NCBI RefSeq assembly: GCF_900109225.1 | Contig: NZ_FNZK01000011.1 | Span: 62,001-126,000, forward strand | Length of the DNA: 64,000 nucleotides | DNA from: Propionispira arboris | Lineage (GTDB): Bacteria > Bacillota > Negativicutes > Selenomonadales > Selenomonadaceae | Reading direction: 5' to 3' | In this document: positions 1 through 64,000 of the stretch, one piece after another | Layout of the letters: each line of letters opens with the position of its first letter | Position numbering within the stretch: position 1 is the first letter of the stretch | Translations under genes and position numbers: made by a program | Notes under the pieces: generated by a model | Database searches by the model: none | Told to the model about the DNA's origin: nothing | The model's input: the letters and a program-made list of their open reading frames with translations, nothing else

Positions 1-36
1 AAAAACCGAATGCGTCGTATGATAATGTGATTTTTT

Positions 37-234
37 ATGCAGGTGCATTGGAATGCACTTTTTAAAAAATATATAATCGTCTTTGATATAATAGGAAATA
101 GCAGTATGAGTATGAAGGTGCTTGAAGTGAACAAATTAATGATTTCAGCAAGCGAATTATTACAAGAATTAAATGAAGCAGTATTTATGGACGAAATAAG
201 AGATACACTATCTTTGATAATTGAACTGATATAA
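37..234 (+). CDS. doubtful small ORF
   Basis: A 65-codon open frame with no recognisable family and no clear ribosome binding site before the first ATG. A later in-frame ATG at 105 follows GGAAAT and would leave a 42-residue acidic, helix-prone peptide. It stands alone between the window edge and the tdk leader. It may be a real small protein or chance; nothing in the sequence decides it. Confidence 0.2.
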   Translation: MQVHWNALFKKYIIVFDIIGNSSMSMKVLEVNKLMISASELLQELNEAVFMDEIRDTLSLIIELI

Positions 235-317
235 AAAATATAATTATTGATAGAAATGGGAACAAATAAATCTCACTACAATTGCAACCATCGTTCCATC
301 TTCAGAAGAATTGTTTT

Positions 318-346
318 TTGTCTTTATAGTATAAATATGATAAAAT
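318..346 (+). promoter_or_regulatory. possible sigma-A promoter before the tdk leader
   Basis: TTGTCT and TAAAAT are separated by 17 bases. Transcription would begin near 353 and run through a roughly 90-base structured leader before meeting the terminator at 445-490. Match to consensus is moderate. Confidence 0.35.
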
Positions 347-444
347 AATTTAAGCAATAAGGACATTACGTGATCATTTTTTTGTATTGATGATTGGTTG
401 CATCATGAATGGTACCCCTTCAGGCGCACCATTTTAAAGATTCT

Positions 445-490
445 GCCCTTATAGACGTTGCTTTATAAGTTACGCTTATAGGGGCTTTTT
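445..490 (+). terminator. terminator or attenuator ahead of tdk
   Basis: GCCCTTATA at 445 pairs with TATAGGGGC ending at 485 (one wobble pair), followed by TTTTT. Because it lies between the apparent promoter at 318 and tdk at 524, it either ends a short independent RNA or attenuates tdk. Upstream of it, an AATGGT/ACCATT hairpin (about 408-436) adds to a folded leader. Confidence 0.55.
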
Positions 491-523
491 ATTTTAAAAC
501 GTATAGAAAACAGAGGTGGATTT

Positions 524-1180
524 ATGGTTGGGTGGTACGAGCTGATTTTTGGCAGTATGTATTGTGGTAAATCAGAAGAGTTGATTCGCCGATTGAAACG
601 CTGCCAAATCGCTAGTCAACGTTATATTTTATTTAAACCGATGATGGATAACCGGTATGAACTGTCTCGTGTGATGACACATGAAAATAATAAAGTGAAA
701 CAGTTTATGTTAAAGTCCTTAGCAGAAGCAAAATATGATGTCGGTAAAGGGTCTTTTTTTCATAAAATTATTAATAAAATTCCCGGATCGATTGAAGCAG
801 TGAACATTAATAAACCGGAAGAGATACTGACTTATGTCAGCAAAATGCAATATGATGTAGTAGGTATCGATGAAGTGCAATTTTTTGATGAATCCTTATT
901 GCCTATCCTTGATCAGCTTATATTACAGGGCAAACGGATTATTGTTGCTGGGTTAGATCTATATGCTTCGGGAGAACCGTGGCCGATTGTGGCGAAACTT
1001 GCCTGCAAAGCTAAGTATGTTGAAAAATTACATGCTGTGTGTGTGGATTGTGGCGAAGAAGCGATGTATTCTTTCCGCCTCGACAGCAATACGAAAGACG
1101 ATATTGTTGAAGTTGGCTCTGTGGGAACCTATATTGCTTTATGCGAAAATTGTAAACAAAAAAGATTAAGTCATATTTAA
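524..1180 (+). CDS. tdk: thymidine kinase
   Basis: Cytosolic salvage enzyme that phosphorylates thymidine to dTMP with ATP. The P-loop GSMYCGKS is at residues 10-17, the DEVQFF segment with the catalytic glutamate at about 116-121, and four zinc-binding cysteines at 173, 176, 207 and 210 form the type II TK lasso region. At 218 residues it is about 20 longer than the Bacillus enzyme; the extra sequence sits around residues 58-100. The ATG at 524 follows GAGGTGG. A terminator-bearing leader precedes it, so expression may be attenuated. Family assignment is secure. Confidence 0.95.
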   Translation: MVGWYELIFGSMYCGKSEELIRRLKRCQIASQRYILFKPMMDNRYELSRVMTHENNKVKQFMLKSLAEAKYDVGKGSFFHKIINKIPGSIEAVNINKPEEILTYVSKMQYDVVGIDEVQFFDESLLPILDQLILQGKRIIVAGLDLYASGEPWPIVAKLACKAKYVEKLHAVCVDCGEEAMYSFRLDSNTKDDIVEVGSVGTYIALCENCKQKRLSHI

Positions 1181-1411
1181 AGGATCGTTGATTTTTTTAT
1201 AGATGGAGCTGCGAAGCGGCAAAAATCCTCTTAGCGATAGAGAAGTCCTTGACTTTATTAATCAATTGTTTTAGTCTATAAGTTATGTGATAATGCATCA
1301 GGTAGAATGGCCTAGTAGAAAAGACTGTTACAAAATGTGTTTGGATCATTTTTGTGAGGGCCTTTTTATTTTTGCCTGGAATGCCTGATAGATAAGTCAG
1401 GAGGATGCGGT
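1181..1411 (+). other. intergenic region without a gene
   Basis: No convincing coding frame. It contains TTGACT at 1249 without a well-spaced -10 element and a weak ACAAAA/TTTTGT pairing near 1330-1355 followed by a T-rich stretch. It probably holds the promoter for the thioesterase gene, but no clear match can be named. Confidence 0.4.
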
Positions 1412-1819
1412 TTGACAACACAAACAACAATCAAAGTGAATTTTTATGATACAGATGCGATGGCGGTTGTTCATCATGCGAATTATATTCGTTGGTTTGA
1501 GATCGGACGTGTTGAGTTTTTGCGCGAAGCAGGTATTACGTTAGATGAATTAATGAATGATGGGTATGTTTTTCCGATTACCGAGGTGAGTTGTAAATAT
1601 TTGTTGCCAGGAAAATTCGATGATGTTCTTGTCATTGAAACGATACCAACAGCACTTACGCAGGCTAAAATGGCTTTTGATTATAAAATTATTCGTTCAG
1701 CCGATGGTGCTGTTTTAGTTGAAGGGCATACACAAAATGTATTTACAAATAAGAAAACTGGTAAAATTACGCGGTTACCAGAAAAATACTATACAAAACT
1801 TCAGGCTGCTTTGAAATAA
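1412..1819 (+). CDS. YbgC-like acyl-CoA thioesterase, hotdog fold
   Basis: A 135-residue single hotdog (4HBT) domain, normal length for the YbgC/FadM family that hydrolyses acyl-CoA thioesters. The family signature with the catalytic aspartate, FYDTDAMAVVHHANYIRW, is at residues 11-28. The start is TTG at 1412, supported by the strong Shine-Dalgarno AGGAGG at 1399. Cytosolic; the natural substrate cannot be read from the sequence. No Tol-Pal genes adjoin it, so a role in that system is not indicated here. Confidence 0.85.
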   Translation: MTTQTTIKVNFYDTDAMAVVHHANYIRWFEIGRVEFLREAGITLDELMNDGYVFPITEVSCKYLLPGKFDDVLVIETIPTALTQAKMAFDYKIIRSADGAVLVEGHTQNVFTNKKTGKITRLPEKYYTKLQAALK

Positions 1820-1908
1820 AATTTTGAAATGATGCTGGAATTGAGTATAATTAAGTTAATGGGTTTGTCGAGGTTTTTGCTCAGCAATTGTTATGAGGAG
1901 GTGGTGCA

Positions 1909-1977
1909 ATGGATAACAATGCACCAATCGGAATTTTTGATTTGAGAATTGGTGAGTTTATTCTTGAACGCGAATAA
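1909..1977 (+). CDS. 22-residue small ORF with strong ribosome binding site
   Basis: ATG at 1909 preceded by GAGGAGGTGG at a good distance, then 22 codons (beginning MDNNAPIGIF, ending LERE) and TAA. It ends 74 bases before the membrane protein at 2052. The strong Shine-Dalgarno with a short frame suggests a translated small protein or leader peptide. No family recognised. Confidence 0.4.
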   Translation: MDNNAPIGIFDLRIGEFILERE

Positions 1978-2051
1978 AGCAGAATTTAAATGCATTGATC
2001 TGGGAAATTATGGACAGAGTCGATGACTAAAGAATTTTTGGAGGCACTATC

Positions 2052-2588
2052 GTGGAATTTTTATATGGCTTAATTGGAATTATTATAGTAATCGTCCTAT
2101 TCGTAAAATTATTTCTCCTGCGTGAAGGGGATGCTATTATTGATGTGCGGACGGATGCACATACTCCATTTGTTGTGGATGAATTAACAAAAGACAGTGT
2201 AACGGTCAGTACGAAAGTAGAATTTGCCAATATTGGCACACAGTGTGGGACTATTATGGATTGTTATGTGAGAAGCTTGCTGCCTTATGAACAATTTGAT
2301 GGTGTAAAGGTTGAAGCAAAAGCAGAACTGGATGGGGCACCGCGTGAAGATGATTATTTTGAAGCGGTCTTGATTCAACGCAAAGAATCTATCTATGTAT
2401 GGGTTAAAATCAAGATTACAGCTCGTAAAACAGCTGATATTAAAGAAGCACTGGTTGATATGGTTGATTTGCCGGTTGATCTTGTTTATCAATATGCAGC
2501 ACGTAAACCTTGGGCTATTACCAAAAAACGTATTGTTTTAAAAGCCGAGGATATTGCAAAACTTGTCGGTGTTACTTTAGCAAAATAG
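2052..2588 (+). CDS. conserved-looking membrane-anchored protein, unknown function
   Basis: 178 residues. One N-terminal membrane helix (about residues 4-23, rich in I, V, L) is followed by a soluble domain of mixed strands and helices, so it looks like a signal-anchor protein. The start is GTG at 2052 after TTTGGAGG. Only 15 bases separate it from the CofE-like gene, so the two are probably co-transcribed and may act together. No function is recognisable. Confidence 0.7.
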   Translation: MEFLYGLIGIIIVIVLFVKLFLLREGDAIIDVRTDAHTPFVVDELTKDSVTVSTKVEFANIGTQCGTIMDCYVRSLLPYEQFDGVKVEAKAELDGAPREDDYFEAVLIQRKESIYVWVKIKITARKTADIKEALVDMVDLPVDLVYQYAARKPWAITKKRIVLKAEDIAKLVGVTLAK

Positions 2589-2603
2589 AAGGAGCGATGA
2601 ATC

Positions 2604-3254
2604 ATGGCGGATCTTGAAATTATTCCGGTGCCAACGCGCATCTTAACAGATAAAGATGATATTATTGATATAGTTGAAAAATATGCAGGAGCGAAAATCG
2701 GCGAAAATGATGTTATTTCTGTAGCCGAAAGTGTTGTAGCAATCACACAAGGTCGTATTGTCAGACCTGAAGATTTGACGATCTCACGTGTGGCCCAGCT
2801 GCTTTGCCGGTTTATCCCGGATTACGGAAGTCTTGCCAGTCCACATGGAATGCAGTCTTTGATGGATATTGAAGGGAAATGGCGTGTGACGTTTGCTTTA
2901 ATCCTTGGATTTTTAGCAAAAATAATTGGTCAAAATGGTGTGTTCTATAAATTTGGTGGTGAACAAGCAGCTTTGATCGATGATGTGACAGGGACCATGC
3001 CGCCATTTGATAAGTACATCGTATACGGTCCGAAAGATCCGCAAGTGGTAGTGAAGAAACTTCAAGAACGTTTAGGCTGCTTTGGTGCGGTCATCGCAGA
3101 TGTGAATGATTTGAAACGCTCACGTATTGTTGGGGTTACAGATGGAGTAGATGGTGATAAAGTGGCACATCTGTTGATTGATAATCCATTTGGTAATGCA
3201 TCACAGAAAACACCAATCGTTATTATTAAGAATTTTAAACAGTATCAAGGCTGA
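2604..3254 (+). CDS. CofE/F420-0:gamma-glutamyl ligase-like protein
   Basis: 216 residues resembling the coenzyme F420-0:L-glutamate ligase fold: an N-terminal IIPVPTRI strand, then the segment ending VAITQGRIV (about residues 45-55) that matches the KVVSKxEGR region of CofE, and a C-terminal VGVTDGVDG segment like the RGxxDxxG part. True CofE adds glutamate to F420-0. No other F420 gene is in the window and F420 is not expected in such anaerobes, so the real substrate is unknown. ATG follows AAGGAGCGATG. A terminator follows. Confidence 0.7.
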
Positions 3255-3274
3255 TAATCAAACCGTATTTTTAT

Positions 3275-3304
3275 AGAAGGGATAGAATCTATCCCTTCTT
3301 ATTT
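3275..3304 (+). terminator. rho-independent terminator after the CofE-like gene
   Basis: A perfect 11-bp stem, AGAAGGGATAG (3275-3285) with CTATCCCTTCT (3289-3299), a 3-base AAT loop and a short TTATTTG tail. Confidence 0.75.
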
Positions 3305-3469
3305 GTGTCTGGTTCTGGAAAAAACAAAAAAATATAAGGTGTTGTTCCAGACTTAGAAAAAATAATGGTATTTTCGTTAATTTGATAACGATTTTAATTG
3401 ATACTTTTTGTATGACGTTATAAAATGAAAATGAGTAAAGAAACATTCAATACAGTTCGGGGGATTCAG

Positions 3470-4216
3470 ATGAAAAGATTAGATGGGCGTACAGTTGATG
3501 AGATGCGCAAGGTTAAAATTACAAGACATTATTTAAAACATCCGGCGGGTTCCGTATTAATAGAAGTAGGTAACACAAAGGTGATTTGTGCGGCGACGAT
3601 CGAAGAAAGAGTTCCAAATTTTTTGAAAGGCAGCGGAGAAGGCTGGGTAACGGCTGAGTATTCATTATTGCCAAGTTCGACACAGACGCGTAATCCTCGT
3701 GAATCCATGCGTGGCAGAGTTACTGGCAGAACACATGAGATTCAGCGTCTCATTGGTCGGTCCTTGCGCAGTGTGATTGATATGAAAGCACTCGGGGAAC
3801 GCACGGTTATGATTGATTGTGATGTTATTCAGGCTGATGGTGGGACGAGGACTGCATCAATTACGGGTGCTTTTGTGGCATTGGTAGAGGCACTGGAAAC
3901 GGTTTATAATCCGGGCAAAGCATTTCCCGTGAAAGATTTTTTGGCGGCGGTTAGTGTTGGTGTTACCAAAGAAAATACAACGTTGCTTGATTTATGTTAT
4001 GAAGAAGATTCACAGGCGGTTGTAGATATGAACGTCGTGATGACTGGAAATGGTGAATTTATTGAAGTACAGGGAACGGGCGAAGGCAGACCGTTTTCAC
4101 GCAGCGAACTCAATGAACTTTTAGAAAAAGCAGAGCAGGGAATCAACGATTTAATTTCTTACCAAAAAGATGTTTTAGGCGGCGAACTTGTTTGGCGTGT
4201 GGGCCGTGAGCCATGA
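3470..4216 (+). CDS. rph: ribonuclease PH
   Basis: Phosphorolytic 3'-5' exoribonuclease that trims tRNA 3' ends. Family landmarks are MKRLDGR at the start, the TEYSLLPS-like block, and [16 protein letters not shown] with the hexamer/active-site arginines. I place the start at ATG 3470 (248 residues, near the usual 240), not at the in-frame ATG 3425. The earlier ATG has no ribosome binding site and sits on a probable -10 element (TTGATA at 3398, TATAAA at 3419, 15-base spacer). It is the first of three overlapping genes with rdgB and a phosphodiesterase, a common Firmicute order. Confidence 0.95.
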
Positions 4217-4809
4217 AAGAGATTGTTATCGCTTCAAAAAATCAAGGTAAGATCAAAGAGTTTATAAAAGCCTTTGCGGCAATGAATATAAAAGTCATAT
4301 CGCTCGCGGAATTTAAAGACGTTCCCGATGCCGTTGAAACGGGAAAAACTTTTCAGGAGAATGCAGTCATGAAAGCACACTTTTATGCTAAATACACAGG
4401 ACTTTCCTGTTTGGCGGATGATTCGGGCTTAGAAGTGGATGCTTTAGATGGTGCTCCCGGTGTATATTCGGCTAGATATGCCGGTATTCATGGGGATGAT
4501 GCAGCGAATAATGCAAAGCTTTTAGCTGAACTTAAAAAAGTGCAGGGTCATCATACAAGTGCCAGATTTCGTTGTGCTTTAGCTTTCGTTGACACAAATG
4601 GTGAAGTACTGACTTGTGATGGTTGCTGTGAAGGCACAATTTTGGCCAAGCAGCGGGGAACAAACGGTTTTGGTTATGATCCATTATTTTATATCGAAGA
4701 TTTAAAAAAAACTTTAGCTGAGCTTACAATTGAAGAAAAGAACAAAATCAGTCATCGCGGTGCAGCATTGAAAGGGATGGCGGAAAAATTGGCGGTTTAT
4801 ATAAAATGA
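4213..4809 (+). CDS. rdgB: XTP/dITP pyrophosphatase (HAM1/RdgB)
   Basis: House-cleaning enzyme that hydrolyses dITP, XTP and other non-canonical purine triphosphates to the monophosphate. 198 residues, normal length. Motifs: N-terminal [24 protein letters not shown] with the catalytic acidic residues, SARYAG, and GFGYDPLF. The start overlaps the rph stop by ATGA, and the end overlaps the next gene, so the three are translationally coupled. Confidence 0.95.
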
Positions 4810-5282
4810 TTATTGGTGTAATGAGCGATAGTCATGGCGACTATCAGGCAATTGAAAAAGCGGTAAAAAAGATCGGTGTTGTTGATCTATGGCTGCATGC
4901 TGGTGATTGCTGTACAGACGCAGAATTTTTAAAAACTTTGACTGGTATCCAGACGATTGCTGTTGCTGGTAATTGTGATTGGCCAAATCCTCAGGCTGAG
5001 GTAGATGAATTTATTGAAGCAGATGGCCTCAAACTTTGGCTTACGCATGGACATCGCTATGAAGTGAAATTAAATACTCATTTGTTAGTGGATTCAGCAA
5101 AACAGCAGGCTGTAAATATTGCTATATATGGTCATACCCATATACTTGAAAATAGACACTATGGTGATGTACTGGTTTTAAATCCTGGTAGTGTGGCACG
5201 GCCCTATTTTGGCGCACCTTCTTTTATGAAATTACGTATTGAAAAACAAGTTGTGACAGTTGAAGTATTGTTTTTACCTTAA
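4806..5282 (+). CDS. YfcE/MJ0936-type metallophosphodiesterase
   Basis: 158 residues of the calcineurin-like phosphoesterase fold. Metal ligands are visible in order: SDSHGD (residues 7-12), HAGDC, AGNCD, THGHRY and YGHTH, then a terminal NPGS. Members hydrolyse phosphodiesters with a two-metal centre, but their natural substrate is mostly unknown. It overlaps rdgB by four bases, the usual third gene of this set in Firmicutes. Confidence 0.9.
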   Translation: MIIGVMSDSHGDYQAIEKAVKKIGVVDLWLHAGDCCTDAEFLKTLTGIQTIAVAGNCDWPNPQAEVDEFIEADGLKLWLTHGHRYEVKLNTHLLVDSAKQQAVNIAIYGHTHILENRHYGDVLVLNPGSVARPYFGAPSFMKLRIEKQVVTVEVLFLP

Positions 5283-5531
5283 ATTTATAATTTACGTATA
5301 AAAAACAATTATGATTGGCAGGAATATTTCGTATCGATCACTAATAAGAATATTAATCTCATTAATAGAAAAATATTTTTGTATGTTTTATATTTATCGT
5401 TTAATAACTTTTGAATATTACTTTTAAGCGAAAAGTCAAGGATTGTCTGGAGAATGAATATTTCTTGTAGACAGCTTCATAAACGAACAGGATTCATCTT
5501 TTTGAACGTTCCAATATGGGCTTAGAATAAG
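5283..5531 (+). other. AT-rich intergenic region upstream of the fumarase operon
   Basis: About 250 bases without a coding frame I would defend. It contains TGTCT at about 5444 and AGACA at about 5470, a loose inverted repeat that could bind a regulator of the operon. No clear terminator for the phosphodiesterase gene was found. Confidence 0.4.
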
Positions 5532-5560
5532 TTGAAAGCACTTGGAAAATGTGGTATTAT
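5532..5560 (+). promoter_or_regulatory. sigma-A promoter of the fumarase/succinate dehydrogenase operon
   Basis: TTGAAA (5532-5537), 17-base spacer, TATTAT (5555-5560). Transcription would begin near 5567, about 40 bases before the TTG start of the fumarase alpha gene. This rules out the in-frame ATG at 5549, which lies inside the promoter. Confidence 0.75.
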
Positions 5561-5605
5561 GAAGCCTATGAGTGTATTATATATTATATTTTGGGAGGGT
5601 TTACA

Positions 5606-6448
5606 TTGCGTACAATCCAAGTAAAAAAGATCACCGAAGAAGTAGCGCAAATGTGTAAAGAAGCTGCTTATTATTTACCGGGAGACGTGTATGATGCTTT
5701 GAAAAAAGGCAGAGAAACTGAAGAATCTCCGGTCGGCAGAGATGTTCTGGATCAAATTATCAAAAATGCTGAAATTGCGAAAGCAGAAGATAGACCTATT
5801 TGCCAGGACACTGGTATGGCTATTATTTTTGTTGAAGTAGGGCAAGACCTTCATATTGAAGGCGGTAGTTTAGAGGATGCGATCAATGCTGGAGTAGCAA
5901 AAGGCTATACAGAAGGGTATCTTCGTAAATCCGTAGTAGAAGAACCTTTGTTTAATCGTAAAAATACCCAGAATAATACACCGGCGATTATTTATACAAA
6001 AATCGTTGATGGTGATAAAATCAAAATTCAGTTAGCACCGAAGGGTTTCGGTAGTGAAAATAAGTCTGATATTAAAATGCTTGTCCCAGCCGATGGTGTA
6101 GAAGGCGTGAAAAAAGCTGTGCTTGATATTATTTTACATGCAAGCTGTAATCCTTGTCCGCCAATGGTTGTTGGTGTTGGCATCGGTGGTACTATGGATA
6201 GAGCAGCAGTATTGTCCAAACGTGCCCTCATTCGTCCGACCAATGTTCGTAACGCACATCCTGACTATGCAAAATTGGAACTGGAATTGTTAGACCTTAT
6301 TAACAAAACTGGTATTGGACCACAACTTGGTGGGACAACATCAGCTCTTGCTGTTAATATTGAATGGGGTGCTACACATATCGCTGGTTTGCCTGTTGCT
6401 GTAACAATTTGCTGTCATGCAATGCGTCACTCAGAACGTGTATTATAA
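5606..6448 (+). CDS. fumA: class I fumarate hydratase, alpha subunit
   Basis: Iron-sulfur fumarase alpha chain; with the beta chain it interconverts malate and fumarate. 280 residues from the TTG at 5606, the normal length. The start is set by GGGAGG at 5593 and by the promoter upstream. Probable cluster cysteines lie in RPICQDTG, in HASCNPCPP and in the C-terminal ICCHAMRH. First gene of a five-gene operon with the beta subunit and sdhCAB. In a fermenting anaerobe this would feed malate-derived fumarate to fumarate reduction. Some annotations call this gene ttdA-like; tartrate dehydratase is the close alternative. Confidence 0.9.
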   Translation: MRTIQVKKITEEVAQMCKEAAYYLPGDVYDALKKGRETEESPVGRDVLDQIIKNAEIAKAEDRPICQDTGMAIIFVEVGQDLHIEGGSLEDAINAGVAKGYTEGYLRKSVVEEPLFNRKNTQNNTPAIIYTKIVDGDKIKIQLAPKGFGSENKSDIKMLVPADGVEGVKKAVLDIILHASCNPCPPMVVGVGIGGTMDRAAVLSKRALIRPTNVRNAHPDYAKLELELLDLINKTGIGPQLGGTTSALAVNIEWGATHIAGLPVAVTICCHAMRHSERVL

Positions 6449-6465
6449 TAGGAGGAGAAGAGAAA

Positions 6466-7023
6466 ATGGCTGAAAAAATTCGTATTACTACACCTTTGAT
6501 GGAAGAACAGTCCCGTAAATTAAAAGCTGGTGACAGTGTATTGATTACTGGTACAATTATCAGTGCTCGTGATGCTGCTCATAAAGTGATGACCGAAGCA
6601 TTAGCTCGCGGTGAAAAATTACCAGTAGACTGGAATAATCAGATTGTTTATTATCTTGGTCCTACACCGGCAAAACCTGGCGATCCAATTGGTTCTTGTG
6701 GTCCTACAACATCTGGCCGTATGGATGCCTACACGCCTACAATGCTTGATCAGGGAATTAAAGGGATGGTTGGTAAAGGTTCTAGAACACCAGAAGTTGT
6801 TGAATCTATGAAAAAACATGGTGTTACATATTTTGCAGCAGTTGGCGGAGCCGCTGCTTTAATTGCGAAATCAGTACAGAAATACGAAGTTCTCGCTTAT
6901 CCTGAACTTGGTCCTGAAGCAGTAGCTGCGCTTACTGTTGTTGATTTTCCGGCAATTGTTGTCATTGATTCTGAAGGTAATAATTTCTACGAAATGGGTC
7001 AAGCACCTTACCGTAGGTTATAA
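6466..7023 (+). CDS. fumB: class I fumarate hydratase, beta subunit
   Basis: 185 residues from ATG 6466, which follows AGGAGGAGAAG. A longer frame starting at 6364 would overlap the alpha gene by 85 bases and lacks a ribosome binding site. The family block YYLGPTPAKPGDPIGSCGPTT is near residue 62, followed by RMDAYTP and a conserved GKGSRTPEV. It pairs with the alpha chain 18 bases upstream to form the active fumarase (or L(+)-tartrate dehydratase-like enzyme). A small CCCC/GGGG hairpin separates it from sdhC. Confidence 0.9.
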   Translation: MAEKIRITTPLMEEQSRKLKAGDSVLITGTIISARDAAHKVMTEALARGEKLPVDWNNQIVYYLGPTPAKPGDPIGSCGPTTSGRMDAYTPTMLDQGIKGMVGKGSRTPEVVESMKKHGVTYFAAVGGAAALIAKSVQKYEVLAYPELGPEAVAALTVVDFPAIVVIDSEGNNFYEMGQAPYRRL

Positions 7024-7068
7024 AAGTTTTTCCCCTTCGGGGGAGAGAAAAATATAGGAGGTTTAAGC

Positions 7069-7686
7069 ATGAGTCACACTAGTTTTTATGTTCGTCGTTT
7101 ACATTCCTTATGTGGGATAGTTCCAATCGGATTTTTCCTTTTAGAACATGTCATCACTAACGCAAAAGTTTTGGGTGGACCAAAACTTTTCAATGATGCT
7201 GTTGCAGAACTTGCTGCAATTCCGCATGATATTATGCTCCCAATAGAAATTTGCGTGCTTGCAATTCCATTCTTATTTCATGGACTTTATGGTGCTTATA
7301 TCGCATTACAAGGGAAAAACAATCCCAGCCAATATGGTTACACACGTAATTGGCAGTTTGCGCTACAAAGATGGACTGCATGGTATGTTGCTGCATTTTT
7401 GATCTGGCATGTTGTTTATCTTCGTATCATGGTCAAAGGTGGCGGTACACCAATCAGTTATGAATTATTGCAAAGTTACTTTAGCAATCCTATCGTATTT
7501 GTACTTTATACATTAGGTATGGTTGCTGCGATTTTCCATTTCTGCAATGGTTTAACGACCTTTACAATGACTTGGGGTATTGCAAAAGGCCCTCGCGCGC
7601 AATCCGTTGTTAATAAATGCGCTATGGCATTATGTGCTCTTTTAACGGTTGTTACATTAATCTTTATGAGTAGCTATCTTGCATAA
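7069..7686 (+). CDS. sdhC: succinate dehydrogenase/fumarate reductase cytochrome b558 subunit
   Basis: 205 residues, five predicted membrane helices, the Bacillus/Wolinella single-polypeptide anchor type with two hemes b. Heme-ligand histidines are visible in the helices: RLHSLCG near the start, LLEHV, FLFHGLYG, LIWHVVY and IFHFCNG. It anchors SdhAB in the cytoplasmic membrane and exchanges electrons with menaquinone. ATG follows ATAGGAGG. In this setting the complex probably works mainly as menaquinol:fumarate reductase. Confidence 0.93.
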   Translation: MSHTSFYVRRLHSLCGIVPIGFFLLEHVITNAKVLGGPKLFNDAVAELAAIPHDIMLPIEICVLAIPFLFHGLYGAYIALQGKNNPSQYGYTRNWQFALQRWTAWYVAAFLIWHVVYLRIMVKGGGTPISYELLQSYFSNPIVFVLYTLGMVAAIFHFCNGLTTFTMTWGIAKGPRAQSVVNKCAMALCALLTVVTLIFMSSYLA

Positions 7687-7725
7687 TTGAATTCATAAAA
7701 TCTTAGAAATAAGGAGAGGACCTAC

Positions 7726-9489
7726 GTGAAAGATAAAAAGAAAATTATTGTTGTAGGTGGCGGTTTATCCGGTTTAATGGCTGCCCTGAAAATATGTGAA
7801 GCTGGTGGCGATGTAGATTTATTCTCATATTGTCCAGTAAAACGTTCGCATTCACTATGTGCCCAGGGTGGGATTAATGCCTGCATGAATACAAAAGGTG
7901 AAGGCGACAGTATATGGGAACATTTTGATGATACCGTATATGGTGGTGACTTCCTGGCTGATCAGACGGCTGTTAAAGGCATGACAGATGCAGCACCTAA
8001 GCTTATTAAGATGTTTGACCGTATGGGTGTACCGTTTACACGTACAGCAGAAGGTGTTTTGGATCTTCGTAACTTCGGTGGACAAAAGAATAAACGTACA
8101 TGTTTCGCTGGTTCTACAACAGGCCAGCAGCTTCTTTACGCCTTGGATGAACAGGTTCGTAAATGGGAAGTTAAAGGTAATGTTAAAAAATATGAATTCT
8201 GGGAATTCATTAAAGTTATAAAAAATAAAGAAGGCGTTTGCCGTGGTATCGTAGCTCAGAATATGAACTCGATGGAAATCCAGGCATTTCGCGGTGATAC
8301 AACGATTCTGGCAACTGGCGGTCCAGGTATGGTATTTGGCAGATGTACAGCATCAACAATTTGTAACGGTTCAGCAGTATCGGCTGTGTATCAGCAGGGT
8401 GCGCATCTTGCGAATACTGAATTTATTCAAATTCATCCAACAGCTATTCCGGGTACAGACAAAAATCGTCTGATGTCGGAAGCTTGTCGTGGTGAAGGCG
8501 GCCGTGTATGGACTTATAAAGATGGTAAGCCTTGGTATTTCCTTGAAGAAATGTATCCTGCATATGGTAATCTGGTGCCACGTGACGTTGCGTCTCGTGC
8601 CATTTATGATGTCTGCGTGAATCAAGGCCTTGGTATCAATGGTGAAAACAGAGTTTATCTTGATCTTTCCCATATTGATGCAGATTATCTTGAACGCAAA
8701 CTTGGCGGGATTTTGGAAATGTATTCGGAATTTGTTGGTGATGATCCACGTAAAGTTCCAATGCAGATTTATCCATCTGTCCATTATTCAATGGGTGGTA
8801 TCTGGGTAGATCCAAAACATAACACAAACGTACCAGGGCTTATGGCTTCGGGCGAATGTGACTATCAGTACCATGGTGCAAACCGTTTAGGTGCTAATTC
8901 TCTGCTTTCGGCAGCTTATTCAGGAACAGTTTCTGGTCCGGAAGCTATGCGCTGGGCATATGAAGGCGAAAGAGGTTCTGACCTTACAGATGAAGATCTC
9001 GCAAAGGCACAACAAGAATGTGTTGATGAATTCGAAGCGATTCTTAAGATGGATGGTACAGAAAACGCTCATGAACTTCATCATGAACTGGGCGATCTTA
9101 TGAATAAATACGTTACAATTGTACGTGTCAATAAAGAACTTGACTATTGTTTCGATGAAGTAAAGAAAATACTTGCACGTTGGGACAATATTGGTGTAAC
9201 GGATACAAGCAGATGGGCAAATCAGGAAGCAATGTTTATAAGACAGCTTCGTAATATGATCATTTATGCACTTGTTGTAACAAAATCTGCACGTATGCGC
9301 GATGAAAGTCGTGGTGCTCATTATAAAGCAGAATTCCCACAACGTGATGATGAACGTTTCATGAAAACTACGATTGCTGACTTTGACTTAGGAACGAGTG
9401 AACCAAAAATTAGCTATATTGAGTTTGATCATTCACTGATTAAACCGCGTCCTCGTAACTACGCTGTTGCTAAGAAGGAGGATAAATAA
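7726..9489 (+). CDS. sdhA: succinate dehydrogenase/fumarate reductase flavoprotein subunit
   Basis: 587 residues, full length. The FAD dinucleotide-binding motif IIVVGGGLSGLMAAL is at the N-terminus, and the covalent FAD histidine lies in SHSLCAQGGINA (H42). Substrate-site elements include IQIHPTAIPG, SEACRGEGGRVW with the catalytic arginine region, MGGIWVD and GANRLGANSLLSA. The start is GTG at 7726 after AAGGAGAGG. It oxidises succinate or reduces fumarate and passes electrons through SdhB. It lies 39 bases after sdhC and 2 bases before sdhB. Confidence 0.95.
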   Translation: MKDKKKIIVVGGGLSGLMAALKICEAGGDVDLFSYCPVKRSHSLCAQGGINACMNTKGEGDSIWEHFDDTVYGGDFLADQTAVKGMTDAAPKLIKMFDRMGVPFTRTAEGVLDLRNFGGQKNKRTCFAGSTTGQQLLYALDEQVRKWEVKGNVKKYEFWEFIKVIKNKEGVCRGIVAQNMNSMEIQAFRGDTTILATGGPGMVFGRCTASTICNGSAVSAVYQQGAHLANTEFIQIHPTAIPGTDKNRLMSEACRGEGGRVWTYKDGKPWYFLEEMYPAYGNLVPRDVASRAIYDVCVNQGLGINGENRVYLDLSHIDADYLERKLGGILEMYSEFVGDDPRKVPMQIYPSVHYSMGGIWVDPKHNTNVPGLMASGECDYQYHGANRLGANSLLSAAYSGTVSGPEAMRWAYEGERGSDLTDEDLAKAQQECVDEFEAILKMDGTENAHELHHELGDLMNKYVTIVRVNKELDYCFDEVKKILARWDNIGVTDTSRWANQEAMFIRQLRNMIIYALVVTKSARMRDESRGAHYKAEFPQRDDERFMKTTIADFDLGTSEPKISYIEFDHSLIKPRPRNYAVAKKEDK

Positions 9490-9491
9490 GA

Positions 9492-10244
9492 ATGGCAGAT
9501 AAAAAAACAGTTCATTTTATTATTGAAAGACAAGATTCACCTACAAGTGCTCCTTATACAGAAGAATTTGAAGTTCCTTATCGTCCAGCATTAAATGTTG
9601 TTGCTTCTTTAATGGAAATTCAGAAAAATCCTGTAACAAAAGACGGTAAAAAAACTCGTCCAATTGTTTGGGAATGTAATTGTTTGGAAAAAGTATGCGG
9701 TGCTTGCATGATGGTTATCAATGGCAAAGCTCAACAGGCTTGTGCAGCGCTTATTGATCATTTGGAACAACCGATTCGTTTGTCTCCAGCTCGTACTTTC
9801 CCTGTTATTCGCGATCTTCTTATTGATCGTTCTGTAATGTTTGAAAGTCTCAAACGCATTCAGGGCTGGGTTAATGTTGATGGTTCATGGGAAGTTAAAG
9901 ATGCTCCAATTCAGAACCCAAAAACAGCTGCTACAGCTTATGAAATTTCTCATTGCATGACTTGCGGTTGCTGCATGGAAGCATGTCCTAATGTTGGAAC
10001 ACAATCTGACTTTATTGGACCTGCGCCTACAGTTCAAGCTCATTTATTCAATTTACATCCAATTGGTAAATTTAATAAAGAAGAACGTTTGGACGCATTG
10101 ATGGAAAAAGGCGGTATCACGAGTTGTGGTAATAGCCAAAACTGCGTTGAAGTATGTCCTAAAAATATTAAATTGACAACTTATTTAGCACAACTCAATC
10201 GAGATGTGAATAAACAAGCGATCAAAAATATCTTTAATAAATAA
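9492..10244 (+). CDS. sdhB: succinate dehydrogenase/fumarate reductase iron-sulfur subunit
   Basis: 250 residues. The N-terminal [2Fe-2S] ligands are in CNCLEKVCGACMMVINGKA. The C-terminal cluster ligands are in CMTCGCCMEACPN and in CGNSQNCVEVCPKN, which together serve the [3Fe-4S]/[4Fe-4S] clusters. It carries electrons between SdhA flavin and SdhC hemes. Last gene of the operon, closed by a terminator. Confidence 0.95.
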   Translation: MADKKTVHFIIERQDSPTSAPYTEEFEVPYRPALNVVASLMEIQKNPVTKDGKKTRPIVWECNCLEKVCGACMMVINGKAQQACAALIDHLEQPIRLSPARTFPVIRDLLIDRSVMFESLKRIQGWVNVDGSWEVKDAPIQNPKTAATAYEISHCMTCGCCMEACPNVGTQSDFIGPAPTVQAHLFNLHPIGKFNKEERLDALMEKGGITSCGNSQNCVEVCPKNIKLTTYLAQLNRDVNKQAIKNIFNK

Positions 10245-10256
10245 GATTTTCATAAA

Positions 10257-10287
10257 AATGCCGATCTCAATGAGGTCGGCATTTTTT
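10257..10287 (+). terminator. terminator of the fumarase/sdh operon
   Basis: AATGCCGATCTCA pairs with TGAGGTCGGCATT (one wobble pair) and runs into TTTTTT. Strong and well placed, 12 bases after the sdhB stop. Confidence 0.9.
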
Positions 10288-10364
10288 CTTTTCAAAAAAG
10301 CAAGTTTACAGACTCATTTTATGGTAAAATTTTAAATAGAAAAACAACAATGGAGGTGCATCGA

Positions 10365-12200
10365 GTGCATTGGAAATCTATCGCTGGCGGTTTATTCGTT
10401 CTTTGTATTTTCTTTATGACAGGAGATGTAAAAGCCATGGACACAACATTTAGTTTGCAGCCATCACCACAGTCTTTTATAATACAAGACGGAACGTTGA
10501 CCTTAGGTAAAGCGGTCCAGCTTGTATTTGGAAAATCAGTGGATGATGATACGAAAAATCGTTTTATCGGAATTCTAGAGGAAAATGGTATGAAAGGCTG
10601 CAAACAGGCAGACATTGAATATCCTACGATTTATTTGGGTACCCGATTTGATTTATTGCCAGAAAATATTTCGCATCAGCAGATGGGGGAATATTTCCCG
10701 GAACAGGGTTATAAAATCTTGATCAATGATAAGCTAAAACAGGTTTCTTTAGTTGGAAACGATCAAGATGGTCTTTTTTATGCAATGCAGACATTTTCAC
10801 AGCTTTTGACAAAGTCTTCGGGAAAGGTGCCAAACGGAGAGATTTGCGATTATCCAATCATCAAGAAACGTGGTGTTATTGAAGGGTTTTATGGGAAGCC
10901 GTGGACACAAAAAGACAGGTTGGATCAGTTCCGTTTTTATGGAGAACAGAAAATAAATACTTATATTTATGCTCCAAAGGATGATCCATATCATCGCGAA
11001 AAATGGCGTGAGCCATATCCGAAAGTTGAAATGCAACAACTCCAAGAACTTATTACAGCTGCTGAAAAAAATCATGTTGATTTTATTTTTGCTTTATCAC
11101 CGGGTTTAAATATGGTTTTTGATGGCAAAGCGGGAGAACAGGACTTGCAGTTATTGCTGAATAAATTTGAATTACTTTATAATATGGGAGTGCATAGTTT
11201 TGCGGTTTATTTTGATGATATTAAAAATAAAGATGGTGCAAAGCAAGCCTATGTATTGAATGAAGTGAATAAACGTTTTGTGAAAAAACATGAAAATATA
11301 AATCCGCTGCTCACGGTGCCAACTGAATACTACACAGCGGATATGATACAAAATAATCACGTGAAGTCCTATACAGCGGATTTTTCTAAGAACCTATCGA
11401 AAGATATTGTTGTGATGTATACAGGCGAAGGCGTTGTCTGTGAAGGCATATCAAGCGAGGCCTTGCAGAAGGTGGAAGATATCTATAAACGTAAGGTAGC
11501 TGTTTGGTGGAATTATCCAGTTTCAGATTATCTAAAAAGTAAACTGGCCTTGGGGCCGATTACGGGGATTGATGATAAGGCTGGAGCAAACTTACAGATG
11601 TTTATTATGAATCCCATGGAATATGCTAACTTATCGAAAATCACCCTGGCAACGGGAGCTGACTATGCATGGAACCCAAAGCAATATGACTATAATAAAG
11701 CATGGCAGCAGGCGATTGCAGCGCAATATGGTAAACAGGCAGAGGCAATGGAAATCTTTGCTTACCATTCGAGGCGCATGGAAAATAGCTGGGCTCATGT
11801 GGGCTTGGCGGATGCACCCTCTGTAAGAAAACACATGGATACATTGTTTCAAAAATTACAAACGGGACAAGACTGCTCCTTTGATATCAATCTATTGCAA
11901 CAAGATTTTTTTGACATGAAAACTGCCTCGGAAAACTTACAGACCCAATTGCCAAAGCAAGATAAAGAGGAATGCCTTCCGCAATTAAAGTTGTTTGAAC
12001 AGCTTGCTGAGGCAGATTTGACTGCTTTACAGATGCTGGAAGCGAATTGCAATGAACAAAAATTCTTATACCAAAAGTATCGAGCGGATTTACTCACTAA
12101 AAAGAAAAATTTACCACCAGAAACTGTGGTACAAATTTCTGAAAAAGTGGCAAGATCTTTTATTGATGAAGCGTTAGCTTATAAACCGATAACTAAATAA
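10365..12200 (+). CDS. secreted GH84 beta-N-acetylglucosaminidase
   Basis: 611 residues. The GH84 signature is clear: GVIEGFYGKPWTQKDRLDQF near residue 169 and the catalytic aspartate pair in VYFDDIKNKDG near 283. The 150 residues before it resemble the small alpha/beta N-domain of hexosaminidases. The start is GTG 10365; the in-frame ATG at 10350 is part of the Shine-Dalgarno GGAGGTG. The protein then begins MHWKSIAGG with a hydrophobic segment and VKA as a plausible signal peptidase site. Acts outside the cytoplasm on terminal beta-GlcNAc of glycans or peptidoglycan fragments. Confidence 0.9.
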   Translation: MHWKSIAGGLFVLCIFFMTGDVKAMDTTFSLQPSPQSFIIQDGTLTLGKAVQLVFGKSVDDDTKNRFIGILEENGMKGCKQADIEYPTIYLGTRFDLLPENISHQQMGEYFPEQGYKILINDKLKQVSLVGNDQDGLFYAMQTFSQLLTKSSGKVPNGEICDYPIIKKRGVIEGFYGKPWTQKDRLDQFRFYGEQKINTYIYAPKDDPYHREKWREPYPKVEMQQLQELITAAEKNHVDFIFALSPGLNMVFDGKAGEQDLQLLLNKFELLYNMGVHSFAVYFDDIKNKDGAKQAYVLNEVNKRFVKKHENINPLLTVPTEYYTADMIQNNHVKSYTADFSKNLSKDIVVMYTGEGVVCEGISSEALQKVEDIYKRKVAVWWNYPVSDYLKSKLALGPITGIDDKAGANLQMFIMNPMEYANLSKITLATGADYAWNPKQYDYNKAWQQAIAAQYGKQAEAMEIFAYHSRRMENSWAHVGLADAPSVRKHMDTLFQKLQTGQDCSFDINLLQQDFFDMKTASENLQTQLPKQDKEECLPQLKLFEQLAEADLTALQMLEANCNEQKFLYQKYRADLLTKKKNLPPETVVQISEKVARSFIDEALAYKPITK

Positions 12201-12244
12201 AAGCATAACGTAATAAAACGTGTAGGTGCAAAAAAGGAGAATAT

Positions 12245-12736
12245 ATGGATACTTTAAGAGGTCCGGCAGCAATCTATAAACATGAGCATGCGGCTGTGCG
12301 TAATGTAAATGAAGAATTTCAAAAAAAAGGTACCAGAGGGCAGCGTGTAGCTGATAAAGTGGCGCAAATTGTTGGAAGCTGGCCGTTTATTATTTTTCAA
12401 AGTGCGATTATACTTATTTGGATGGGGGCTAATGTTTATTTAGTTTATATGGCAGGCACCAATTCTGATTTTTTTGTATCGTGGGATCCCTATCCATTTA
12501 TTTTGCTTAATTTAGCATTGAGTTTTCAAGCGGCTTATACGGGTCCTGTTGTGATGATGAGCCAAAATCGGCAAAATGAAAAAGATCGCTTGATGGCGGA
12601 ACAAGATTATGAAATTAATAAAAAAGCAGAAGTAGAAATTAAAATAATTATGGATCATCTGGTTTATCAAGATGCAAAAATAAATTCTTTATTAGATGAA
12701 ATCAAAACATTAAAGATTGTAAATGATAAAAACTGA
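12245..12736 (+). CDS. DUF1003 family membrane protein
   Basis: 163 residues. Two membrane helices (about 38-60 and 80-100) carry the family features GSWPFIIFQ and ALSFQAAYTGPVVMMSQNRQ, followed by a charged helical tail of about 60 residues. DUF1003 proteins are common in bacteria and have no settled function. ATG follows AAAGGAGA. It lies 11 bases before the cation efflux gene, so the two may be one transcript. Confidence 0.85.
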   Translation: MDTLRGPAAIYKHEHAAVRNVNEEFQKKGTRGQRVADKVAQIVGSWPFIIFQSAIILIWMGANVYLVYMAGTNSDFFVSWDPYPFILLNLALSFQAAYTGPVVMMSQNRQNEKDRLMAEQDYEINKKAEVEIKIIMDHLVYQDAKINSLLDEIKTLKIVNDKN

Positions 12737-12747
12737 AGGAGTTATAT

Positions 12748-13914
12748 ATGACAACGGCATTAATTAAAAAATTTGTTCCGCATTATGAACAGATTCATGA
12801 TTCAAAAGTTCGGGCAAGTTATGGGATATTGGCAGGCAGCGTGGGAATAATAGCCAATATCCTCCTATTTGTATTCAAATTGACAGCAGGGCTATTGAGT
12901 GGCGCGGTATCTATTGTCGCAGATGCATTTAACAATTTGTCGGATGCAGGTTCATCGGTTGTGACGCTTTTGGGTTTTAAAATGGCCGAAAAACCGCCTG
13001 ATTTTGAACATCCTTTTGGGCACGGACGCATCGAATATTTAGCTGGTTTATTTATTTCCATTGCAATTATATTGGTGGGCGTAGAGCTGTTTCGTACATC
13101 GCTGCAAAAGATTTTTTCGCCGGAAGAAATTACCGTGGACTTTATTTCTGGTGGAATTTTGCTTGCGTCAATTGTAGTGAAATTTTGGATGGCTGCTTTT
13201 AATAAAAATTTGGGGAAACGAATTAAATCAGCCGCAATGGAAGCTACATCCGTTGATAGTTTGAGTGATTGTGTTGCGACAACTGTCGTTTTAATAGCAA
13301 TGGGGGTTTACTATTTTACTGGTATCAATGTAGATGGATTTGCTGGAATTGGTGTAGCACTTTTTGTTTTTTATTCGGGTATTATGACAGCGAAAGATAC
13401 GTTGCAGCCTTTATTGGGGCAGGCGCCGGATGCCGATTTTGTTGAAGCCATTGAACAGATTGTCAATGCGAATCCTATCGTTGTGGGTCTGCATGATTTA
13501 ATTGTTCATGATTATGGACCTGGACGCCGCTTTGTTTCATTACATGTTGAGGTGCCAGCTTCTATGGATATGATGGAAGCGCATGAACTGATTGATGGTA
13601 TCGAATATAAATTGCGTAGAAGCTGCGGCTGTGAAGTGACGATTCATATGGATCCGATTATTATTGATAATCCAAAACTAGTCCTTATGCGAGAATCGGT
13701 AGCACAGGTAATTGCAAAAATTGATGAAAGTATCCATATGCATGATTTCAGAGTCACAAAAAGCTGTAATGGATTTAATTTGATTTTTGATGTCGTAGTT
13801 GTATTTGGTTTTAAATATTCAGATGCTGATTTGAAAAAAAAAATTCAAGCAGATATTTTGGTATTGAATAAAACTTATAATGCAGTTGTCAAAATCAGTC
13901 ATTCTTATATGTGA
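12748..13914 (+). CDS. cation diffusion facilitator family transporter
   Basis: 388 residues of the CDF family, which exports Zn2+, Fe2+, Mn2+ or similar ions by proton antiport. Six N-terminal helices with metal-site segments DAFNNLSDAG (about residue 53) and SVDSLSDCVAT (about residue 168), the HPFGHGRIEYL loop, then a cytosolic C-terminal domain including VHDYGPGRRFVSLHVEV. The C-terminus is longer than in short CDF proteins, with a second ferredoxin-like half after residue 300. The metal cannot be decided. Confidence 0.9.
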   Translation: MTTALIKKFVPHYEQIHDSKVRASYGILAGSVGIIANILLFVFKLTAGLLSGAVSIVADAFNNLSDAGSSVVTLLGFKMAEKPPDFEHPFGHGRIEYLAGLFISIAIILVGVELFRTSLQKIFSPEEITVDFISGGILLASIVVKFWMAAFNKNLGKRIKSAAMEATSVDSLSDCVATTVVLIAMGVYYFTGINVDGFAGIGVALFVFYSGIMTAKDTLQPLLGQAPDADFVEAIEQIVNANPIVVGLHDLIVHDYGPGRRFVSLHVEVPASMDMMEAHELIDGIEYKLRRSCGCEVTIHMDPIIIDNPKLVLMRESVAQVIAKIDESIHMHDFRVTKSCNGFNLIFDVVVVFGFKYSDADLKKKIQADILVLNKTYNAVVKISHSYM

Positions 13915-13970
13915 TAATCACATAATAAAAGTATGCATGATCGTATACTGCTGACGGAAGGGTGATGATT

Positions 13971-15152
13971 ATGCCTCCTATAAACTGGCCAAGCGATTTA
14001 ACACAACTAGCTGTTGACTTACCAAACTGGCACAAAAATTTATTTTTTCAGCAAACAAAAAAAGAGTTTTTTAGTCGCATTGATGTACTTAAACAAAAAA
14101 GTGCGCGGCTGGACATACACACAATTGTTATAGAAATTGCTAAAATTGTCGCAACAATTGGTGATGCTCATACTGCGGTGGTTTTACCACGCTATAACAG
14201 GCTGCCAATCGAAGTGTATTGCTTTCAGGAAGGTTTGTTTGTTGTAGCGGCAATGCCGACCTGCCAAAACTTGCTGTGGCAAAAATTGATTGCAATCAAT
14301 GGTGAAACAATTTCCTCTATCTGTAAACGACTGGAACAGGTAATTTCGCATGAAAATCAAAGCTTTGTGCTGGCACAGTTGCCAGAATATTTGATTTGTA
14401 CAGATATTTTATTTGGGCTGGGTATCATTGATGATCTGCATCATGTAACCATTCAAGTCGAAACGGATCAGCAAAAAATAATCGATTGCCAGGTACATGC
14501 GATCAAGTATGAAGATTGGCAGGATGTTTTAACAGAGCAGAAGCAGGAAATTGTCGCACTACCTTTGTATCGACAACACCCGGATCAATACTATTGGAGT
14601 CACTTGACCGAAGACAAAGGATTTTTATATGTTAACTACAATAAATGTAAAAACATGACAGAACATACAGTAGAATATTTTTCCAGTAAGCTCATCAAGA
14701 GACTTGAAGATAATCTGACAATTCAGTACCTCGCTATCGATTTGCGGAATAATGGTGGTGGAAACTCGGAACTTTTAAAAGATTTTCTCCATTGGCTGGG
14801 AAAATTTAAGCGGCTTAATCAACAAGGTCATTTATTTGTCATTGTGGGAAGGGATACTTTTTCTTCGGCGCTGCTTAATGTCTATTATCTAAAGTATCAT
14901 TCTGCGGCGATTTTCATCGGTGAAGCCACCGGTGGCAAGCCGAATTGTTATGGGGAAGTCAAATACCTCTCTTTGGCAAGTTCAGGTCTTGCGATACGTT
15001 ACTCGACGCAGTATTATAAACTTATTGAAGATGAGACGCAGCTTTCCTTTGAACCTGATGTAGTAAAAGAAGTGACCTTTCAAGACTATAAGAATCATAT
15101 TGATCCATGTCTTGAATGGATTTATCAGCAGATACAAGTTGGGCCTGTATAA
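13971..15152 (+). CDS. S41-family peptidase-like protein
   Basis: About 394 residues. The C-terminal half has the S41 (C-terminal processing protease/tricorn) core: AIDLRNNGGGNSEL, then VGRDTFSSALL carrying the nucleophile serine, then IGEATGGKPNCYG. No signal peptide or PDZ domain is apparent, so it is likely cytosolic. ATG at 13971 has GGAAGGG eight bases upstream; two in-frame starts (GTG 13962, ATG 13965) are too close to it. Substrate unknown. Confidence 0.8.
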   Translation: MPPINWPSDLTQLAVDLPNWHKNLFFQQTKKEFFSRIDVLKQKSARLDIHTIVIEIAKIVATIGDAHTAVVLPRYNRLPIEVYCFQEGLFVVAAMPTCQNLLWQKLIAINGETISSICKRLEQVISHENQSFVLAQLPEYLICTDILFGLGIIDDLHHVTIQVETDQQKIIDCQVHAIKYEDWQDVLTEQKQEIVALPLYRQHPDQYYWSHLTEDKGFLYVNYNKCKNMTEHTVEYFSSKLIKRLEDNLTIQYLAIDLRNNGGGNSELLKDFLHWLGKFKRLNQQGHLFVIVGRDTFSSALLNVYYLKYHSAAIFIGEATGGKPNCYGEVKYLSLASSGLAIRYSTQYYKLIEDETQLSFEPDVVKEVTFQDYKNHIDPCLEWIYQQIQVGPV

Positions 15153-15160
15153 AATATAAT

Positions 15161-15215
15161 AAAAAAAGAATGACAATCAAAGTCGGTCTATACGATTTTG
15201 ATTGTCATTCTTTTT
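15161..15215 (+). terminator. strong bidirectional-type terminator
   Basis: AAAGAATGACAATCAAA and TTTTGATTGTCATTCTTT form a stem of about 17 bp around a 14-base loop, with A-run before and T-run after. It separates the peptidase gene from dapF. Confidence 0.9.
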
Positions 15216-15270
15216 AGCTATATTTACAATATTAATAGCATTATTGTTATTTTTATTGCAAATATAGCTT

Positions 15271-15279
15271 GCTATACTA
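15271..15279 (+). promoter_or_regulatory. extended -10 promoter of dapF
   Basis: TGCTATACT, an extended -10 element, 38 bases before the dapF ATG. No good -35 at normal spacing, as expected for extended -10 promoters. Confidence 0.4.
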
Positions 15280-15316
15280 ATGAGTAAACAAGAACTTATA
15301 GAGAGGGCTGTTACTT

Positions 15317-16150
15317 ATGAATTTTACAAAAATGCATGGACTAGGCAATGATTTTATCATACTAAATCAGCTAGCTGATACACAGCAGGATTATGTCAAG
15401 CTAGCACAGATTTTATGTGATCGGAATACAGGAATTGGTGGAGATGGTATATTGCTCATTTTACCATCAACCATTGCTGATATAAAAATGAGGATTCTTA
15501 ATATCGATGGCAGTGAAGCTGAAATGTGCGGTAATGGTATTCGCTGCTTTGCCAAATATCTTTATGAACATGATATTTTGAAAAAAACGACTTTTTCTGT
15601 GGAAACAAAAGCGGGTATCATAAAGCCAAGCCTGCAAATTGCTGACCAGAGAGTAAAACAAATTACGATAGATATGGGACAGCCGATTTTGGAACGTGAT
15701 CAGATCCCGATGATTGGTCCTAAGGGGCAAGTGATTGATGAAATTTTAGACGTGGCGGGGCAGGAATACAAAATTACCAGTGTTTTGATGGGCGTGCCGC
15801 ACACGATGCTTTTTGTCGAAGATATCACGGCAATTGATCCCAGTGTATTGGGACCGAAACTTGAAAAACATCATAAATTTCCTCAAAACACCAATGTGAA
15901 CTTTGTTCAAGTCATAGATAAACATACAATAAAAGTAAAAACGTGGGAACGTGGCGCTGGTGCGACACTGGCCTGTGGAACGGGGTGCTGTGCCTCAGTG
16001 GTTGCATCCTATTTGAATGACTTTACAGAAGACACAGTAGATGTTCAGGTTAAGCTTGGGACATTGCATATCGAGTATAGACCCAATGAATCCGTGATGA
16101 TGACAGGATCAGCAATCGAAGTTTTCTCTGGGATATATGATATTAAGTAA
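15317..16150 (+). CDS. dapF: diaminopimelate epimerase
   Basis: 277 residues, normal length. It converts LL- to meso-diaminopimelate for lysine and peptidoglycan. Both catalytic cysteines are seen: C71 in AEMCGNGIRCFAK and the second in TLACGTGCCAS near residue 219. The N-terminal MHGLGNDFI and NTGIGGDGIL blocks are typical. ATG follows AGAGAGGG. Single gene between a terminator and the tRNA pair. Confidence 0.95.
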   Translation: MNFTKMHGLGNDFIILNQLADTQQDYVKLAQILCDRNTGIGGDGILLILPSTIADIKMRILNIDGSEAEMCGNGIRCFAKYLYEHDILKKTTFSVETKAGIIKPSLQIADQRVKQITIDMGQPILERDQIPMIGPKGQVIDEILDVAGQEYKITSVLMGVPHTMLFVEDITAIDPSVLGPKLEKHHKFPQNTNVNFVQVIDKHTIKVKTWERGAGATLACGTGCCASVVASYLNDFTEDTVDVQVKLGTLHIEYRPNESVMMTGSAIEVFSGIYDIK

Positions 16151-16225
16151 AAGTCTAAGCTATTGAATTTTGTGAGTAGTTTTTTGGATACAACATTTTT
16201 ACTGCAAGGAGAAAATAAAAAAATG

Positions 16226-16254
16226 TTGACAAACGTCCTGCAAATCTATATAAT
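16226..16254 (+). promoter_or_regulatory. consensus sigma-A promoter of the tRNA genes
   Basis: TTGACA (16226-16231), exactly 17 bases, TATAAT (16249-16254). A perfect consensus 16 bases before tRNA-Pro, as expected for stable RNA genes. Confidence 0.9.
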
Positions 16255-16269
16255 AATCTTTGTGGTTGA

Positions 16270-16346
16270 CGGGGCATGGCTCAGTTTGGTAGAGCACCTG
16301 GCTTGGGACCAGGGGGCCGCAGGTTCGAATCCTGCTGCTCCGACCA
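16270..16346 (+). tRNA. tRNA-Pro (anticodon TGG)
   Basis: 77 bases including encoded CCA. Acceptor CGGGGCA/TGCTCCG (one G-T pair), D stem GCTC/GAGC, anticodon stem CCTGG/CCAGG with loop CTTGGGA giving TGG, T arm GCAGG TTCGAAT CCTGC. Confidence 0.95.
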
Positions 16347-16352
16347 TAAATC

Positions 16353-16489
<137 letters not shown>

Positions 16490-16533
16490 GGGCACAATAA
16501 CATGATTGAATATGTTATTGTGCCCATTTTTTA
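16490..16533 (+). terminator. terminator, copy 1 of a duplicated hairpin
   Basis: GGGCACAATAACAT pairs perfectly (14 bp) with ATGTTATTGTGCCC around the 8-base loop GATTGAAT, followed by ATTTTTTATT. It ends tRNA transcription. A second copy with compensated changes is at 18907-18949. Confidence 0.9.
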
Positions 16534-16699
16534 TTGTAATGCAAAGCGTTTAATGATAGGAGGTTTGAAAGGATCAAGTGGTTACTACAAAGTTAAAGTG
16601 GTAATGAACATTGACTTGAGTATAGAGTATATGGTGGGTGATCTTAGGTGAGGAAAAATTAATATTTTTATAAAAATATTAATAAAATTTAATTATGAC
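16534..16699 (+). other. non-coding stretch upstream of the RT module
   Basis: No convincing gene. It contains AGGAGGT directly abutting a TTG-started 28-codon frame (16565), too close to serve as its ribosome binding site, and a perfect 24-base AT palindrome at 16659-16682 (TTAATATTTTTA and its complement). Confidence 0.4.
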
Positions 16700-16729
16700 T
16701 TGTTATTATTATGCTTAATGTTATATTAT
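16700..16729 (+). promoter_or_regulatory. promoter of the RT-module RNA
   Basis: TTGTTA (16700-16705) and TATTAT (16724-16729), 18-base spacer; TATATT at 16722 is the alternative with 16. The predicted start at about 16736 coincides with the first base of the 11-base inverted repeat that bounds the candidate RNA. Confidence 0.5.
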
Positions 16730-16735
16730 GATATA

Positions 16736-16880
16736 TAAGGGCCTTTATTTCGATAAGAAATGACTATTAGCTTATTGTACTAATAGTGAACTTTTCCTTC
16801 TAATCAACAAGTTATTTATACTTTGCATGCTAATATAGGTGTAGATTCAATAGAATATAAAACATATACAAAGGCCCTTA
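16736..16880 (+). ncRNA. candidate structured RNA of the SLATT-reverse transcriptase module
   Basis: Bounded by TAAGGGCCTTT (16736-16746) and its exact reverse complement AAAGGCCCTTA (16870-16880), 11 of 11 bases. Inside, directly after the left arm, come two hairpins: ATTTC/GAAAT with loop GATAA (16747-16761) and ACTATTAG/CTAATAGT with a 9-base loop (16763-16787). The remaining 80 bases are AT-rich and weakly folded. The layout (promoter, terminal repeat pair, hairpins, then effector and RT genes) resembles template RNAs of retrons and other defence RTs. Whether this RNA is made, and whether it is copied, is inference. Confidence 0.45.
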
Positions 16881-16903
16881 ATCTTTTAGAGGAGTTTGAT
16901 TTA

Positions 16904-17485
16904 ATGGATAAGTTTGACTATAAAAATAGCTTAGAAAATCGAATTTGGATTACTAGAAAATGTAGAATACATGCATCAGAGCGATTAGATAAATGGAATT
17001 GTTGGACGAAACTTTTGCAAGTATATTATTCAGTGATTTTAGTTGGTTTATCAATATATAATTTGTCTTTAGCCAAATTAGGAACCCAAAATACTGCTAT
17101 ATCTGAACAGTTATTGATTACATCTATAACTGTTTCTTTTTTTTCAATGTATTTATTGTCACAAAATTATAAGGAGCGGGCACTTCGTTTGAAATATAAT
17201 TATCATGGCTTTGATGAACTTTATAGAAAAATAACGCAAATGACTATTGATGATCAATATGAAGTTCAGCAGATTATTGATATTGAAAAAGAATATTTGT
17301 TTTTATTGAAAAGTTCTGAAAATCATAGGATGGAAGATTTTCTTTCATCCCAAAGAGATAGTGAAAAAAAATCATGGGGTATTTTTACATATGCTGAGGA
17401 TATTTTTTATAGAACTAGGTGGGTCATTATATGTATACTATTTTTTGTTTTGCCAATTTTTTTATTTTATCGATTTTTTTATTGA
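16904..17485 (+). CDS. SLATT-like membrane effector partnered with a reverse transcriptase
   Basis: 193 residues from ATG 16904, chosen because AGAGGAG lies nine bases upstream; a TTG-started longer frame (16823) lacks a ribosome binding site. Visible order: a basic helical head with RKCRIHASERLDKW, two membrane helices (about 35-56 and 67-86), a charged segment NYKERALRLKYNYHGFDELY, a long helix, and a third membrane helix at the C-terminus. The head, two helices and following helical region match the SLATT superfamily of two-helix effectors seen in bacterial conflict systems, where one branch is often found beside reverse transcriptases. Likely role: membrane disruption when triggered. Family call is from pattern only. 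Confidence 0.65.
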   Translation: MDKFDYKNSLENRIWITRKCRIHASERLDKWNCWTKLLQVYYSVILVGLSIYNLSLAKLGTQNTAISEQLLITSITVSFFSMYLLSQNYKERALRLKYNYHGFDELYRKITQMTIDDQYEVQQIIDIEKEYLFLLKSSENHRMEDFLSSQRDSEKKSWGIFTYAEDIFYRTRWVIICILFFVLPIFLFYRFFY

Positions 17486-17515
17486 ATACTGTAATTTCGT
17501 CAAGGAGGGATTTTT

Positions 17516-18844
17516 ATTACAGCGTCAGAGAGTTTTAAACGTAAATTTTCTAAGAGATTTTTAAGAGAATATTATTTAAATAATACTAATAAAAATGCTA
17601 TGCCAGGTTTGGATTGTATTACAAAAAAATATTTTGAAAATAATTTAAATCAATATATAGACTGCATATATGCGAACATACACAATAAAATATATAAATT
17701 TACTCCATACAAAGAAAAATTGGTCATAAAATCTAAAAATAAAACAAGGCAAATTTCTCTACCGACAATTAAAGATAAGTTGGTTTTAGGGGTTTTAAAA
17801 GAAGTCTTACTAGAAATATATGATGAAATAAATTATAAATTAGTACAAGTAACAATTTATGAATTAGCAAATAAAATTAGATTATATGATGGTTTCATAA
17901 AAATAGATATTAGTGATTTTTATGGATCAATAGATCATAATTTATTGATGGGGATTTTACATAAAAAAATTAGAAAAGACAATATTAGAAAGCTTATTAA
18001 AGATTCTATAGAAAACCCTACACTGTCAAGAGGATACTCTAAAAAAAGTATTGGGTTGAATAAATGTGGTGTTCCACAGGGGATACCAATTTCAAATATA
18101 TTAGCATCAATATATTTGAAAAATCTTGATCAAATATATTTAGAAAAGGATAATATAGCATATTTTAGATATGTGGATGATATTTTAATTTTGTGTAACT
18201 ATAGTGAATTAAGTACTATAAAAGAGGAAATTACTTTAGAGTTAAAAGATAAATACTTATTAGAAATTAATAAAAATAAACTTAAGAGCGGAATTGTCGA
18301 TGATGGTTTTGAATATTTAGGATACAATATTAATAAATCTGATATAAGAGTGCGTGACATATCTTTAAAAAATTTTGAAAAATCATTGCAAAGTACATTC
18401 GAAGAATACCAGCACTTAGGTAGAAAAAATATAAATTTGTTTATTTGGGATTTAAATTTAAAAATCACAGGTTGTATAAATGAAAAAAATAAATATGGTT
18501 GGTTATTTTTCTTTTCACAGATAAATGATGAATTTGTTTTATATCATTTAGATTGGTTAATTAAAAAATATATTAAAAGATATAATATTATAATTCCAGA
18601 TAATTCGAAATTTAAAATAAAACGATTCGTGAGAACTTACAACGAAATTATAAAAAATTTACACAATACACAATATATACCTAATTTTGATAAGTATACA
18701 TTGAATGAGATGAAAAATTTTTTAAAAGAAATACATGGAATGGCAATTGATGGATGGGAGGAAGAACTTATTAAAGATAAATTTAAACATATTGTTTACA
18801 AAAAATCTAGAAAATTAGAAAAAGATATACAATCTTTTTCATGA
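17516..18844 (+). CDS. reverse transcriptase of the defence-associated (Abi/UG-like) type
   Basis: Retrovirus-type RT domain. Counting from the first ATG (17600): motif A KIDISDFYGS with D103, motif B GVPQGIPISN at 157-166, and the YVDD catalytic box at 191-194, then FEYLGYNI (motif D/E region) and about 170 residues of C-terminal helical sequence. No maturase or endonuclease domain, so not a group II intron. I extend the gene to ATT 17516: AAGGAGGG at 17502 is ideally spaced for it, no ATG, GTG or TTG lies between, and the 28 added residues (ITASESFKRKFSKRF...) read as protein; the product is then 442 residues. Very AT-rich compared with the host genes. It lies 30 bases after the SLATT gene, and a terminator follows. 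Confidence 0.85.
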   Translation: MTASESFKRKFSKRFLREYYLNNTNKNAMPGLDCITKKYFENNLNQYIDCIYANIHNKIYKFTPYKEKLVIKSKNKTRQISLPTIKDKLVLGVLKEVLLEIYDEINYKLVQVTIYELANKIRLYDGFIKIDISDFYGSIDHNLLMGILHKKIRKDNIRKLIKDSIENPTLSRGYSKKSIGLNKCGVPQGIPISNILASIYLKNLDQIYLEKDNIAYFRYVDDILILCNYSELSTIKEEITLELKDKYLLEINKNKLKSGIVDDGFEYLGYNINKSDIRVRDISLKNFEKSLQSTFEEYQHLGRKNINLFIWDLNLKITGCINEKNKYGWLFFFSQINDEFVLYHLDWLIKKYIKRYNIIIPDNSKFKIKRFVRTYNEIIKNLHNTQYIPNFDKYTLNEMKNFLKEIHGMAIDGWEEELIKDKFKHIVYKKSRKLEKDIQSFS

Positions 18845-18906
18845 CTATATGTAAATAAATAATAATTTTATTCGGTGCATTAGGTGATATAATCTACTAT
18901 TTTATT

Positions 18907-18949
18907 AGGCACGATAACATGTTTGAATATGTTATCGTGCCTATTTTTT
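18907..18949 (+). terminator. terminator, copy 2 of a duplicated hairpin
   Basis: AGGCACGATAACAT with ATGTTATCGTGCCT, a perfect 14-bp stem around GTTTGAAT and followed by ATTTTTTATT. It differs from the copy at 16490 by two base pairs, both compensated, plus one loop base. It ends RT transcription and lies against the 3' end of the convergent integrase gene. Confidence 0.9.
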
Positions 18950-20072
18950 ATTTAACAACATATAATTTTTGTATAGCATTGGTAATGATCTCGTCATGAT
19001 TGGGCATTGCATGGGCATACAGTTCTAAGGTGTGAGATTGTTTGCTGTGTCCAAGTCGTTTTGCTACATCAGAAAGTGGAATGCCGGCACCGAGCAATTC
19101 GGTAGCATGAGTATGACGAAGTACATGAAAATTTTTATAATCTATATTCGCATGATTGGAATCTAATAATAACTGCCAAACTCTTTCAAAATTGCGTGGT
19201 GCAATCGGCGTACCATTTCGTGTGATGAAACAAAGTGTTTCTTGTTTGTGATCTATATTTTTAGCATGGCTTTTTAGATTTTTTAATTCGTCGATACATT
19301 CCTGGGTAACTTTAATTCGGCGGATCGATGTTTTCGTTTTTGGAGTTTCTAAGATTAAACCTAAAGCACTTGACTGCTGCAGAGATTTTCTAATATAGAC
19401 GGTTGAATCAAAGAAATTGACATCACACCACTGTAAGCCTAAAACCTCGCCTAAACGCATTCCAGTAGTAGCGGCTAATAAAATGATTGGGTAATACTTT
19501 TTAAGCACAGCATCGTTCTTACAGGATGATAAAATGGTATCAAGTTCAGATAAGGTGAATGTTTCAACTTCTTTTTTTTCAAATTTGGGCGGTTTTACAA
19601 TGGTCATAATATTTTTTTGAATTAATTCTAGTTCCAAAGCTTTGTTATACATATCTTTTAAAAGCTTGTGAACTTTAGCAATCGTACAGGCAGAAAGTTG
19701 TGGAGATAAAGATTTATAAAAGTGCTGCACTTGTAGTGGTTTTACATCTTGCAATTTATAATCTGCAATAGCCATTACATGTTTTGCGAGACTGGTATAA
19801 CGTTCATAGGTTCTCTGCTTAACAGTGTCTTTCTTATAAGTAGTGAGCCATTCGATCATCCATTCTCCGATCGTTATATCAGATGGCTGAACAAAAGTAC
19901 CCTTGTGAATGTGATGTAACTGTGTAGATTTCCATTCTATAGCATCGGCTTCTTCTTTGAAACGTTTAAAAAGACGCGTTCCGTCGGGGGTAGTGATATA
20001 AGTACGGTATGCATTTCTAGCTTTATCAAACGTTATGCCGCCATTGCCGATACTTCTTTTTTTTGTAACCAT
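18948..20072 (-). CDS. int: tyrosine-type phage integrase
   Basis: 374 residues. N-terminal arm-binding domain (YRTYITTPDGT), SAM-like core-binding domain (about 65-150) and C-terminal catalytic domain with TTGMRLGEVLGLQW (R), the lysine-bearing hairpin TPKTKTSIRRI, HVLRHTHATELL (HxxR), RLGHSKQSHTLELYAHAMP (H and nucleophile Y). All catalytic residues are present. Start chosen at the ATG (base 20072), eight bases after GAAAGGA; an upstream TTG is too close. It catalyses integration and excision at the tRNA-Arg site. Confidence 0.95.
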   Translation of the reverse strand: MVTKKRSIGNGGITFDKARNAYRTYITTPDGTRLFKRFKEEADAIEWKSTQLHHIHKGTFVQPSDITIGEWMIEWLTTYKKDTVKQRTYERYTSLAKHVMAIADYKLQDVKPLQVQHFYKSLSPQLSACTIAKVHKLLKDMYNKALELELIQKNIMTIVKPPKFEKKEVETFTLSELDTILSSCKNDAVLKKYYPIILLAATTGMRLGEVLGLQWCDVNFFDSTVYIRKSLQQSSALGLILETPKTKTSIRRIKVTQECIDELKNLKSHAKNIDHKQETLCFITRNGTPIAPRNFERVWQLLLDSNHANIDYKNFHVLRHTHATELLGAGIPLSDVAKRLGHSKQSHTLELYAHAMPNHDEIITNAIQKLYVVK

Positions 20073-20166
20073 AAACAAGTTCCTTTCTGACGGTTAGGGC
20101 TTTCATTAAATTAATTTTATTGTGGACATTTTGCAAAATTAAACCTATTTGAAAATGCAGTTAAAT

Positions 20167-20940
20167 CTATTCATTTTTTGCCTTTTTTAATGAAACCAAG
20201 ACTTCATGCATATCTTGTAAATCATCAACGGTTAAGTCTTGAAAGTTTTTTAATTTAAAAATAATTTGATCAATAGTTTCGTTTCTGTAGCTACTCGTTT
20301 CATTACCATTGATGAAAAAAGTCGAAATTGTGCTAGTCAGTGTACTTAAAAACCCAATTCCAATGAGCATAAGAAAAACGGCTACAATTCTACCGCCAAA
20401 TGATTGAGGTGCAATATCCCCATATCCTACGGTTGTAGTAGTTACGAATGACCACCAAAAAGCATCACCTATATCCATGTTGTCAATATAAGATATAGCA
20501 ATAGCTCCCATGAAAACCGTTAAAAAGGTAAAGCACAGGATATGATGAAAATTATTTGTTTTTAATATTAAACTGATTCGATTATAGGCACGAACTAAAT
20601 AGACGAAACAACGTATAAATTTTAATAAACGAACAGCGCGTAATCCTTGAAAGACCGTATCAAAAGGAATTATAGCGATAAGGTCAATTATATTATGTTT
20701 GATAAAGCTGAATTTATTTTCTGCGAATAGCAACCGTACAATATAATCGACAACAAAAATAAACCACACATCAAAATCAAATTCATTTGCAATAGTAGCT
20801 TCTAAATCAGAAAAATCTGTTATACTTTGTGCAAGAAATGAAACAAGGATGCCTATGGATAAAATAGACATAAAAATATCATAATAAATTTTGTAACCAG
20901 TGATGTTAATTTTAAATTCACTTGGATTTTTTATAATCAT
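20167..20940 (-). CDS. voltage-gated-like potassium channel protein
   Basis: 257 residues with six membrane segments as in Kv-type channels: an S4-like segment with spaced arginines (LRAVRLLKFIRCFVYLVRAYN), then pore helix and selectivity filter TTTTVGYGDIAP, then a C-terminal helix and a charged cytosolic tail. Expected to pass K+ across the cytoplasmic membrane. It lies in the lysogeny region next to the integrase, on the repressor strand, so it is probably expressed in the lysogen. A role in host membrane state or exclusion of other phages is inference. Confidence 0.85.
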   Translation of the reverse strand: MIIKNPSEFKINITGYKIYYDIFMSILSIGILVSFLAQSITDFSDLEATIANEFDFDVWFIFVVDYIVRLLFAENKFSFIKHNIIDLIAIIPFDTVFQGLRAVRLLKFIRCFVYLVRAYNRISLILKTNNFHHILCFTFLTVFMGAIAISYIDNMDIGDAFWWSFVTTTTVGYGDIAPQSFGGRIVAVFLMLIGIGFLSTLTSTISTFFINGNETSSYRNETIDQIIFKLKNFQDLTVDDLQDMHEVLVSLKKAKNE

Positions 20941-21035
20941 TGTAGCTTTCTACAACTCCTTAAAATGCTTCTTATTTCTTTGTCGATACCTATTGCCATT
21001 GTTACGTTCATTGCCTTCATTTAATCGTTTTCTTC

Positions 21036-21731
21036 TTATTTAGAATATTTATAAAATCCATTAGGGTATGAAGATGCATCATAGTGACTTTTAGTAGTAG
21101 CTGTATTTTGTGGAATTCCTATATTTGGTGTTTGGACAGTTATAAACTGGCTGCCTCCATCACTTGATTCAACTTTTAAATATAGGGTTGCATATAATGA
21201 GTTGTCTTTTAAGACAGGAACACCATCTACCATCCAATCTGTATCATCCAAATGATAATAATCTGCATAAATTGTTTTTCGTATTGATTTTTGTGGAGGC
21301 AAAATAACATCTGGCGTTGCTGATGGGTTGCCAGCATCTTTATATTTCATGCCATCAACAAAAGGAATTGCTGATAATGAACCTAAACTAATATTGGATT
21401 GACCTAATTTTAAGACCATTAAATTATTGGTATTATTTTTAAATGTTACTAATACACCGGCAACGGATAAAGCATAATTATTTGAAAGATCGGCGTATTG
21501 GGTATTATGATCTAAATTAGGGCCATCTGATATTGCAGAGATAGGACTATCAAATGTAATGGATATGCCTATGTCAGTATCTTGAGTTGAACCATTTGAC
21601 GGTAAAAATTGTGTGTGTGGAAGTCGAGTTACGTAATCTAATCCTGATTCCGCAGAATCATATGAAGCGTTACTCGTACTAGGTATGCAAAAAAATAAAA
21701 GAAATAAGATTGTTAATAAAGATTTTTTCAT
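21036..21731 (-). CDS. secreted protein of unknown function
   Basis: 231 residues. Clear signal peptide: MKKSL, a long hydrophobic core with LFLLFFC, then SNA before the mature part. The mature protein is rich in S, T, D, N and beta-strand-like, with no recognised domain and no anchor. ATG has GAGAGGTAA upstream. It lies between the channel and the exonuclease on the same strand; expression from the prophage would export it across the inner membrane. Confidence 0.65.
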   Translation of the reverse strand: MKKSLLTILFLLFFCIPSTSNASYDSAESGLDYVTRLPHTQFLPSNGSTQDTDIGISITFDSPISAISDGPNLDHNTQYADLSNNYALSVAGVLVTFKNNTNNLMVLKLGQSNISLGSLSAIPFVDGMKYKDAGNPSATPDVILPPQKSIRKTIYADYYHLDDTDWMVDGVPVLKDNSLYATLYLKVESSDGGSQFITVQTPNIGIPQNTATTKSHYDASSYPNGFYKYSK

Positions 21732-21768
21732 AAATAATTACCTCTCATATTGCCTTTACTGGCAGATT

Positions 21769-22440
21769 TTATTTAAAGAAATAAGAATTATACATTTGTT
21801 TATCTGTAACTTGATCAAATAACATAGACGATATCGCACGAGGACACTTTGTATTAATTATGTTTAAAATATTAGCACATGCCATAACATCACTTAAAGC
21901 ATCATGATGATCTAAAGGTATTTGTAAATAGGAACATACTGTATTTAATTTATGATTAGGTAATTTCGGAAAAGCTTCGCGTGATGCAATACAAGAGTCA
22001 TAAATAATAAAATTATTTTTCCGTATCGATAGATTATAAAATCGTAAAGTATCGTCAATTGCTTTCATATCAAAGTGGGCATAGTGAGCAGCGAGAAATT
22101 TACTCTTTACAAGAGGTGCTATTTTTGTAGTCCATACGATATCAAAGGTAGGCATATCTTTGACCATATCATATGTTATATTATGTAAATAAGTGAACTC
22201 AAAATAAGTGGTAGGTGGCTTAACATACCATTGACGAGCATAAACTTTATTATTTTCAATCCATGCAATCGCAATAGAACATATACTGTTTTTATTTTTA
22301 TTAGCGGTCTCTACATCAATTGCAAAAAATGGATAATGAATACGGACTAAAGAGGGAATCGTTTGTTTTTCTCTTTTTTGAAAAAAGCAAACAATGCCAT
22401 AAACGGCTAATCCTAACAAAATCATCCCAATTATTTCCAC
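21769..22440 (-). CDS. DEDDh 3'-5' exonuclease with N-terminal membrane helix
   Basis: 223 residues. A hydrophobic N-terminal helix (about 3-20) precedes a DnaQ/RNase T-like exonuclease domain: FFAIDVETANK (first D and E), the second aspartate in AHYAHFDMKAID, and the HHDALSDVMACA block with the final H and D. All four acidic ligands and the general-base histidine are present. The start is GTG at 22440 after GAGGAG. The membrane helix is unusual for this family and would hold the nuclease at the inner membrane. Substrate (DNA or RNA) not decidable. Confidence 0.8.
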   Translation of the reverse strand: MEIIGMILLGLAVYGIVCFFQKREKQTIPSLVRIHYPFFAIDVETANKNKNSICSIAIAWIENNKVYARQWYVKPPTTYFEFTYLHNITYDMVKDMPTFDIVWTTKIAPLVKSKFLAAHYAHFDMKAIDDTLRFYNLSIRKNNFIIYDSCIASREAFPKLPNHKLNTVCSYLQIPLDHHDALSDVMACANILNIINTKCPRAISSMLFDQVTDKQMYNSYFFK

Positions 22441-22550
22441 ACTGACATCTCCTCGTTAAAATTTACTCAAAAGCTCAATAATCACCTCCGTCTGTTATGA
22501 CTTGCTTTATTCCATTTAAGAGCAATTCGAATTTCTTTTGGTAAAAATTT

Positions 22551-22913
22551 TTACTTTTCGGATGCTGCTTTTTTTATTACTGATGTATCACTAACTTTAA
22601 TCACCGTGTCTACAATCTCCCGCCGGTCCGCAGGGAGATTTTTTATTTTCTGTAGAAGTTCTAAATCTTCTGCTGATATATTGGAATTTGATATGGGTGC
22701 TACATCACAGCCTAACAGATAATCAATAGTTACTCCGAGTTTAGCAGCTAATGTGGTAAGAATAGTGGCATGTGGAATACGACCATTTTCCCATTGAGAT
22801 ACAGTTGATTTACCCATATTAAACCATGCACCTACATCTTCTTGAGTGTAGTTGTTGTCTTCACGCAACTTTTTTAATTTTTGACCAAAAAGAGAAGAGA
22901 TAGTATCTTTCAT
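22551..22913 (-). CDS. CI-like lysogenic repressor (XRE helix-turn-helix)
   Basis: 120 residues. An XRE-type HTH covers about residues 10-65 with NYTQEDVGAWFNMGKSTVSQWENGR as its recognition region, then a short acidic-basic tail (about 50 residues) likely for dimerisation. There is no peptidase domain, so inactivation would not be by LexA-type self-cleavage. Transcribed away from the Cro-like gene, with operators between them. ATG follows GGAGGTGC. Confidence 0.88.
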   Translation of the reverse strand: MKDTISSLFGQKLKKLREDNNYTQEDVGAWFNMGKSTVSQWENGRIPHATILTTLAAKLGVTIDYLLGCDVAPISNSNISAEDLELLQKIKNLPADRREIVDTVIKVSDTSVIKKAASEK

Positions 22914-22934
22914 ATAAGCACCTCCAATAAATTA

Positions 22935-22963
22935 ACTATACAACAATTTGTGAACTTTATGAA
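22935..22963 (-). promoter_or_regulatory. leftward promoter of the repressor gene
   Basis: On the minus strand, TTCATA (complement of 22958-22963), 17-base spacer, TATAGT (complement of 22935-22940), about 20 bases before the repressor ATG. Its -35 lies in the middle of operator 22948-22976, so the repressor can control its own gene. Confidence 0.55.
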
Positions 22964-22976
22964 TAAAAGTTCACAA
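22948..22976. promoter_or_regulatory. phage operator 1, inverted repeat
   Basis: 11-base arms TTGTGAACTTT and AAAGTTCACAA around a 7-base centre. It shares the GTTCAC/GTGAAC half-site with the operators at 23009 and 23264. Confidence 0.75.
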
Positions 22977-23002
22977 TAAGATAACTATTTTCTAAAAAAC
23001 CA

Positions 23003-23031
23003 TTGACGGTTCACAAATAATGAACTATACT
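23003..23031 (+). promoter_or_regulatory. rightward early promoter
   Basis: TTGACG (23003-23008), 17-base spacer, TATACT (23026-23031). The spacer is exactly the 17-base operator 2. The start of transcription at about 23038 makes ATG 23039 unlikely as a gene start and favours ATG 23078 for the Cro-like protein. Confidence 0.85.
23009..23025. promoter_or_regulatory. phage operator 2, inside the rightward promoter
   Basis: GTTCACAAATAATGAAC, with GTTCA/TGAAC inverted arms, filling the whole spacer between -35 and -10. Binding here would block the early promoter directly. Confidence 0.8.
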
Positions 23032-23077
23032 AACTTTAATGAGTTTACGTAATGTGAACATTGAGTGGAGTGATAAT

Positions 23078-23278
23078 ATGAATATTTTAAAAAAAACACG
23101 TTTGAATAACAATTTAAAACCAATTGATATGGCAAAAGAACTAAAAATATCTAAAAGTTATTATAGTATGTTAGAAAATGGGGGACGAGATATATCAAAA
23201 AATATAGCAATTAACTTAAAAAAACGTTTTGGTGTTGAACTAGATGCTTCTTTTTATACTGATGTTCACAAATCATGA
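23078..23278 (+). CDS. Cro-like XRE helix-turn-helix regulator
   Basis: 66 residues from ATG 23078, preceded by GGAGTGA; the in-frame ATG at 23039 is at the transcription start. The HTH spans nearly the whole protein, with PIDMAKELKISKSYYSMLENG as the DNA-contact helices. First gene of the rightward early transcript, opposite the CI-like repressor, so it fits the Cro role. Operator 3 overlaps its stop codon. Confidence 0.85.
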   Translation: MNILKKTRLNNNLKPIDMAKELKISKSYYSMLENGGRDISKNIAINLKKRFGVELDASFYTDVHKS

Positions 23279-23280
23279 AC
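23264..23280. promoter_or_regulatory. phage operator 3, at the end of the Cro-like gene
   Basis: GTTCACAAATCATGAAC, identical to operator 2 except for one base, 255 bases downstream of it. It overlaps the TGA stop of the Cro-like gene. It could allow looping with operators 1 and 2 or act as a roadblock. Confidence 0.7.
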
Positions 23281-23375
23281 TATTAAATATTGAAAGATGG
23301 TTCAATAAATACAATAACACCATTAGCTGTCCGATAGTCGCATGATATTCCGACAAAAATAAGGAGTGAGATTAA

Positions 23376-23546
23376 ATGAATTTGAAAAAAAATAGTTACA
23401 AAAAACCAACAATGCACATTTCAATTGCAATAACAGGGCGACTGGAAGATCGCGCGATGCAATGTGCCACGAAGATTATTAAACACATGGAAAAAGAGCA
23501 TGGCAGTAAACATACTCTTTTGTTTGACATCACTTTAAAAGTTTAA
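23376..23546 (+). CDS. small early phage protein
   Basis: 56 residues from ATG 23376 with AAGGAGTGAG upstream. Basic N-terminus (MNLKKNSYKKPTMHISI), then a helix with RLEDRAMQCATKIIKHMEKE. No family recognised. Lies between the Cro-like and HTH genes in the early transcript. Confidence 0.6.
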   Translation: MNLKKNSYKKPTMHISIAITGRLEDRAMQCATKIIKHMEKEHGSKHTLLFDITLKV

Positions 23547-23588
23547 ATTTGTTTATTAAATTCAACAAAAATAAGGAAGATGATACCA

Positions 23589-24137
23589 ATGTTAGATGTA
23601 CCAATGATAGACAGTATCGGTGATATGTTGCAGTTGGCCATTATGGCGATTGACATACCGCCGAAAGCATTAGCTACGGAGATTGGTTATTCTGTCGACA
23701 GTCTCTATTCAGCGGTAAAAGGGGATAGAGCTATCCCAGTAAAAGCACGGGCAAAGCTTGCGAGCAAGAGCTTTATTATGGCTTGCACTGTCGCCCTTGA
23801 AGGAACTGGATTAAGTCAGATATTCGGGTATCAAAAGGTCGATCGGCATATTCAGTCAATGATTATCCGCGTGAAATCAAAGGATAAGGAAACGGGGCGG
23901 CTTTTGGATGATTTGCCGGTACTGCTGCTTGATAAAGAAACGGCGGCTGACTTGTCGGAAGATGAATTTTCACAATTGAAAACTGCGACAGAAAAGCTTG
24001 TAGAACGGGTGAACTGTTCATTAAATCTTGTAATGGAGTTAGATAGTAGATATCGGCTAGACATTACAGAGGCTATACAAACAAAAAAAGTCGCCTGCGT
24101 TAGCGCACAGACGACTCATAGCAAAATAACTATGTGA
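23589..24137 (+). CDS. phage regulatory protein with helix-turn-helix
   Basis: About 182 residues (three more if the ATG at 23580 is used, which nearly abuts its AAGGA). The N-terminal half has an HTH-like segment, PKALATEIGYSVDSLYSAVKG, followed by RAIPVKARAKLAS, resembling CII-type phage regulators. The C-terminal half is acidic and helical. Position in the early transcript supports a regulatory role. Final codons overlap a GC-rich hairpin (24091-24116). Confidence 0.55.
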   Translation: MLDVPMIDSIGDMLQLAIMAIDIPPKALATEIGYSVDSLYSAVKGDRAIPVKARAKLASKSFIMACTVALEGTGLSQIFGYQKVDRHIQSMIIRVKSKDKETGRLLDDLPVLLLDKETAADLSEDEFSQLKTATEKLVERVNCSLNLVMELDSRYRLDITEAIQTKKVACVSAQTTHSKITM

Positions 24138-24189
24138 TTACTGTTATTATATCATTTCTGATAAAAAGCAGTCAAGGAGCGAATTTAAT

Positions 24190-24489
24190 ATGTCAAACTT
24201 AACAATGATTTATGCAAAAAAGTTGCATAGAATGTTTTTAAGCCAAGATGCTGATTATAAAAGAGGCTATTTAGAAGCATGTGAGGCTGAAAATTTGTTA
24301 GAACTTTCACGCCATGAGTTACAGAGTATTATACGAAATATTATTTCCAATGCGGTATATGCAAAACAAGCATATTACTTCGGTAAAGCCTTTGCACTCA
24401 GAGAAATTATATTTAACCAGTCAAATGAACTTGTCGGCCCATATGAATTTATGAAAGGAAGTGTGCTGAATGGAAGAAAAAACGTTTAA
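24190..24489 (+). CDS. hypothetical early phage protein
   Basis: 99 residues, mostly helical, no family recognised. ATG 24190 has AAGGAGCG upstream. Its last 20 bases overlap the following excisionase-like gene, whose ribosome binding site lies within it, so the two are probably coupled. Confidence 0.6.
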   Translation: MSNLTMIYAKKLHRMFLSQDADYKRGYLEACEAENLLELSRHELQSIIRNIISNAVYAKQAYYFGKAFALREIIFNQSNELVGPYEFMKGSVLNGRKNV

Positions 24490-24763
24490 GAAAAAAATGT
24501 ATGCAAATGAGTATGCAGCTTATTCTGGATATCCGCTTATAACGGTAAAAAACTGGTGTAAAGACGGTACGATTCCATGTGATCAGCTTGGACGTAGATA
24601 TTTAATTGATGTCAAAGAAACGGATATGGTTTTGGCAAAAAATAGAAATAAAAAAATGATGGATAGAGAAAAAATAGGACCAAGAATTAACAAACCAACA
24701 GTAAGAAAACATTGTAAAACTTTTGATTATTTAGCAGAACTAAAAAATTTGCAAAAAGCATGA
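24470..24763 (+). CDS. excisionase-like DNA-binding protein
   Basis: 97 residues. The MerR/excisionase-type winged helix is suggested by YANEYAAYSGYPLITVKNWCKDG, then GTIPCDQLGRRYLIDVKE, which is the typical wing and second strand of Xis/HTH_17 proteins. The tail is basic. It may be the directionality factor for the integrase or a general regulator. Confidence 0.6.
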   Translation: MEEKTFKKKMYANEYAAYSGYPLITVKNWCKDGTIPCDQLGRRYLIDVKETDMVLAKNRNKKMMDREKIGPRINKPTVRKHCKTFDYLAELKNLQKA

Positions 24764-24812
24764 TGAAGGATGGGGAGAAACGAGTGAATCATTATTTAGG
24801 AGCGATGCAATA

Positions 24813-25004
24813 ATGGATACCATTCAAACCCGAATTGAAGAAAAAGAAAAAGTGATTATTGTTATGTGCGATGCAGATAAGCGTGGGAATTTATTACGCT
24901 TCCTTGGAGAGGCTGATATGCAATACCTCAGCCCGACACTTGATGACTTTGAAAAAGCCTTCAAGACGATTTGTGAGGAGGACAGGAGAAACAATGAAAA
25001 ATAA
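24813..25004 (+). CDS. hypothetical small phage protein
   Basis: 63 residues from ATG 24813 with AGGAGCGATG upstream. The hydrophobic strand KVIIVMCDADKRGNLLRFL is followed by an acidic helix. No family. Overlaps the next gene start by 11 bases. Confidence 0.55.
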   Translation: MDTIQTRIEEKEKVIIVMCDADKRGNLLRFLGEADMQYLSPTLDDFEKAFKTICEEDRRNNEK

Positions 25005-25275
25005 ACCATGCAAGAAAACATTTTGTAAATCAAATTTTGCACATTACCCAAGAATGAAACGGTACGGAGAAAAGTGCATGAATCCAAATACATGCACAAT
25101 GCTGGAAATCGCTCAACAAGCGAATGTAATCAATATATTGGATAGACCCATCAAAGAGGGATACCAGTATGTTGGAAAATTAACGGAAAAAGAATTGGAA
25201 TACTGCATACACGCAGAAAAACGTGTCGGTGGTCTTGCGAAGTTACAGGCAGAAAAGAGGCACCGGACATGTTGA
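24994..25275 (+). CDS. hypothetical phage protein with cysteine cluster
   Basis: 93 residues from ATG 24994 (CAGGAG upstream). The longer same-frame ORF beginning at 24859 is discarded because it runs through the preceding gene. N-terminal cysteines in CKKTFCKSNF and KCMNPNTC could bind a metal. No family recognised. Confidence 0.55.
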   Translation: MKNKPCKKTFCKSNFAHYPRMKRYGEKCMNPNTCTMLEIAQQANVINILDRPIKEGYQYVGKLTEKELEYCIHAEKRVGGLAKLQAEKRHRTC

Positions 25276-25466
25276 ATGATGTAAAGCCTATCGAAGAAAT
25301 TGAGCAGGAACTTGTTGCACGCTTTGGCAGCAAACTTGAACCGATACGTGCGCCACTAAAAGATCGGCAGCGTTATGCCAGATTGGCAAAGCTGACAGAA
25401 GAACCATATAAAATCAAAGGAAACCGTCAAAACGCGGATGAGTTTATCCGTGCAAAATTTCAGTAA
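25269..25466 (+). CDS. hypothetical small phage protein
   Basis: 65 residues, overlapping the previous gene by seven bases. Charged, helical, with RFGSKLEPIRAPLKDRQRYARL. No family recognised; overlap and operon position support it as real. Confidence 0.5.
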   Translation: MLNDVKPIEEIEQELVARFGSKLEPIRAPLKDRQRYARLAKLTEEPYKIKGNRQNADEFIRAKFQ

Positions 25467-25511
25467 CCGACGAGGTACTTAAAAAACATATCTGCAAGGG
25501 GATGTATAAGT

Positions 25512-25811
25512 TTGGGTAAATATATATGCAGGTTAAAGAGCAGACCTCAAGAAGCGTTGACGAAATACAAATATGGTCGTCGACCGACAATGAAAAATCA
25601 TTCGCAAATTGTAGTAAATGCACCGCTTTATAATAACCGACATTGCCTAATATGTGGAAGTTTAATCATGACGGGTGTTGTATGCCGCATGTATGAAGGG
25701 ACGATTTGCATGAATCATTGTTTGGACTGTGAACATTTTCGCCGGATGTTTTGGCATTGTATGTTTTCAGCGCAAGAAAAAAGCAGCCTCCAAGAAAGAA
25801 GTTGCCATTAG
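25512..25811 (+). CDS. cysteine-rich small phage protein
   Basis: 99 residues from TTG 25512 (AAGGGG upstream). Six cysteines in the middle (HCLICGSLIM, VVCRMY, ICMNHCLDCEHF) look like a zinc-binding module. Last gene before a terminator and the Rep region. Confidence 0.5.
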   Translation: MGKYICRLKSRPQEALTKYKYGRRPTMKNHSQIVVNAPLYNNRHCLICGSLIMTGVVCRMYEGTICMNHCLDCEHFRRMFWHCMFSAQEKSSLQERSCH

Positions 25812-25827
25812 ACAATCCTATAAAGCA

Positions 25828-25858
25828 AAAACAGCAGCGCGTCTAACACTGCTGTTTT
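25828..25858 (+). terminator. terminator after the first early gene block
   Basis: AAAACAGCAG pairs with CTGCTGTTTT (10 bp, 11-base loop). The T-run lies in the stem's 3' arm. Confidence 0.65.
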
Positions 25859-25943
25859 CATAGGCTGATTTCGAAATATTTACGTAATTATTATAGCACA
25901 TTTTGCGTAAAAAGTCAGCCTGAAAAGAGCTTAAATAACTTGA

Positions 25944-26002
25944 TAAAAGTATTAATCTATCGACACATATTATAAAAAAAGTATAGATAGATCAATACTT
26001 TA
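25944..26002. repeat. long inverted repeat upstream of the Rep gene
   Basis: TAAAAGTATTAATCTATC (25944-25961) and GATAGATCAATACTTTA (25986-26002) form a 14-bp core stem with one mismatch around a loop of about 24 bases. It ends 38 bases before the HUH Rep gene. Candidate replication origin (Rep target hairpin) or leader hairpin. Confidence 0.5.
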
Positions 26003-26040
26003 CAAGATGGTAAAACAAAATTAAAAAGCAGGTTGACAAT

Positions 26041-26799
26041 ATGGGACGTTGGAGAAAGAAGATTAAAGCCGGAAACACATTTGAGATTTTCGAATATGCG
26101 TCTGGGAGAAAAGGGTTGAAAATTCCTGTAGCCCCAAAAAGCAATGAAACGAGTGAAAAACAAAAACGGCAAAATGACAAAAATGCTGAAAGTAAATGTC
26201 GGTGGTATATCAATCAAAACTTTAGAGCTGGAGATTGGTGGATATATTTGACCTATCCGGCAAAGATCAGACCGACAATAGAGAAAGCAAAAAACGATAT
26301 AAGCAAATTTTTCCGCGGAATGAGAACAATTTATAAAAAAGCGGGAAAAGAACTGAAATACATCATGGCGGCAGGGATGGGGAAACGCGGAGCAGTCCAT
26401 TTTCATTTAGTCATGAATTACATTGAAGCAGGAAAGATTGCAGAGGTTTGGAGAGCGATTGCAGGAACAAAAGAAACTCCATATCCAACAATGAATTTTA
26501 AGCCGATGGATACACGTATCAATCACGCAGATCTTGCGGCATATATTATCAAAAATACATTGGAAAGTTTTTATGATCCAGAGCGTCGTCTTTATGCCGA
26601 TCGATTTTGCAAAAGCAGAAATTTAAAAAAACCAAAAATTACAGTAAAAAAAGTAAAAGCAAAAAGATGGAGAAAACCAAAGCCGCCAAAAGGGTATTAC
26701 TTAGATAAGCGGTACACATACGAAGGATATACAGAAGATGGGTACCCGTACCGACACTATATTTTTATAAAAATCCATGGCGAAGAATATGAAACGTGA
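26041..26799 (+). CDS. HUH rolling-circle replication initiator-like protein
   Basis: 252 residues. The HUH metal motif is GAVHFHLVMN with histidines at 120 and 122; the catalytic tyrosine motif is LAAYIIKNT with Y168 and K171 (Y1 type, YxxK). An aromatic strand WWIYLTYP precedes them, as in phage G2P-like Rep proteins. Such proteins nick one strand at an origin hairpin and remain covalently attached through the tyrosine. The C-terminal 60 residues are very basic and then tyrosine-rich. Its place before parA and parB suggests a replication and maintenance block. Confidence 0.75.
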   Translation: MGRWRKKIKAGNTFEIFEYASGRKGLKIPVAPKSNETSEKQKRQNDKNAESKCRWYINQNFRAGDWWIYLTYPAKIRPTIEKAKNDISKFFRGMRTIYKKAGKELKYIMAAGMGKRGAVHFHLVMNYIEAGKIAEVWRAIAGTKETPYPTMNFKPMDTRINHADLAAYIIKNTLESFYDPERRLYADRFCKSRNLKKPKITVKKVKAKRWRKPKPPKGYYLDKRYTYEGYTEDGYPYRHYIFIKIHGEEYET

Positions 26800-26841
26800 A
26801 AGCTGTTAAGACAAATTCGAAAATAAAAGGAGATATTTGCA

Positions 26842-27045
26842 ATGAATGATGTGAAATTAGATTTACCACCAGAACCAGGAATTTATAAGGTTTTTCGTCG
26901 TGATCCAGTAACCAATGAGCGTGTTTATGTTGGTACGGCAGAGGTTGGTTTCGAAAACGTTCCATCGTCCCACAAGAAAAAACAAATTAAACAGTCTGAA
27001 AGTGCGAAGGTAATAGACTTATCTGCTAGGAGGCAAATGCTATGA
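26842..27045 (+). CDS. hypothetical small protein upstream of parA
   Basis: 67 residues; N-terminal PPEPGIYKVFRRDPVTNERVY reads like a strand-turn-strand, the rest is basic. It overlaps parA by ATGA, so translation is coupled. No family. Confidence 0.55.
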   Translation: MNDVKLDLPPEPGIYKVFRRDPVTNERVYVGTAEVGFENVPSSHKKKQIKQSESAKVIDLSARRQML

Positions 27046-27803
27046 AAATAATTGCTGTAATTAATCTTAAGGGCGGAGTTGCCAAAACTATCACGTCGGA
27101 TAATATGGCGGATATTTTAGTCAGTGTCCATGGAAAACGAGTTTTGCTAATCGATAATGATAAGCAGGGAAACACAAGTAAATTCTTTGGCCTGCATGGC
27201 TATGACAAAAAGACAATATCAGACGTATTGCTTGATCCAAAATGCAATATTCGGGATGTGATAGAGCATACAAAATATAAAAACTTAGACCTTATCAGTG
27301 CAAATATGGACCTGATGATGGCAAATCAAAAGTTGATTTTAGATTCAACGCGGATACAGCAGATCATATTGCGTGAAAAACTAAAAGTTGTGAAAGATGA
27401 TTATGATTTTGTAATTATCGATAACGCACCGGATATCAATATCGGTGTAATGAATGCCTTGGTCGCGGCAGACGAAGTCATTGTCCCGATAAAGATAGAC
27501 CAGTTTGCTTTTGATGGTCTTGAGCAGCTAATAGAATACTTTGATTCAATTCGGGAAGGACTGAATCCTCAACTAACTTTCAGAGGGTGCCTTGTGACGC
27601 AGTACGCAAACAACAAGACGAATAAAGATGGTACGGAATGGTTGGCTAGTAAAGCCGAATATCCATTGTTTAAAACAGTCATACACCGCACGGTCAAAGT
27701 CGATGAAAGTACATTCTATCAAATGCCAATCATGAGACATTCAAGATATTGCCGTGCTTCACTAGATTATCAAGCCTTTGTCAAAGAATATCTGCAAAAA
27801 TAA
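27042..27803 (+). CDS. parA: ParA-family partition ATPase
   Basis: 253 residues. Deviant Walker A INLKGGVAKTIT with K10 and K15, switch I region LLIDNDKQGNTS (ND where DPQ is usual), Walker B DFVIIDNAP. With the adjacent ParB-like protein it would segregate a low-copy replicon or, in some phages, play a different DNA-positioning role. It is followed immediately by a repeated palindromic element and parB. Confidence 0.88.
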   Translation: MKIIAVINLKGGVAKTITSDNMADILVSVHGKRVLLIDNDKQGNTSKFFGLHGYDKKTISDVLLDPKCNIRDVIEHTKYKNLDLISANMDLMMANQKLILDSTRIQQIILREKLKVVKDDYDFVIIDNAPDINIGVMNALVAADEVIVPIKIDQFAFDGLEQLIEYFDSIREGLNPQLTFRGCLVTQYANNKTNKDGTEWLASKAEYPLFKTVIHRTVKVDESTFYQMPIMRHSRYCRASLDYQAFVKEYLQK

Positions 27804-27836
27804 TTGTGTTCAACTTGGACACAAAAAGGAGGGCGA
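27793..27836 (+). repeat. 44-base palindromic element, copy A, before parB
   Basis: The element runs from TGCAAAAATAATT through the 17-base palindrome GTGTTCAACTTGGACAC (27806-27822) to AAAAAGGAGGGCGA, which is the parB ribosome binding site. 42 of 44 bases match copy B at 56272-56315. Confidence 0.8.
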
Positions 27837-27839
27837 CAC

Positions 27840-29120
27840 ATGGCAAAGAAAAGTATTTTCGAAATGCTGAATCAGACCAGTAAACAAGCTATTACAGTAA
27901 CGCAGGATAATATGGTAACTGCTATGAAAATGTTGGATATCAAAGACCTTGTGCCATCAAAAGAAAATTTTTATAGCACAGAAGAAATCGAAACACTAAA
28001 GGCAACCATTGAAATGTTTGGAGTCATGCAAAATATCCTGGTAACGAAAATACCGGACAGTAGTAAATATAGGATTCTTGCCGGACATCGTCGCTGTATG
28101 GCCATTAATCGGCTTGTAGAAGAAGGTAAAACGCAATTCCGCCAAGTTCCTTGCCTTATAAGGGAACAGGAAGAAAAAATAAGAGCGCGGCTACAACTGC
28201 TTTTTGCAAATGCAACCATGCGACAGCTCAGTGATTGGGAAAGAGTCGAACAGACCAGACAGCTAAAAGAAGTGCTGAAAGAATATAAAGATTTAGGAAA
28301 TGCATTACCTGGGCGGCTCAGAGATTATATTGCCGGTGCATTGGATGTATCACCGACGACAGCAGGACGGTTAGAAAAAATAGATAAAAATTTGGTACCC
28401 GAACTAAAAGGCTCTCTAAAAAATGGAGATATTGCACTTACAACAGCAACAGAATTGGCGGGCATGTCGGCAGCCGATCAGAAAGCAGTGTATGAGCAAA
28501 CAGGCGGTAAGGTAAAACTTTCCGATGTAAATAATAAAAATAATATACCTGAATTGCAAGAAAAAGTCGAACCAGTCGGAAAAATCGAAAGAGAAACTAT
28601 GGTTTTACCAAAAAGCCATAAAACAAAAGCAGAAATAAGAATTGGTTACTACACAGACGGTAAATATAGATATGGCATAGATTGCCAAACGAGCACGTCG
28701 GGACATAGCTATATGCCATCAGAATATGGTGAAACATACAGCACGGTTGAAGAAGCACGGGCGGCTGCACTGCAAGAAATGGCTGACTGGAACGAAACAC
28801 TGAAAAAATCGTTAATTTCGGGCGGGTATATAGCAAAACCAGCAAAAGAGAAAAAACAGGAATACCAAGAATCTGGGAGCCAATTGCCGGCGGATACAGA
28901 ACACAGAATATACGCTGTAAAATCGACCATGGAACTATTGCAAAAACAAATTGAAAAGGTGGCTGCATTGAAACAAATTGACGAAAGTGGAGGAAACACC
29001 CAAGGAGTGGCAAATCGGGCGGCACAGATAGAATACTTAGGAGAGATATTAGGACGGGCACAAAACGATCTATTTGATTTAGTAGGACAGAATATTTTTG
29101 AGGGGTGCATGAATAAGTGA
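27840..29120 (+). CDS. parB: ParB-like partition/nuclease-domain protein
   Basis: 426 residues from ATG 27840, seven bases after AAGGAGGG; the earlier in-frame start at 27804 lies in the palindromic element. The N-terminal ParB/Srx domain includes FYSTEEIETLKATIEMFG and ILAGHRRCMAINRL, then the central HTH region LRDYIAGALDVSPTTAGRLEK. The C-terminal half is longer than in chromosomal ParB and contains an RIGYYTDGKYRYGIDC segment and a helical tail. Expected to bind parS-like sites and stimulate ParA. Confidence 0.82.
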   Translation: MAKKSIFEMLNQTSKQAITVTQDNMVTAMKMLDIKDLVPSKENFYSTEEIETLKATIEMFGVMQNILVTKIPDSSKYRILAGHRRCMAINRLVEEGKTQFRQVPCLIREQEEKIRARLQLLFANATMRQLSDWERVEQTRQLKEVLKEYKDLGNALPGRLRDYIAGALDVSPTTAGRLEKIDKNLVPELKGSLKNGDIALTTATELAGMSAADQKAVYEQTGGKVKLSDVNNKNNIPELQEKVEPVGKIERETMVLPKSHKTKAEIRIGYYTDGKYRYGIDCQTSTSGHSYMPSEYGETYSTVEEARAAALQEMADWNETLKKSLISGGYIAKPAKEKKQEYQESGSQLPADTEHRIYAVKSTMELLQKQIEKVAALKQIDESGGNTQGVANRAAQIEYLGEILGRAQNDLFDLVGQNIFEGCMNK

Positions 29121-29293
29121 GATCAGGATATATGGCAGATACAACTGCATGGACGGCAATGAACAATATATGTCGTACACAGCGGGCGGGACGGCATCAA
29201 AAGGAACATAGGCGCAAAAAACAACGTAGAGAGCAGAAAATCATTGATTGGCAAAATCATCAGCCAACGATGGTGATACAGGGAGGCATTTAA
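29117..29293 (+). CDS. basic small phage protein
   Basis: 58 residues if started at the GTG overlapping the parB stop (GTGA), or 53 from ATG 29132. The middle is very basic (RHQKEHRRKKQRREQK), suggesting nucleic acid binding. No family. Confidence 0.45.
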   Translation: MRSGYMADTTAWTAMNNICRTQRAGRHQKEHRRKKQRREQKIIDWQNHQPTMVIQGGI

Positions 29294-29296
29294 AAA

Positions 29297-29377
29297 ATGG
29301 AAAATAAAATGTTAGATATTGGCGGCGGAATCCATGATTTAATTGATGCACTTCTTTCAGCGGAAGGTGAGGACTGA
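29297..29377 (+). CDS. 26-residue small ORF coupled to the next gene
   Basis: ATG 29297, 26 acidic codons (with GGGIHDLIDALLSAEGED at the end), TGA overlapping the next ATG by one base (TGATG). GGGAGGC lies 10 bases upstream. Coupled arrangement supports translation. Confidence 0.4.
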   Translation: MENKMLDIGGGIHDLIDALLSAEGED

Positions 29378-29715
29378 TGGAAAGAAAGCCACCAAGGGGC
29401 GTTACTCCCCATAACTTATGGAAAATGAACATTTTAACAGACAGAATGAACGATATTGCCAGGGCAACCAAAGAATACAATCACGCGGGAAAGAAATACC
29501 CAAAAGAATGGATTGATGAATGGAACGAATTGCGAAAAGAAAGAGAAGCCTTAGCAAGTAAAACGGCGGGAGGATGCAGTCTTATAACAATATATGGTGA
29601 ACCAGGAGAAGAAAACGGAAAATGTGTAGGTTTTAGAAAATCAGATAAAAACGATGAACCAACTGACAAATGCATGGAATGTAGCAAAAACGTATTTTAT
29701 GAAGGTGAAGAATGA
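29377..29715 (+). CDS. hypothetical phage protein with C-terminal cysteines
   Basis: 112 residues. N-terminal basic region, central helix EWNELRKEREALASK, C-terminal CVGFRKS and KCMECSKN cysteines possibly for zinc. Its end overlaps the next gene (ATGATG). No family. Confidence 0.55.
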   Translation: MERKPPRGVTPHNLWKMNILTDRMNDIARATKEYNHAGKKYPKEWIDEWNELRKEREALASKTAGGCSLITIYGEPGEENGKCVGFRKSDKNDEPTDKCMECSKNVFYEGEE

Positions 29716-29909
29716 TGGAAATCACAAGTTCAGAAGCAAAACTTGCCGCGTCAATTATGAAAACTTGGTGTAGAGATCACAAGTGCGAAGATTGCTTTGT
29801 AAATTGCTTTGAGAAAAACTATAAACCGTGCAGTTTGCCGAGTGGTTGGGACGTTCCATATATCGGCGAAGAAAACTATGTAAAACCGAAAGTGGAGAAA
29901 AAATCATGA
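29712..29909 (+). CDS. cysteine-rich small phage protein
   Basis: 65 residues with five cysteines in WCRDHKCEDCFVNCFEKN and KPCSLP, zinc-finger-like. Coupled on both sides by four-base overlaps. No family. Confidence 0.5.
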   Translation: MMEITSSEAKLAASIMKTWCRDHKCEDCFVNCFEKNYKPCSLPSGWDVPYIGEENYVKPKVEKKS

Positions 29910-30226
29910 CAAAATATGAACAGCTAACAGAAGATTTAAAAGAAGCTCATCAGAAATCAAAAGAAGCTGTAACCGGCGATGATGGAGGAACGGCAAATCT
30001 TGATAGTACATTTTTAACATTGCCGCGTTGGAATGAGAAGAAAACGATTAAAGCTATAAATGATGCAGGGTTATATTGCGGGAGCAAAATACATTGGATT
30101 GGAAACGGATATTTAATTAGCGTTGGCGGGGGGCAGGGAAACGATAGGGTGATAGCAAGAAATGCATTTTCAAAATACCTGAAGGAAAAAGGATACGATG
30201 TAATGCATTTTGATATGATCGATTAA
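29906..30226 (+). CDS. hypothetical phage protein
   Basis: 106 residues from ATG 29906, overlapping the previous stop by ATGA; the longer frame from 29828 is rejected for that reason. Acidic helical N-terminus then an alpha/beta part with SKIHWIGNGYLISVGGG. No family. Confidence 0.55.
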   Translation: MTKYEQLTEDLKEAHQKSKEAVTGDDGGTANLDSTFLTLPRWNEKKTIKAINDAGLYCGSKIHWIGNGYLISVGGGQGNDRVIARNAFSKYLKEKGYDVMHFDMID

Positions 30227-30242
30227 GGATGTGAGTTGAAAA

Positions 30243-30596
30243 ATGAAAGAAGTATTCGGGCTGACCATAGATACTGAAACGATTTATTCAGACGACAAAT
30301 ATATGATTGTACAGGAAATCATTGCAAATAACGGCTATGAGTATGATATGCAAAAAGCTTGCGAGGAAAGCAAAAAAATTTGGGGGAGCGGATATCAGGC
30401 ACATGAACAGGCTTGCGATCGAGGCGATATTCAGAGGTTTTTTAATAAATATCCATCGTTTAAGAATATTTTGCAAAAGGTAGTTAATTGTGATGCTGGT
30501 AGATACTATAAAACAGGCAGAGAAATAGAAGGCATGACGGTATTCAAGAAGTGGATGTCTGACGAAGAATTTTACCGAATGCCAGAATATCAATAA
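30243..30596 (+). CDS. hypothetical phage protein
   Basis: 117 residues, no recognised family. Contains EEFYRMPEYQ at the C-terminus and no membrane segment. Position within the run of small early genes. Confidence 0.5.
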   Translation: MKEVFGLTIDTETIYSDDKYMIVQEIIANNGYEYDMQKACEESKKIWGSGYQAHEQACDRGDIQRFFNKYPSFKNILQKVVNCDAGRYYKTGREIEGMTVFKKWMSDEEFYRMPEYQ

Positions 30597-30610
30597 AGGA
30601 GAAATGATGT

Positions 30611-30994
30611 ATGTTTGATGAAACAGAACTTTGCAACGATATGCGCGATCAATTAACTCATGCAATGTTAAGAAAACATATTAATAATGGTAAATGTATT
30701 TGTGGTCGTAAAATGCGATGCTCGCAAAAATGCAATGATTATGATGAATATTGTTCAGAACGAGGGAACACTGCAACTGAAATAGCATTTAGAAGAATCT
30801 TTTGGAAATCTCGTGCTGAAGATTGGAAAAGAAGGGCTCCACGTTGGCGAATGATTTTGAAATGTTATAAGCGTGAGGCTATTTACCGCAGTAAGATATG
30901 TGTTTCTTGCCATCTTGAGGAGAACGAATATTGTTCAGTAAATGGAATTCAAAATGCAAGATGTAAACAACAACCCGTATGGAAGTGGCGATAA
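30611..30994 (+). CDS. cysteine-rich hypothetical phage protein
   Basis: 127 residues with two cysteine clusters: CICGRKMRCSQKCNDYDEYC (about 29-48) and ICVSCHLEENEYCSVNG (about 96-112), separated by a basic helix. Likely two zinc-binding modules. Next gene starts inside its stop (TAATG). Confidence 0.55.
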   Translation: MFDETELCNDMRDQLTHAMLRKHINNGKCICGRKMRCSQKCNDYDEYCSERGNTATEIAFRRIFWKSRAEDWKRRAPRWRMILKCYKREAIYRSKICVSCHLEENEYCSVNGIQNARCKQQPVWKWR

Positions 30995-31266
30995 TGGTTG
31001 ATGAAAAAACATGGGAAGAATTCAAAGATAGTGGATTATTGTGGTGGGTAAATATGATTATTCATACCTTTGGCTGGGCCATCGTATATGAAAGTGGAAT
31101 TGGAACGTTAAGCAGAGTTTATCCGGCAAGGGTAAACTATCGTGGATTTGATGAAAAATCAAATGATGAAGGGTATGAAAAAGTTAATAGGTATATGAAG
31201 GCCAACGCAGAGAATATTTTGGAGGACATGTTGATAGGTAATGAAAAGGATACTAAAAATAATTAA
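30994..31266 (+). CDS. hypothetical phage protein
   Basis: 90 residues from ATG 30994, which overlaps the previous stop and has GGAAGTGG upstream. N-terminal TWEEFKDSGLLWWVNMIIH, tryptophan-rich, then IVYESGIGTLSRVYPARVN. No family. Confidence 0.5.
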   Translation: MVDEKTWEEFKDSGLLWWVNMIIHTFGWAIVYESGIGTLSRVYPARVNYRGFDEKSNDEGYEKVNRYMKANAENILEDMLIGNEKDTKNN

Positions 31267-31357
31267 GTGGCTGAGATTCAGGGGGCAACCGCTTAAACAT
31301 ATCAAGAAGCGCAGCGGGCGGCGAATATGTGCTAGAAGCAAGCCAAAAAAACTTTGA
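31241..31357 (+). CDS. very basic 38-residue ORF
   Basis: ATG 31241, overlapping the previous gene by 26 bases. 38 residues, strongly basic (MKRILKIIKWLRFRG, then KRSGRR and KPKKL). Ribosome binding site is weak (GATAGG). Possible DNA- or RNA-binding peptide; could be chance. Confidence 0.3.
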   Translation: MKRILKIIKWLRFRGQPLKHIKKRSGRRICARSKPKKL

Positions 31358-31392
31358 ACAATATTTTTATAGGCTGAACGGGGGTAAAAAAA

Positions 31393-31689
31393 ATGTATTG
31401 GCCAGGACCTGATTGCAAATATTATGATGGGAAATGTGGACATATGGGAGAAGAACGGCATGAATGCAAACATCAAGAGCGAGAAACATTGGTGAAAATA
31501 AAAAAAGGACTCTTTTATAGGTTTATTAACTGGATATTTGGGACTAAAAAAAGAACATATTGTATTATGACACCATATGATGATAAAGATTATTGCAAGT
31601 TATACGAAGGACGAATAAGGATACCGCCTGGACCACCGCAACAAAATAAAATTGCTAAAAATATTAAAAAAATGGATTTAAAAAAATAG
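31393..31689 (+). CDS. cysteine-rich hypothetical phage protein
   Basis: 98 residues. N-terminal C/H cluster GPDCKYYDGKCGHMGEERHE and a later C, then basic and proline-rich C-terminus. GGGGG lies 8 bases upstream. No family. Confidence 0.5.
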   Translation: MYWPGPDCKYYDGKCGHMGEERHECKHQERETLVKIKKGLFYRFINWIFGTKKRTYCIMTPYDDKDYCKLYEGRIRIPPGPPQQNKIAKNIKKMDLKK

Positions 31690-31744
31690 ACGAAAAGGTT
31701 AGAGCACATACAGGATTAACAGATCAGAAATGGGGCGTTGAATA

Positions 31745-32281
31745 GTGAATAATGGTTTTATTATAAATGAGCGTTCATACCAAAATCGCATTAACAATGC
31801 ACAAGGACACCTTATAGAGGGCGAAGTTATGCGCGGCTGCATGTATTATAAAGAACGGGGGTTTGCTGACATAGACAAAACACCAGAACCGTTTCGTGTT
31901 ATAAAAAAAGGAACGCGAGGAATATTTACAGGCCAATTCACAAAAAGCAAAGCGCAACCAGATTTCAAGGGAACTATGAGGGGTGGCAAAACGATTGTCT
32001 TTGAAGTGAAAAGCACACAGGAAGATAATATTAAACAAAGTGTGTTATCGAAAAAGCAAAGTGCAACGTTAGAATCATATTACAATCTTGGAGCAATTGC
32101 CTTTGTACTGATAGCCATACAAGATGAATTTTTCACGGTACCATGGGATCTTTGGCGAGACATGAAAGAATATTTCGGGCGGAAGTACGTAAAAGCAAAT
32201 GACTTAGAACGTTATCATGTGAAATACAGCTTGCGGGTTTGTTTTTTAGATAAAGTGTTTTTAATTAAAGTAAAAGAGTGA
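31745..32281 (+). CDS. RecU-like Holliday junction resolvase
   Basis: 178 residues from GTG 31745. PD-(D/E)xK nuclease core: QPDFKGTMRGGKTIVFEVKST at about 80-100, then helix with KKQSATLESYYNLGAIAFVL and the strand ending FTVPWDLW. This matches RecU, which cuts Holliday junctions in Firmicutes. In phages it serves recombination or DNA processing before packaging. Confidence 0.8.
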   Translation: MNNGFIINERSYQNRINNAQGHLIEGEVMRGCMYYKERGFADIDKTPEPFRVIKKGTRGIFTGQFTKSKAQPDFKGTMRGGKTIVFEVKSTQEDNIKQSVLSKKQSATLESYYNLGAIAFVLIAIQDEFFTVPWDLWRDMKEYFGRKYVKANDLERYHVKYSLRVCFLDKVFLIKVKE

Positions 32282-32305
32282 TTTTGATTGATGGAGTGAT
32301 GAACA

Positions 32306-32464
32306 ATGGAGTTTAAAATAGCAATAAATCGTAAATTCAACCTAGGTCTACATTGGCAGAGAAAACGAAAAGGTATAGATGTCGGATGGTTATCTTTACA
32401 AATAAAAATTGGTCAATACATACCGCTGCGTAATACTGAGCGGGGTATATATAAATATAAGTAA
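32306..32464 (+). CDS. small hypothetical phage protein
   Basis: 52 residues from ATG 32306, with GGAGTGAT upstream. Basic and aromatic (LHWQRKRKGIDVGWLSLQI). A weak GGGCGGC/GTCGTCC hairpin with a GAAA loop follows. No family. Confidence 0.4.
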   Translation: MEFKIAINRKFNLGLHWQRKRKGIDVGWLSLQIKIGQYIPLRNTERGIYKYK

Positions 32465-32521
32465 AATAAAAGGGCGGCGAAAGTCGTCCTCTTAGTGCGT
32501 TTTAGATGGGGTGAAAGAAGA

Positions 32522-32971
32522 ATGATGAAATTAAATCAAAAATATATAGAAAAAATATTTTACAATTATGATAAAATAAGGCAGGCAGTGTATGAAGCAA
32601 GAAATGATTTAGGAAGTATTAAAGCTGGAGGAAACAGCAGTGGTCATGCTTTCGTGAGTGATCCAACAGCTATTGCTGCATTAAGAAATTCAATGGAACT
32701 TCGAAAAGTTGTTATTGATATGGGTAAGAATCAAGACTCACTAGTCGTTTCTAATCCAGAGAAGTGGATGAAGGTTGTGGATTATACATATGCGTATTTC
32801 AAAGGGAAAACAACGATGGATGTTCTTCAAGATCGTTTTTCTGGGGAAAGTTATGGTGAGACTTGCAATAAATTGAATATCAGTCGCAATATTTATTATT
32901 GCTATTTACAGGAAGGAATGCATTATGCACAGCTCTGTGCGGTCGGTTTGCAACTTATGGCACTGTTTTAA
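32522..32971 (+). CDS. possible late-gene transcription regulator (RinA/ArpU-like)
   Basis: 149 residues from ATG 32522 (GGGGTGAAAG upstream). N-terminal helical part, then a C-terminal sigma-region-4-like HTH: YGETCNKLNISRNIYYCYLQEG. Size, domain order and position just before the accessory and terminase genes match phage late regulators of the RinA/ArpU/Sigma-like group. Identification rests on pattern and position. Confidence 0.5.
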   Translation: MMKLNQKYIEKIFYNYDKIRQAVYEARNDLGSIKAGGNSSGHAFVSDPTAIAALRNSMELRKVVIDMGKNQDSLVVSNPEKWMKVVDYTYAYFKGKTTMDVLQDRFSGESYGETCNKLNISRNIYYCYLQEGMHYAQLCAVGLQLMALF

Positions 32972-32989
32972 ATAAGGAGGATAAGATAT

Positions 32990-33748
32990 ATGAAGAAAGG
33001 TTTAATTATTATATCTATAATAGTATTGTTTTTGTTTTTGCTTTTCGAGTATTACTTAAAATATATTTTAAATTACCAAGATGTTGATTATCTAATAAAA
33101 GCGTTAGCTGGTTTTGGTGCTATTGGTACAGCTTGGGGCGTTTATTGGAAGTGGAATGATGAAAAAACTAGACAACTTTATGAACGAAGATTGCAAGAAG
33201 TGTATGCACCATTATGTAAAATAATTATCAATCAAGAGGAATATAGGGCTGTCATGGTACCAGATGCAGATAGAGAAAAATACCCTGTTTTGAATATTAC
33301 AACTAAAAGAATTGAAACAAAGTTTGAATTTAAAGATACAGTATGTAAAGAAACAACTTCAGTAATTGATTTGGGACCAGGTGTGGTTAATAATAAAGAT
33401 TTTTTTAAGGTTCTTGAAAAATCCAATTATGGATTGGCTCGACCCGGTTTGTTAATATTAATTGCAAGATATGCTTTGATTATTGGAATTTATGAAGACT
33501 TTAAAGATAAATTAAGTAGAAGATTTCCGAAGTATGATGATCCGGCTACTCTTACTCCTGAAGATAAAGTAGAAATTAATAAATCTCCAGAAGGAGTTGA
33601 CTTATTAAAAGTTGTAAAAAGACGTTGCCAAGTGGAAAGATCGTTAGTGACAGAAATTATTAACGGATATAATAAGACAGTAAAAAGATTAGGGTTAGAT
33701 GATCAGAAAATAGATTTAGACGAAGAAACTTTTTTGGGAAAAAACTAG
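32990..33748 (+). CDS. membrane protein of unknown function, accessory gene
   Basis: 252 residues with two hydrophobic helices at the N-terminus (about 4-28 and 38-52, the second with GFGAIGTAWGVYWKW) and a 200-residue cytosolic domain. It lies between the late regulator and terminase, a typical site for accessory (moron) genes, and ends at a terminator. A defence or exclusion role is possible but not shown. Confidence 0.6.
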   Translation: MKKGLIIISIIVLFLFLLFEYYLKYILNYQDVDYLIKALAGFGAIGTAWGVYWKWNDEKTRQLYERRLQEVYAPLCKIIINQEEYRAVMVPDADREKYPVLNITTKRIETKFEFKDTVCKETTSVIDLGPGVVNNKDFFKVLEKSNYGLARPGLLILIARYALIIGIYEDFKDKLSRRFPKYDDPATLTPEDKVEINKSPEGVDLLKVVKRRCQVERSLVTEIINGYNKTVKRLGLDDQKIDLDEETFLGKN

Positions 33749-33792
33749 ATAAAATATATGTTATATTAAGAGAAATTGAAGAATCACACATA

Positions 33793-33821
33793 AGCTGCTA
33801 GCAATTGCTGGTGGCTTTTTC
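33793..33821 (+). terminator. terminator after the membrane protein gene
   Basis: AGCTGCTAGC and GCTGGTGGCT form a 10-bp stem with wobble pairs around AATT, followed by TTTTTC. Confidence 0.75.
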
Positions 33822-33968
33822 TACGTGCTTTCTAAATAATAAAAACTGTAAATTCGATAATGAGCAAACTTACATGGGAAAAATATTATTCTCTATAGAT
33901 TGACTATGAGTCACTTTTCGAAAACTATATATAAAGATATGTAAGTAAGCCATTAGTAGTAAAGAAAG

Positions 33969-33999
33969 CCCTTAAGATATATAATATATATCTTAAGGG
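33969..33999 (+). repeat. 14-bp perfect hairpin over the DUF2971 ribosome binding site
   Basis: CCCTTAAGATATAT and ATATATCTTAAGGG pair perfectly around AAT. The 3' arm runs into GGGGAAG, the Shine-Dalgarno for ATG 34009, so folding would hide part of it. Likely limits translation. Confidence 0.7.
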
Positions 34000-34008
34000 G
34001 GGGAAGTT

Positions 34009-35135
34009 ATGAAACGGTTAACAAATAAAAGTTGTTTTTTGTATAAATATTCTAGTTGGGAAGGTGACCAACACGTAAAGAATAACATTCAAAAAAATTT
34101 TTAAGATTTAATGTGGTTGAGAATTTTAATGATCCATTTGATATTTTCCCTAATTATCAAATAGATAATGAACAGGTTGGATATATCGAGGAACTTGCAG
34201 GAGTCAATCCAACGGGGCTTTCTTCCAGTGATATAAAACAATTAGCATTTCTTCATGATCGAAAGCATGGAAATAGTTATGGAATAACATGTTTTTCAAA
34301 AACACCTAAGGATATTTTAATGTGGGCACATTATGGGGATAAACATAAAGGCATTTCTTTAGAATTTAAGGTTAGACAACCTTTGGAAAAATTTTTTTTC
34401 GGGATTTATCCGAATATAAAACAACCTTATCAATCTAAATTGATAGAAATTAAATATGAAGAAGATAGACCTGTTTTTAGATTTTCAAAAGAACCTATTG
34501 TGGCTCGAAAACAAATAGAGGATATATTAAAAACAAAATCTAAAGTTTGGGAAAATGAAGATGAAGTTAGAATTATGGTTCGACCTGGCGGGGAAAATAT
34601 TGAAAAAGATACTTTTCCAAGGAATATTTTTTATCGAACAAGAGTTTTGACAAAGATTTTTTTAGGCGCAAAGATGTCATTTGAAAGTTATACAGATTTT
34701 TTTTCATTTTATAAGCATCAAGGGTTAAAGTGTCATATTGAGATTATGCAATTAGCAGAGAACTTATATATTTTAAATAGTAAAGCAATTAATAAAAAGT
34801 GTGCAAACATACTATACAAAAATATTATATATGCCAGGGATAATATTCCAAAGCAAAATGTAATTAGGGCGGCATATTACATATATGGTGAAAAAAGTGA
34901 CAAGAATAAACTTGATATAACAAAGTTTAAATATTATTGGAGGAGCATAATAAACAAAATAACAATGCACGAAATGGAATATTTCCCATTTTTTCTTTCG
35001 GGGGAATTTACTGAATTAATATATAATGTTCCTAACTCTAACAAAAATACAGTAGAAATTTCATGCTTTCTAGATTATATGTTACAAGCAATAGAAGTTG
35101 AAAAGAATAAAGATCGGGAATTCTTGTCAGATTAA
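34009..35135 (+). CDS. DUF2971 protein gene interrupted by a -1 frameshift
   Basis: The reading frame from ATG 34009 (GGGGGAAG upstream) encodes the family start (KSCFLYKYSSW) and reaches TAA at 34102. The -1 frame continues as LRFNVVENFNDPFDIF, the conserved NDPFD block, and then ILMWAHYGDKHKGISLEF, both typical of DUF2971. Joining at 34095-34101 (A AAT TTT) gives one continuous product of about 375 residues. This is a fitting slippery heptamer directly before the stop, so either programmed frameshifting or a lost/added base explains it. The gene sits alone between two terminators, as an accessory gene. DUF2971 function is not established. Confidence 0.7.
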
Positions 35136-35200
35136 TAATCAGACAGATATCAATCATGAGCTAGTTATTCATATGAGCAGAAACAAAATATTGAAATGAT

Positions 35201-35234
35201 AAACCATTGGTACCTATGTACTGGTGGTTTTTTT
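35201..35234 (+). terminator. terminator before the late operon
   Basis: A 13-bp stem, AAACCATTGGTAC with GTACTGGTGGTTT (three wobble pairs), loop CTAT, tail TTTTTTT. Confidence 0.85.
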
Positions 35235-35325
35235 ATATTGACGGCTAATTTCGCGTGGCGGTGGTATATACATGAAATAAACTTAGAGTATTTAAATATT
35301 TGACGGGCGGGTGGTGTTGATGTAG

Positions 35326-36162
35326 ATGCCAAGAGCTAGGAGTCCAGACCGTGACAAAGCTTTTGAACTTTGGAAAAAGCATAAAGGTAAGATCAAAATT
35401 AAAGAAATTGCCGAACAATTGGGCGTGTCGAAAAACTTAATCAGTAAGTGGAAAAATCTCGACAAATGGGAAGAAAACCTTACCAAATCGAATGGTAAGA
35501 AAATCAATAAAAATCTTACCATTCAAAGTCCTGAATTGACAGAAAAGAAAAAGCTGAATAAGGCTCTTTTTTCTGAGGTCGAAGAAAATGAGGCATTAAA
35601 TGAGAAACAAAAACTTTTTTGCTTATTTTTTGTCAATAATCATAATGCCACACAGGCCTATTTACGAGCGTATACATGTACCTATACAACAGCCATGGTG
35701 AATGGCTTTAAATTGCTAAGAAATACTAAGATAAAAATAGAAATTAATATTCTGAAAAAAATAAAAAATGAAAGCATTATGTTAGAGCCGGAAGATCTTG
35801 TCGAAAAGTATATGCAAATTGCCTTTGCAAATATGACGGACTTCACAAATTTTGGGGTTCGAAAGATACCAATATTGGATAAGGACAACAAATGGGTGAC
35901 TGATAACAATGGTACATTGATGTTCTATGAACAAGACTATGTTAATTTCAAGAGCGATGATCAGGTCGATGGTGGTTTGATAAAAGAAATAAGTATTGGT
36001 AAGAATGGCATCAGGGTTAAGCTTGAAGACCGTATGAAAGCGATGCAGTGGCTATCTGATTACTTTAATATGAATCCAATGAGCAAACATAAAAAGGATT
36101 ATGATGAAGCTATTTTGGATATTCGTAAACAAGAATTAAAAATCAAGCAAGAAGATTGGTGA
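35326..36162 (+). CDS. phage terminase small subunit (PBSX-like)
   Basis: 278 residues. N-terminal HTH (KIKEIAEQLGVSKNLISKW, about residues 25-43) binds phage DNA; LNEKQKLFCLFFVNNHNATQAYLRAY near residue 90 is the typical terminase_2 core. C-terminal region ends in helices. It recognises packaging sites and recruits the large subunit. First of the packaging genes. Confidence 0.88.
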   Translation: MPRARSPDRDKAFELWKKHKGKIKIKEIAEQLGVSKNLISKWKNLDKWEENLTKSNGKKINKNLTIQSPELTEKKKLNKALFSEVEENEALNEKQKLFCLFFVNNHNATQAYLRAYTCTYTTAMVNGFKLLRNTKIKIEINILKKIKNESIMLEPEDLVEKYMQIAFANMTDFTNFGVRKIPILDKDNKWVTDNNGTLMFYEQDYVNFKSDDQVDGGLIKEISIGKNGIRVKLEDRMKAMQWLSDYFNMNPMSKHKKDYDEAILDIRKQELKIKQEDW

Positions 36163-36166
36163 TACT

Positions 36167-36838
36167 ATGGCGCAGGATTTCGCCAAACAATTCTATTCAA
36201 CAAAAGAGTGGATACGTTTACGATTTAATTTAATTCAAGAACGCGGGCCAATATGCCAGCATTGTAAAAAAATTATGATTGATACATCAAAGTTAATTGG
36301 TCATCATAAAGTACATTTAACACCGCAAAATATTCATGACGTCAATATAACATTGAATCCTGAAAAGATAGAACTTATCTGCACAGAGTGCCATAGCAAA
36401 GAGCCGGGGCACTTTGCTGGCAGTAGGAAACACGAAGTCTATATTGTTTATGGAGCACCGTGCAGTGGGAAAACGAGTATGGTAAATCAATTGGCAGTAC
36501 GTGGCGATCTGATTTTAGATTTAGATAAAATATTTGAATGTATTAGTGGTATGCCGCTGTATGATAAGCCGGATAATCTGAGATTCAATGTATTTGCATT
36601 GCGCGACAAAATAATTGATATGGTGAAAACTCGTTATGGTAAGTGGCACAACGCTTATATTGTCGGTGGGTATCCTGCCAAAGTTGAGAGAGAACGTTTA
36701 GCAAAAGAGTTGGGTGCAGAATTGATTTATTGTGAAAGTACAAAGGAAGAATGCTATTCACATGCTATTTCTTGTGATGCAAAAAGTACAGAATGGCAGC
36801 AATGGATTGATAAATGGTGGAATGCTTATGAAGCTTGA
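36167..36838 (+). CDS. HNH endonuclease fused to a P-loop kinase-like domain
   Basis: 223 residues. Residues 1-80 are an HNH nuclease: CQHC at 30-33, GHHKVHL at 45-51, an asparagine at 64 and CTECH at 72-76. Residues 90-223 have Walker A VYGAPCSGKTSM (95-105), an LILDLDKIFE strand like the Walker B/switch of small kinases, and a basic lid-like segment. Phage HNH proteins beside terminase help cut cos ends; the attached P-loop domain could be a polynucleotide kinase-like end-processing part. The fusion is directly visible, its role inferred. Confidence 0.8.
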   Translation: MAQDFAKQFYSTKEWIRLRFNLIQERGPICQHCKKIMIDTSKLIGHHKVHLTPQNIHDVNITLNPEKIELICTECHSKEPGHFAGSRKHEVYIVYGAPCSGKTSMVNQLAVRGDLILDLDKIFECISGMPLYDKPDNLRFNVFALRDKIIDMVKTRYGKWHNAYIVGGYPAKVERERLAKELGAELIYCESTKEECYSHAISCDAKSTEWQQWIDKWWNAYEA

Positions 36839-36962
36839 AATAAGCCTGTATTTATTGCCATTACAGCCCCCCGTATTGAGAACTTTTAACCGGAAATGCC
36901 AGACCGATTGCTACCCAACATTTTAACACATGAGGCAATTTTGACTTTTTTTAGCGGCGATT
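36839..36962 (+). other. non-coding gap in the packaging genes
   Basis: 124 bases with no usable frame, containing a CCCCCC run at about 36869 and mixed-composition sequence unlike the surrounding coding DNA. Between an HNH gene and a P27-type gene it is a candidate cos or packaging site; nothing here proves it. Confidence 0.3.
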
Positions 36963-37307
36963 TTGAAAGAAAAAGGTAAATGGGGTGATCTTATCGATAG
37001 TAAAGAAGAATATAGGCGAATTAAGGCTTTGTTTGAGGGAGCAGATGAAAAACAGCTTTCGCTTATTGATGGGGCTATTTGGGAGGCTGCACGCTTGCGC
37101 GTTGAACTGAATCGCCTTAATGAAATAATTAAACAGACAGGACTACTTAAAATAAACATAGCCAATCCTGTGCAACAGAAAGAATTGCCTATAAGTAAGC
37201 TGATTGTTCGAGTTAGAGCCAATTATTTAAACTATATCGCCAAATTGTCCAATATTCTTGGCAAAAATATTGATGATGATGACGATGGTCTGGAAGATTA
37301 CGAATAA
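36963..37307 (+). CDS. P27-family small terminase-like protein
   Basis: 114 residues from TTG 36963, start uncertain because no good ribosome binding site is seen. The helical layout DGAIWEAARLRVELNRLNEII, then INIANPVQQKELPISKLI with the NP motif, and YLNYIAKLSNILG matches the P27 terminase small-subunit family. With the PBSX-like protein at 35326 this gives two small-terminase-like genes. Confidence 0.6.
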   Translation: MKEKGKWGDLIDSKEEYRRIKALFEGADEKQLSLIDGAIWEAARLRVELNRLNEIIKQTGLLKINIANPVQQKELPISKLIVRVRANYLNYIAKLSNILGKNIDDDDDGLEDYE

Positions 37308-37352
37308 GAATGACTTCAAATTTTTTAATTTTATAAAAAGGACGTGTTATTT

Positions 37353-37496
37353 ATGATTCGATTTCGGTGTATTAATTGTTATGATGAATTCGAGACAGAA
37401 AGTGAAGATGCAAAGTGCCCGACCTGTGGTGCACAAAAAAGCAAGTTTGAGATTGGCAGAACAGAACCAGAAGCCAAGGACAAAGCAAAAGAATAG
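37353..37496 (+). CDS. zinc-ribbon small protein
   Basis: 47 residues from ATG 37353 (AAAGGACG upstream): RCINCY and KCPTCG form a two-knuckle zinc ribbon, followed by an acidic/basic tail. Lies 15 bases before the large terminase. Likely a small nucleic acid- or protein-binding factor. Confidence 0.65.
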   Translation: MIRFRCINCYDEFETESEDAKCPTCGAQKSKFEIGRTEPEAKDKAKE

Positions 37497-37511
37497 AAAC
37501 AGGGATAGCAT

Positions 37512-39251
37512 ATGGAACTGCAAGAGCTAATTGAGAAATACCCTGATTCAAATCTAATGGCATATATAAAAGCCTGTAAATCCGGTGAAATTACAATAGG
37601 AAAAGAACTAATGCTGCAACTGGATTTAATCATGGATGATTTTAACAATGAAGATATCACCGTTGATTTTTCTGATGCAGATAAACGTATTCGCTTTATA
37701 GAAAAAGAATGTAAACATAGTGAGGCACCACATGCGGGTAAACCTTTTATACTTGAACTATTTCAGAAAGCTTTTGTTGAAGCTATTTACGCATTTAAGA
37801 TCTATGACGAAGAAGTTGGCCGGCTGGTACGCAAATATAACGAGATATTATTTTTAGTATCTAGAAAAAATGGAAAAACGCCACTTATCAGTGCCTTGTG
37901 TCTTGCAGAATTTTTTAGCGGCGACCTTGGCACTAAAATTTTATGCAGCAGTAATGATTATGATCAGGCAGATTTAGCTTTTCAAGCCATTGATGCAATG
38001 CGGGAGCAAAGCAAAAAGCTAGAGAAATGCACACGTAAAAACATCAAGGGTATTTATTTTGGCAACCCACGGCATGTAAAGAAAAAAGGCAAATTTAGTT
38101 ATGCCAATAAAGGAAATATCCGTAAAATATCAGCCAAGACAGGTGCAAAAGAAGGTAAGAATATTCGTGTGGGAATGTCGGATGAAATACATGAAATGAA
38201 GGATGATGCCGCCGTAATGCCGATTCGCCAAGCACTGTCAACACAGGACGATCCAATATATTTTGAACTGACTACAGAGGGATTTGTGAATGATGGCTAT
38301 TTAGACCATAGATTGCATGATGCCAGAATGGTTCTAAAAGGTGAATTAGATCGACCAAGATGGCTCATATGGCTGTATACACAAGATAGTGAAACGGAAG
38401 TATGGCAAGATAAAGAATCTTGGGTTAAGAGTAATCCGGGCATTGGGATTATCAAAAAGAAATCATTTTTGGCGGGAATGATTGATGAAGCAAAAACAAA
38501 TATGCAGACCAGGGCTTTTGTTTTGTCAAAAGATTTTAACCTGAAGCAGAATAATTCAAATGCAGCATTTTCACCGGAACTTTACACTTGTTCGGAAACG
38601 TTTGATCCTTCCGTATTGCAGGGATGTATGGCAATAGGTGGTGTGGATTTGGCAATGTCGATTGATTTAGCGTCGGCGCGTCTTATGGTCATGAGGCCAA
38701 ATGACCGCAAAAAATATTTTATTCAGCAATACTTTATTCCTGAAGACAAATTGAGCGCAAAGGATGATGGCAAAGATTATAAAGAATGGTCAAGACAAGG
38801 ATTAATTACAGTTTCACCGGGGGCGGCGAATGATTTTGATAAAATAACAGATTGGTTTGTAAATACGGTAAATCAATACAGCCTTCGAGTTTTCAAAATT
38901 GGGTATGATGATGCTTTGGCCAAATACTGGCTAAAATCAATGTCTGAAATATTTGATGATGTTGATCAAGTTTGTATGACGCGAATTGCACAAAAAAGAG
39001 AAGTTTTATCAGCACCCTTTAGTTTACTGGAATCCGATCTGAGAAATAAACTCATTGTTACAAATAACAATCCAATTGATGAATGGTGTCTTAGTAATCT
39101 GGCGATTGATATGGATAAGCGAGGTCTTATTTTGCCATGTAAAGCGGGTGGGAAAGCAGAGAAAAAAATTGATGGAGCTGCAACGATCATCAACTGCGAA
39201 GCGGTTTACTTGCAGAATAGTTCAGAATTTAATGCATATGTGAATAGTTAG
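37512..39251 (+). CDS. terL: phage terminase large subunit
   Basis: 579 residues. ATPase domain with Walker A-like VSRKNGKTPLIS near residue 114 and Walker B/catalytic glutamate VGMSDEIHEM near 222; C-terminal nuclease domain with GGVDLAMSIDLAS near 375 and GYDDALAKYW near 460. This is the HK97/YmfN-type packaging motor that translocates DNA into the prohead and cuts it. Confidence 0.92.
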   Translation: MELQELIEKYPDSNLMAYIKACKSGEITIGKELMLQLDLIMDDFNNEDITVDFSDADKRIRFIEKECKHSEAPHAGKPFILELFQKAFVEAIYAFKIYDEEVGRLVRKYNEILFLVSRKNGKTPLISALCLAEFFSGDLGTKILCSSNDYDQADLAFQAIDAMREQSKKLEKCTRKNIKGIYFGNPRHVKKKGKFSYANKGNIRKISAKTGAKEGKNIRVGMSDEIHEMKDDAAVMPIRQALSTQDDPIYFELTTEGFVNDGYLDHRLHDARMVLKGELDRPRWLIWLYTQDSETEVWQDKESWVKSNPGIGIIKKKSFLAGMIDEAKTNMQTRAFVLSKDFNLKQNNSNAAFSPELYTCSETFDPSVLQGCMAIGGVDLAMSIDLASARLMVMRPNDRKKYFIQQYFIPEDKLSAKDDGKDYKEWSRQGLITVSPGAANDFDKITDWFVNTVNQYSLRVFKIGYDDALAKYWLKSMSEIFDDVDQVCMTRIAQKREVLSAPFSLLESDLRNKLIVTNNNPIDEWCLSNLAIDMDKRGLILPCKAGGKAEKKIDGAATIINCEAVYLQNSSEFNAYVNS

Positions 39252-39261
39252 AAGGTGAATC

Positions 39262-39459
39262 ATGAAAATATTACTTAGAAAATTTATCGATCATATAGTC
39301 TTAATTCTGAAAAAATGCATAGACGCCATACTCTTATTATTGGGTATGGCGTTTATTAATATCGGTGTATTTTTAGTAAATATACCGGCTGGTTTTATAT
39401 CGATAGGAATATGTTTCGTATTATTAGCGTTTATCGTAGCAAAAAAGTATGCAGCATAA
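39262..39459 (+). CDS. small two-helix membrane protein
   Basis: 65 residues, two hydrophobic helices (about 20-40 and 42-60) after a basic N-terminus. Lies between large terminase and portal, where such small membrane proteins occur in many HK97-like phages without a known role. Confidence 0.6.
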   Translation: MKILLRKFIDHIVLILKKCIDAILLLLGMAFINIGVFLVNIPAGFISIGICFVLLAFIVAKKYAA

Positions 39460-39473
39460 GGGGGTGATCATAT

Positions 39474-40733
39474 TTGCTACTAGATGGATTATTCAAAAAA
39501 GGACCATCGCAAGCAACACAGGCGAGTCTGCTAAACAATACGGTGCCGATTTTTTCACAATATGGAAGAAATATCTACGCAAGTGACATTGTTCAAACCT
39601 GTATAGATTGTATAGCGTCGGAAATGTCTAAATTACAGCCAAGGCATATTCGGTGTGATCCAAATACCGGAAAACTTTTAACACCGGCAAGTAACATGCT
39701 CAATAACCTTTTGAAAAGGATGCCAAATCCCCTCATGATAACGAGAGATTTTATTGAAAAAACAATTTGGACATTATATCTAAACAGTAATACTTGGATC
39801 TATCCAGCGTATGACGTTGTGACAAATTCTAAGGGGATTTCTAGTCGAAATTACACTGCGATATGGCCGCTTAATCCGATGCAGACGGAATGGTTAGAAG
39901 ATGCAAGCGGATCAATCTTTATTCGAATGACGTTTCGAGGTGGGAAACAAACAACACTTCCTTACGAAGATTTGATTCATTTACGGAAAAAGTTTTCGGT
40001 TAATGATGTAATGGGCGGCGGTGAAAGCGGAACCGTTGATAATGCCGCACTGTTAAAAGTACTTTCGATTAACGAGACCGTACTTACAGGAACCGCCAAC
40101 AGCGTCACATTAAGTCAAGGCATTCGCGGAATACTCAAAGTAAACACAACCATCGACGATAAAATGAAAGCAGCAGAACGAGCGGCTTTTATGAAATCTG
40201 TAGCAGATGGATCAGGCGTTGCAGTCATGGATTTTAAAGGAGATTTTACCCCTGTGAATTTTGCCAGTAAAACAATTGATAGTGAGACAATGAAATTTAT
40301 TGATAGCAAAATACTCAGATGGTTTGGTGTAAGTGTGCCAATTCTGGATGGTACCTATACCGACGCTGAATATGCAGCATTTTACAATAAAACATTAGAA
40401 CCTATCATAATATCTTTAAATCAAGCATTTACGACGGTATTATTTTCACCATTTGAGATAGCAAACGGCAATGAGGTTCGTTTTTATCAAAATGCCTTGG
40501 AATTGACAGATATAAAAAATAAAATGTTGATTTGTGATACTTTAGGCAACCGTGGGGCTATGTCAAACAATGATTTATTAGCACTTTTTGGCTTACCGCC
40601 CATTGAAAATGGTGACGTTTATTATACGTCGCTAAATTACATCAATGTTGCAATTGCAGACCAATATCAACTTGCCCGCGCAGGTATTCAAAGTCAAAAA
40701 CCTACAGCGGCAGAAGAAGGGGGAAACAAATGA
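39474..40733 (+). CDS. HK97-type portal protein
   Basis: 419 residues from TTG 39474 with AAGGGGGTGA upstream. Typical portal features: SDIVQTCIDCIASEMSKL near the start, NTWIYPAYD, and LRWFGVSVPILDG, then a helical C-terminus. Twelve copies form the DNA entry ring of the capsid. It overlaps the protease by ATGA. Confidence 0.92.
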   Translation: MLLDGLFKKGPSQATQASLLNNTVPIFSQYGRNIYASDIVQTCIDCIASEMSKLQPRHIRCDPNTGKLLTPASNMLNNLLKRMPNPLMITRDFIEKTIWTLYLNSNTWIYPAYDVVTNSKGISSRNYTAIWPLNPMQTEWLEDASGSIFIRMTFRGGKQTTLPYEDLIHLRKKFSVNDVMGGGESGTVDNAALLKVLSINETVLTGTANSVTLSQGIRGILKVNTTIDDKMKAAERAAFMKSVADGSGVAVMDFKGDFTPVNFASKTIDSETMKFIDSKILRWFGVSVPILDGTYTDAEYAAFYNKTLEPIIISLNQAFTTVLFSPFEIANGNEVRFYQNALELTDIKNKMLICDTLGNRGAMSNNDLLALFGLPPIENGDVYYTSLNYINVAIADQYQLARAGIQSQKPTAAEEGGNK

Positions 40734-41389
40734 GGAAGGAACTTAAAGAAGGCTCTGAAATAAGGTCTTTTGCTATGCCTGATTTACAAGCAGATGAAGC
40801 CGGTACTACCGTTCAAGGTCATGCGGCTGTATTTGACCAGCAGACAGATATGTTTTGGTATACAGAAACAATAGCACGGGGTGCTTTTGATCAGACTGAT
40901 TTTAAAGATGTTTTGATGACAATTAACCATGATTTGGATGGAATCCCTTTGGCTAGGAGTCGTAATAATAATTCTAGCTCAACACTTCAACTGCAAGTTG
41001 ATGAGCAGGGACTCGATACAAGAGCAGTACTTGATGTTGAAAATAATACAGAGGCAAAAGCACTTTATAGCGCTGTTAAAAGGGGCGATATGAGTGCGAT
41101 GAGTTTCATTTTCAAAGTTAAGGAAGATGAGTGGACCAATTTGGATTCAGATATGCCGCACAGGACAATTAAATCCATTGCAAAAGTATTTGAAGTATCG
41201 GCGGTATCATTTCCCGCTTATGCAGGGACTGACATAAATGCTCGTAGTAGCAATACATTGGATAATGCAAAACGTGCACTGGACAGCGCACGTGCGAAAG
41301 AACTGGAGAGTTCAAATGAGCAGCGAAATCAAGCAGAATTAGTCAAAGAACTGAGAAAAAATATTAAATTAAAGGTGGGAACTATATAA
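40730..41389 (+). CDS. HK97-type prohead protease
   Basis: 219 residues. The catalytic histidine is in MTINHDLDG (about residue 66) and the serine in DMSAMSFIFKV (about residue 125), followed by EVSAVSFPAYAGT. It removes the scaffolding delta domain of the capsid protein during maturation. Coupled to the portal by a four-base overlap. Confidence 0.92.
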   Translation: MRKELKEGSEIRSFAMPDLQADEAGTTVQGHAAVFDQQTDMFWYTETIARGAFDQTDFKDVLMTINHDLDGIPLARSRNNNSSSTLQLQVDEQGLDTRAVLDVENNTEAKALYSAVKRGDMSAMSFIFKVKEDEWTNLDSDMPHRTIKSIAKVFEVSAVSFPAYAGTDINARSSNTLDNAKRALDSARAKELESSNEQRNQAELVKELRKNIKLKVGTI

Positions 41390-41390
41390 C

Positions 41391-42668
41391 ATGGATAAGA
41401 AAAAATTACTGGAATTAATCGCAAAAAAAGAGGCGCGTAAAGCTGCCTTGGACACAAAATCAAGCACATGCGAGGATGTAACAGAACTTCGCAGTATGAA
41501 TAATGAACTAACGGATTTAAATGGTGAAATTGCCGAATTACGCAGTATTATAGCGACCATTGAAGATCCACCGCAACCTGGTACTGAGCCAGAAAAACGT
41601 GGAAGCACACAACAGCCTGTGGGGGGCTTTAAACCATTAGGAACATTTAATGTGACGCCATCATCAGAACAACGTGGAATTGACAAAGTTTTAGCGATGT
41701 CGGTTAGCTCGGAAGAAGAAAAGGCAGAAATGAGATCTGCTTTATTTGCATGTGAAGAATATCGTTCGGGGTATCTTAAAAATTTGGCAGGTAAAGGTCT
41801 AAATGATGTGGAAAAACGTGCGTTAAGCACGGCGGCTGGATCAGGCGGAGCGGCAGTGCCAACGACAACGTATGATCTCATATTGAAAAGATTAACGCAA
41901 ACATCGGCTATTTTTGGTCTTATCAAAAAATCCTATATTCCGGGAAATGTTGCTTTACCGGTAGCTGATCCGCAAGTTGCGGCAGGCTGGACGGATTCTG
42001 CACCTGCTGCATTGATGTCGGGAACTACAGAGGACGATACAATTGGATCTGTAACGCTTGGCGCTTTCCCACTTTCAAAATTTGCAGCGGTAAAAGGACA
42101 GCTGCTTATTATGGCTATTGATGCATTTGAAACATATATTGTTTCTGCAATTGCTGATCAGCTGGCGATTGCGCTGGAAAATTCTATTCTCAATGGTACT
42201 GGTTTGAATCAACCGAGTGGAATATTGACAGGAGTAACGTGGAATACTAAAAATTCTTTAACATTTGCTAAGTCTGGGCTTGGATATGATGATCTTGTCG
42301 ATACACGTGCATTACTTGGGTTGTACCGGAGCAATGCAGTCTGGATTGTGAATAATAATACCGAAGCACAATTATTTAAAATTAAAACGACACAAGGACA
42401 GCCACTATTTACCCAGAATCCTATTACGGGATTGATTAGCAATCCGTTAGGAATTCCATATATTGTGGATTATTATTTACCAGATGACACGATCTTATGT
42501 GCAAATTTAGATTACTACTACATGAACATTAATCAAAACCCTATTATTACGGCAGATGATAGTGCAGGTTTCTTATCTACATCAAGAATTTACAGGGGAA
42601 CCATGTTCTTAGATGCTAAACCGGCACTGAATCAGGCATTTGTAAAACTTACAAAATCATCCACCTAA
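41391..42668 (+). CDS. HK97-fold major capsid protein
   Basis: 425 residues. N-terminal 100 residues are coiled-coil (delta domain) as expected for protease cleavage; the capsid fold follows with AAVPTTTYDLILKRLTQTSA near residue 150 and the typical ADPQVAAGW, DQLAIALENSILNGTG (alpha/peripheral) and FLDAKPALNQAFVKL end. A terminator follows, so capsid can be expressed separately. Confidence 0.92.
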   Translation: MDKKKLLELIAKKEARKAALDTKSSTCEDVTELRSMNNELTDLNGEIAELRSIIATIEDPPQPGTEPEKRGSTQQPVGGFKPLGTFNVTPSSEQRGIDKVLAMSVSSEEEKAEMRSALFACEEYRSGYLKNLAGKGLNDVEKRALSTAAGSGGAAVPTTTYDLILKRLTQTSAIFGLIKKSYIPGNVALPVADPQVAAGWTDSAPAALMSGTTEDDTIGSVTLGAFPLSKFAAVKGQLLIMAIDAFETYIVSAIADQLAIALENSILNGTGLNQPSGILTGVTWNTKNSLTFAKSGLGYDDLVDTRALLGLYRSNAVWIVNNNTEAQLFKIKTTQGQPLFTQNPITGLISNPLGIPYIVDYYLPDDTILCANLDYYYMNINQNPIITADDSAGFLSTSRIYRGTMFLDAKPALNQAFVKLTKSST

Positions 42669-42677
42669 TAAATAAAA

Positions 42678-42722
42678 AAGAAAAGTCTTCCTCATCGATA
42701 TCGGTGGAGAAGGCTTTTCTTA
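42678..42722 (+). terminator. terminator after the capsid gene
   Basis: AAGAAAAGTCTTCCTC pairs with GGAGAAGGCTTTTCTT (near perfect, with wobble or bulge) over a 10-base loop; a TATATTTAT tail follows. Possibly partial, since the tail genes need read-through. Confidence 0.75.
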
Positions 42723-42749
42723 TATTTATAAAGTTTAGGAGGCGGAATC

Positions 42750-43058
42750 TTGATTTTAACTGAAATGAATGCGGCAAATGCTCTCAACTATATTGATCCG
42801 GCAGATATGCCAGAAAAAGTTGTAACAATTTATCTGCCGGCAATTGATAACTATCTTACAAATGCCACCGGAAAAGATTGGGGGATTCTGACTGATACGT
42901 ATACCGCCATTGATCCGTTAGCTGTCATGATAGCCAGTGTAATTTTAGTTACGTGGTTTGAAGATCCTAGCCAAATGGGAAAAGTTAGTAATAATGGACT
43001 GTTAGCCATGATTGGTCAACTGCATTCCAAATATATGGTAGAGAGTGCAACACTATGA
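42750..43058 (+). CDS. head-tail connector (gp6-like)
   Basis: 102 residues from TTG 42750 after AGGAGGCGG. Helical with KVVTIYLPAIDNYLTNATG and LVTWFEDP, matching the phage_connect_1/HK97 gp6 group that binds below the portal. Overlaps the next gene by ATGATG. Confidence 0.8.
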   Translation: MILTEMNAANALNYIDPADMPEKVVTIYLPAIDNYLTNATGKDWGILTDTYTAIDPLAVMIASVILVTWFEDPSQMGKVSNNGLLAMIGQLHSKYMVESATL

Positions 43059-43390
43059 TGGTTGAAAAGAAAAAGTTTAAAATAACATTGCAAAAACCTG
43101 ACTTGATTAATGATGGCAGCGGTGGACGAAAACCAAAACCCGGTGGTGATGGCTGGGCTACCGTTACGCAAGTATGGGCGAACATAAAGACATCACAAAA
43201 AGCATCACTACTAAACAAGACAGGCACTATTGTGTCGGATGTTACCGCTAATATTTATATATGGACTAGGACAGATATAGTTGATGGTTGGCGTATACGA
43301 TATAAAGAAAAAATTTATAAGGTAAATCACACATATGACTTGAATGATTTGGAAATGGTGCTTATATGCAGGGAGGACACGAAATCATGA
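43055..43390 (+). CDS. head-tail adaptor/head closure protein
   Basis: 111 residues, mostly beta: FKITLQKPDLINDGSGGR, VWANIKTSQKAS, and TDIVDGWRIRYKEKIYKVN, the SPP1 gp16-like closure fold. Position and size agree. Confidence 0.8.
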   Translation: MMVEKKKFKITLQKPDLINDGSGGRKPKPGGDGWATVTQVWANIKTSQKASLLNKTGTIVSDVTANIYIWTRTDIVDGWRIRYKEKIYKVNHTYDLNDLEMVLICREDTKS

Positions 43391-43434
43391 GTGGTTTTAG
43401 GAAGATTTGCTGAGTGTGAAAGGAATTAGAAATA

Positions 43435-43869
43435 ATGGCCGTAACATGTCGAGTATATTCAAACCTTAGCGATGAAGTATTTAAGGTTTTACGAAATATC
43501 AAACAATATGATGAAGAAACACAAAAAAATATTAGAAGTGCAGTACGAGACGGGACAAAAGAGGTATTAACTGAGGCAATACGCCGGGCACCAATGCGAA
43601 CGGGAAAACTTAAAGCAAGTATAACGATGAGCTTTGATTATGATAAATCAATGGGAATTGTCAGGGCAAAGTCACCACATGCTCATCTTGTCGAATATGG
43701 AACACGAGCCGTAACGATAACACCTCAAATGAGAAAAGTATTAGAAATAAATGGGAAATTTGCGACATATGCTAATATTCCAGCTAAAGCAGCACATCCT
43801 TTCATGAGACCCGCAATTGAAAAAGTTCGTCCAGATATTGAAAAGAAAATTATCGAGGCATTGAAATGA
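43435..43869 (+). CDS. HK97 gp10-like tail completion protein
   Basis: 144 residues. The signature RAPMRTGKLKASI near residue 60 and HLVEYGTRAV near 88, ending HPFMRPAIEK, is typical of HK97 gp10. It joins head and tail. Overlaps the next gene by four bases. Confidence 0.88.
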   Translation: MAVTCRVYSNLSDEVFKVLRNIKQYDEETQKNIRSAVRDGTKEVLTEAIRRAPMRTGKLKASITMSFDYDKSMGIVRAKSPHAHLVEYGTRAVTITPQMRKVLEINGKFATYANIPAKAAHPFMRPAIEKVRPDIEKKIIEALK

Positions 43870-44303
43870 TTGCAAAAATACAAAAAAGAATACCTATGGT
43901 AGCCATGCAGACTGCTTTATATGCTCTGTTAACACAAGGGCAAACAACACCTGTATATGATGATGTCCCAGATGAAGCAAAATTACCATATATCACATTG
44001 GGTGCATTCACCTGCAAACAAAATGGAGATAAAACGGCTAGTATCTGGGATGTATCTATACAAATTCACGGATGGTCAGAGTATTCCGGTAAAGCTGAGA
44101 TAAATGAAATACTAGATGATGTATCAACTGTAATTTCGTCCGTAAATGTTGACTTATCTGCTGCCAATTTTTGCGTTATTGATCAAGATATTGACTTTGT
44201 AGAAGCCTTTCCAGAAGAAATCGCTGGTTATCATGGAGTAATAACTGTAATAGCTAAAATTCAAGATGTGAAAAATAATGTGTCCAAGTTGGATACAAAA
44301 TAA
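43866..44303 (+). CDS. DUF3168-like tail terminator/completion protein
   Basis: 145 residues with ALYALLTQGQTTPVYDDVPD at the N-terminus, LPYITLGAF and IWDVSIQIHGWSEYSGKAEI, the pattern of DUF3168 tail completion proteins. Its 3' end carries the degenerate palindrome at 44280. Confidence 0.82.
   Translation: MIAKIQKRIPMVAMQTALYALLTQGQTTPVYDDVPDEAKLPYITLGAFTCKQNGDKTASIWDVSIQIHGWSEYSGKAEINEILDDVSTVISSVNVDLSAANFCVIDQDIDFVEAFPEEIAGYHGVITVIAKIQDVKNNVSKLDTK
44280..44296 (+). repeat. palindromic element, degenerate copy C
   Basis: GTGTCCAAGTTGGATAC, preceded by AAAAATAAT as in copies A and B; one arm base is changed to a wobble. It lies at the end of the DUF3168 gene, 24 bases before the major tail protein start. 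Confidence 0.5.
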
Positions 44304-44319
44304 AGTGAGGTAATGAGAA

Positions 44320-45048
44320 ATGGGAACGACATTAGAAAATATTACACTGCCGGAAAATCCTTCAAAAAGTACGGCGACAACTGGTAAAGATCACCTGCTT
44401 TCGATTAATACAGGGACGATAGCGGCTCCGGAATGGCAGCTTGTAGGAGGACAACGAAATGCAGCATTGAATGAAAAGGCTGATAGTATTGATGCATCAC
44501 ATAAAACATCGGGCGGATGGAAGAGCACATTGCCTGGAATGAAATCATGGAGCATTGATTATTCAGGATTGGGCATGCTGGGAAATATCGGCGTTGCGGC
44601 AATGCATCAAGCTTTTCGAGAAAGCCAACAGGTGAATACAAAATTTGAATATCCAGATGGGAGTTATCAAACAGGCTGGGCAAGTGTTACATCCTATGCT
44701 TTAGATACACCGCACGATGGAGTGGCAACCCTGAAAACGTCGCTGGAAGGTGTTGGCCCTATATCGGAAATTAAAGTACCTGCAACAGCATCGGCATCAC
44801 CAACAACAGGAACATTTAGTAAAGCGGCTGCAGCTGACTTACCTATTACGATTTCACCGACAACGACGACGGTACGTTCCGTATCGAACGGGGGCGATAT
44901 ATTGATATTGGGCACAGATTACACATATTCCGGTGGAACATTGACGATTTTAAAGAATTATTTAGCCAATCAGTCCGATGGATCGGTAGCGTTGCTTATC
45001 GATACGCCTGCGAATGATTTGACTATAACTATTACGGTGGGGGTTTAA
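44320..45048 (+). CDS. major tail (tube) protein
   Basis: 242 residues of the phi13/TP901-1 tail tube type: N-terminal LLSINTGTIAAPEWQLVGGQ, HKTSGGWKSTLPGMKSW, and DGSYQTGWASVTSY. After about residue 160 the protein has a TASASPTTGTF linker and an extra beta domain of about 75 residues, likely displayed on the tube surface. Confidence 0.88.
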   Translation: MGTTLENITLPENPSKSTATTGKDHLLSINTGTIAAPEWQLVGGQRNAALNEKADSIDASHKTSGGWKSTLPGMKSWSIDYSGLGMLGNIGVAAMHQAFRESQQVNTKFEYPDGSYQTGWASVTSYALDTPHDGVATLKTSLEGVGPISEIKVPATASASPTTGTFSKAAAADLPITISPTTTTVRSVSNGGDILILGTDYTYSGGTLTILKNYLANQSDGSVALLIDTPANDLTITITVGV

Positions 45049-45054
45049 TAATAA

Positions 45055-45402
45055 ATGAAAAAAACAGTACAAATTAAAATAGATGGTAAGGAAAAGACAA
45101 TATATTTCGATATTCGCAGATTGGCAAAGCTTGAACAGGACATTGGCACATCTATTCTGGGAGTTTTTAGAGGTGGAGTTGTGCAAAAAGCAAATATAAA
45201 CTTTACCGTAGCAGGATTACGAAATGGATTAACGGAGAATATTAGTGTAGATGAGGCCTTCGATACGATTGAAGCATGTTGCAATGCAGGATCAGATATT
45301 GACGAAATTAATTCGAAATTGATAGAGGCGATTTTAGAAACTGGGTTATTTACACCTAAAAAAGAAGAAAAAAACGCAGTGGACGAAACCAAACAGGGGT
45401 AA
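45055..45402 (+). CDS. tail assembly chaperone, short form (gpG-like)
   Basis: 115 residues beginning MKKTVQIKIDGKEKTIYF, helical, acidic C-terminus. Position between tail tube and tape measure identifies it. Its end contains the slippery sequence AAAAAAC (45369-45375) from which a longer product is made. Confidence 0.82.
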   Translation: MKKTVQIKIDGKEKTIYFDIRRLAKLEQDIGTSILGVFRGGVVQKANINFTVAGLRNGLTENISVDEAFDTIEACCNAGSDIDEINSKLIEAILETGLFTPKKEEKNAVDETKQG

Positions 45403-45737
45403 TAGTTTCGTCATTTGCGGAATGGGTAGAGCGGGCCGAGGAAATTGCATACGGTCCGCTTAAACTTTTGCCCCGAGAATTTGAGGAATTGCAGCCGCAT
45501 GAGTTTGAAAAGTTGATAGATGGTTACAAAAAAAGAAAAAAAGAACAAGAATTCAACGATGCATATTTCACAGCATGCATCATGAATACGCAGTTAAAAG
45601 AGCCGATAACACCACATAAAATTTTAGAACCAATCTGGAAAGAAGAACAAAATGAAAGACAGACTGCTGATGATGAAGAATATCTGCGCAACCGATTTAA
45701 AATGCCGAAGGGAGGGATAGCGGAATGTCAACGGTAA
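45055..45737 (+). CDS. tail assembly chaperone, -1 frameshift product (gpGT-like)
   Basis: The downstream reading frame is open from 45360 to 45737 without its own good start. In the -1 frame relative to the short form it encodes SSFAEWVERAEEIAYGPL and EFEELQPHEFEKLIDGYKK, the typical T domain. At 45369 the zero frame reads A AAA AAC, the canonical X XXY YYZ slip site, in correct phase. This reproduces the lambda G/GT arrangement. The 3' end overlaps the tape measure start by 13 bases. Confidence 0.8.
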
Positions 45738-48700
45738 GTGAAATGCTGATTAAGATTGGGGCGGATTCAAGTGGATTAAAGTCAGAAATGACAAAGACAC
45801 AAGAAACGATCAATACAGCATTTAATACAAATCCAGTTAATGAATTTACAAATGCTCTTACAGGTGCCACTAATGGTATTGGTGGTGTTCTTGGAAAATT
45901 ATCAGGTATTGCCGCTGTAGCTGCTGGAGGATTTGGTCTTGGAAGTATGATTGAGAGCGCTGTCAATGCAGGTGAATCAGTATATCAACTTTCCAACAAG
46001 CTTAAAATAAGTGCTGGCGAAGCAGGAACTTTATCAAGAATATTGAAACTCACTGGCGGCGATACAGATACTTTTTCTGGAGCTATGATGCGTCTGGACA
46101 AGAATCTTTCAGCGAGTGGCGAATCAAGCGCTAAAATAAAGGCGACTTTAGAAACATTCGGTGTATCCGTTACGGATGCAAATGGCCATATGCTGCCTAT
46201 GAACGAACAGTTGAAAAATTTATCAGCTGGATATAAAAAAGCCTCTGATTCAGGGTTACAACAAGAATTTATAATGAATACCCTGGGTGTCCGTGGCATG
46301 GCATTAACAAAGACATTGCAAAACTATAATGAAGCCTCAACGAACGCTGCTAAAATAAAAAGTATTGGTCTTGATCCAGAAGAAATGCATAAAATGTCGC
46401 AAGAATTACAACTTGTAAAAATGCAGGCTTCTCAGTTAGAACTTGCTGGTGGAGCAGCGTTGGCCCCTGTTGCAGAAGAAATGTTTCCTGTGATACTGTC
46501 AGGACTTACTCAAACCGCAAAATATTTGGCTGATAATAAGACTGAAATAAAAGATATTACGAAAAACGCCTTGGAATTATTAGCGTTATATAAAAGCATG
46601 CAGGCAATTGGCAAGATTGGCAGTGGTGTATCAAGTTTTTGGGGGAATGCAACTGCAACGGCAGCAAAATCGATTGTGCCGACGGTGGACCCGGCAGCTT
46701 TGACAACGACACAAGAAAAATCAATTAATAGAGCGGTTGCAACATCTAATGCAGGTTATGCAAAAATAGAAAAAGCAGCTGTAAAAGCGGCACAAACAGC
46801 AAATTTAAGTGCTACGGAATCGGCGGCGATTATATCAGAAAAATGCATAGAAATATCAAATCAGGCAGCTATTGCGGCTGAAAAAATACGAGCTGATATG
46901 ACAGCAAGTTTTATGCAAAGCAATATTTCAGCTAAAGAGTCTTTGACTAATACGTCCGTATCTTTGCAGGCTGTGGGAGTTGTAGCAACAGAAACTGCTG
47001 ATAAAGTGACAATTGCGAACAATGAAATTATTGCAAGCACAAAGGAAACAGCAACGGCTCAAGCAAGTCTTGCTGAAACAATGTTGGAAACAGGAATAGC
47101 GGCAACAGCGGCTGGAGAAAAAACAATACTGGCGAATGCCGGAATAGCAGAATCGGCTCGTGGTGCAAGTGTAGCCGAAGCGGAACTAGCCGATTATATA
47201 ACGATGACGGGTATAGAAGCAACCATTGCCGGAGAAAAAGCGGCAATTGCCAATGCCGAAACCGCTGAAACAGCTAGAGCGGCAGCTGTAGCTGAAGCAG
47301 AAGTTGTCGAAATAACAACGGCTGCCGGATTGGAAGCCGTTGAAACTGGAACGAAAGCTGTTGGAGCAAATACGGCAGCCGCGGCGGCTGCACTGGAAAA
47401 TGCCGGGGCAAATACAGTTTTAACCGTAGCGACAGAAGCAGCCGGAAATGAGGCAGTGGTAACTGGAACGAAGACCGTAGGTGCCATGGCAACAGCAATA
47501 TCCGCAGTTGGAAACTTGAGGGCAGCTGTATTTGCTTTGATGGGTGGCTGGATTGGTGTGGCAGCGGCGACGGGATATGCTATTTATAAGCTGGTGCAAT
47601 ATGAAAGTACTAAAAATAACATTGAAAGTTACAATTCTGATGCAGAAGTAAGCTACAATAAGACAACTGGAAAATTACAGAAAAAAGCATGGATAGAAGG
47701 GAAAACTTCTTCACTTTATGATCCAACCACTAAACAGAATATTGAAGTGACTGCATCGGATGGAGGCTGGGGATATAAGGATTTAAGCGATGCTGAAGTT
47801 GAGGAACATAATGCTTATATAAAATATATTGAAGAACAAAAAAACAAAAAACCATGGATGGATAATGGAGGTTATGAAGATGACAAATTAGCAGAACTTA
47901 GGGCAAGACAGAAAGAACTTGAAGATGAAGCTAAGTCTGAAAATAAAACAGGACATCCAAAAACAGAAAAAGTAGAAAAAGATACTACGGAACATTATTC
48001 CGAAATTGATAAATTGGGTGATTATTCAAACCAGGCATTATATGCAGCAAATACCTATGGACTTGATCCAAATTTGTATGGTGCGTTAATTGAAGCCGAG
48101 TCAAGTGGCGATCCAAATGCACGTTCTAGTGCTGGTGCAATCGGCTTTGCGCAACTTATGCCAGATACAGCGGCAGGCCTTGGGGTAAACGCCTATGATC
48201 CGAATGACAATCTAATGGGTGGAGCCGCATATTTTAAGAGTATGCTGGATATGTTTAATGGTGATATTCGATTAGCGTTAGCAGCTTATAACGCTAGTCC
48301 AGATACTGTAAAAGCTGCAGGCGGTGTTCCTAATATACCGGAAACGCAAAATTATGTTTCAAAGGTCATGGGAATATACCAAGGTGCATCGACATCAAAA
48401 GGACCGGCACAATATGATCAGGCAGCAGAATTGAAAAAATTACAGCAAGCAAAAGAAGAAGCTGTAACTCTTTATGCTGGGATGGCAACTGAAATTGATG
48501 CAGAAACATCCACTACCTATTCAGCTGGAATGGATAAAATAGCACAAGATGTTAGCAAAAAAGCAGAACAGATTGCAAAATTACAGGCAGAAGGTGTTGA
48601 TACAACTAATTTATCAGCTGAATTGGGGAAATATAAAGATATATTAAAAAGTAAAATAACAGATCAGTGGGAAGCTGCACTGAGGCAATTAAAAGATGAT

Positions 48701-49711
48701 TCGCGTTTAGCCCATGCACAACTTATTGATGATTTTGCCGGGCAGGCGGATGCCGAATATCAGATGACGGTTACAAAGTTGGATAAGGAACGAAAAGAAA
48801 AATTAAAATCTATTCAGCAGGATAAAAATGATAAGGCAGATGCATTGGTCGTAGAACAATGGTATAACGATCAAGTTTTGATAGCGCAGAAAGACCGCGA
48901 AAAGAAACAACGGGATTTGCATCAAAAAACAATGCAGAGTCTGAGTGAATATGGCAATGTATCAGGATCTGTCAATCAATTAGGCACACAACAGGCTTTG
49001 GATGCACAAGATTTAGCGGGAAAACAAGCATTTATAACGGAGTATTATGATCTTTGGAAAAAAGAACATAAATCAGCGATGGAATATATGGCTGAAGCCT
49101 CAGGAGATTTCGAGTCTGGGATGGAAAACGTTTTTGAAGATATAGGCAAAGGTGTAAAAAATGCGGAGGATTTGATTAAATCTTTTGGCAGTTTAATACT
49201 TAGCACGATTGAAAAAATTGTAGCAGAACGTGCGGCAACTCAAATTACTAGTAGCTTACTCAATAGCTTTTTAGGGACAACAGCGAATAGTTATGGCGGC
49301 TCTATGAGTAGCTATATGCCAATTAGTACAGACTGGCTTGGAACAGAAACACAAAATGCTAGTAGTGGAACAGGACTAGTTAATACGGATTGGCAGAACC
49401 CATATAAATTTGCGGATGGTGGCATTGTAACAGGACCGACGGTTGGAATGATTGGCGAGGCCGGCTATCCAGAAGCAATTATGCCACTTACGCCACAAGG
49501 AATGAAAAATGCAGGATTTAGTGGATCATCCGGTTCAGCAAACCTTCAGGTAAATGTAAATAACTATAGTACGGCCAAGGTAGCAGCTTCACAGCCGCAA
49601 TATAGCCCGGATTTACAAAAATGGGTGTTGGATATCGTAGTGGATGGAGCAGAACGAAATGTTTCGGGATTCAATAACAATTTAAAAACATCGCTGGGAG
49701 TTGGTTCTTGA
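45725..49711 (+). CDS. tape measure protein with lytic transglycosylase domain
   Basis: 1328 residues. N-terminal helical region, an Ala/Glu/Thr-rich repeat region at about 450-600, hydrophobic segment near 605-620, then an SLT lytic transglycosylase domain at about 760-880 with the catalytic glutamate in LIEAESSGDPNARSSAGAIG and the following FAQLMPDTA, LALAAYNASP and ETQNYVSKV motifs. The C-terminus has the common MIGEAGYPEAIMPLTPQG signature. It sets tail length; the SLT domain would cut peptidoglycan during DNA entry. Confidence 0.92.
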   Translation: MSTVSEMLIKIGADSSGLKSEMTKTQETINTAFNTNPVNEFTNALTGATNGIGGVLGKLSGIAAVAAGGFGLGSMIESAVNAGESVYQLSNKLKISAGEAGTLSRILKLTGGDTDTFSGAMMRLDKNLSASGESSAKIKATLETFGVSVTDANGHMLPMNEQLKNLSAGYKKASDSGLQQEFIMNTLGVRGMALTKTLQNYNEASTNAAKIKSIGLDPEEMHKMSQELQLVKMQASQLELAGGAALAPVAEEMFPVILSGLTQTAKYLADNKTEIKDITKNALELLALYKSMQAIGKIGSGVSSFWGNATATAAKSIVPTVDPAALTTTQEKSINRAVATSNAGYAKIEKAAVKAAQTANLSATESAAIISEKCIEISNQAAIAAEKIRADMTASFMQSNISAKESLTNTSVSLQAVGVVATETADKVTIANNEIIASTKETATAQASLAETMLETGIAATAAGEKTILANAGIAESARGASVAEAELADYITMTGIEATIAGEKAAIANAETAETARAAAVAEAEVVEITTAAGLEAVETGTKAVGANTAAAAAALENAGANTVLTVATEAAGNEAVVTGTKTVGAMATAISAVGNLRAAVFALMGGWIGVAAATGYAIYKLVQYESTKNNIESYNSDAEVSYNKTTGKLQKKAWIEGKTSSLYDPTTKQNIEVTASDGGWGYKDLSDAEVEEHNAYIKYIEEQKNKKPWMDNGGYEDDKLAELRARQKELEDEAKSENKTGHPKTEKVEKDTTEHYSEIDKLGDYSNQALYAANTYGLDPNLYGALIEAESSGDPNARSSAGAIGFAQLMPDTAAGLGVNAYDPNDNLMGGAAYFKSMLDMFNGDIRLALAAYNASPDTVKAAGGVPNIPETQNYVSKVMGIYQGASTSKGPAQYDQAAELKKLQQAKEEAVTLYAGMATEIDAETSTTYSAGMDKIAQDVSKKAEQIAKLQAEGVDTTNLSAELGKYKDILKSKITDQWEAALRQLKDDSRLAHAQLIDDFAGQADAEYQMTVTKLDKERKEKLKSIQQDKNDKADALVVEQWYNDQVLIAQKDREKKQRDLHQKTMQSLSEYGNVSGSVNQLGTQQALDAQDLAGKQAFITEYYDLWKKEHKSAMEYMAEASGDFESGMENVFEDIGKGVKNAEDLIKSFGSLILSTIEKIVAERAATQITSSLLNSFLGTTANSYGGSMSSYMPISTDWLGTETQNASSGTGLVNTDWQNPYKFADGGIVTGPTVGMIGEAGYPEAIMPLTPQGMKNAGFSGSSGSANLQVNVNNYSTAKVAASQPQYSPDLQKWVLDIVVDGAERNVSGFNNNLKTSLGVGS

Positions 49712-49712
49712 T

Positions 49713-50084
49713 ATGGCATTGCTTGTATTTTTAAGTGATTTTCCCGAACCTGTTATTCCCGAAACAGATAGTTCTAGTTTTAAGGAAGATTTTAAGGATA
49801 GTACGATCTCCTCAACAACGGATGCAAACTACAAAATCACAAGGCCGCGTGCTTCGAGAATGCCGGGTTCTTGGTCGTATACCTATAGAGGTGTAACAGA
49901 AGAACAGTATTTTGCATTGATTGATTTTTGGCGGCTTGTAAACGGTACCGCCGGAATGTTTTATTTCACGCCGTATGAAGGTCCATATAAAGGCATTCAA
50001 AAAATAGTAAGATTTTCGGCCAAAGGTGACTGGCAGCCATATTATGAAGGGTATCGTGGATCATTATCCTTTGAAGAGGTGTAA
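49713..50084 (+). CDS. minor tail protein M-like
   Basis: 123 residues from ATG 49713 (an in-frame TTG at 49701 gives four more). The stretch RPRASRMPGSWSYTYRGVTE and FWRLVNGTAGMFYFTPYEG resembles the lambda gpM tail-tip protein. It follows the tape measure and precedes an L-like gene, the lambda order M-L-K. Confidence 0.72.
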   Translation: MALLVFLSDFPEPVIPETDSSSFKEDFKDSTISSTTDANYKITRPRASRMPGSWSYTYRGVTEEQYFALIDFWRLVNGTAGMFYFTPYEGPYKGIQKIVRFSAKGDWQPYYEGYRGSLSFEEV

Positions 50085-50086
50085 GG

Positions 50087-50680
50087 ATGAATTTATGGTC
50101 AACAGCAGGTATACTCGAAAAAAATAAATTAGCAAATGATAAACCATTTTTAATTGTGCTTGAAATGGTTGTAGCTGGTATTGATGAGCCGATACGCTTA
50201 GTGCGAGATAATGTAGATTGTGAGTGGAATGGTGAAACATGGCAGCGGTTTCCTTTCGACTTTGATAATTTGACAACACAAGATGGAAAAGAAATACCCT
50301 CTGTAAATCTCAAAGTATCAAATGTACAAGGATTGATTCAAGGCTACGTCCAAAGATATCGCGGGTTTTGTGATGCTAACGTTAAAGTAATGGTCATTCA
50401 TGCAGCGCATTTGGATAATACAATTCCTGAGATTGAACTGGACTTTGTAGTGAAACAGACATCCTATACAGAAGAATGGGTCACATTTTCGATAGGAGCA
50501 TCCAATGATCATTCTTTTCGATTTCCTATCTGGCGTTATATGACAAAATTTTGTCCATTTCGTTTTAAAAATATCCAGTGCGGCTATAATGGCTCACTGG
50601 ATATTTGCGATAATACCCTTGCAACATGTCGAATTCCAAAGCGATTTGGCGGGGAATCAGGATTACAAAATAGTAGGTGA
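50087..50680 (+). CDS. minor tail protein L-like, possible Fe-S cluster
   Basis: 197 residues of the lambda gpL tail-tip family: DNVDCEWNGETWQRFPFDFD near the start and a C-terminal block with four cysteines, KFCPFRFKNIQCGYNG and DICDNTLATC (about 155-181). Lambda gpL binds an iron-sulfur cluster through conserved cysteines, and the same set is present here. Confidence 0.82.
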   Translation: MNLWSTAGILEKNKLANDKPFLIVLEMVVAGIDEPIRLVRDNVDCEWNGETWQRFPFDFDNLTTQDGKEIPSVNLKVSNVQGLIQGYVQRYRGFCDANVKVMVIHAAHLDNTIPEIELDFVVKQTSYTEEWVTFSIGASNDHSFRFPIWRYMTKFCPFRFKNIQCGYNGSLDICDNTLATCRIPKRFGGESGLQNSR

Positions 50681-50686
50681 TGCACA

Positions 50687-51082
50687 ATGTTTGACGATCT
50701 AATAGGACGTCCCTTTAAAGATGGTGGGCGTGGGCCAACTGAATATGACTGCTGGGGTTTAGCGAAAAAAGTGTATTTGATGTATGAGCAGACACTTCCT
50801 GAGTATCCCATTTCGGCAATGGATGCTGTGAAGATTGGTCAGCAAATGAAACAAGAGGAAACAATGTGGCAGAAATTAGAAAAGCCTTGTGTTCCTTGTC
50901 TTGTAGTCATTCGGCTTTCCGATAAATCTTGGGCAAATCATGTGGGGGTATATATCGGAAACGGTCAATTTATTCATGCCTATAAAACAACAGGGGTTGT
51001 CATTGAAAAAATAAAAAGCTGGCGAAGTTTGATTGTTGGATTTTATATCCAGAAAGGAGAAAACATGTGCTCGAAGTTGTAA
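50687..51082 (+). CDS. NlpC/P60 tail-tip peptidase (gpK-like)
   Basis: 131 residues. Catalytic cysteine in GPTEYDCWGLAKK (about residue 24), histidine in WANHVGVYIGNGQF (about 86). Cuts peptidoglycan peptides at infection or shapes the tail tip. Only the NlpC/P60 half of lambda gpK is present, no JAMM domain. Overlaps the J-like gene by 16 bases. Confidence 0.85.
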   Translation: MFDDLIGRPFKDGGRGPTEYDCWGLAKKVYLMYEQTLPEYPISAMDAVKIGQQMKQEETMWQKLEKPCVPCLVVIRLSDKSWANHVGVYIGNGQFIHAYKTTGVVIEKIKSWRSLIVGFYIQKGENMCSKL

Positions 51083-54000
51083 AATTAAAAAACCCCTTCG
51101 ATAAAACGAAACGAGAAATAGAACAGATCGAGTTTGTTCAGGGTAATGTCCTAACGGACTATATTACGGATACAGAAATAGAATTTGTTTTAAACGGTAA
51201 TTTTGTAGACGCTCCAAACCTGAGCTATCCAGCGGATGGTGATCAAATTATTGTTATGGCTCATGTGGGCAGTGGCTCTTTAAAAAGCATCATTGGTATG
51301 GTTGCCTCGATGTGGCTTATGGGATTTGCCGGTAAGATTATAACCGGCACAGCGGGCGGGATTTTTGGCGGGATTGCCAAAGGCACGCTGTCTGCCTACT
51401 TAGCCGCTGGTGCGGTGATGTATGTCGGCGGGAAAATCATTAATGCTGTTGTTCCCAATAATACCGCAAAAGCCGCCTCTGAAACCAGTACGTCACAGAC
51501 CTATGGATGGTCAACACCTTCCATCGTTACGGGCGAAGGGGGCGTGGTTGGTATGACCTATGGAGAATGTATACCAGCCCCGCAGGTTTTAGAACGGCAC
51601 GTGGAAACCATTAATGACAAACAATATTTAAACCTATTACTTTGTGGCGGTATGGGACCGATTGACGCAATTACCGATATAAAAATAGGCTCAACAAGCA
51701 TAGGCAATTATACAGATGTGCAAATGGAAACCCGACTGGGAACCAATGATCAAGAACCTATTTCATTTTTCACAGACACGCCGCTGGATCAAGCGGTTGG
51801 TCTGGAAGTAACAGAAAAGGGACTCGTTCAAACGAGTGATAGTAACATAGCAACCAGCCTTGAAGTGGTTGTTGAATTCACAAGCGGGCTGTATTTTGTC
51901 AATGATGATGGTTCATACGGAAATGAAACGGTTGAAATTGGCGTTTTTTATCGAAAGACAGGTGACACTGCATGGCTTACGGGCGATAGCTCGGTGGCGT
52001 CCAGTACAATAGCAGATGCGACCTGTTATCCGTCTGCACCACCACAAACATGGAGCATAACAGCCACTGGTATTAATAGTTATTCTGTCACAGGCTCTGT
52101 AAGTGGTCGAACGGCAGATGCTGTTTCGGGAACCCCCTACGATAACGGATTTATAAAATTCATGCCGGCAATAATTCGGCATAATGGCTTTTTAAGAAAA
52201 CAAACCTATACCATCGTTGTATCAAGCAGTGCATTTATTATTACGGCCGCACAAAGTTCAGCCTTGCGAAAAAGTACACGGATAAATGGGTTGGAAGCTG
52301 GGCAATATGATGTAAAACTGATTATGGTATCGAGAAAAACAGGCTCAAGGCATTGTAATATATGTACCTGGTCCATGCTCACGGCGATTAGTCCGGGAAC
52401 CTATGCAAGACCGGGCAAAGTTTTAGTCGGCTTGCGGATGCTCGCGACAAATCAATTATCAAGTGGAATACCGGACGTTACATGGCGGCAAATTAGAAAT
52501 ACCGTTAATGTATGGAACCCTGAAACCTCAAAATATGAAACGAGATCCGCACGCAATCCAATTTGGGCGGCTTATGATGTGTACCATCAGTGCCAGTATA
52601 TTAAAAACATCAACACAGGTTTGATGGAATATCATGTCTTTGGTGTAGATCAATCCCGCTTGTCGGCTTGCTGGGATGAATGGGTGGATGCGGCAGCATA
52701 TTCAGATAGTCAGGTTACTGGTAGTGATAAAAGTACCTTGGAAAATCGTTTTGAGTTTGATTTTTTTTATGACACGGAACTAAAGCGTTATGCTGCTGCA
52801 CAAAAAGCGGCAACGGTCGGACATTCGGTCATCATGCCGCGTGGCAATAATATAGGGATTATTTGCGATAAGCCAGGGAATATGGTGCAGGTATTCGGCG
52901 AAGGTCGGACAACCATGAGCAGTGTATCCGGCAAATTTTCTGCTATTGCGGATCGGGCATCGTCCATTGATGTTATTTATTCCGATAGTGACAATGATTT
53001 TAAAAACACACAGTTTCAGGTTCGATCTTCCGCATGGAGTACCAACAATGAAGCAGATGAAAGCCCGGCTTCCCTAACACTGGAAGGTGTCAAACGAAAA
53101 TCACAAGCCTATCGTGAAGGTATGTATTCTTTGGCAAATAACCTGCTCATAACGCAATTTATTGACTTGAATACCAACATTGATGCGCTTGTATGCAGTT
53201 ATGGCGATATTGTAGGGTATGCGCATGCGGTTAGTCAGATTGGGATTGTAAATGGACGTATCCTAAATGCTACGACCAACACCGTCCGTTTTGATAAAAC
53301 GGTATCCGTAACGGCAGACAAAAACTACCAGGTAATTTTGCAGCTATCCGACGATACGATTGTCACAAAAAACATCGTGCCGGTGGGAGATCGTACAACC
53401 GATACGTTTACAGTTGCAACACCATTTGAAGCAGTCCCGCAACAATTTGATACTTATTTTTTCGGTGAAACCGATAAGGTCGTCAAGAAATTTAGGATTG
53501 TCGGTATAACCAAAGAAGGTGATTTAAACTGTAAACTGAGCCTTGCTGAATATTCGGAAGGTGTGTATTCCGGTGATTTGAATTATCCGATTGTAGATTA
53601 TACGCCGCCGGACAGCAATTTGGTTGAAGTAGAAAAGCTTCAGTTAAGCGAGGAAAATTATAGACGAAAAGATGGAATCAATGTTTCGTTGCTTCATGTG
53701 AATTGGAATTTGACGAAAAACTATGCAGATGAATTTATCATTTACGTTTCGCAAGATGGCAGTAAATGGGATATGATTTCCAGAACAATGGATATGAGCT
53801 ATACAATAAATTCCATTACGCCGCTTAGAACCTATTGGGTTAAGGTCGTTGTCTTTGCGTCTGGCCTTCATTCGCAAGGCGTAATTGCATCGCTTTATGT
53901 AACAGGAAAAGACACACCACCAAGTGATGTGTCTGGGCTTGTTGCTACGATCGATCCCAACGATCATACAAAAGTTATACTCGATTGGGCAGCTGTAACC

Positions 54001-56253
54001 GATATTGACTTAAAGGGATATCGGATTTTCGTTAACAATGCTCCAAGTTCAATTTTCATGAGTAATCATTATGTTTATACAGCTGTTCGAACCGGTCTAT
54101 ATATCTTTGCAGTTTATGCCGTTGATAATAGCGGAAATCAATCCAATACAGCGGCAACGGTACAATTGAATGTCGTTGTAGAACCAAATGATGTAACGGA
54201 ATTCACGGTTGTGCAAAAAGATACCGATCGGAGTTATGCTGTCATGAAATGGAATGCCGCGGATCATGCGGCAAAATATGAAATTCGTATCGGTAGTGAT
54301 ATTGATTGGGATACGGCAACGGTGGTTGCACAACTCAATGCAACGTCCTTTGAGTATAAAATGCTAACAGAAGGCACGAAATATTTTATGATCAAGGCGG
54401 TCTCAAGCAATGGTTATTATAGTGTCCATGAAAACACTGTCATAAAAAGTATTGTGCTTCGACCGGATACCCCAGGGAATTTTAAAATAATGCAAAATAC
54501 GCTGGATCGATCTTCTTTTGTATTTAGCTGGGATGCGAGTCCAGGACTCGATATTGCAGGGTATAACATTTACGTAAACAGGGTGCTGATTCAGCAAGTC
54601 AAAGGGCTGGAAACAAACTGGTCCGTCAAAGTATCCGGGACCTATTTACTTTCAATTTCTGCTGTCACGGTTGCTGGTTGGGAAAGCGGCTTTTCGAATA
54701 TCACCAAAACGATCATGATTGAACCGTATGATGTTGAAAACTTCAAAGGCGGGCAGTCTATAACGACGCGCTCAACCGTACACCTTTTATGGGATGCGCC
54801 GATGAGTGGCGATGTAAATCATTATGAAATTCACGAAGGCAGCAGCTGGGAAAATTCTATCGTGATTGCACAATATGTCACAGGGATTTCTTGCGATGTT
54901 AGTATTTCAGAAGAGCGAACCTATAATTATTGGATTAAAGCCATTTCAAATGCCGGTTACTATAGCCTGTATCCAGCAAATTTTCAATGTATATTCGATT
55001 TGAACCCGGCGCCGGTATCGGATGTTGTGTTAACGCAAGACGAAAATGATAAATCTCTCATCAATATAAATTGGACGGGCATTATAGAAATTGATTTACT
55101 GTATTATGAAATTCGTTACGGGTGGACGTGGGAAACGGCGAAAACCTTAGTTACAACAACCAATACAAACTATCAATTTCGACCGGATGATACAACTGGC
55201 AATGTAAAAGTATTGATAAAAGCTGTAAATAAAGCAAAGTTCTATTCAGCGGAAGCAAGCGGGACATTGTATGCTTTGCTGGAACCGCAAGATGTAGAAA
55301 ACTTCATTGTGCAGCAAAACGGCGAATATGTGGAACTATATTGGGATAAAGCCTATGAACATGATGTAACCGGTTATGAAATTCGGGAAGGCTATACCTT
55401 TGAATATGGGGCAATTATAGCAACGAATATCACGGGTAATAGCTATAAATACAAAGTAGCTTTTGAAGGCTGGTACCATTACCACATTAAAGCTGTGAAT
55501 CGATCCAATAAGTATTCCGTCAATGCAACGTCGGTATATATTGATATTGTCGATTTACCCGAAAAAAATATTGTGCAGGCTTTTGATGAAATTGAAACCA
55601 AAGATGGCACAGCTGATAATACAGAATTCGCCCAATCTGAAATTAACTGGCAAACGATTGGTGGAAAATGGAGTGACTATCCTACCCTTGAATTTGATGA
55701 AGTCGGCGGACTCAATGTACTCAGGCTGCTTAAACAAACAGATGGGACGTATCCAGCAACGGGCGTTTATTCCTGCAAGCAGATTGATGTAGGAAAAATA
55801 ATCACGGCAAACATCAGCATAAAGTTCCTTAGTACAGTGAAATATAGAGGCGATACCGCTGCTGTTGTACAAATGCGAACCTCACTCGACGGAACAAACT
55901 GGACGATCTGGAAAGACTTTCTTCCATCCTTATTTAAATTTCAATACGTTGAAACCCGCGTTAATTTTGCGACGTCCGATCCAAAGCAAACGCCGGAAGT
56001 GAATACCTTTAAGATCTATATTGATTTACCGGATGTTGAAAAAGCAGGTACCGTCACAGTGCCAGTCGGCGGTATTCGCATTTCTTACGATCGTGAATTT
56101 TATATTGATCCAGTCGTTACACCGTATGCAATTGGTGAAAAAATCCATGTAGAAATAACAAACCGCGACAAAACGGGTTTTCATGCACAAATCTATAATT
56201 TAGAAAACATCGATGTCGGTGGAACGATGGACTGGCGGGCGAGAGGATATTAA
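51067..56253 (+). CDS. gpJ-like host specificity/central tail fibre protein, with I-like N-terminus
   Basis: 1728 residues from GTG 51067. Residues 1-140 resemble lambda gpI: a small beta part and glycine/alanine-rich hydrophobic helices at about 74-130. The gpJ body follows (TSQTYGWSTPSIVTGEGGVV, then GMGPIDAITDIKIG near 200). From about residue 945 there are six tandem fibronectin type III-like modules of about 90 residues, each opening with a PxDV or similar motif. A C-terminal beta domain near 1500-1728 probably contacts the receptor. Confidence 0.88.
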   Translation: MLEVVKLKNPFDKTKREIEQIEFVQGNVLTDYITDTEIEFVLNGNFVDAPNLSYPADGDQIIVMAHVGSGSLKSIIGMVASMWLMGFAGKIITGTAGGIFGGIAKGTLSAYLAAGAVMYVGGKIINAVVPNNTAKAASETSTSQTYGWSTPSIVTGEGGVVGMTYGECIPAPQVLERHVETINDKQYLNLLLCGGMGPIDAITDIKIGSTSIGNYTDVQMETRLGTNDQEPISFFTDTPLDQAVGLEVTEKGLVQTSDSNIATSLEVVVEFTSGLYFVNDDGSYGNETVEIGVFYRKTGDTAWLTGDSSVASSTIADATCYPSAPPQTWSITATGINSYSVTGSVSGRTADAVSGTPYDNGFIKFMPAIIRHNGFLRKQTYTIVVSSSAFIITAAQSSALRKSTRINGLEAGQYDVKLIMVSRKTGSRHCNICTWSMLTAISPGTYARPGKVLVGLRMLATNQLSSGIPDVTWRQIRNTVNVWNPETSKYETRSARNPIWAAYDVYHQCQYIKNINTGLMEYHVFGVDQSRLSACWDEWVDAAAYSDSQVTGSDKSTLENRFEFDFFYDTELKRYAAAQKAATVGHSVIMPRGNNIGIICDKPGNMVQVFGEGRTTMSSVSGKFSAIADRASSIDVIYSDSDNDFKNTQFQVRSSAWSTNNEADESPASLTLEGVKRKSQAYREGMYSLANNLLITQFIDLNTNIDALVCSYGDIVGYAHAVSQIGIVNGRILNATTNTVRFDKTVSVTADKNYQVILQLSDDTIVTKNIVPVGDRTTDTFTVATPFEAVPQQFDTYFFGETDKVVKKFRIVGITKEGDLNCKLSLAEYSEGVYSGDLNYPIVDYTPPDSNLVEVEKLQLSEENYRRKDGINVSLLHVNWNLTKNYADEFIIYVSQDGSKWDMISRTMDMSYTINSITPLRTYWVKVVVFASGLHSQGVIASLYVTGKDTPPSDVSGLVATIDPNDHTKVILDWAAVTDIDLKGYRIFVNNAPSSIFMSNHYVYTAVRTGLYIFAVYAVDNSGNQSNTAATVQLNVVVEPNDVTEFTVVQKDTDRSYAVMKWNAADHAAKYEIRIGSDIDWDTATVVAQLNATSFEYKMLTEGTKYFMIKAVSSNGYYSVHENTVIKSIVLRPDTPGNFKIMQNTLDRSSFVFSWDASPGLDIAGYNIYVNRVLIQQVKGLETNWSVKVSGTYLLSISAVTVAGWESGFSNITKTIMIEPYDVENFKGGQSITTRSTVHLLWDAPMSGDVNHYEIHEGSSWENSIVIAQYVTGISCDVSISEERTYNYWIKAISNAGYYSLYPANFQCIFDLNPAPVSDVVLTQDENDKSLININWTGIIEIDLLYYEIRYGWTWETAKTLVTTTNTNYQFRPDDTTGNVKVLIKAVNKAKFYSAEASGTLYALLEPQDVENFIVQQNGEYVELYWDKAYEHDVTGYEIREGYTFEYGAIIATNITGNSYKYKVAFEGWYHYHIKAVNRSNKYSVNATSVYIDIVDLPEKNIVQAFDEIETKDGTADNTEFAQSEINWQTIGGKWSDYPTLEFDEVGGLNVLRLLKQTDGTYPATGVYSCKQIDVGKIITANISIKFLSTVKYRGDTAAVVQMRTSLDGTNWTIWKDFLPSLFKFQYVETRVNFATSDPKQTPEVNTFKIYIDLPDVEKAGTVTVPVGGIRISYDREFYIDPVVTPYAIGEKIHVEITNRDKTGFHAQIYNLENIDVGGTMDWRARGY

Positions 56254-56271
56254 TGTATCCTCTTATTTTTA

Positions 56272-56315
56272 TGCAAAAATAATGGTGTCCAACTTGGACA
56301 CAAAAAGGAGGGCGA
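56272..56315 (+). repeat. 44-base palindromic element, copy B, before the tail fibre gene
   Basis: Contains the perfect 17-base palindrome GTGTCCAACTTGGACAC (56285-56301) followed by AAAAAGGAGGGCGA, the ribosome binding site of the fibre gene. 42 of 44 bases match the element before parB. Confidence 0.8.
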
Positions 56316-56318
56316 AAT

Positions 56319-57563
56319 ATGGCATATGATAAGAACTTTCCCGCAAATGACGGCTTTCTTGCTGAGTTTCCAGAAAAACAACGTGCGCAGATTGAAGCGA
56401 TTATAAACGATGCTATTGTCAATGCGAAAACAGTTCAAAACTTGGATGTTGGGAATGACAATGGAAATATCCCCGTTGCAAACGGAACCGAATGTAACAA
56501 TCTGAATGCTGGATTGTTAAATGGGAAAATGGCGAGTGATATGGCGCCTAAAGTACATGGACATGATACAGCAACGCCAAGTTCTGACGGATTTCTGAGC
56601 AATGTCGATAAAAAAAAATTAGACACAATTGCTGAAAATGCACAAGTAAATCAAAACGTATTTGCTGATATAAAAATTGGCGACTTAACGCTGCAGCCGG
56701 ATGCTCCAGACGACACGTTAGAATTTGTTGCGGGAACAAATATTGCACTTACACCAGATACCACAAATGACAAAGTTACAATAGCCATTACTGGCAAAGT
56801 GGCAACTGCTGCGATGGCAGATAATGCTACCAAAGCTACTAATGCCGACGTAGCTGCCAGATGTACTGGAAATGCGGCAACAGCAACGACGGCGGCGGCA
56901 TGTTCAGGAAATGCGGCTACCGCAACAAGCGCAGGAACATTATCAGTGACTCTGCCTATTTCAAAAGGTGGTACTGGAGCAACAACAGCGGCGGCAGTTT
57001 TGACGGCATTAGGAATAAGTTCTACGGCAACTGAACTAAATCATTTAGATGGTATAACAGCTACTCTTACAGAATTAAATTATGTTGATGGAGTTACTTC
57101 CCCTATACAAACTCAGATTAATGCAAAGGCACCAGTAGCTTCGCCAACATTCACCGGAAAAGTCACAGCATCAAGTTTTTCCGGTGCGTTATCAGGTAAT
57201 GCGGCTACAGCTTCTAATGCATCATTATTAAACGGATCTACAGCGGCACAATTAATAGCGGCTGCTGGCGGTGTTGTGGCGCAAAACCTAGGAGTAAATG
57301 GTTACGTGAAATTTTTTAACGGATTTATTGTCCAATGGGGAAGATGGAAGGTAAATTCTGGGTGGAATACAAAGACAGCATTCCCGATAGGATTTAAAAA
57401 TGCATGCCTGTCCGTTAATCTATCAGTATATTATGCGAATGGTACACCTACGAGTGATCTATATTACACATCAGTAGGTATAAAATATTTTGATGAAACT
57501 GGGATTTACGCAGGCACAAATTCAACGGATAATAATTGCTTTTATATAGTAGTTGGCTGGTAA
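56319..57563 (+). CDS. tail fibre/receptor-binding protein
   Basis: 414 residues. N-terminal helical part, then KVHGHDTATPSSDGFLS (typical fibre repeat with HGH), several GNAATAT repeats, the block LPISKGGTGATTAAAVLTAL common to phage fibres, and a C-terminal head with GFIVQWGRWKV, as in gp53-like fibre tips. It determines host attachment. Preceded by palindromic element B. Confidence 0.85.
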   Translation: MAYDKNFPANDGFLAEFPEKQRAQIEAIINDAIVNAKTVQNLDVGNDNGNIPVANGTECNNLNAGLLNGKMASDMAPKVHGHDTATPSSDGFLSNVDKKKLDTIAENAQVNQNVFADIKIGDLTLQPDAPDDTLEFVAGTNIALTPDTTNDKVTIAITGKVATAAMADNATKATNADVAARCTGNAATATTAAACSGNAATATSAGTLSVTLPISKGGTGATTAAAVLTALGISSTATELNHLDGITATLTELNYVDGVTSPIQTQINAKAPVASPTFTGKVTASSFSGALSGNAATASNASLLNGSTAAQLIAAAGGVVAQNLGVNGYVKFFNGFIVQWGRWKVNSGWNTKTAFPIGFKNACLSVNLSVYYANGTPTSDLYYTSVGIKYFDETGIYAGTNSTDNNCFYIVVGW

Positions 57564-57587
57564 TAAGGTAACGAGGTGGAAATACTT

Positions 57588-57995
57588 ATGAAATATTTAG
57601 CAAAATTTGATGCTAGCGGCAATAGAATAACTTCCATTGTCAAAGGTATTCATTTCGAAACAGATGAAGAAAAGCAAAAGTATATAGATAGTGGGTTTAT
57701 AGAAATATCAGATGAAGACCAAGAACTGTATGCAACAAATGAATATATTCAAGGTACCGATGGCAAGCCGCAGAAAAAGTCGCCATATGTTCCAACAGTC
57801 GAAGAAAAATTAATGCTTATTCGTAAAAAACGTGATAAATTGCTAGTTGATTCTGATTGGACAGACACTTTGTCAGCGAAAACAAGATTAGGCGATGCGA
57901 AGTATAACGAATGGCAAGTATACAGGCAGGCACTTCGAGATATTACGAATTGCGCTGATTTAGATAATCCAATATGGCCAATAAAACCAGTTTAA
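57588..57995 (+). CDS. tail fibre assembly chaperone-like protein
   Basis: 135 residues from ATG 57588 with GAGGTGG upstream; an in-frame GTG at 57576 falls in the Shine-Dalgarno. The C-terminal half, RDKLLVDSDWTDTLSAKTRL and WQVYRQALRDIT, matches phage tail assembly chaperones encoded beside fibre genes. Confidence 0.75.
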   Translation: MKYLAKFDASGNRITSIVKGIHFETDEEKQKYIDSGFIEISDEDQELYATNEYIQGTDGKPQKKSPYVPTVEEKLMLIRKKRDKLLVDSDWTDTLSAKTRLGDAKYNEWQVYRQALRDITNCADLDNPIWPIKPV

Positions 57996-58007
57996 GGTGG
58001 TGGAGAT

Positions 58008-58181
58008 GTGTCAGATGAGGCAATTAAAAGGCTGTTTGATAAAATTGATAATTTATCGGATCGTTTAGCTCGGGTCGAAACGATGCTGGAAGAACGAGAG
58101 AAAAATCAAACCAGTAGTAAAAGTATAATTGCGTGGGTAATTACGACAGCCATTGCAATGTATGGTGCTGTTCACCATTAA
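58008..58181 (+). CDS. XhlA-like small membrane protein
   Basis: 57 residues from GTG 58008 (GGTGGTGGAG upstream). Coiled-coil N-terminus (RLFDKIDNLSDRLARVETML) then one C-terminal helix (IIAWVITTAIAMYGAV). This is the XhlA hemolysin/holin-accessory layout, at the start of the lysis cassette. Confidence 0.7.
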   Translation: MSDEAIKRLFDKIDNLSDRLARVETMLEEREKNQTSSKSIIAWVITTAIAMYGAVHH

Positions 58182-58195
58182 GGAGTTGATGCGGT

Positions 58196-58426
58196 TTGAA
58201 CAAAATACAACAATATATGATTGAAGCAATTATAGCGGCATTTATGCTGCTATTTTTATTTTGGTCGATAGGATACTGGGCAAATGCTCTGTTTAATACA
58301 AAATTTGATCTAAAAAGTTGTTGGGATGGATTTACAACGCTTGGAGGGGCGGGATTGCTGGCTGTTCTTAAATATATTATGGACAGTTGGAAAAATAGTG
58401 GAGATGGAGATAAACCATATCAATAA
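58196..58426 (+). CDS. holin candidate
   Basis: 76 residues from TTG 58196 (AAGGAG upstream). Two hydrophobic helices (about 8-30 and 47-62) and a charged C-terminus. Size, topology and position before the endolysin fit a holin. Confidence 0.65.
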   Translation: MNKIQQYMIEAIIAAFMLLFLFWSIGYWANALFNTKFDLKSCWDGFTTLGGAGLLAVLKYIMDSWKNSGDGDKPYQ

Positions 58427-58444
58427 AGAAATGAGGTGAGTTAC

Positions 58445-58579
58445 ATGATGAAATATATAGGCTTTTACTTTTTGGCGTTAGGTCGGGCAGCTGAAGGGGA
58501 AATAGCTATTAACTGGCCCAATGTAGTATTTTTCGCAATAGCACTGGCAATTGGTTTCATTGCAGGGAAAATAGTTTAA
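58445..58579 (+). CDS. small membrane protein in the lysis cassette
   Basis: 44 residues from ATG 58445 (GAGGTGAG upstream). One helix at the C-terminus (VVFFAIALAIGFIAG) and a short hydrophobic N-terminus. Could be a second holin component or antiholin. Confidence 0.5.
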   Translation: MMKYIGFYFLALGRAAEGEIAINWPNVVFFAIALAIGFIAGKIV

Positions 58580-58626
58580 AACTAATCTTCATTAGAATTT
58601 AAAAAATAAAGGGAGTTGTATGGAAT

Positions 58627-58845
58627 ATGAAACGAGTTACCTTAATTCAATCAGAAAGATGGGGTGTTTTTGTTCTTCCCGATAATTTGGAATTCGATCA
58701 AGTAACTGGGCTATATGCCGATGATTGCACATTGAGTAAATATAATTACAGGGTGCTGGATGATAACAAGTCCGTAGACATTGAATCCTATCATCCATGG
58801 AAAAATGAAGTTATTACAGCAGATGTAAAGGACGTGGAAGAATGA
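58627..58845 (+). CDS. hypothetical protein upstream of the endolysin
   Basis: 72 residues, soluble and beta-rich (VTLIQSERWGVFVLPDN), no family recognised. Overlaps the endolysin by ATGA, so the two are coupled. Confidence 0.55.
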   Translation: MKRVTLIQSERWGVFVLPDNLEFDQVTGLYADDCTLSKYNYRVLDDNKSVDIESYHPWKNEVITADVKDVEE

Positions 58846-59447
58846 AAGGTATTGACGTAAGTTATTGTCAGGACGGTATGGATTTTCAGGCAGCGGCAAA
58901 TGCAGGGATAGAATTTACGATTATTCGTTTAGGTCGTAGAACGGATGGCGGCTGGTGCGTTTTAGATACCAGCTTTATTCAAAACATTAATGGCGCAATA
59001 GCCGCAGGCATGAAAGTTGGCGTGTATTTTTACACCAAAGCCACTAGTGAAGAAGAAGCCGTCCAAGATGCTGTATTTATCAAGGAAATGCTTACGGAAT
59101 ATTGTCAGGGAACAAACTTAGAAATGGGGATTTGGTACGATGTCGAGGACAATGACACGATCGGGAGTTGCGACAAAGAAACAATCACAGGAATTTGCAG
59201 TAAATTCCTGTGTACTATGAATGATACTGGCTATAAAAACACTGGTATTTATGCAGGTTATGAATGGCTAACAAACAAAATTGATACGTATGCTCTTGCT
59301 GATTACGTGCCATACTGGACAGCTCAATATAATTCGCAGGATGATTTTTCGGCAGAAAATCCCACGAAGAAAGTAAAGATTTGGCAGCATACCAATCATC
59401 TTGCTGATGATTTACCGTATGACGGAAATGTTTCATACGACGAATAA
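58842..59447 (+). CDS. GH25 endolysin (lysozyme)
   Basis: 201 residues, a single GH25 muramidase domain: GIDVSYCQDGMDF at the N-terminus (first catalytic-site aspartate), GVYFYTKA strand, WYDVEDND with the catalytic acids (about residue 102). It cuts the MurNAc-GlcNAc bond. No signal peptide and no separate cell-wall domain, so release depends on the holin. Confidence 0.9.
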   Translation: MKGIDVSYCQDGMDFQAAANAGIEFTIIRLGRRTDGGWCVLDTSFIQNINGAIAAGMKVGVYFYTKATSEEEAVQDAVFIKEMLTEYCQGTNLEMGIWYDVEDNDTIGSCDKETITGICSKFLCTMNDTGYKNTGIYAGYEWLTNKIDTYALADYVPYWTAQYNSQDDFSAENPTKKVKIWQHTNHLADDLPYDGNVSYDE

Positions 59448-59462
59448 TTCCATTGTAGAAAC

Positions 59463-59523
59463 ACAAAATCAGCAAATAATAGAGCGGATCAAGTTCATGG
59501 ACGCCACTATTTGCTGATTTTGT
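59463..59523. repeat. perfect 16-bp inverted repeat after the endolysin
   Basis: ACAAAATCAGCAAATA (59463-59478) and TATTTGCTGATTTTGT (59508-59523) with a 29-base loop. No T-run follows, so a simple terminator is uncertain; it may be an mRNA-stabilising or regulatory hairpin. Confidence 0.65.
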
Positions 59524-59553
59524 ACACTATAAAAAGACAAAGGAGAAATTAAA

Positions 59554-59799
59554 ATGACAGAAGCAGTTCAAAACGATATCGCGAAAATGGAGGCAGCTAT
59601 TGCACAAATGCAAGCCGCCGGTGCAGATCTATTTTCAGAAGAAATCAAAAATCTTCAGGTAAAAATAGCAAATGCACAAGCGGAAGCAGAAAACACAATT
59701 TCTACAGTAGAACAAAGTATTGTGCAGAAATATGGCACAGGTGCAGCGCATGTGGCCGAAATCGTATTATTAGGTACAATCTTGTACAAATTATTTTAA
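59554..59799 (+). CDS. small coiled-coil protein with C-terminal membrane helix
   Basis: 81 residues from ATG 59554 (AAAGGAGA upstream). Helical coiled-coil with AKMEAAIAQMQAAG and a short C-terminal hydrophobic helix (AEIVLLGTILYKLF). Likely part of the lysis cassette; role unknown. Confidence 0.6.
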   Translation: MTEAVQNDIAKMEAAIAQMQAAGADLFSEEIKNLQVKIANAQAEAENTISTVEQSIVQKYGTGAAHVAEIVLLGTILYKLF

Positions 59800-59811
59800 G
59801 GGGTGGAAAAA

Positions 59812-60240
59812 TTGAATGAACAAACTAAAAAGAATCTTTATATTGCCGGTGGCATTTGTCTTATTGTTGCTCTTGCCTGCATCGCATGGTTTTTGTTCCG
59901 AGACGTACCAAATAACCGAGGAACAGCTAACGACGTTACAGGACAACTTGACACAGCTCAAACAGAACAACAGCAAGCTGCAGACACTCTTAAGTCAGTC
60001 CAATCAGGACTTAACGACAGCGAGCGAACAGTCGACAATATTGACAAGTCAAACCGAGATGCTCAAGCAACAACTAACCGAATCACAGAATCAAATACAA
60101 ACATTGCAAACGCAGTTAGCGACGCTCAAAGTTCAAACAGCAGCAGCGCAGCAATCCTTGCAGATAGCCAATCAAGAATTACAGAATGCGAATCAATCCT
60201 TCAAGAAATACGAGCAGGAGCAGGAAAAGCTGCAGAGTAA
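59812..60240 (+). CDS. inner-membrane spanin-like protein (overlaps next gene in another frame)
   Basis: 142 residues from TTG 59812; the GTG at 59803 is inside the Shine-Dalgarno AAGGGGTGG. N-terminal cytosolic tip, one membrane helix (about 8-27), then a long helical periplasmic domain with repeated heptad-like segments ending RITECESILQEIRAG. This is the topology of an Rz-type i-spanin. 425 of its bases also encode the following protein in the +1 frame. Confidence 0.65.
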   Translation: MNEQTKKNLYIAGGICLIVALACIAWFLFRDVPNNRGTANDVTGQLDTAQTEQQQAADTLKSVQSGLNDSERTVDNIDKSNRDAQATTNRITESNTNIANAVSDAQSSNSSSAAILADSQSRITECESILQEIRAGAGKAAE

Positions 60241-60310
60241 ATTAAAAACACAAAAGAATATATGGGAAGCTATAGCGGCACTATCATTGGGATATGCTGT
60301 AGCAAAGTAA
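59816..60310 (+). CDS. exported coiled-coil protein, spanin partner-like (embedded +1 frame)
   Basis: 164 residues from ATG 59816, four bases after the start of the i-spanin-like gene and served by the same Shine-Dalgarno. N-terminal signal sequence (KLKRIFILP, then a leucine run and SHG), followed by leucine/glutamine-rich heptads over about 100 residues and a short hydrophobic tail. A cysteine soon after the core (HGFCSE) is only a poor lipobox. It resembles an o-spanin-like partner embedded as Rz1 is in Rz, but unusually long. Confidence 0.6.
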   Translation: MNKLKRIFILPVAFVLLLLLPASHGFCSETYQITEEQLTTLQDNLTQLKQNNSKLQTLLSQSNQDLTTASEQSTILTSQTEMLKQQLTESQNQIQTLQTQLATLKVQTAAAQQSLQIANQELQNANQSFKKYEQEQEKLQSKLKTQKNIWEAIAALSLGYAVAK

Positions 60311-60352
60311 AAATAAAAGCTGACGTTATGATGGCGTCAGCTTTTATTTTTA
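60310..60352 (+). terminator. terminator of the lysis operon
   Basis: A 16-bp perfect stem, AAAATAAAAGCTGACG with CGTCAGCTTTTATTTT, 9-base loop, T-rich 3' arm. Confidence 0.9.
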
Positions 60353-60398
60353 CTTTTAAATAGAACGTATGTTTCGAAAAACAAAGGAGAATATAAAA

Positions 60399-61115
60399 AT
60401 GAACAATTATTTAAATAAGATTTTATGCGGAGATTCTTTGGAAATTTTACGGCAATTGCCGGATAATTATGTCGATGCCGTAATAACGGACCCGCCTTAT
60501 TCATCGGGTGGAATGACAGCGGCAGAACGCAGCAAAGATCCAACAGAGAAGTATGAACAGTCTAAACTGGTGCATCGACCAACATTCTATGGAGATACGA
60601 AAGATCAACGGAGCTGGCTGCATTGGTGCAATTTATGGATTTCAGAATGTCATCGTATTTTGAAACCAAGCGGGTATTTTTTAATGTTTACGGATTGGCG
60701 TCAACTGCCAGCGTCGACTGATGCTGTGCAAATTGGTGAATTAATTTGGCGCGGTATAGTTGCCTGGGATAAAGGCGGTGGCAGCCGGGCACCGCACAAA
60801 GGCTATTTTCGCCACCAATGTGAATATATTGTATGGGCTACAAAAGGGAAATGCCGGAAAAATGAACATGCGGGTCCTTTTCCTGGTTGCTATAAATTTC
60901 CGGTAAAACAGAGTGACAAATTTCATTTGACCGGAAAACCAAGCGATCTCATGAAGGAGCTAGTGCAAATCGTACCTGAAGGCAGCATTGTTTTAGATCC
61001 GTTTGCAGGATCGGGTACTACTTGCGTTGCGGCAAAGAAAATGAAACGTCAATTCATTGGGATTGAAAAAGATGAAGGGTATGCAGAAATTGCTTTGAAA
61101 AGAATAGATCAATGA
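60399..61115 (+). CDS. phage DNA methyltransferase (DPPY, N6-adenine type likely)
   Basis: 238 residues from ATG 60399 (AAAGGAGA upstream; the earlier in-frame ATG 60369 lacks one). Catalytic motif IV TDPPYSSGG near residue 30 comes before the AdoMet-binding motif I LDPFAGSGTTC near residue 205, the beta order of small methyltransferases. DPPY suggests adenine-N6. No restriction partner is beside it, so it is probably solitary, protecting phage DNA or altering regulation. Confidence 0.88.
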   Translation: MNNYLNKILCGDSLEILRQLPDNYVDAVITDPPYSSGGMTAAERSKDPTEKYEQSKLVHRPTFYGDTKDQRSWLHWCNLWISECHRILKPSGYFLMFTDWRQLPASTDAVQIGELIWRGIVAWDKGGGSRAPHKGYFRHQCEYIVWATKGKCRKNEHAGPFPGCYKFPVKQSDKFHLTGKPSDLMKELVQIVPEGSIVLDPFAGSGTTCVAAKKMKRQFIGIEKDEGYAEIALKRIDQ

Positions 61116-61135
61116 AATAAAACAGATAAGTAAAG

Positions 61136-61178
61136 TAGAAAGGTCAGCATAATAAAACGTGTGGATCTTTCTATTTTT
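61136..61178 (+). terminator. terminator after the methyltransferase gene
   Basis: TAGAAAGGTC and GATCTTTCTA pair (10 bp, one wobble) over an 18-base loop, followed by TTTTTAATTT. Confidence 0.75.
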
Positions 61179-61316
61179 AATTTCTAGTAAGTGTAATTAT
61201 AATAATAGTATTCGAGTTGAAACTAAAAACTATAATGTTTTGTTTTTAAAGGATTTGATGAGTTTTAGAAGAAATTATTTACATAAGATTATTGTTCTTA
61301 TAAGGAGATACTTAAT

Positions 61317-64000
61317 ATGGAAAATTTGACCAATTATTGCACGACCTTTCCTAAACAACCTAAAAAAGAAATACTTTTCGATGTTGCTTTGCAAATGATC
61401 TATGATGCATTCGATGGAGATAGAACGATGATTTTTATAAAGGGTAAACCTTTTACTGGGAAAACGACATTATTATCTCAGTTTGCAAGAAAATATTCGG
61501 ATAAAACCTTTTCTTTTTTTATAGGGAAAGACTATTGTACATCAAGTCCTCAAGCCTTTTTAAGTGATATTTGTGATCAGATGATCCATTGCTCATATAT
61601 CAATAGATCTGGAGTTTGGGATGAAAAAATTGGAACATTTGATCAAGACACCCTAAAAACATGTTTTTCTTCGTTATATAGAGATCTTAAAAGTGCGGTG
61701 AAAAAGGGTAAGGGACCTTTTTTCTTTGTTATAGATGGTATTCAAAATTTAGATCAGTTTGAGGGAGAGACACTACGACGCCTTTTACCGACGGGGGATG
61801 ACCAAGGCATATATGTATTATTGAGTGGGGACGAAAACACTAAATATCATTATGAATGTGAATATTTACCAGTAGCAAAGTTTTCGAAAGACAATTTAAA
61901 AGATTATTTTGATGATATAGAGGATTTAACAGACAAAGATATAGATGAGATATATAATGCATCAGGTGGAGTGGCAGGATATATCGTTGAATATAAGCGC
62001 CAAAGTGAACAAAATAGAAATAAAGATTTAAAAGGTAATATTCCTGATAACTTAACTAAACTAATGGAACGTACATGGAATGCAAGCAGAGAAAAAAATA
62101 TTGATTTTGACATGTTAGCAATCATAACGTTTTCTCCTGAAAAAATAAACAGGAATTTATTATTAGATATTACCGGAAAAAAAGAAGATCAGTTAGATGA
62201 TATGATAAAGAAATCGCAGATGATAGAAGTTGATGAAACGAGTGGACTGTTAGATTTAACTATCTATAAAGAGTTCTTAATGATTAAATTAAAAGACTTT
62301 GAAGATGTTGCTAATACAGCCATGATAAAATATTATTTAAAAGAAGATAATCAAGAAGGAGCATTTACGCAATTACCTATTATTTATAAAAGGACTTCTA
62401 AGTATAATGATATAGTCAAATTATTAACAGTGGAAAATTTGGTTAAACAGCTTACTTCACCTGAAGGTGGATTGTCTTTGGTTAGACGAAATATAAAAAT
62501 ATTAATAAAAATGGCATCGGAAAGCAAAGATTGGTCAAGAGTCGCTCTTTTCAACTTATTAGATGCACTAATAACTAATATATTGATTGAAGATCCAATA
62601 TTAGAAAATAAAATAGAAGCTTTATTATCTGTTGATGAATATGAAACAGCTTTAAATGAAGCGTTAAGATCATCGTTGCCAGAAGACCTTTTGAAGTTAA
62701 TATCTCCAGTATGTAGTTATATGCAGAAGAAAGGTCTAACCCTACCACCAAGTGCAAAAAAAGCACTAAATGATGCAGTAGATAGAATGGATAATACTAT
62801 ACAACTTACACCATGGATTATTGATGGTTTATATAATATAGCTGCAGATTTATTTTCAATAGACAGTAATTTAGGGTTAAAATTGTTGAAAAAAATATCG
62901 AAATATGATGGGAATGAAATAGATAATGGTAATTTAGTTGATATGCTTTGCACTAAGCTGGCTGTAAATTATAATTTTGAAGGGGAAGAATTAGAAACAT
63001 TAAAAACATTAAAAACAGAAATAAAAAATGATTCATTAAGAGAAGTAGCACTCAATGCACCTAGTTTAATTTTAAGAATGGATACAACGGGGTTGTTTGA
63101 ACAATTAAAAAATATACAGGATGTTTCGGCAAAATTATTCCTTTTAAAAGCATGGTGCGAAGAACATAAAAATGAGGACAACATGTCGGATGTGTTTTTT
63201 TATGCTATTCAGATTCTATACGAAGATGCTGGAAAAACTATATCCATAATATATTTAAGACAATTTTCAATTTTTATATTGTATTTTAAAAATACAGAAG
63301 CAGTCCAAAAGGCGATTAAGCTAATAGATGATCTAAAAGAAACAGCCATTAAAAGTCCAAAAGAAGAATATGCCAGACTAGAGATTAGTTTATCTGAAGC
63401 AGAGAATAAATTTAATATACAAGGTAGTGTGGAACGTTTTTATTCAATATATTTTGAATGTATAGAGATTACAGAGCTTGATGTGAAGTGTAATATATTA
63501 GGACGATTACTAATAGGCTTTCATAGAGTTATTAATGGAGATAATGCTTTGTATGCTGAAATAAATAATGAATTAAAACAATCATATAAAAATTTATTAG
63601 ATTTATCATCAGAACATTTTGATGCAGTTTATAGCTTAATTATTATGTTGGCTAGATATGATCATAAGTTAGCTGTAGAATTAGCCAAGAAAATTAATTT
63701 ATGTGATTGTAGAAACAATATGTTTAAAGAAATTGCACGGGCGTATAGTTGTAAAACGGTTTCAGAAATAGATTTTAACTTTTTAATTGATCTCATATAT
63801 ATGATTACGTATATTCCTTTAAGAGATTGGTTATTTACAATGGTATTAAGAAACCTTGTTCTTAAAGATCAAAATCCAGATAATAAAATCATTTGGATTT
63901 TGTATGATAAGTTGAAAAATATTAATAATTTTAAGGCGATGGCAATTTGTTCAGCGTGTTTTATGAAATGGTTTAAAACAGATATAAGAAAGGTAGAAAA
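61317..64000 (+). CDS. STAND-like P-loop ATPase, partial (open at window edge)
   Basis: At least 894 codons with no stop before the window ends; ATG 61317 follows AAGGAGATAC. Walker A IKGKPFTGKTTLLSQ is near residue 44 and Walker B GPFFFVIDGIQNLD near 142, then SGGVAGYIVEYKRQ, a winged-helix/linker region and several hundred residues of helical repeats (SLPEDLLKLISPVCSYMQ and similar). This architecture fits STAND NTPases such as Avs or other anti-phage ATPases, where the repeats sense a phage protein. No N-terminal effector domain is present; an effector could be at the unseen C-terminus or in the next gene. It sits alone behind a terminator at the right end of the prophage, typical of defence cargo. 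Confidence 0.65.
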   Translation, partial: MENLTNYCTTFPKQPKKEILFDVALQMIYDAFDGDRTMIFIKGKPFTGKTTLLSQFARKYSDKTFSFFIGKDYCTSSPQAFLSDICDQMIHCSYINRSGVWDEKIGTFDQDTLKTCFSSLYRDLKSAVKKGKGPFFFVIDGIQNLDQFEGETLRRLLPTGDDQGIYVLLSGDENTKYHYECEYLPVAKFSKDNLKDYFDDIEDLTDKDIDEIYNASGGVAGYIVEYKRQSEQNRNKDLKGNIPDNLTKLMERTWNASREKNIDFDMLAIITFSPEKINRNLLLDITGKKEDQLDDMIKKSQMIEVDETSGLLDLTIYKEFLMIKLKDFEDVANTAMIKYYLKEDNQEGAFTQLPIIYKRTSKYNDIVKLLTVENLVKQLTSPEGGLSLVRRNIKILIKMASESKDWSRVALFNLLDALITNILIEDPILENKIEALLSVDEYETALNEALRSSLPEDLLKLISPVCSYMQKKGLTLPPSAKKALNDAVDRMDNTIQLTPWIIDGLYNIAADLFSIDSNLGLKLLKKISKYDGNEIDNGNLVDMLCTKLAVNYNFEGEELETLKTLKTEIKNDSLREVALNAPSLILRMDTTGLFEQLKNIQDVSAKLFLLKAWCEEHKNEDNMSDVFFYAIQILYEDAGKTISIIYLRQFSIFILYFKNTEAVQKAIKLIDDLKETAIKSPKEEYARLEISLSEAENKFNIQGSVERFYSIYFECIEITELDVKCNILGRLLIGFHRVINGDNALYAEINNELKQSYKNLLDLSSEHFDAVYSLIIMLARYDHKLAVELAKKINLCDCRNNMFKEIARAYSCKTVSEIDFNFLIDLIYMITYIPLRDWLFTMVLRNLVLKDQNPDNKIIWILYDKLKNINNFKAMAICSACFMKWFKTDIRKVE

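Follow-up and report, generated by a model that had tools for sequence, protein, structure and literature searches.

The locus at 59812-60310 raises the question of whether two reading frames that share nearly all of their DNA are both genes and, if they are, whether their products could form a complex with which a phage breaches the outer membrane of a diderm Firmicute. The window (the whole stretch of DNA that was analysed, 64,000 nucleotides) contains the two frames, referred to as A and B, within the following set of features.

59812-60240, + strand: gene A, 142 amino acids, TTG start; N-terminal membrane segment and a helical part assigned to the periplasm, i-spanin-like
59816-60310, + strand: gene B, 164 amino acids, ATG start, in the +1 frame of A; proposed outer-membrane partner
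59798-59806, + strand: Shine-Dalgarno-like sequence AAGGGGTGG, placed to serve both TTG 59812 and ATG 59816
59836-59898, + strand: membrane segment of A (residues 9-29)
59816-59896, + strand: predicted signal peptide of B, cleavage near GFC/SE as read by eye from the alignment
59918-60259, + strand: helical rod of B, a single helix in the AlphaFold2 monomer model
60260-60307, + strand: C-terminal hydrophobic tail of B, 16 residues, past the stop codon of A
58842-59447, + strand: endolysin of glycoside hydrolase family 25 (GH25), same cassette
58196-58579, + strand: two small hydrophobic proteins (58196-58426 and 58436-58579), candidate holins, judged by size and position alone
60307-60353, + strand: terminator-like hairpin directly 3' of B

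The start codons of A and B, 4 nt apart, begin frames that stay open for 142 and 164 codons, respectively, and overlap from 59816 to 60240, i.e., over 425 nt or 99% of A; the membrane segment of A and the signal peptide of B are read from common T-rich DNA. A second copy of the pair is present in the same genome (B 83% identical). Just upstream of the pair, 59554-59799 encodes an 81-aa protein with a charged helical part and a C-terminal hydrophobic segment, perhaps another lysis component, which was matched in only one (L006) of five related loci (36%). The hairpin is directly followed by a gene resembling, by its own sequence, a DNA methyltransferase (60369-61115).

Relatives were collected in steps. 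Searches with B yielded six viral contigs, including the phage of the window itself (100%), a match in Propionispira raffinosivorans and matches in 26 of 189 family genomes, the weakest of which were unrelated coiled coils. The order search covered the same 189 genomes, in which the strong hits of the A and B profiles largely coincide in place. The set of pairs placed beside the window comprised 24 of 37 loci; left out were the repeats L001, L003, L005, L010 and L036, the fragments L021, L026, L028 and L035 and the unrelated loci L030-L033. Within the class Negativicutes, the A profile matched 107 of 380 genomes at E≤1e-3 (some of the weak matches being other coiled coils) and 84 of 380 at E≤1e-7. 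Among the 398 genomes of a phylum sample there were four matches at E≤1e-7, all within its 14 in-class genomes, and none in the 384 genomes from outside the class. Across the phylum the B profile picked up numerous long coiled coils some 400 aa in length, so that the outside-class count rests on A. The profile searches covered the phylum; phages of other hosts were covered by tblastn with the two window proteins against 50,697 phage records, neither of which was matched. From the class, 80 places outside the family were fetched, covering hits with E up to about 4e-7; one (L177, a host peptidase) was dropped throughout, which left 79 loci. The alignments A4 and A5 have 79 rows each, further near-identical or odd loci having been removed.

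In all 79 class loci the +1 frame of A carries a B-like protein, including L181 and L190 (internal stop) and L167 (remnant). Over 100 loci, the stop codon of B lies a median of 64 nt after that of A (range -8 to 133, two values negative). In the 24 relatives collected with B, the start of A precedes that of B by 4 nt in 18 cases and by 46 nt in one, and follows it by 2 nt in five. The 4-nt and 2-nt spacings recur in the class loci, many of which have no such ATG/GTG/TTG pair or offer several options; L187 has no clear start codon in either frame. With one or the other of these two spacings in 23 of 24 relatives, the proposal that one Shine-Dalgarno sequence serves both starts is supported. One genome (G269) has four copies of the pair (L111, L113, L114, L116), which suggests that it holds several related prophages.

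A first-pass annotation of the window had read two coding frames overlapping by 425 bases, and this was borne out. Shuffling the codons of B in the window among synonymous positions put a mean of 4.2 stops into A and left it open in 0.3% of 2000 trials; none of 2000 trials left it open when shuffling followed the codon usage of the window. In the window and the 24 relatives that B retrieved, all 25 copies of A are open against 0.41 expected, the largest single value being 13%. A is likewise open in the 79 class loci against 3.8 expected, a sample found through A and thus not unbiased, in which the span covers only part of L181 and L190. In the reciprocal test the codons of A were shuffled and the B frame was followed between the beginning of the A match and the stop of A; it was stop-free in 65 of the 79 class loci against 8.1 expected. 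The stop lay at index 1 of the A match in nine of the other 14 and at index 7 in two; ten of these eleven early stops precede the first start codon of B and the eleventh belongs to L167. B stops 8 nt short of the end of A in L151 and L153, and L190 is the fourteenth case; nearly all of these exceptions sit at the edges.

The pattern of substitutions was determined in 21 close, non-overlapping pairs of loci with the tail of B as the control; the endolysin and the methylase had no match in the five related loci (L004-L007, L009), so the neighbouring genes were unusable for this purpose. L167, L171, L181 and L190 were left out of the pairs and the alignments. The first, second and third positions of B differed in 305, 367 and 500 of 2607 codons in the overlap, and in 74, 59 and 169 of 488 codons in the tail. 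The third position of B, which is the first of A, is thus slowed in the overlap relative to the tail (Fisher 3.7e-13), and the second position of B, the third of A, exceeds the first in the overlap only (Fisher 0.036); in both comparisons the loci are related and not fully independent. In codon usage A scored -0.105, the overlapping part of B -0.215 and the other genes of the window -0.061 to 0.077, which suggests A as the more typical frame, a signal too weak to date the overprinting.

Stops in one frame of homologous loci, which had been named as the observation that would count against the pair, were looked for and are rare. An internal stop in B with A intact was present in two of 79 class loci, L181 and L190, whose genomes are both in many contigs; L190 is a true interruption, and the stop in L181 lies upstream of the span tested by shuffling. 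B is a 5'-truncated remnant in one class locus (L167). A contains one stop in the family fragment L026 and none within the matched part of the fragments L021, L028 and L035. Two further family loci are damaged in both frames, L059 by a frame switch mid-gene and L064 as a 5'-truncated, degraded remnant. The interruptions are rare decay, not a pattern. A residual explanation would be that one frame codes and the other is open by chance. Base composition does lower the number of stops, with A open in 39% of the shuffles at L168 and 88% at the partial L181; against this stand the shuffle tests in both directions and the substitution pattern, by which this reading was rejected, and the presence of B in loci retrieved with nothing but the A profile. 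Its probability is negligible. Judged by these sequence comparisons, both frames look coding: in related loci of Negativicutes they stay open and are under joint constraint.

The product of A has an uncharged core with a median length of 20 residues, followed by a median of 99 residues (79 class loci), and the core is flanked by a mean of 2.3 K/R before and 1.7 after it, a weak orientation bias. An i-spanin is defined by an N-terminal transmembrane segment, N-in, and a periplasmic C-terminal part, and the i-spanin layout first proposed for A agrees with these data. Weak marks of A are a W/Y-x-L motif after the segment (32/79) and a Cys within the last 45 residues (44/79). The PHROG catalogue already lists A as phrog_18860, a phage protein family without assigned function, which matches it in 38 of 79 loci (best E 3e-52); weaker matches were obtained to the Rz-like spanin PHROGs phrog_739 (12/79), phrog_214 (11/79) and phrog_89 (8/79).

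For B, a signal peptide and a long coiled coil had been proposed, and the proposal stood in the form of a signal peptide and a long helix: the AlphaFold2 monomer model (12-row alignment) shows one helix over residues 35-163 (129 residues, mean pLDDT 84.5), which continues into the hydrophobic tail. Only two of 79 B proteins have a strict lipobox in their first 50 residues, each time inside the hydrophobic stretch, and a looser pattern was found in 11 of 79. A Cys is located near the end of the hydrophobic signal region in 58 of 79 proteins, preceded often by F, T, I, L, Y or M; homologues lacking the Cys have SFA/SE or SYA/AT, similar to signal peptidase I sites, at the same place in the alignment. 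The export signal looks like the signal-peptidase-I type. By the geometry of the frames, every Cys codon of B corresponds in A to NTG, a codon for Leu, Met or Val, so that such a Cys can be a by-product of the membrane segment of A. The widest PHROG match of B was phrog_6631 (31/79, best E 9.4e-6), none being comparable to phrog_18860 of A. B also weakly matches Rz-like spanin PHROGs, alongside tape-measure families, so that coiled-coil composition explains part of these matches.

The tail of B contains a median of 12 uninterrupted non-polar residues, versus 20 in the segment of A; ahead of it lies a basic region (residues -30 to -18, mean net charge +2.7), and in 65 of 79 B proteins it is followed by a terminal K or R. 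In L024 (same as L191, near-identical to L192) and in L138 the tail is replaced by a sequence that by eye is beta-like. B of L024 ends in Phe; many outer-membrane proteins do so. The model of L191 has two short strands, at block-mean pLDDT 47-48, in a beta end whose block means are 41-48. These ends are a hint, and no more, that the C-terminus of B faces the outer membrane. With B of L024 as query five loci were found in viral contigs, and with B of L138 no relative was found there.

Two-component spanin genes are linked to endolysin and holin genes, and such linkage was observed here, with GH25 in the window and upstream matches in the class loci. The upstream proteins scanned numbered 73, namely the endolysin of the window and the longest ORF (≥100 aa, ending ≤1.1 kb upstream) for 72 of 75 class loci. 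They gave 51 hydrolase-family matches (Amidase_3 17, Amidase_2 17, GH25 11, VgrG3-like_C 4, Glucosaminidase 1, a GH-like family 1) and nine to Phage_holin_4_1, all counted as matches, not proteins, so that a protein may count twice; VgrG3-like_C, presumably lysozyme-like, was counted as a peptidoglycan hydrolase. The two small hydrophobic proteins of the window had no holin family match. The endolysin of the window had no match in the five related loci, which keep the A/B pair, and the cassette thus seems to swap endolysins around the pair. An outer membrane in the host, which the first-pass annotation had implied, is in agreement with an Omp85 match in the same genome (E 1.2e-44) and with the class Negativicutes (nearest named relative Propionispira). 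LptD was not found in the host genome with a model that was positive in only two of 14 controls.

In the sections of Kongari 2018 available to us, spanin pairs are embedded, overlapped or separated and have a lipoprotein o-spanin. Like Rz/Rz1 of lambda, A and B are two envelope proteins in overlapping frames of a lysis cassette, the second in the +1 frame; Rz1, however, is a lipoprotein o-spanin inside Rz, whereas B is larger than A, starts with A, outlasts it and has no lipobox. For embedded o-spanins, the start falls at 0.4-0.5 of the i-spanin length in about 70% of cases (Kongari 2018, same sections); for B it falls at 0.01 of A. In the overlapped two-component spanins (P2 type) the second gene extends past the end of the first, as in A/B, but here the overlap amounts to 99% of A and B is without a lipobox. 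The unimolecular spanin gp11 of T1 likewise combines an N-terminal export signal and a C-terminal hydrophobic segment in one protein; B differs in having no lipoprotein signal, in its long helix and in being accompanied by A. B alone thus fits neither the definition of an o-spanin (outer-membrane lipoprotein signal with lipobox) nor that of a unimolecular spanin (lipobox and C-terminal transmembrane domain). Of the spanin-like pair in the first-pass annotation, the part concerning A was upheld; B as a canonical lipoprotein o-spanin was rejected on account of the lipobox counts and the hydrophobic tail. A fits the i-spanin definition and B fails that of the o-spanin; on this evidence the pair may work like a spanin but is not classed as a two-component spanin.

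On balance we favour, with some reserve, the reading that A and B form a two-component, spanin-like complex, the last unit of a prophage lysis cassette, in which B has no lipid anchor. The N-terminal segment of A would anchor it in the inner membrane, with the helical part lying in the periplasm, and B would be exported, probably cut by signal peptidase I, and form a long rod that pairs with A. B would reach the outer membrane through its C-terminus, as a short helix in most loci and in a beta-like form in at least two lineages. Once the endolysin has cut the peptidoglycan, the complex would disrupt or fuse the membranes; the coupled starts would yield both proteins together. In favour of this reading stand the constraint on both frames, the pairing across the class, the lysis context, the weak Rz-like matches of A, the Omp85 of the host, the single long helix of B and the beta-like ends. 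Against it weigh the lack of a strict lipobox in nearly all B proteins, the short tail behind a basic region, the weak and partly compositional spanin matches, the low pLDDT of the beta end in L191, and the negative searches of the phage records and for LptD.

Three other readings of the pair were weighed against the spanin-like complex. B might be a type I inner-membrane protein, with its C-terminal tail passing through that membrane; A and B would then make up a rod complex of the inner membrane, and pushing or a further protein would breach the outer one. The K or R after the tail is in line with this, and type I proteins are named as possible i-spanins in the available sections of Kongari 2018; yet the shortness of the tail and the basic region before it are unfavourable for a C-in segment, and the beta-like ends in two lineages also argue against it, which makes this reading unlikely. 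That an unusual lipobox (GxC) makes B a lipoprotein, the pair then being an ordinary overlapped two-component spanin, we regard as distinctly improbable: the position of the Cys and a new lipobox, AWAC, reported in the abstract of Kongari 2018 would suit it, but the residue before the Cys, the signal peptidase I-like sites of the Cys-less homologues and the possible origin of the Cys in the membrane segment of A do not. The pair might instead have an envelope function apart from lysis. Membrane-anchored phage proteins can act, e.g., in superinfection exclusion, and A and B could have such a role; this is, however, very improbable given the hydrolase and holin families frequent just upstream and the restriction of A, among the genomes sampled, to a class that has an outer membrane.

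With an overlap of some 100-150 codons that is deeply conserved in two frames, A and B offer material for work on overprinting. Gene callers are biased against overlaps (Kongari 2018, sections available), so only one of the two genes would be expected to be kept in annotation. A 2025 survey, in the part accessible to us, reports spanins to be absent from Gram-positive phages. How phages of Negativicutes breach the outer membrane seems to be undescribed in the literature searched on spanins with Negativicutes, Veillonella, Selenomonas or diderm Firmicutes, as represented mostly by titles and the beginnings of abstracts. Other anchors, e.g., an outer-membrane protein as o-spanin, are named as a possibility in the available sections of Kongari 2018 and not considered there. 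A broader proposal, tentative and somewhat doubtful, is that phages of diderm Firmicutes may have a membrane-spanning lysis complex of their own, whose outer subunit would be a rod processed by signal peptidase I, not a lipoprotein, with an exchangeable C-terminal anchor (short helix or beta-hairpin), encoded with its inner-membrane partner in one doubly coding stretch conserved across a class. If the spanin-like reading of A and B is true, the pair would exemplify a spanin whose outer-membrane subunit has no lipid anchor and would supply the missing outer-membrane step for phages of Negativicutes.
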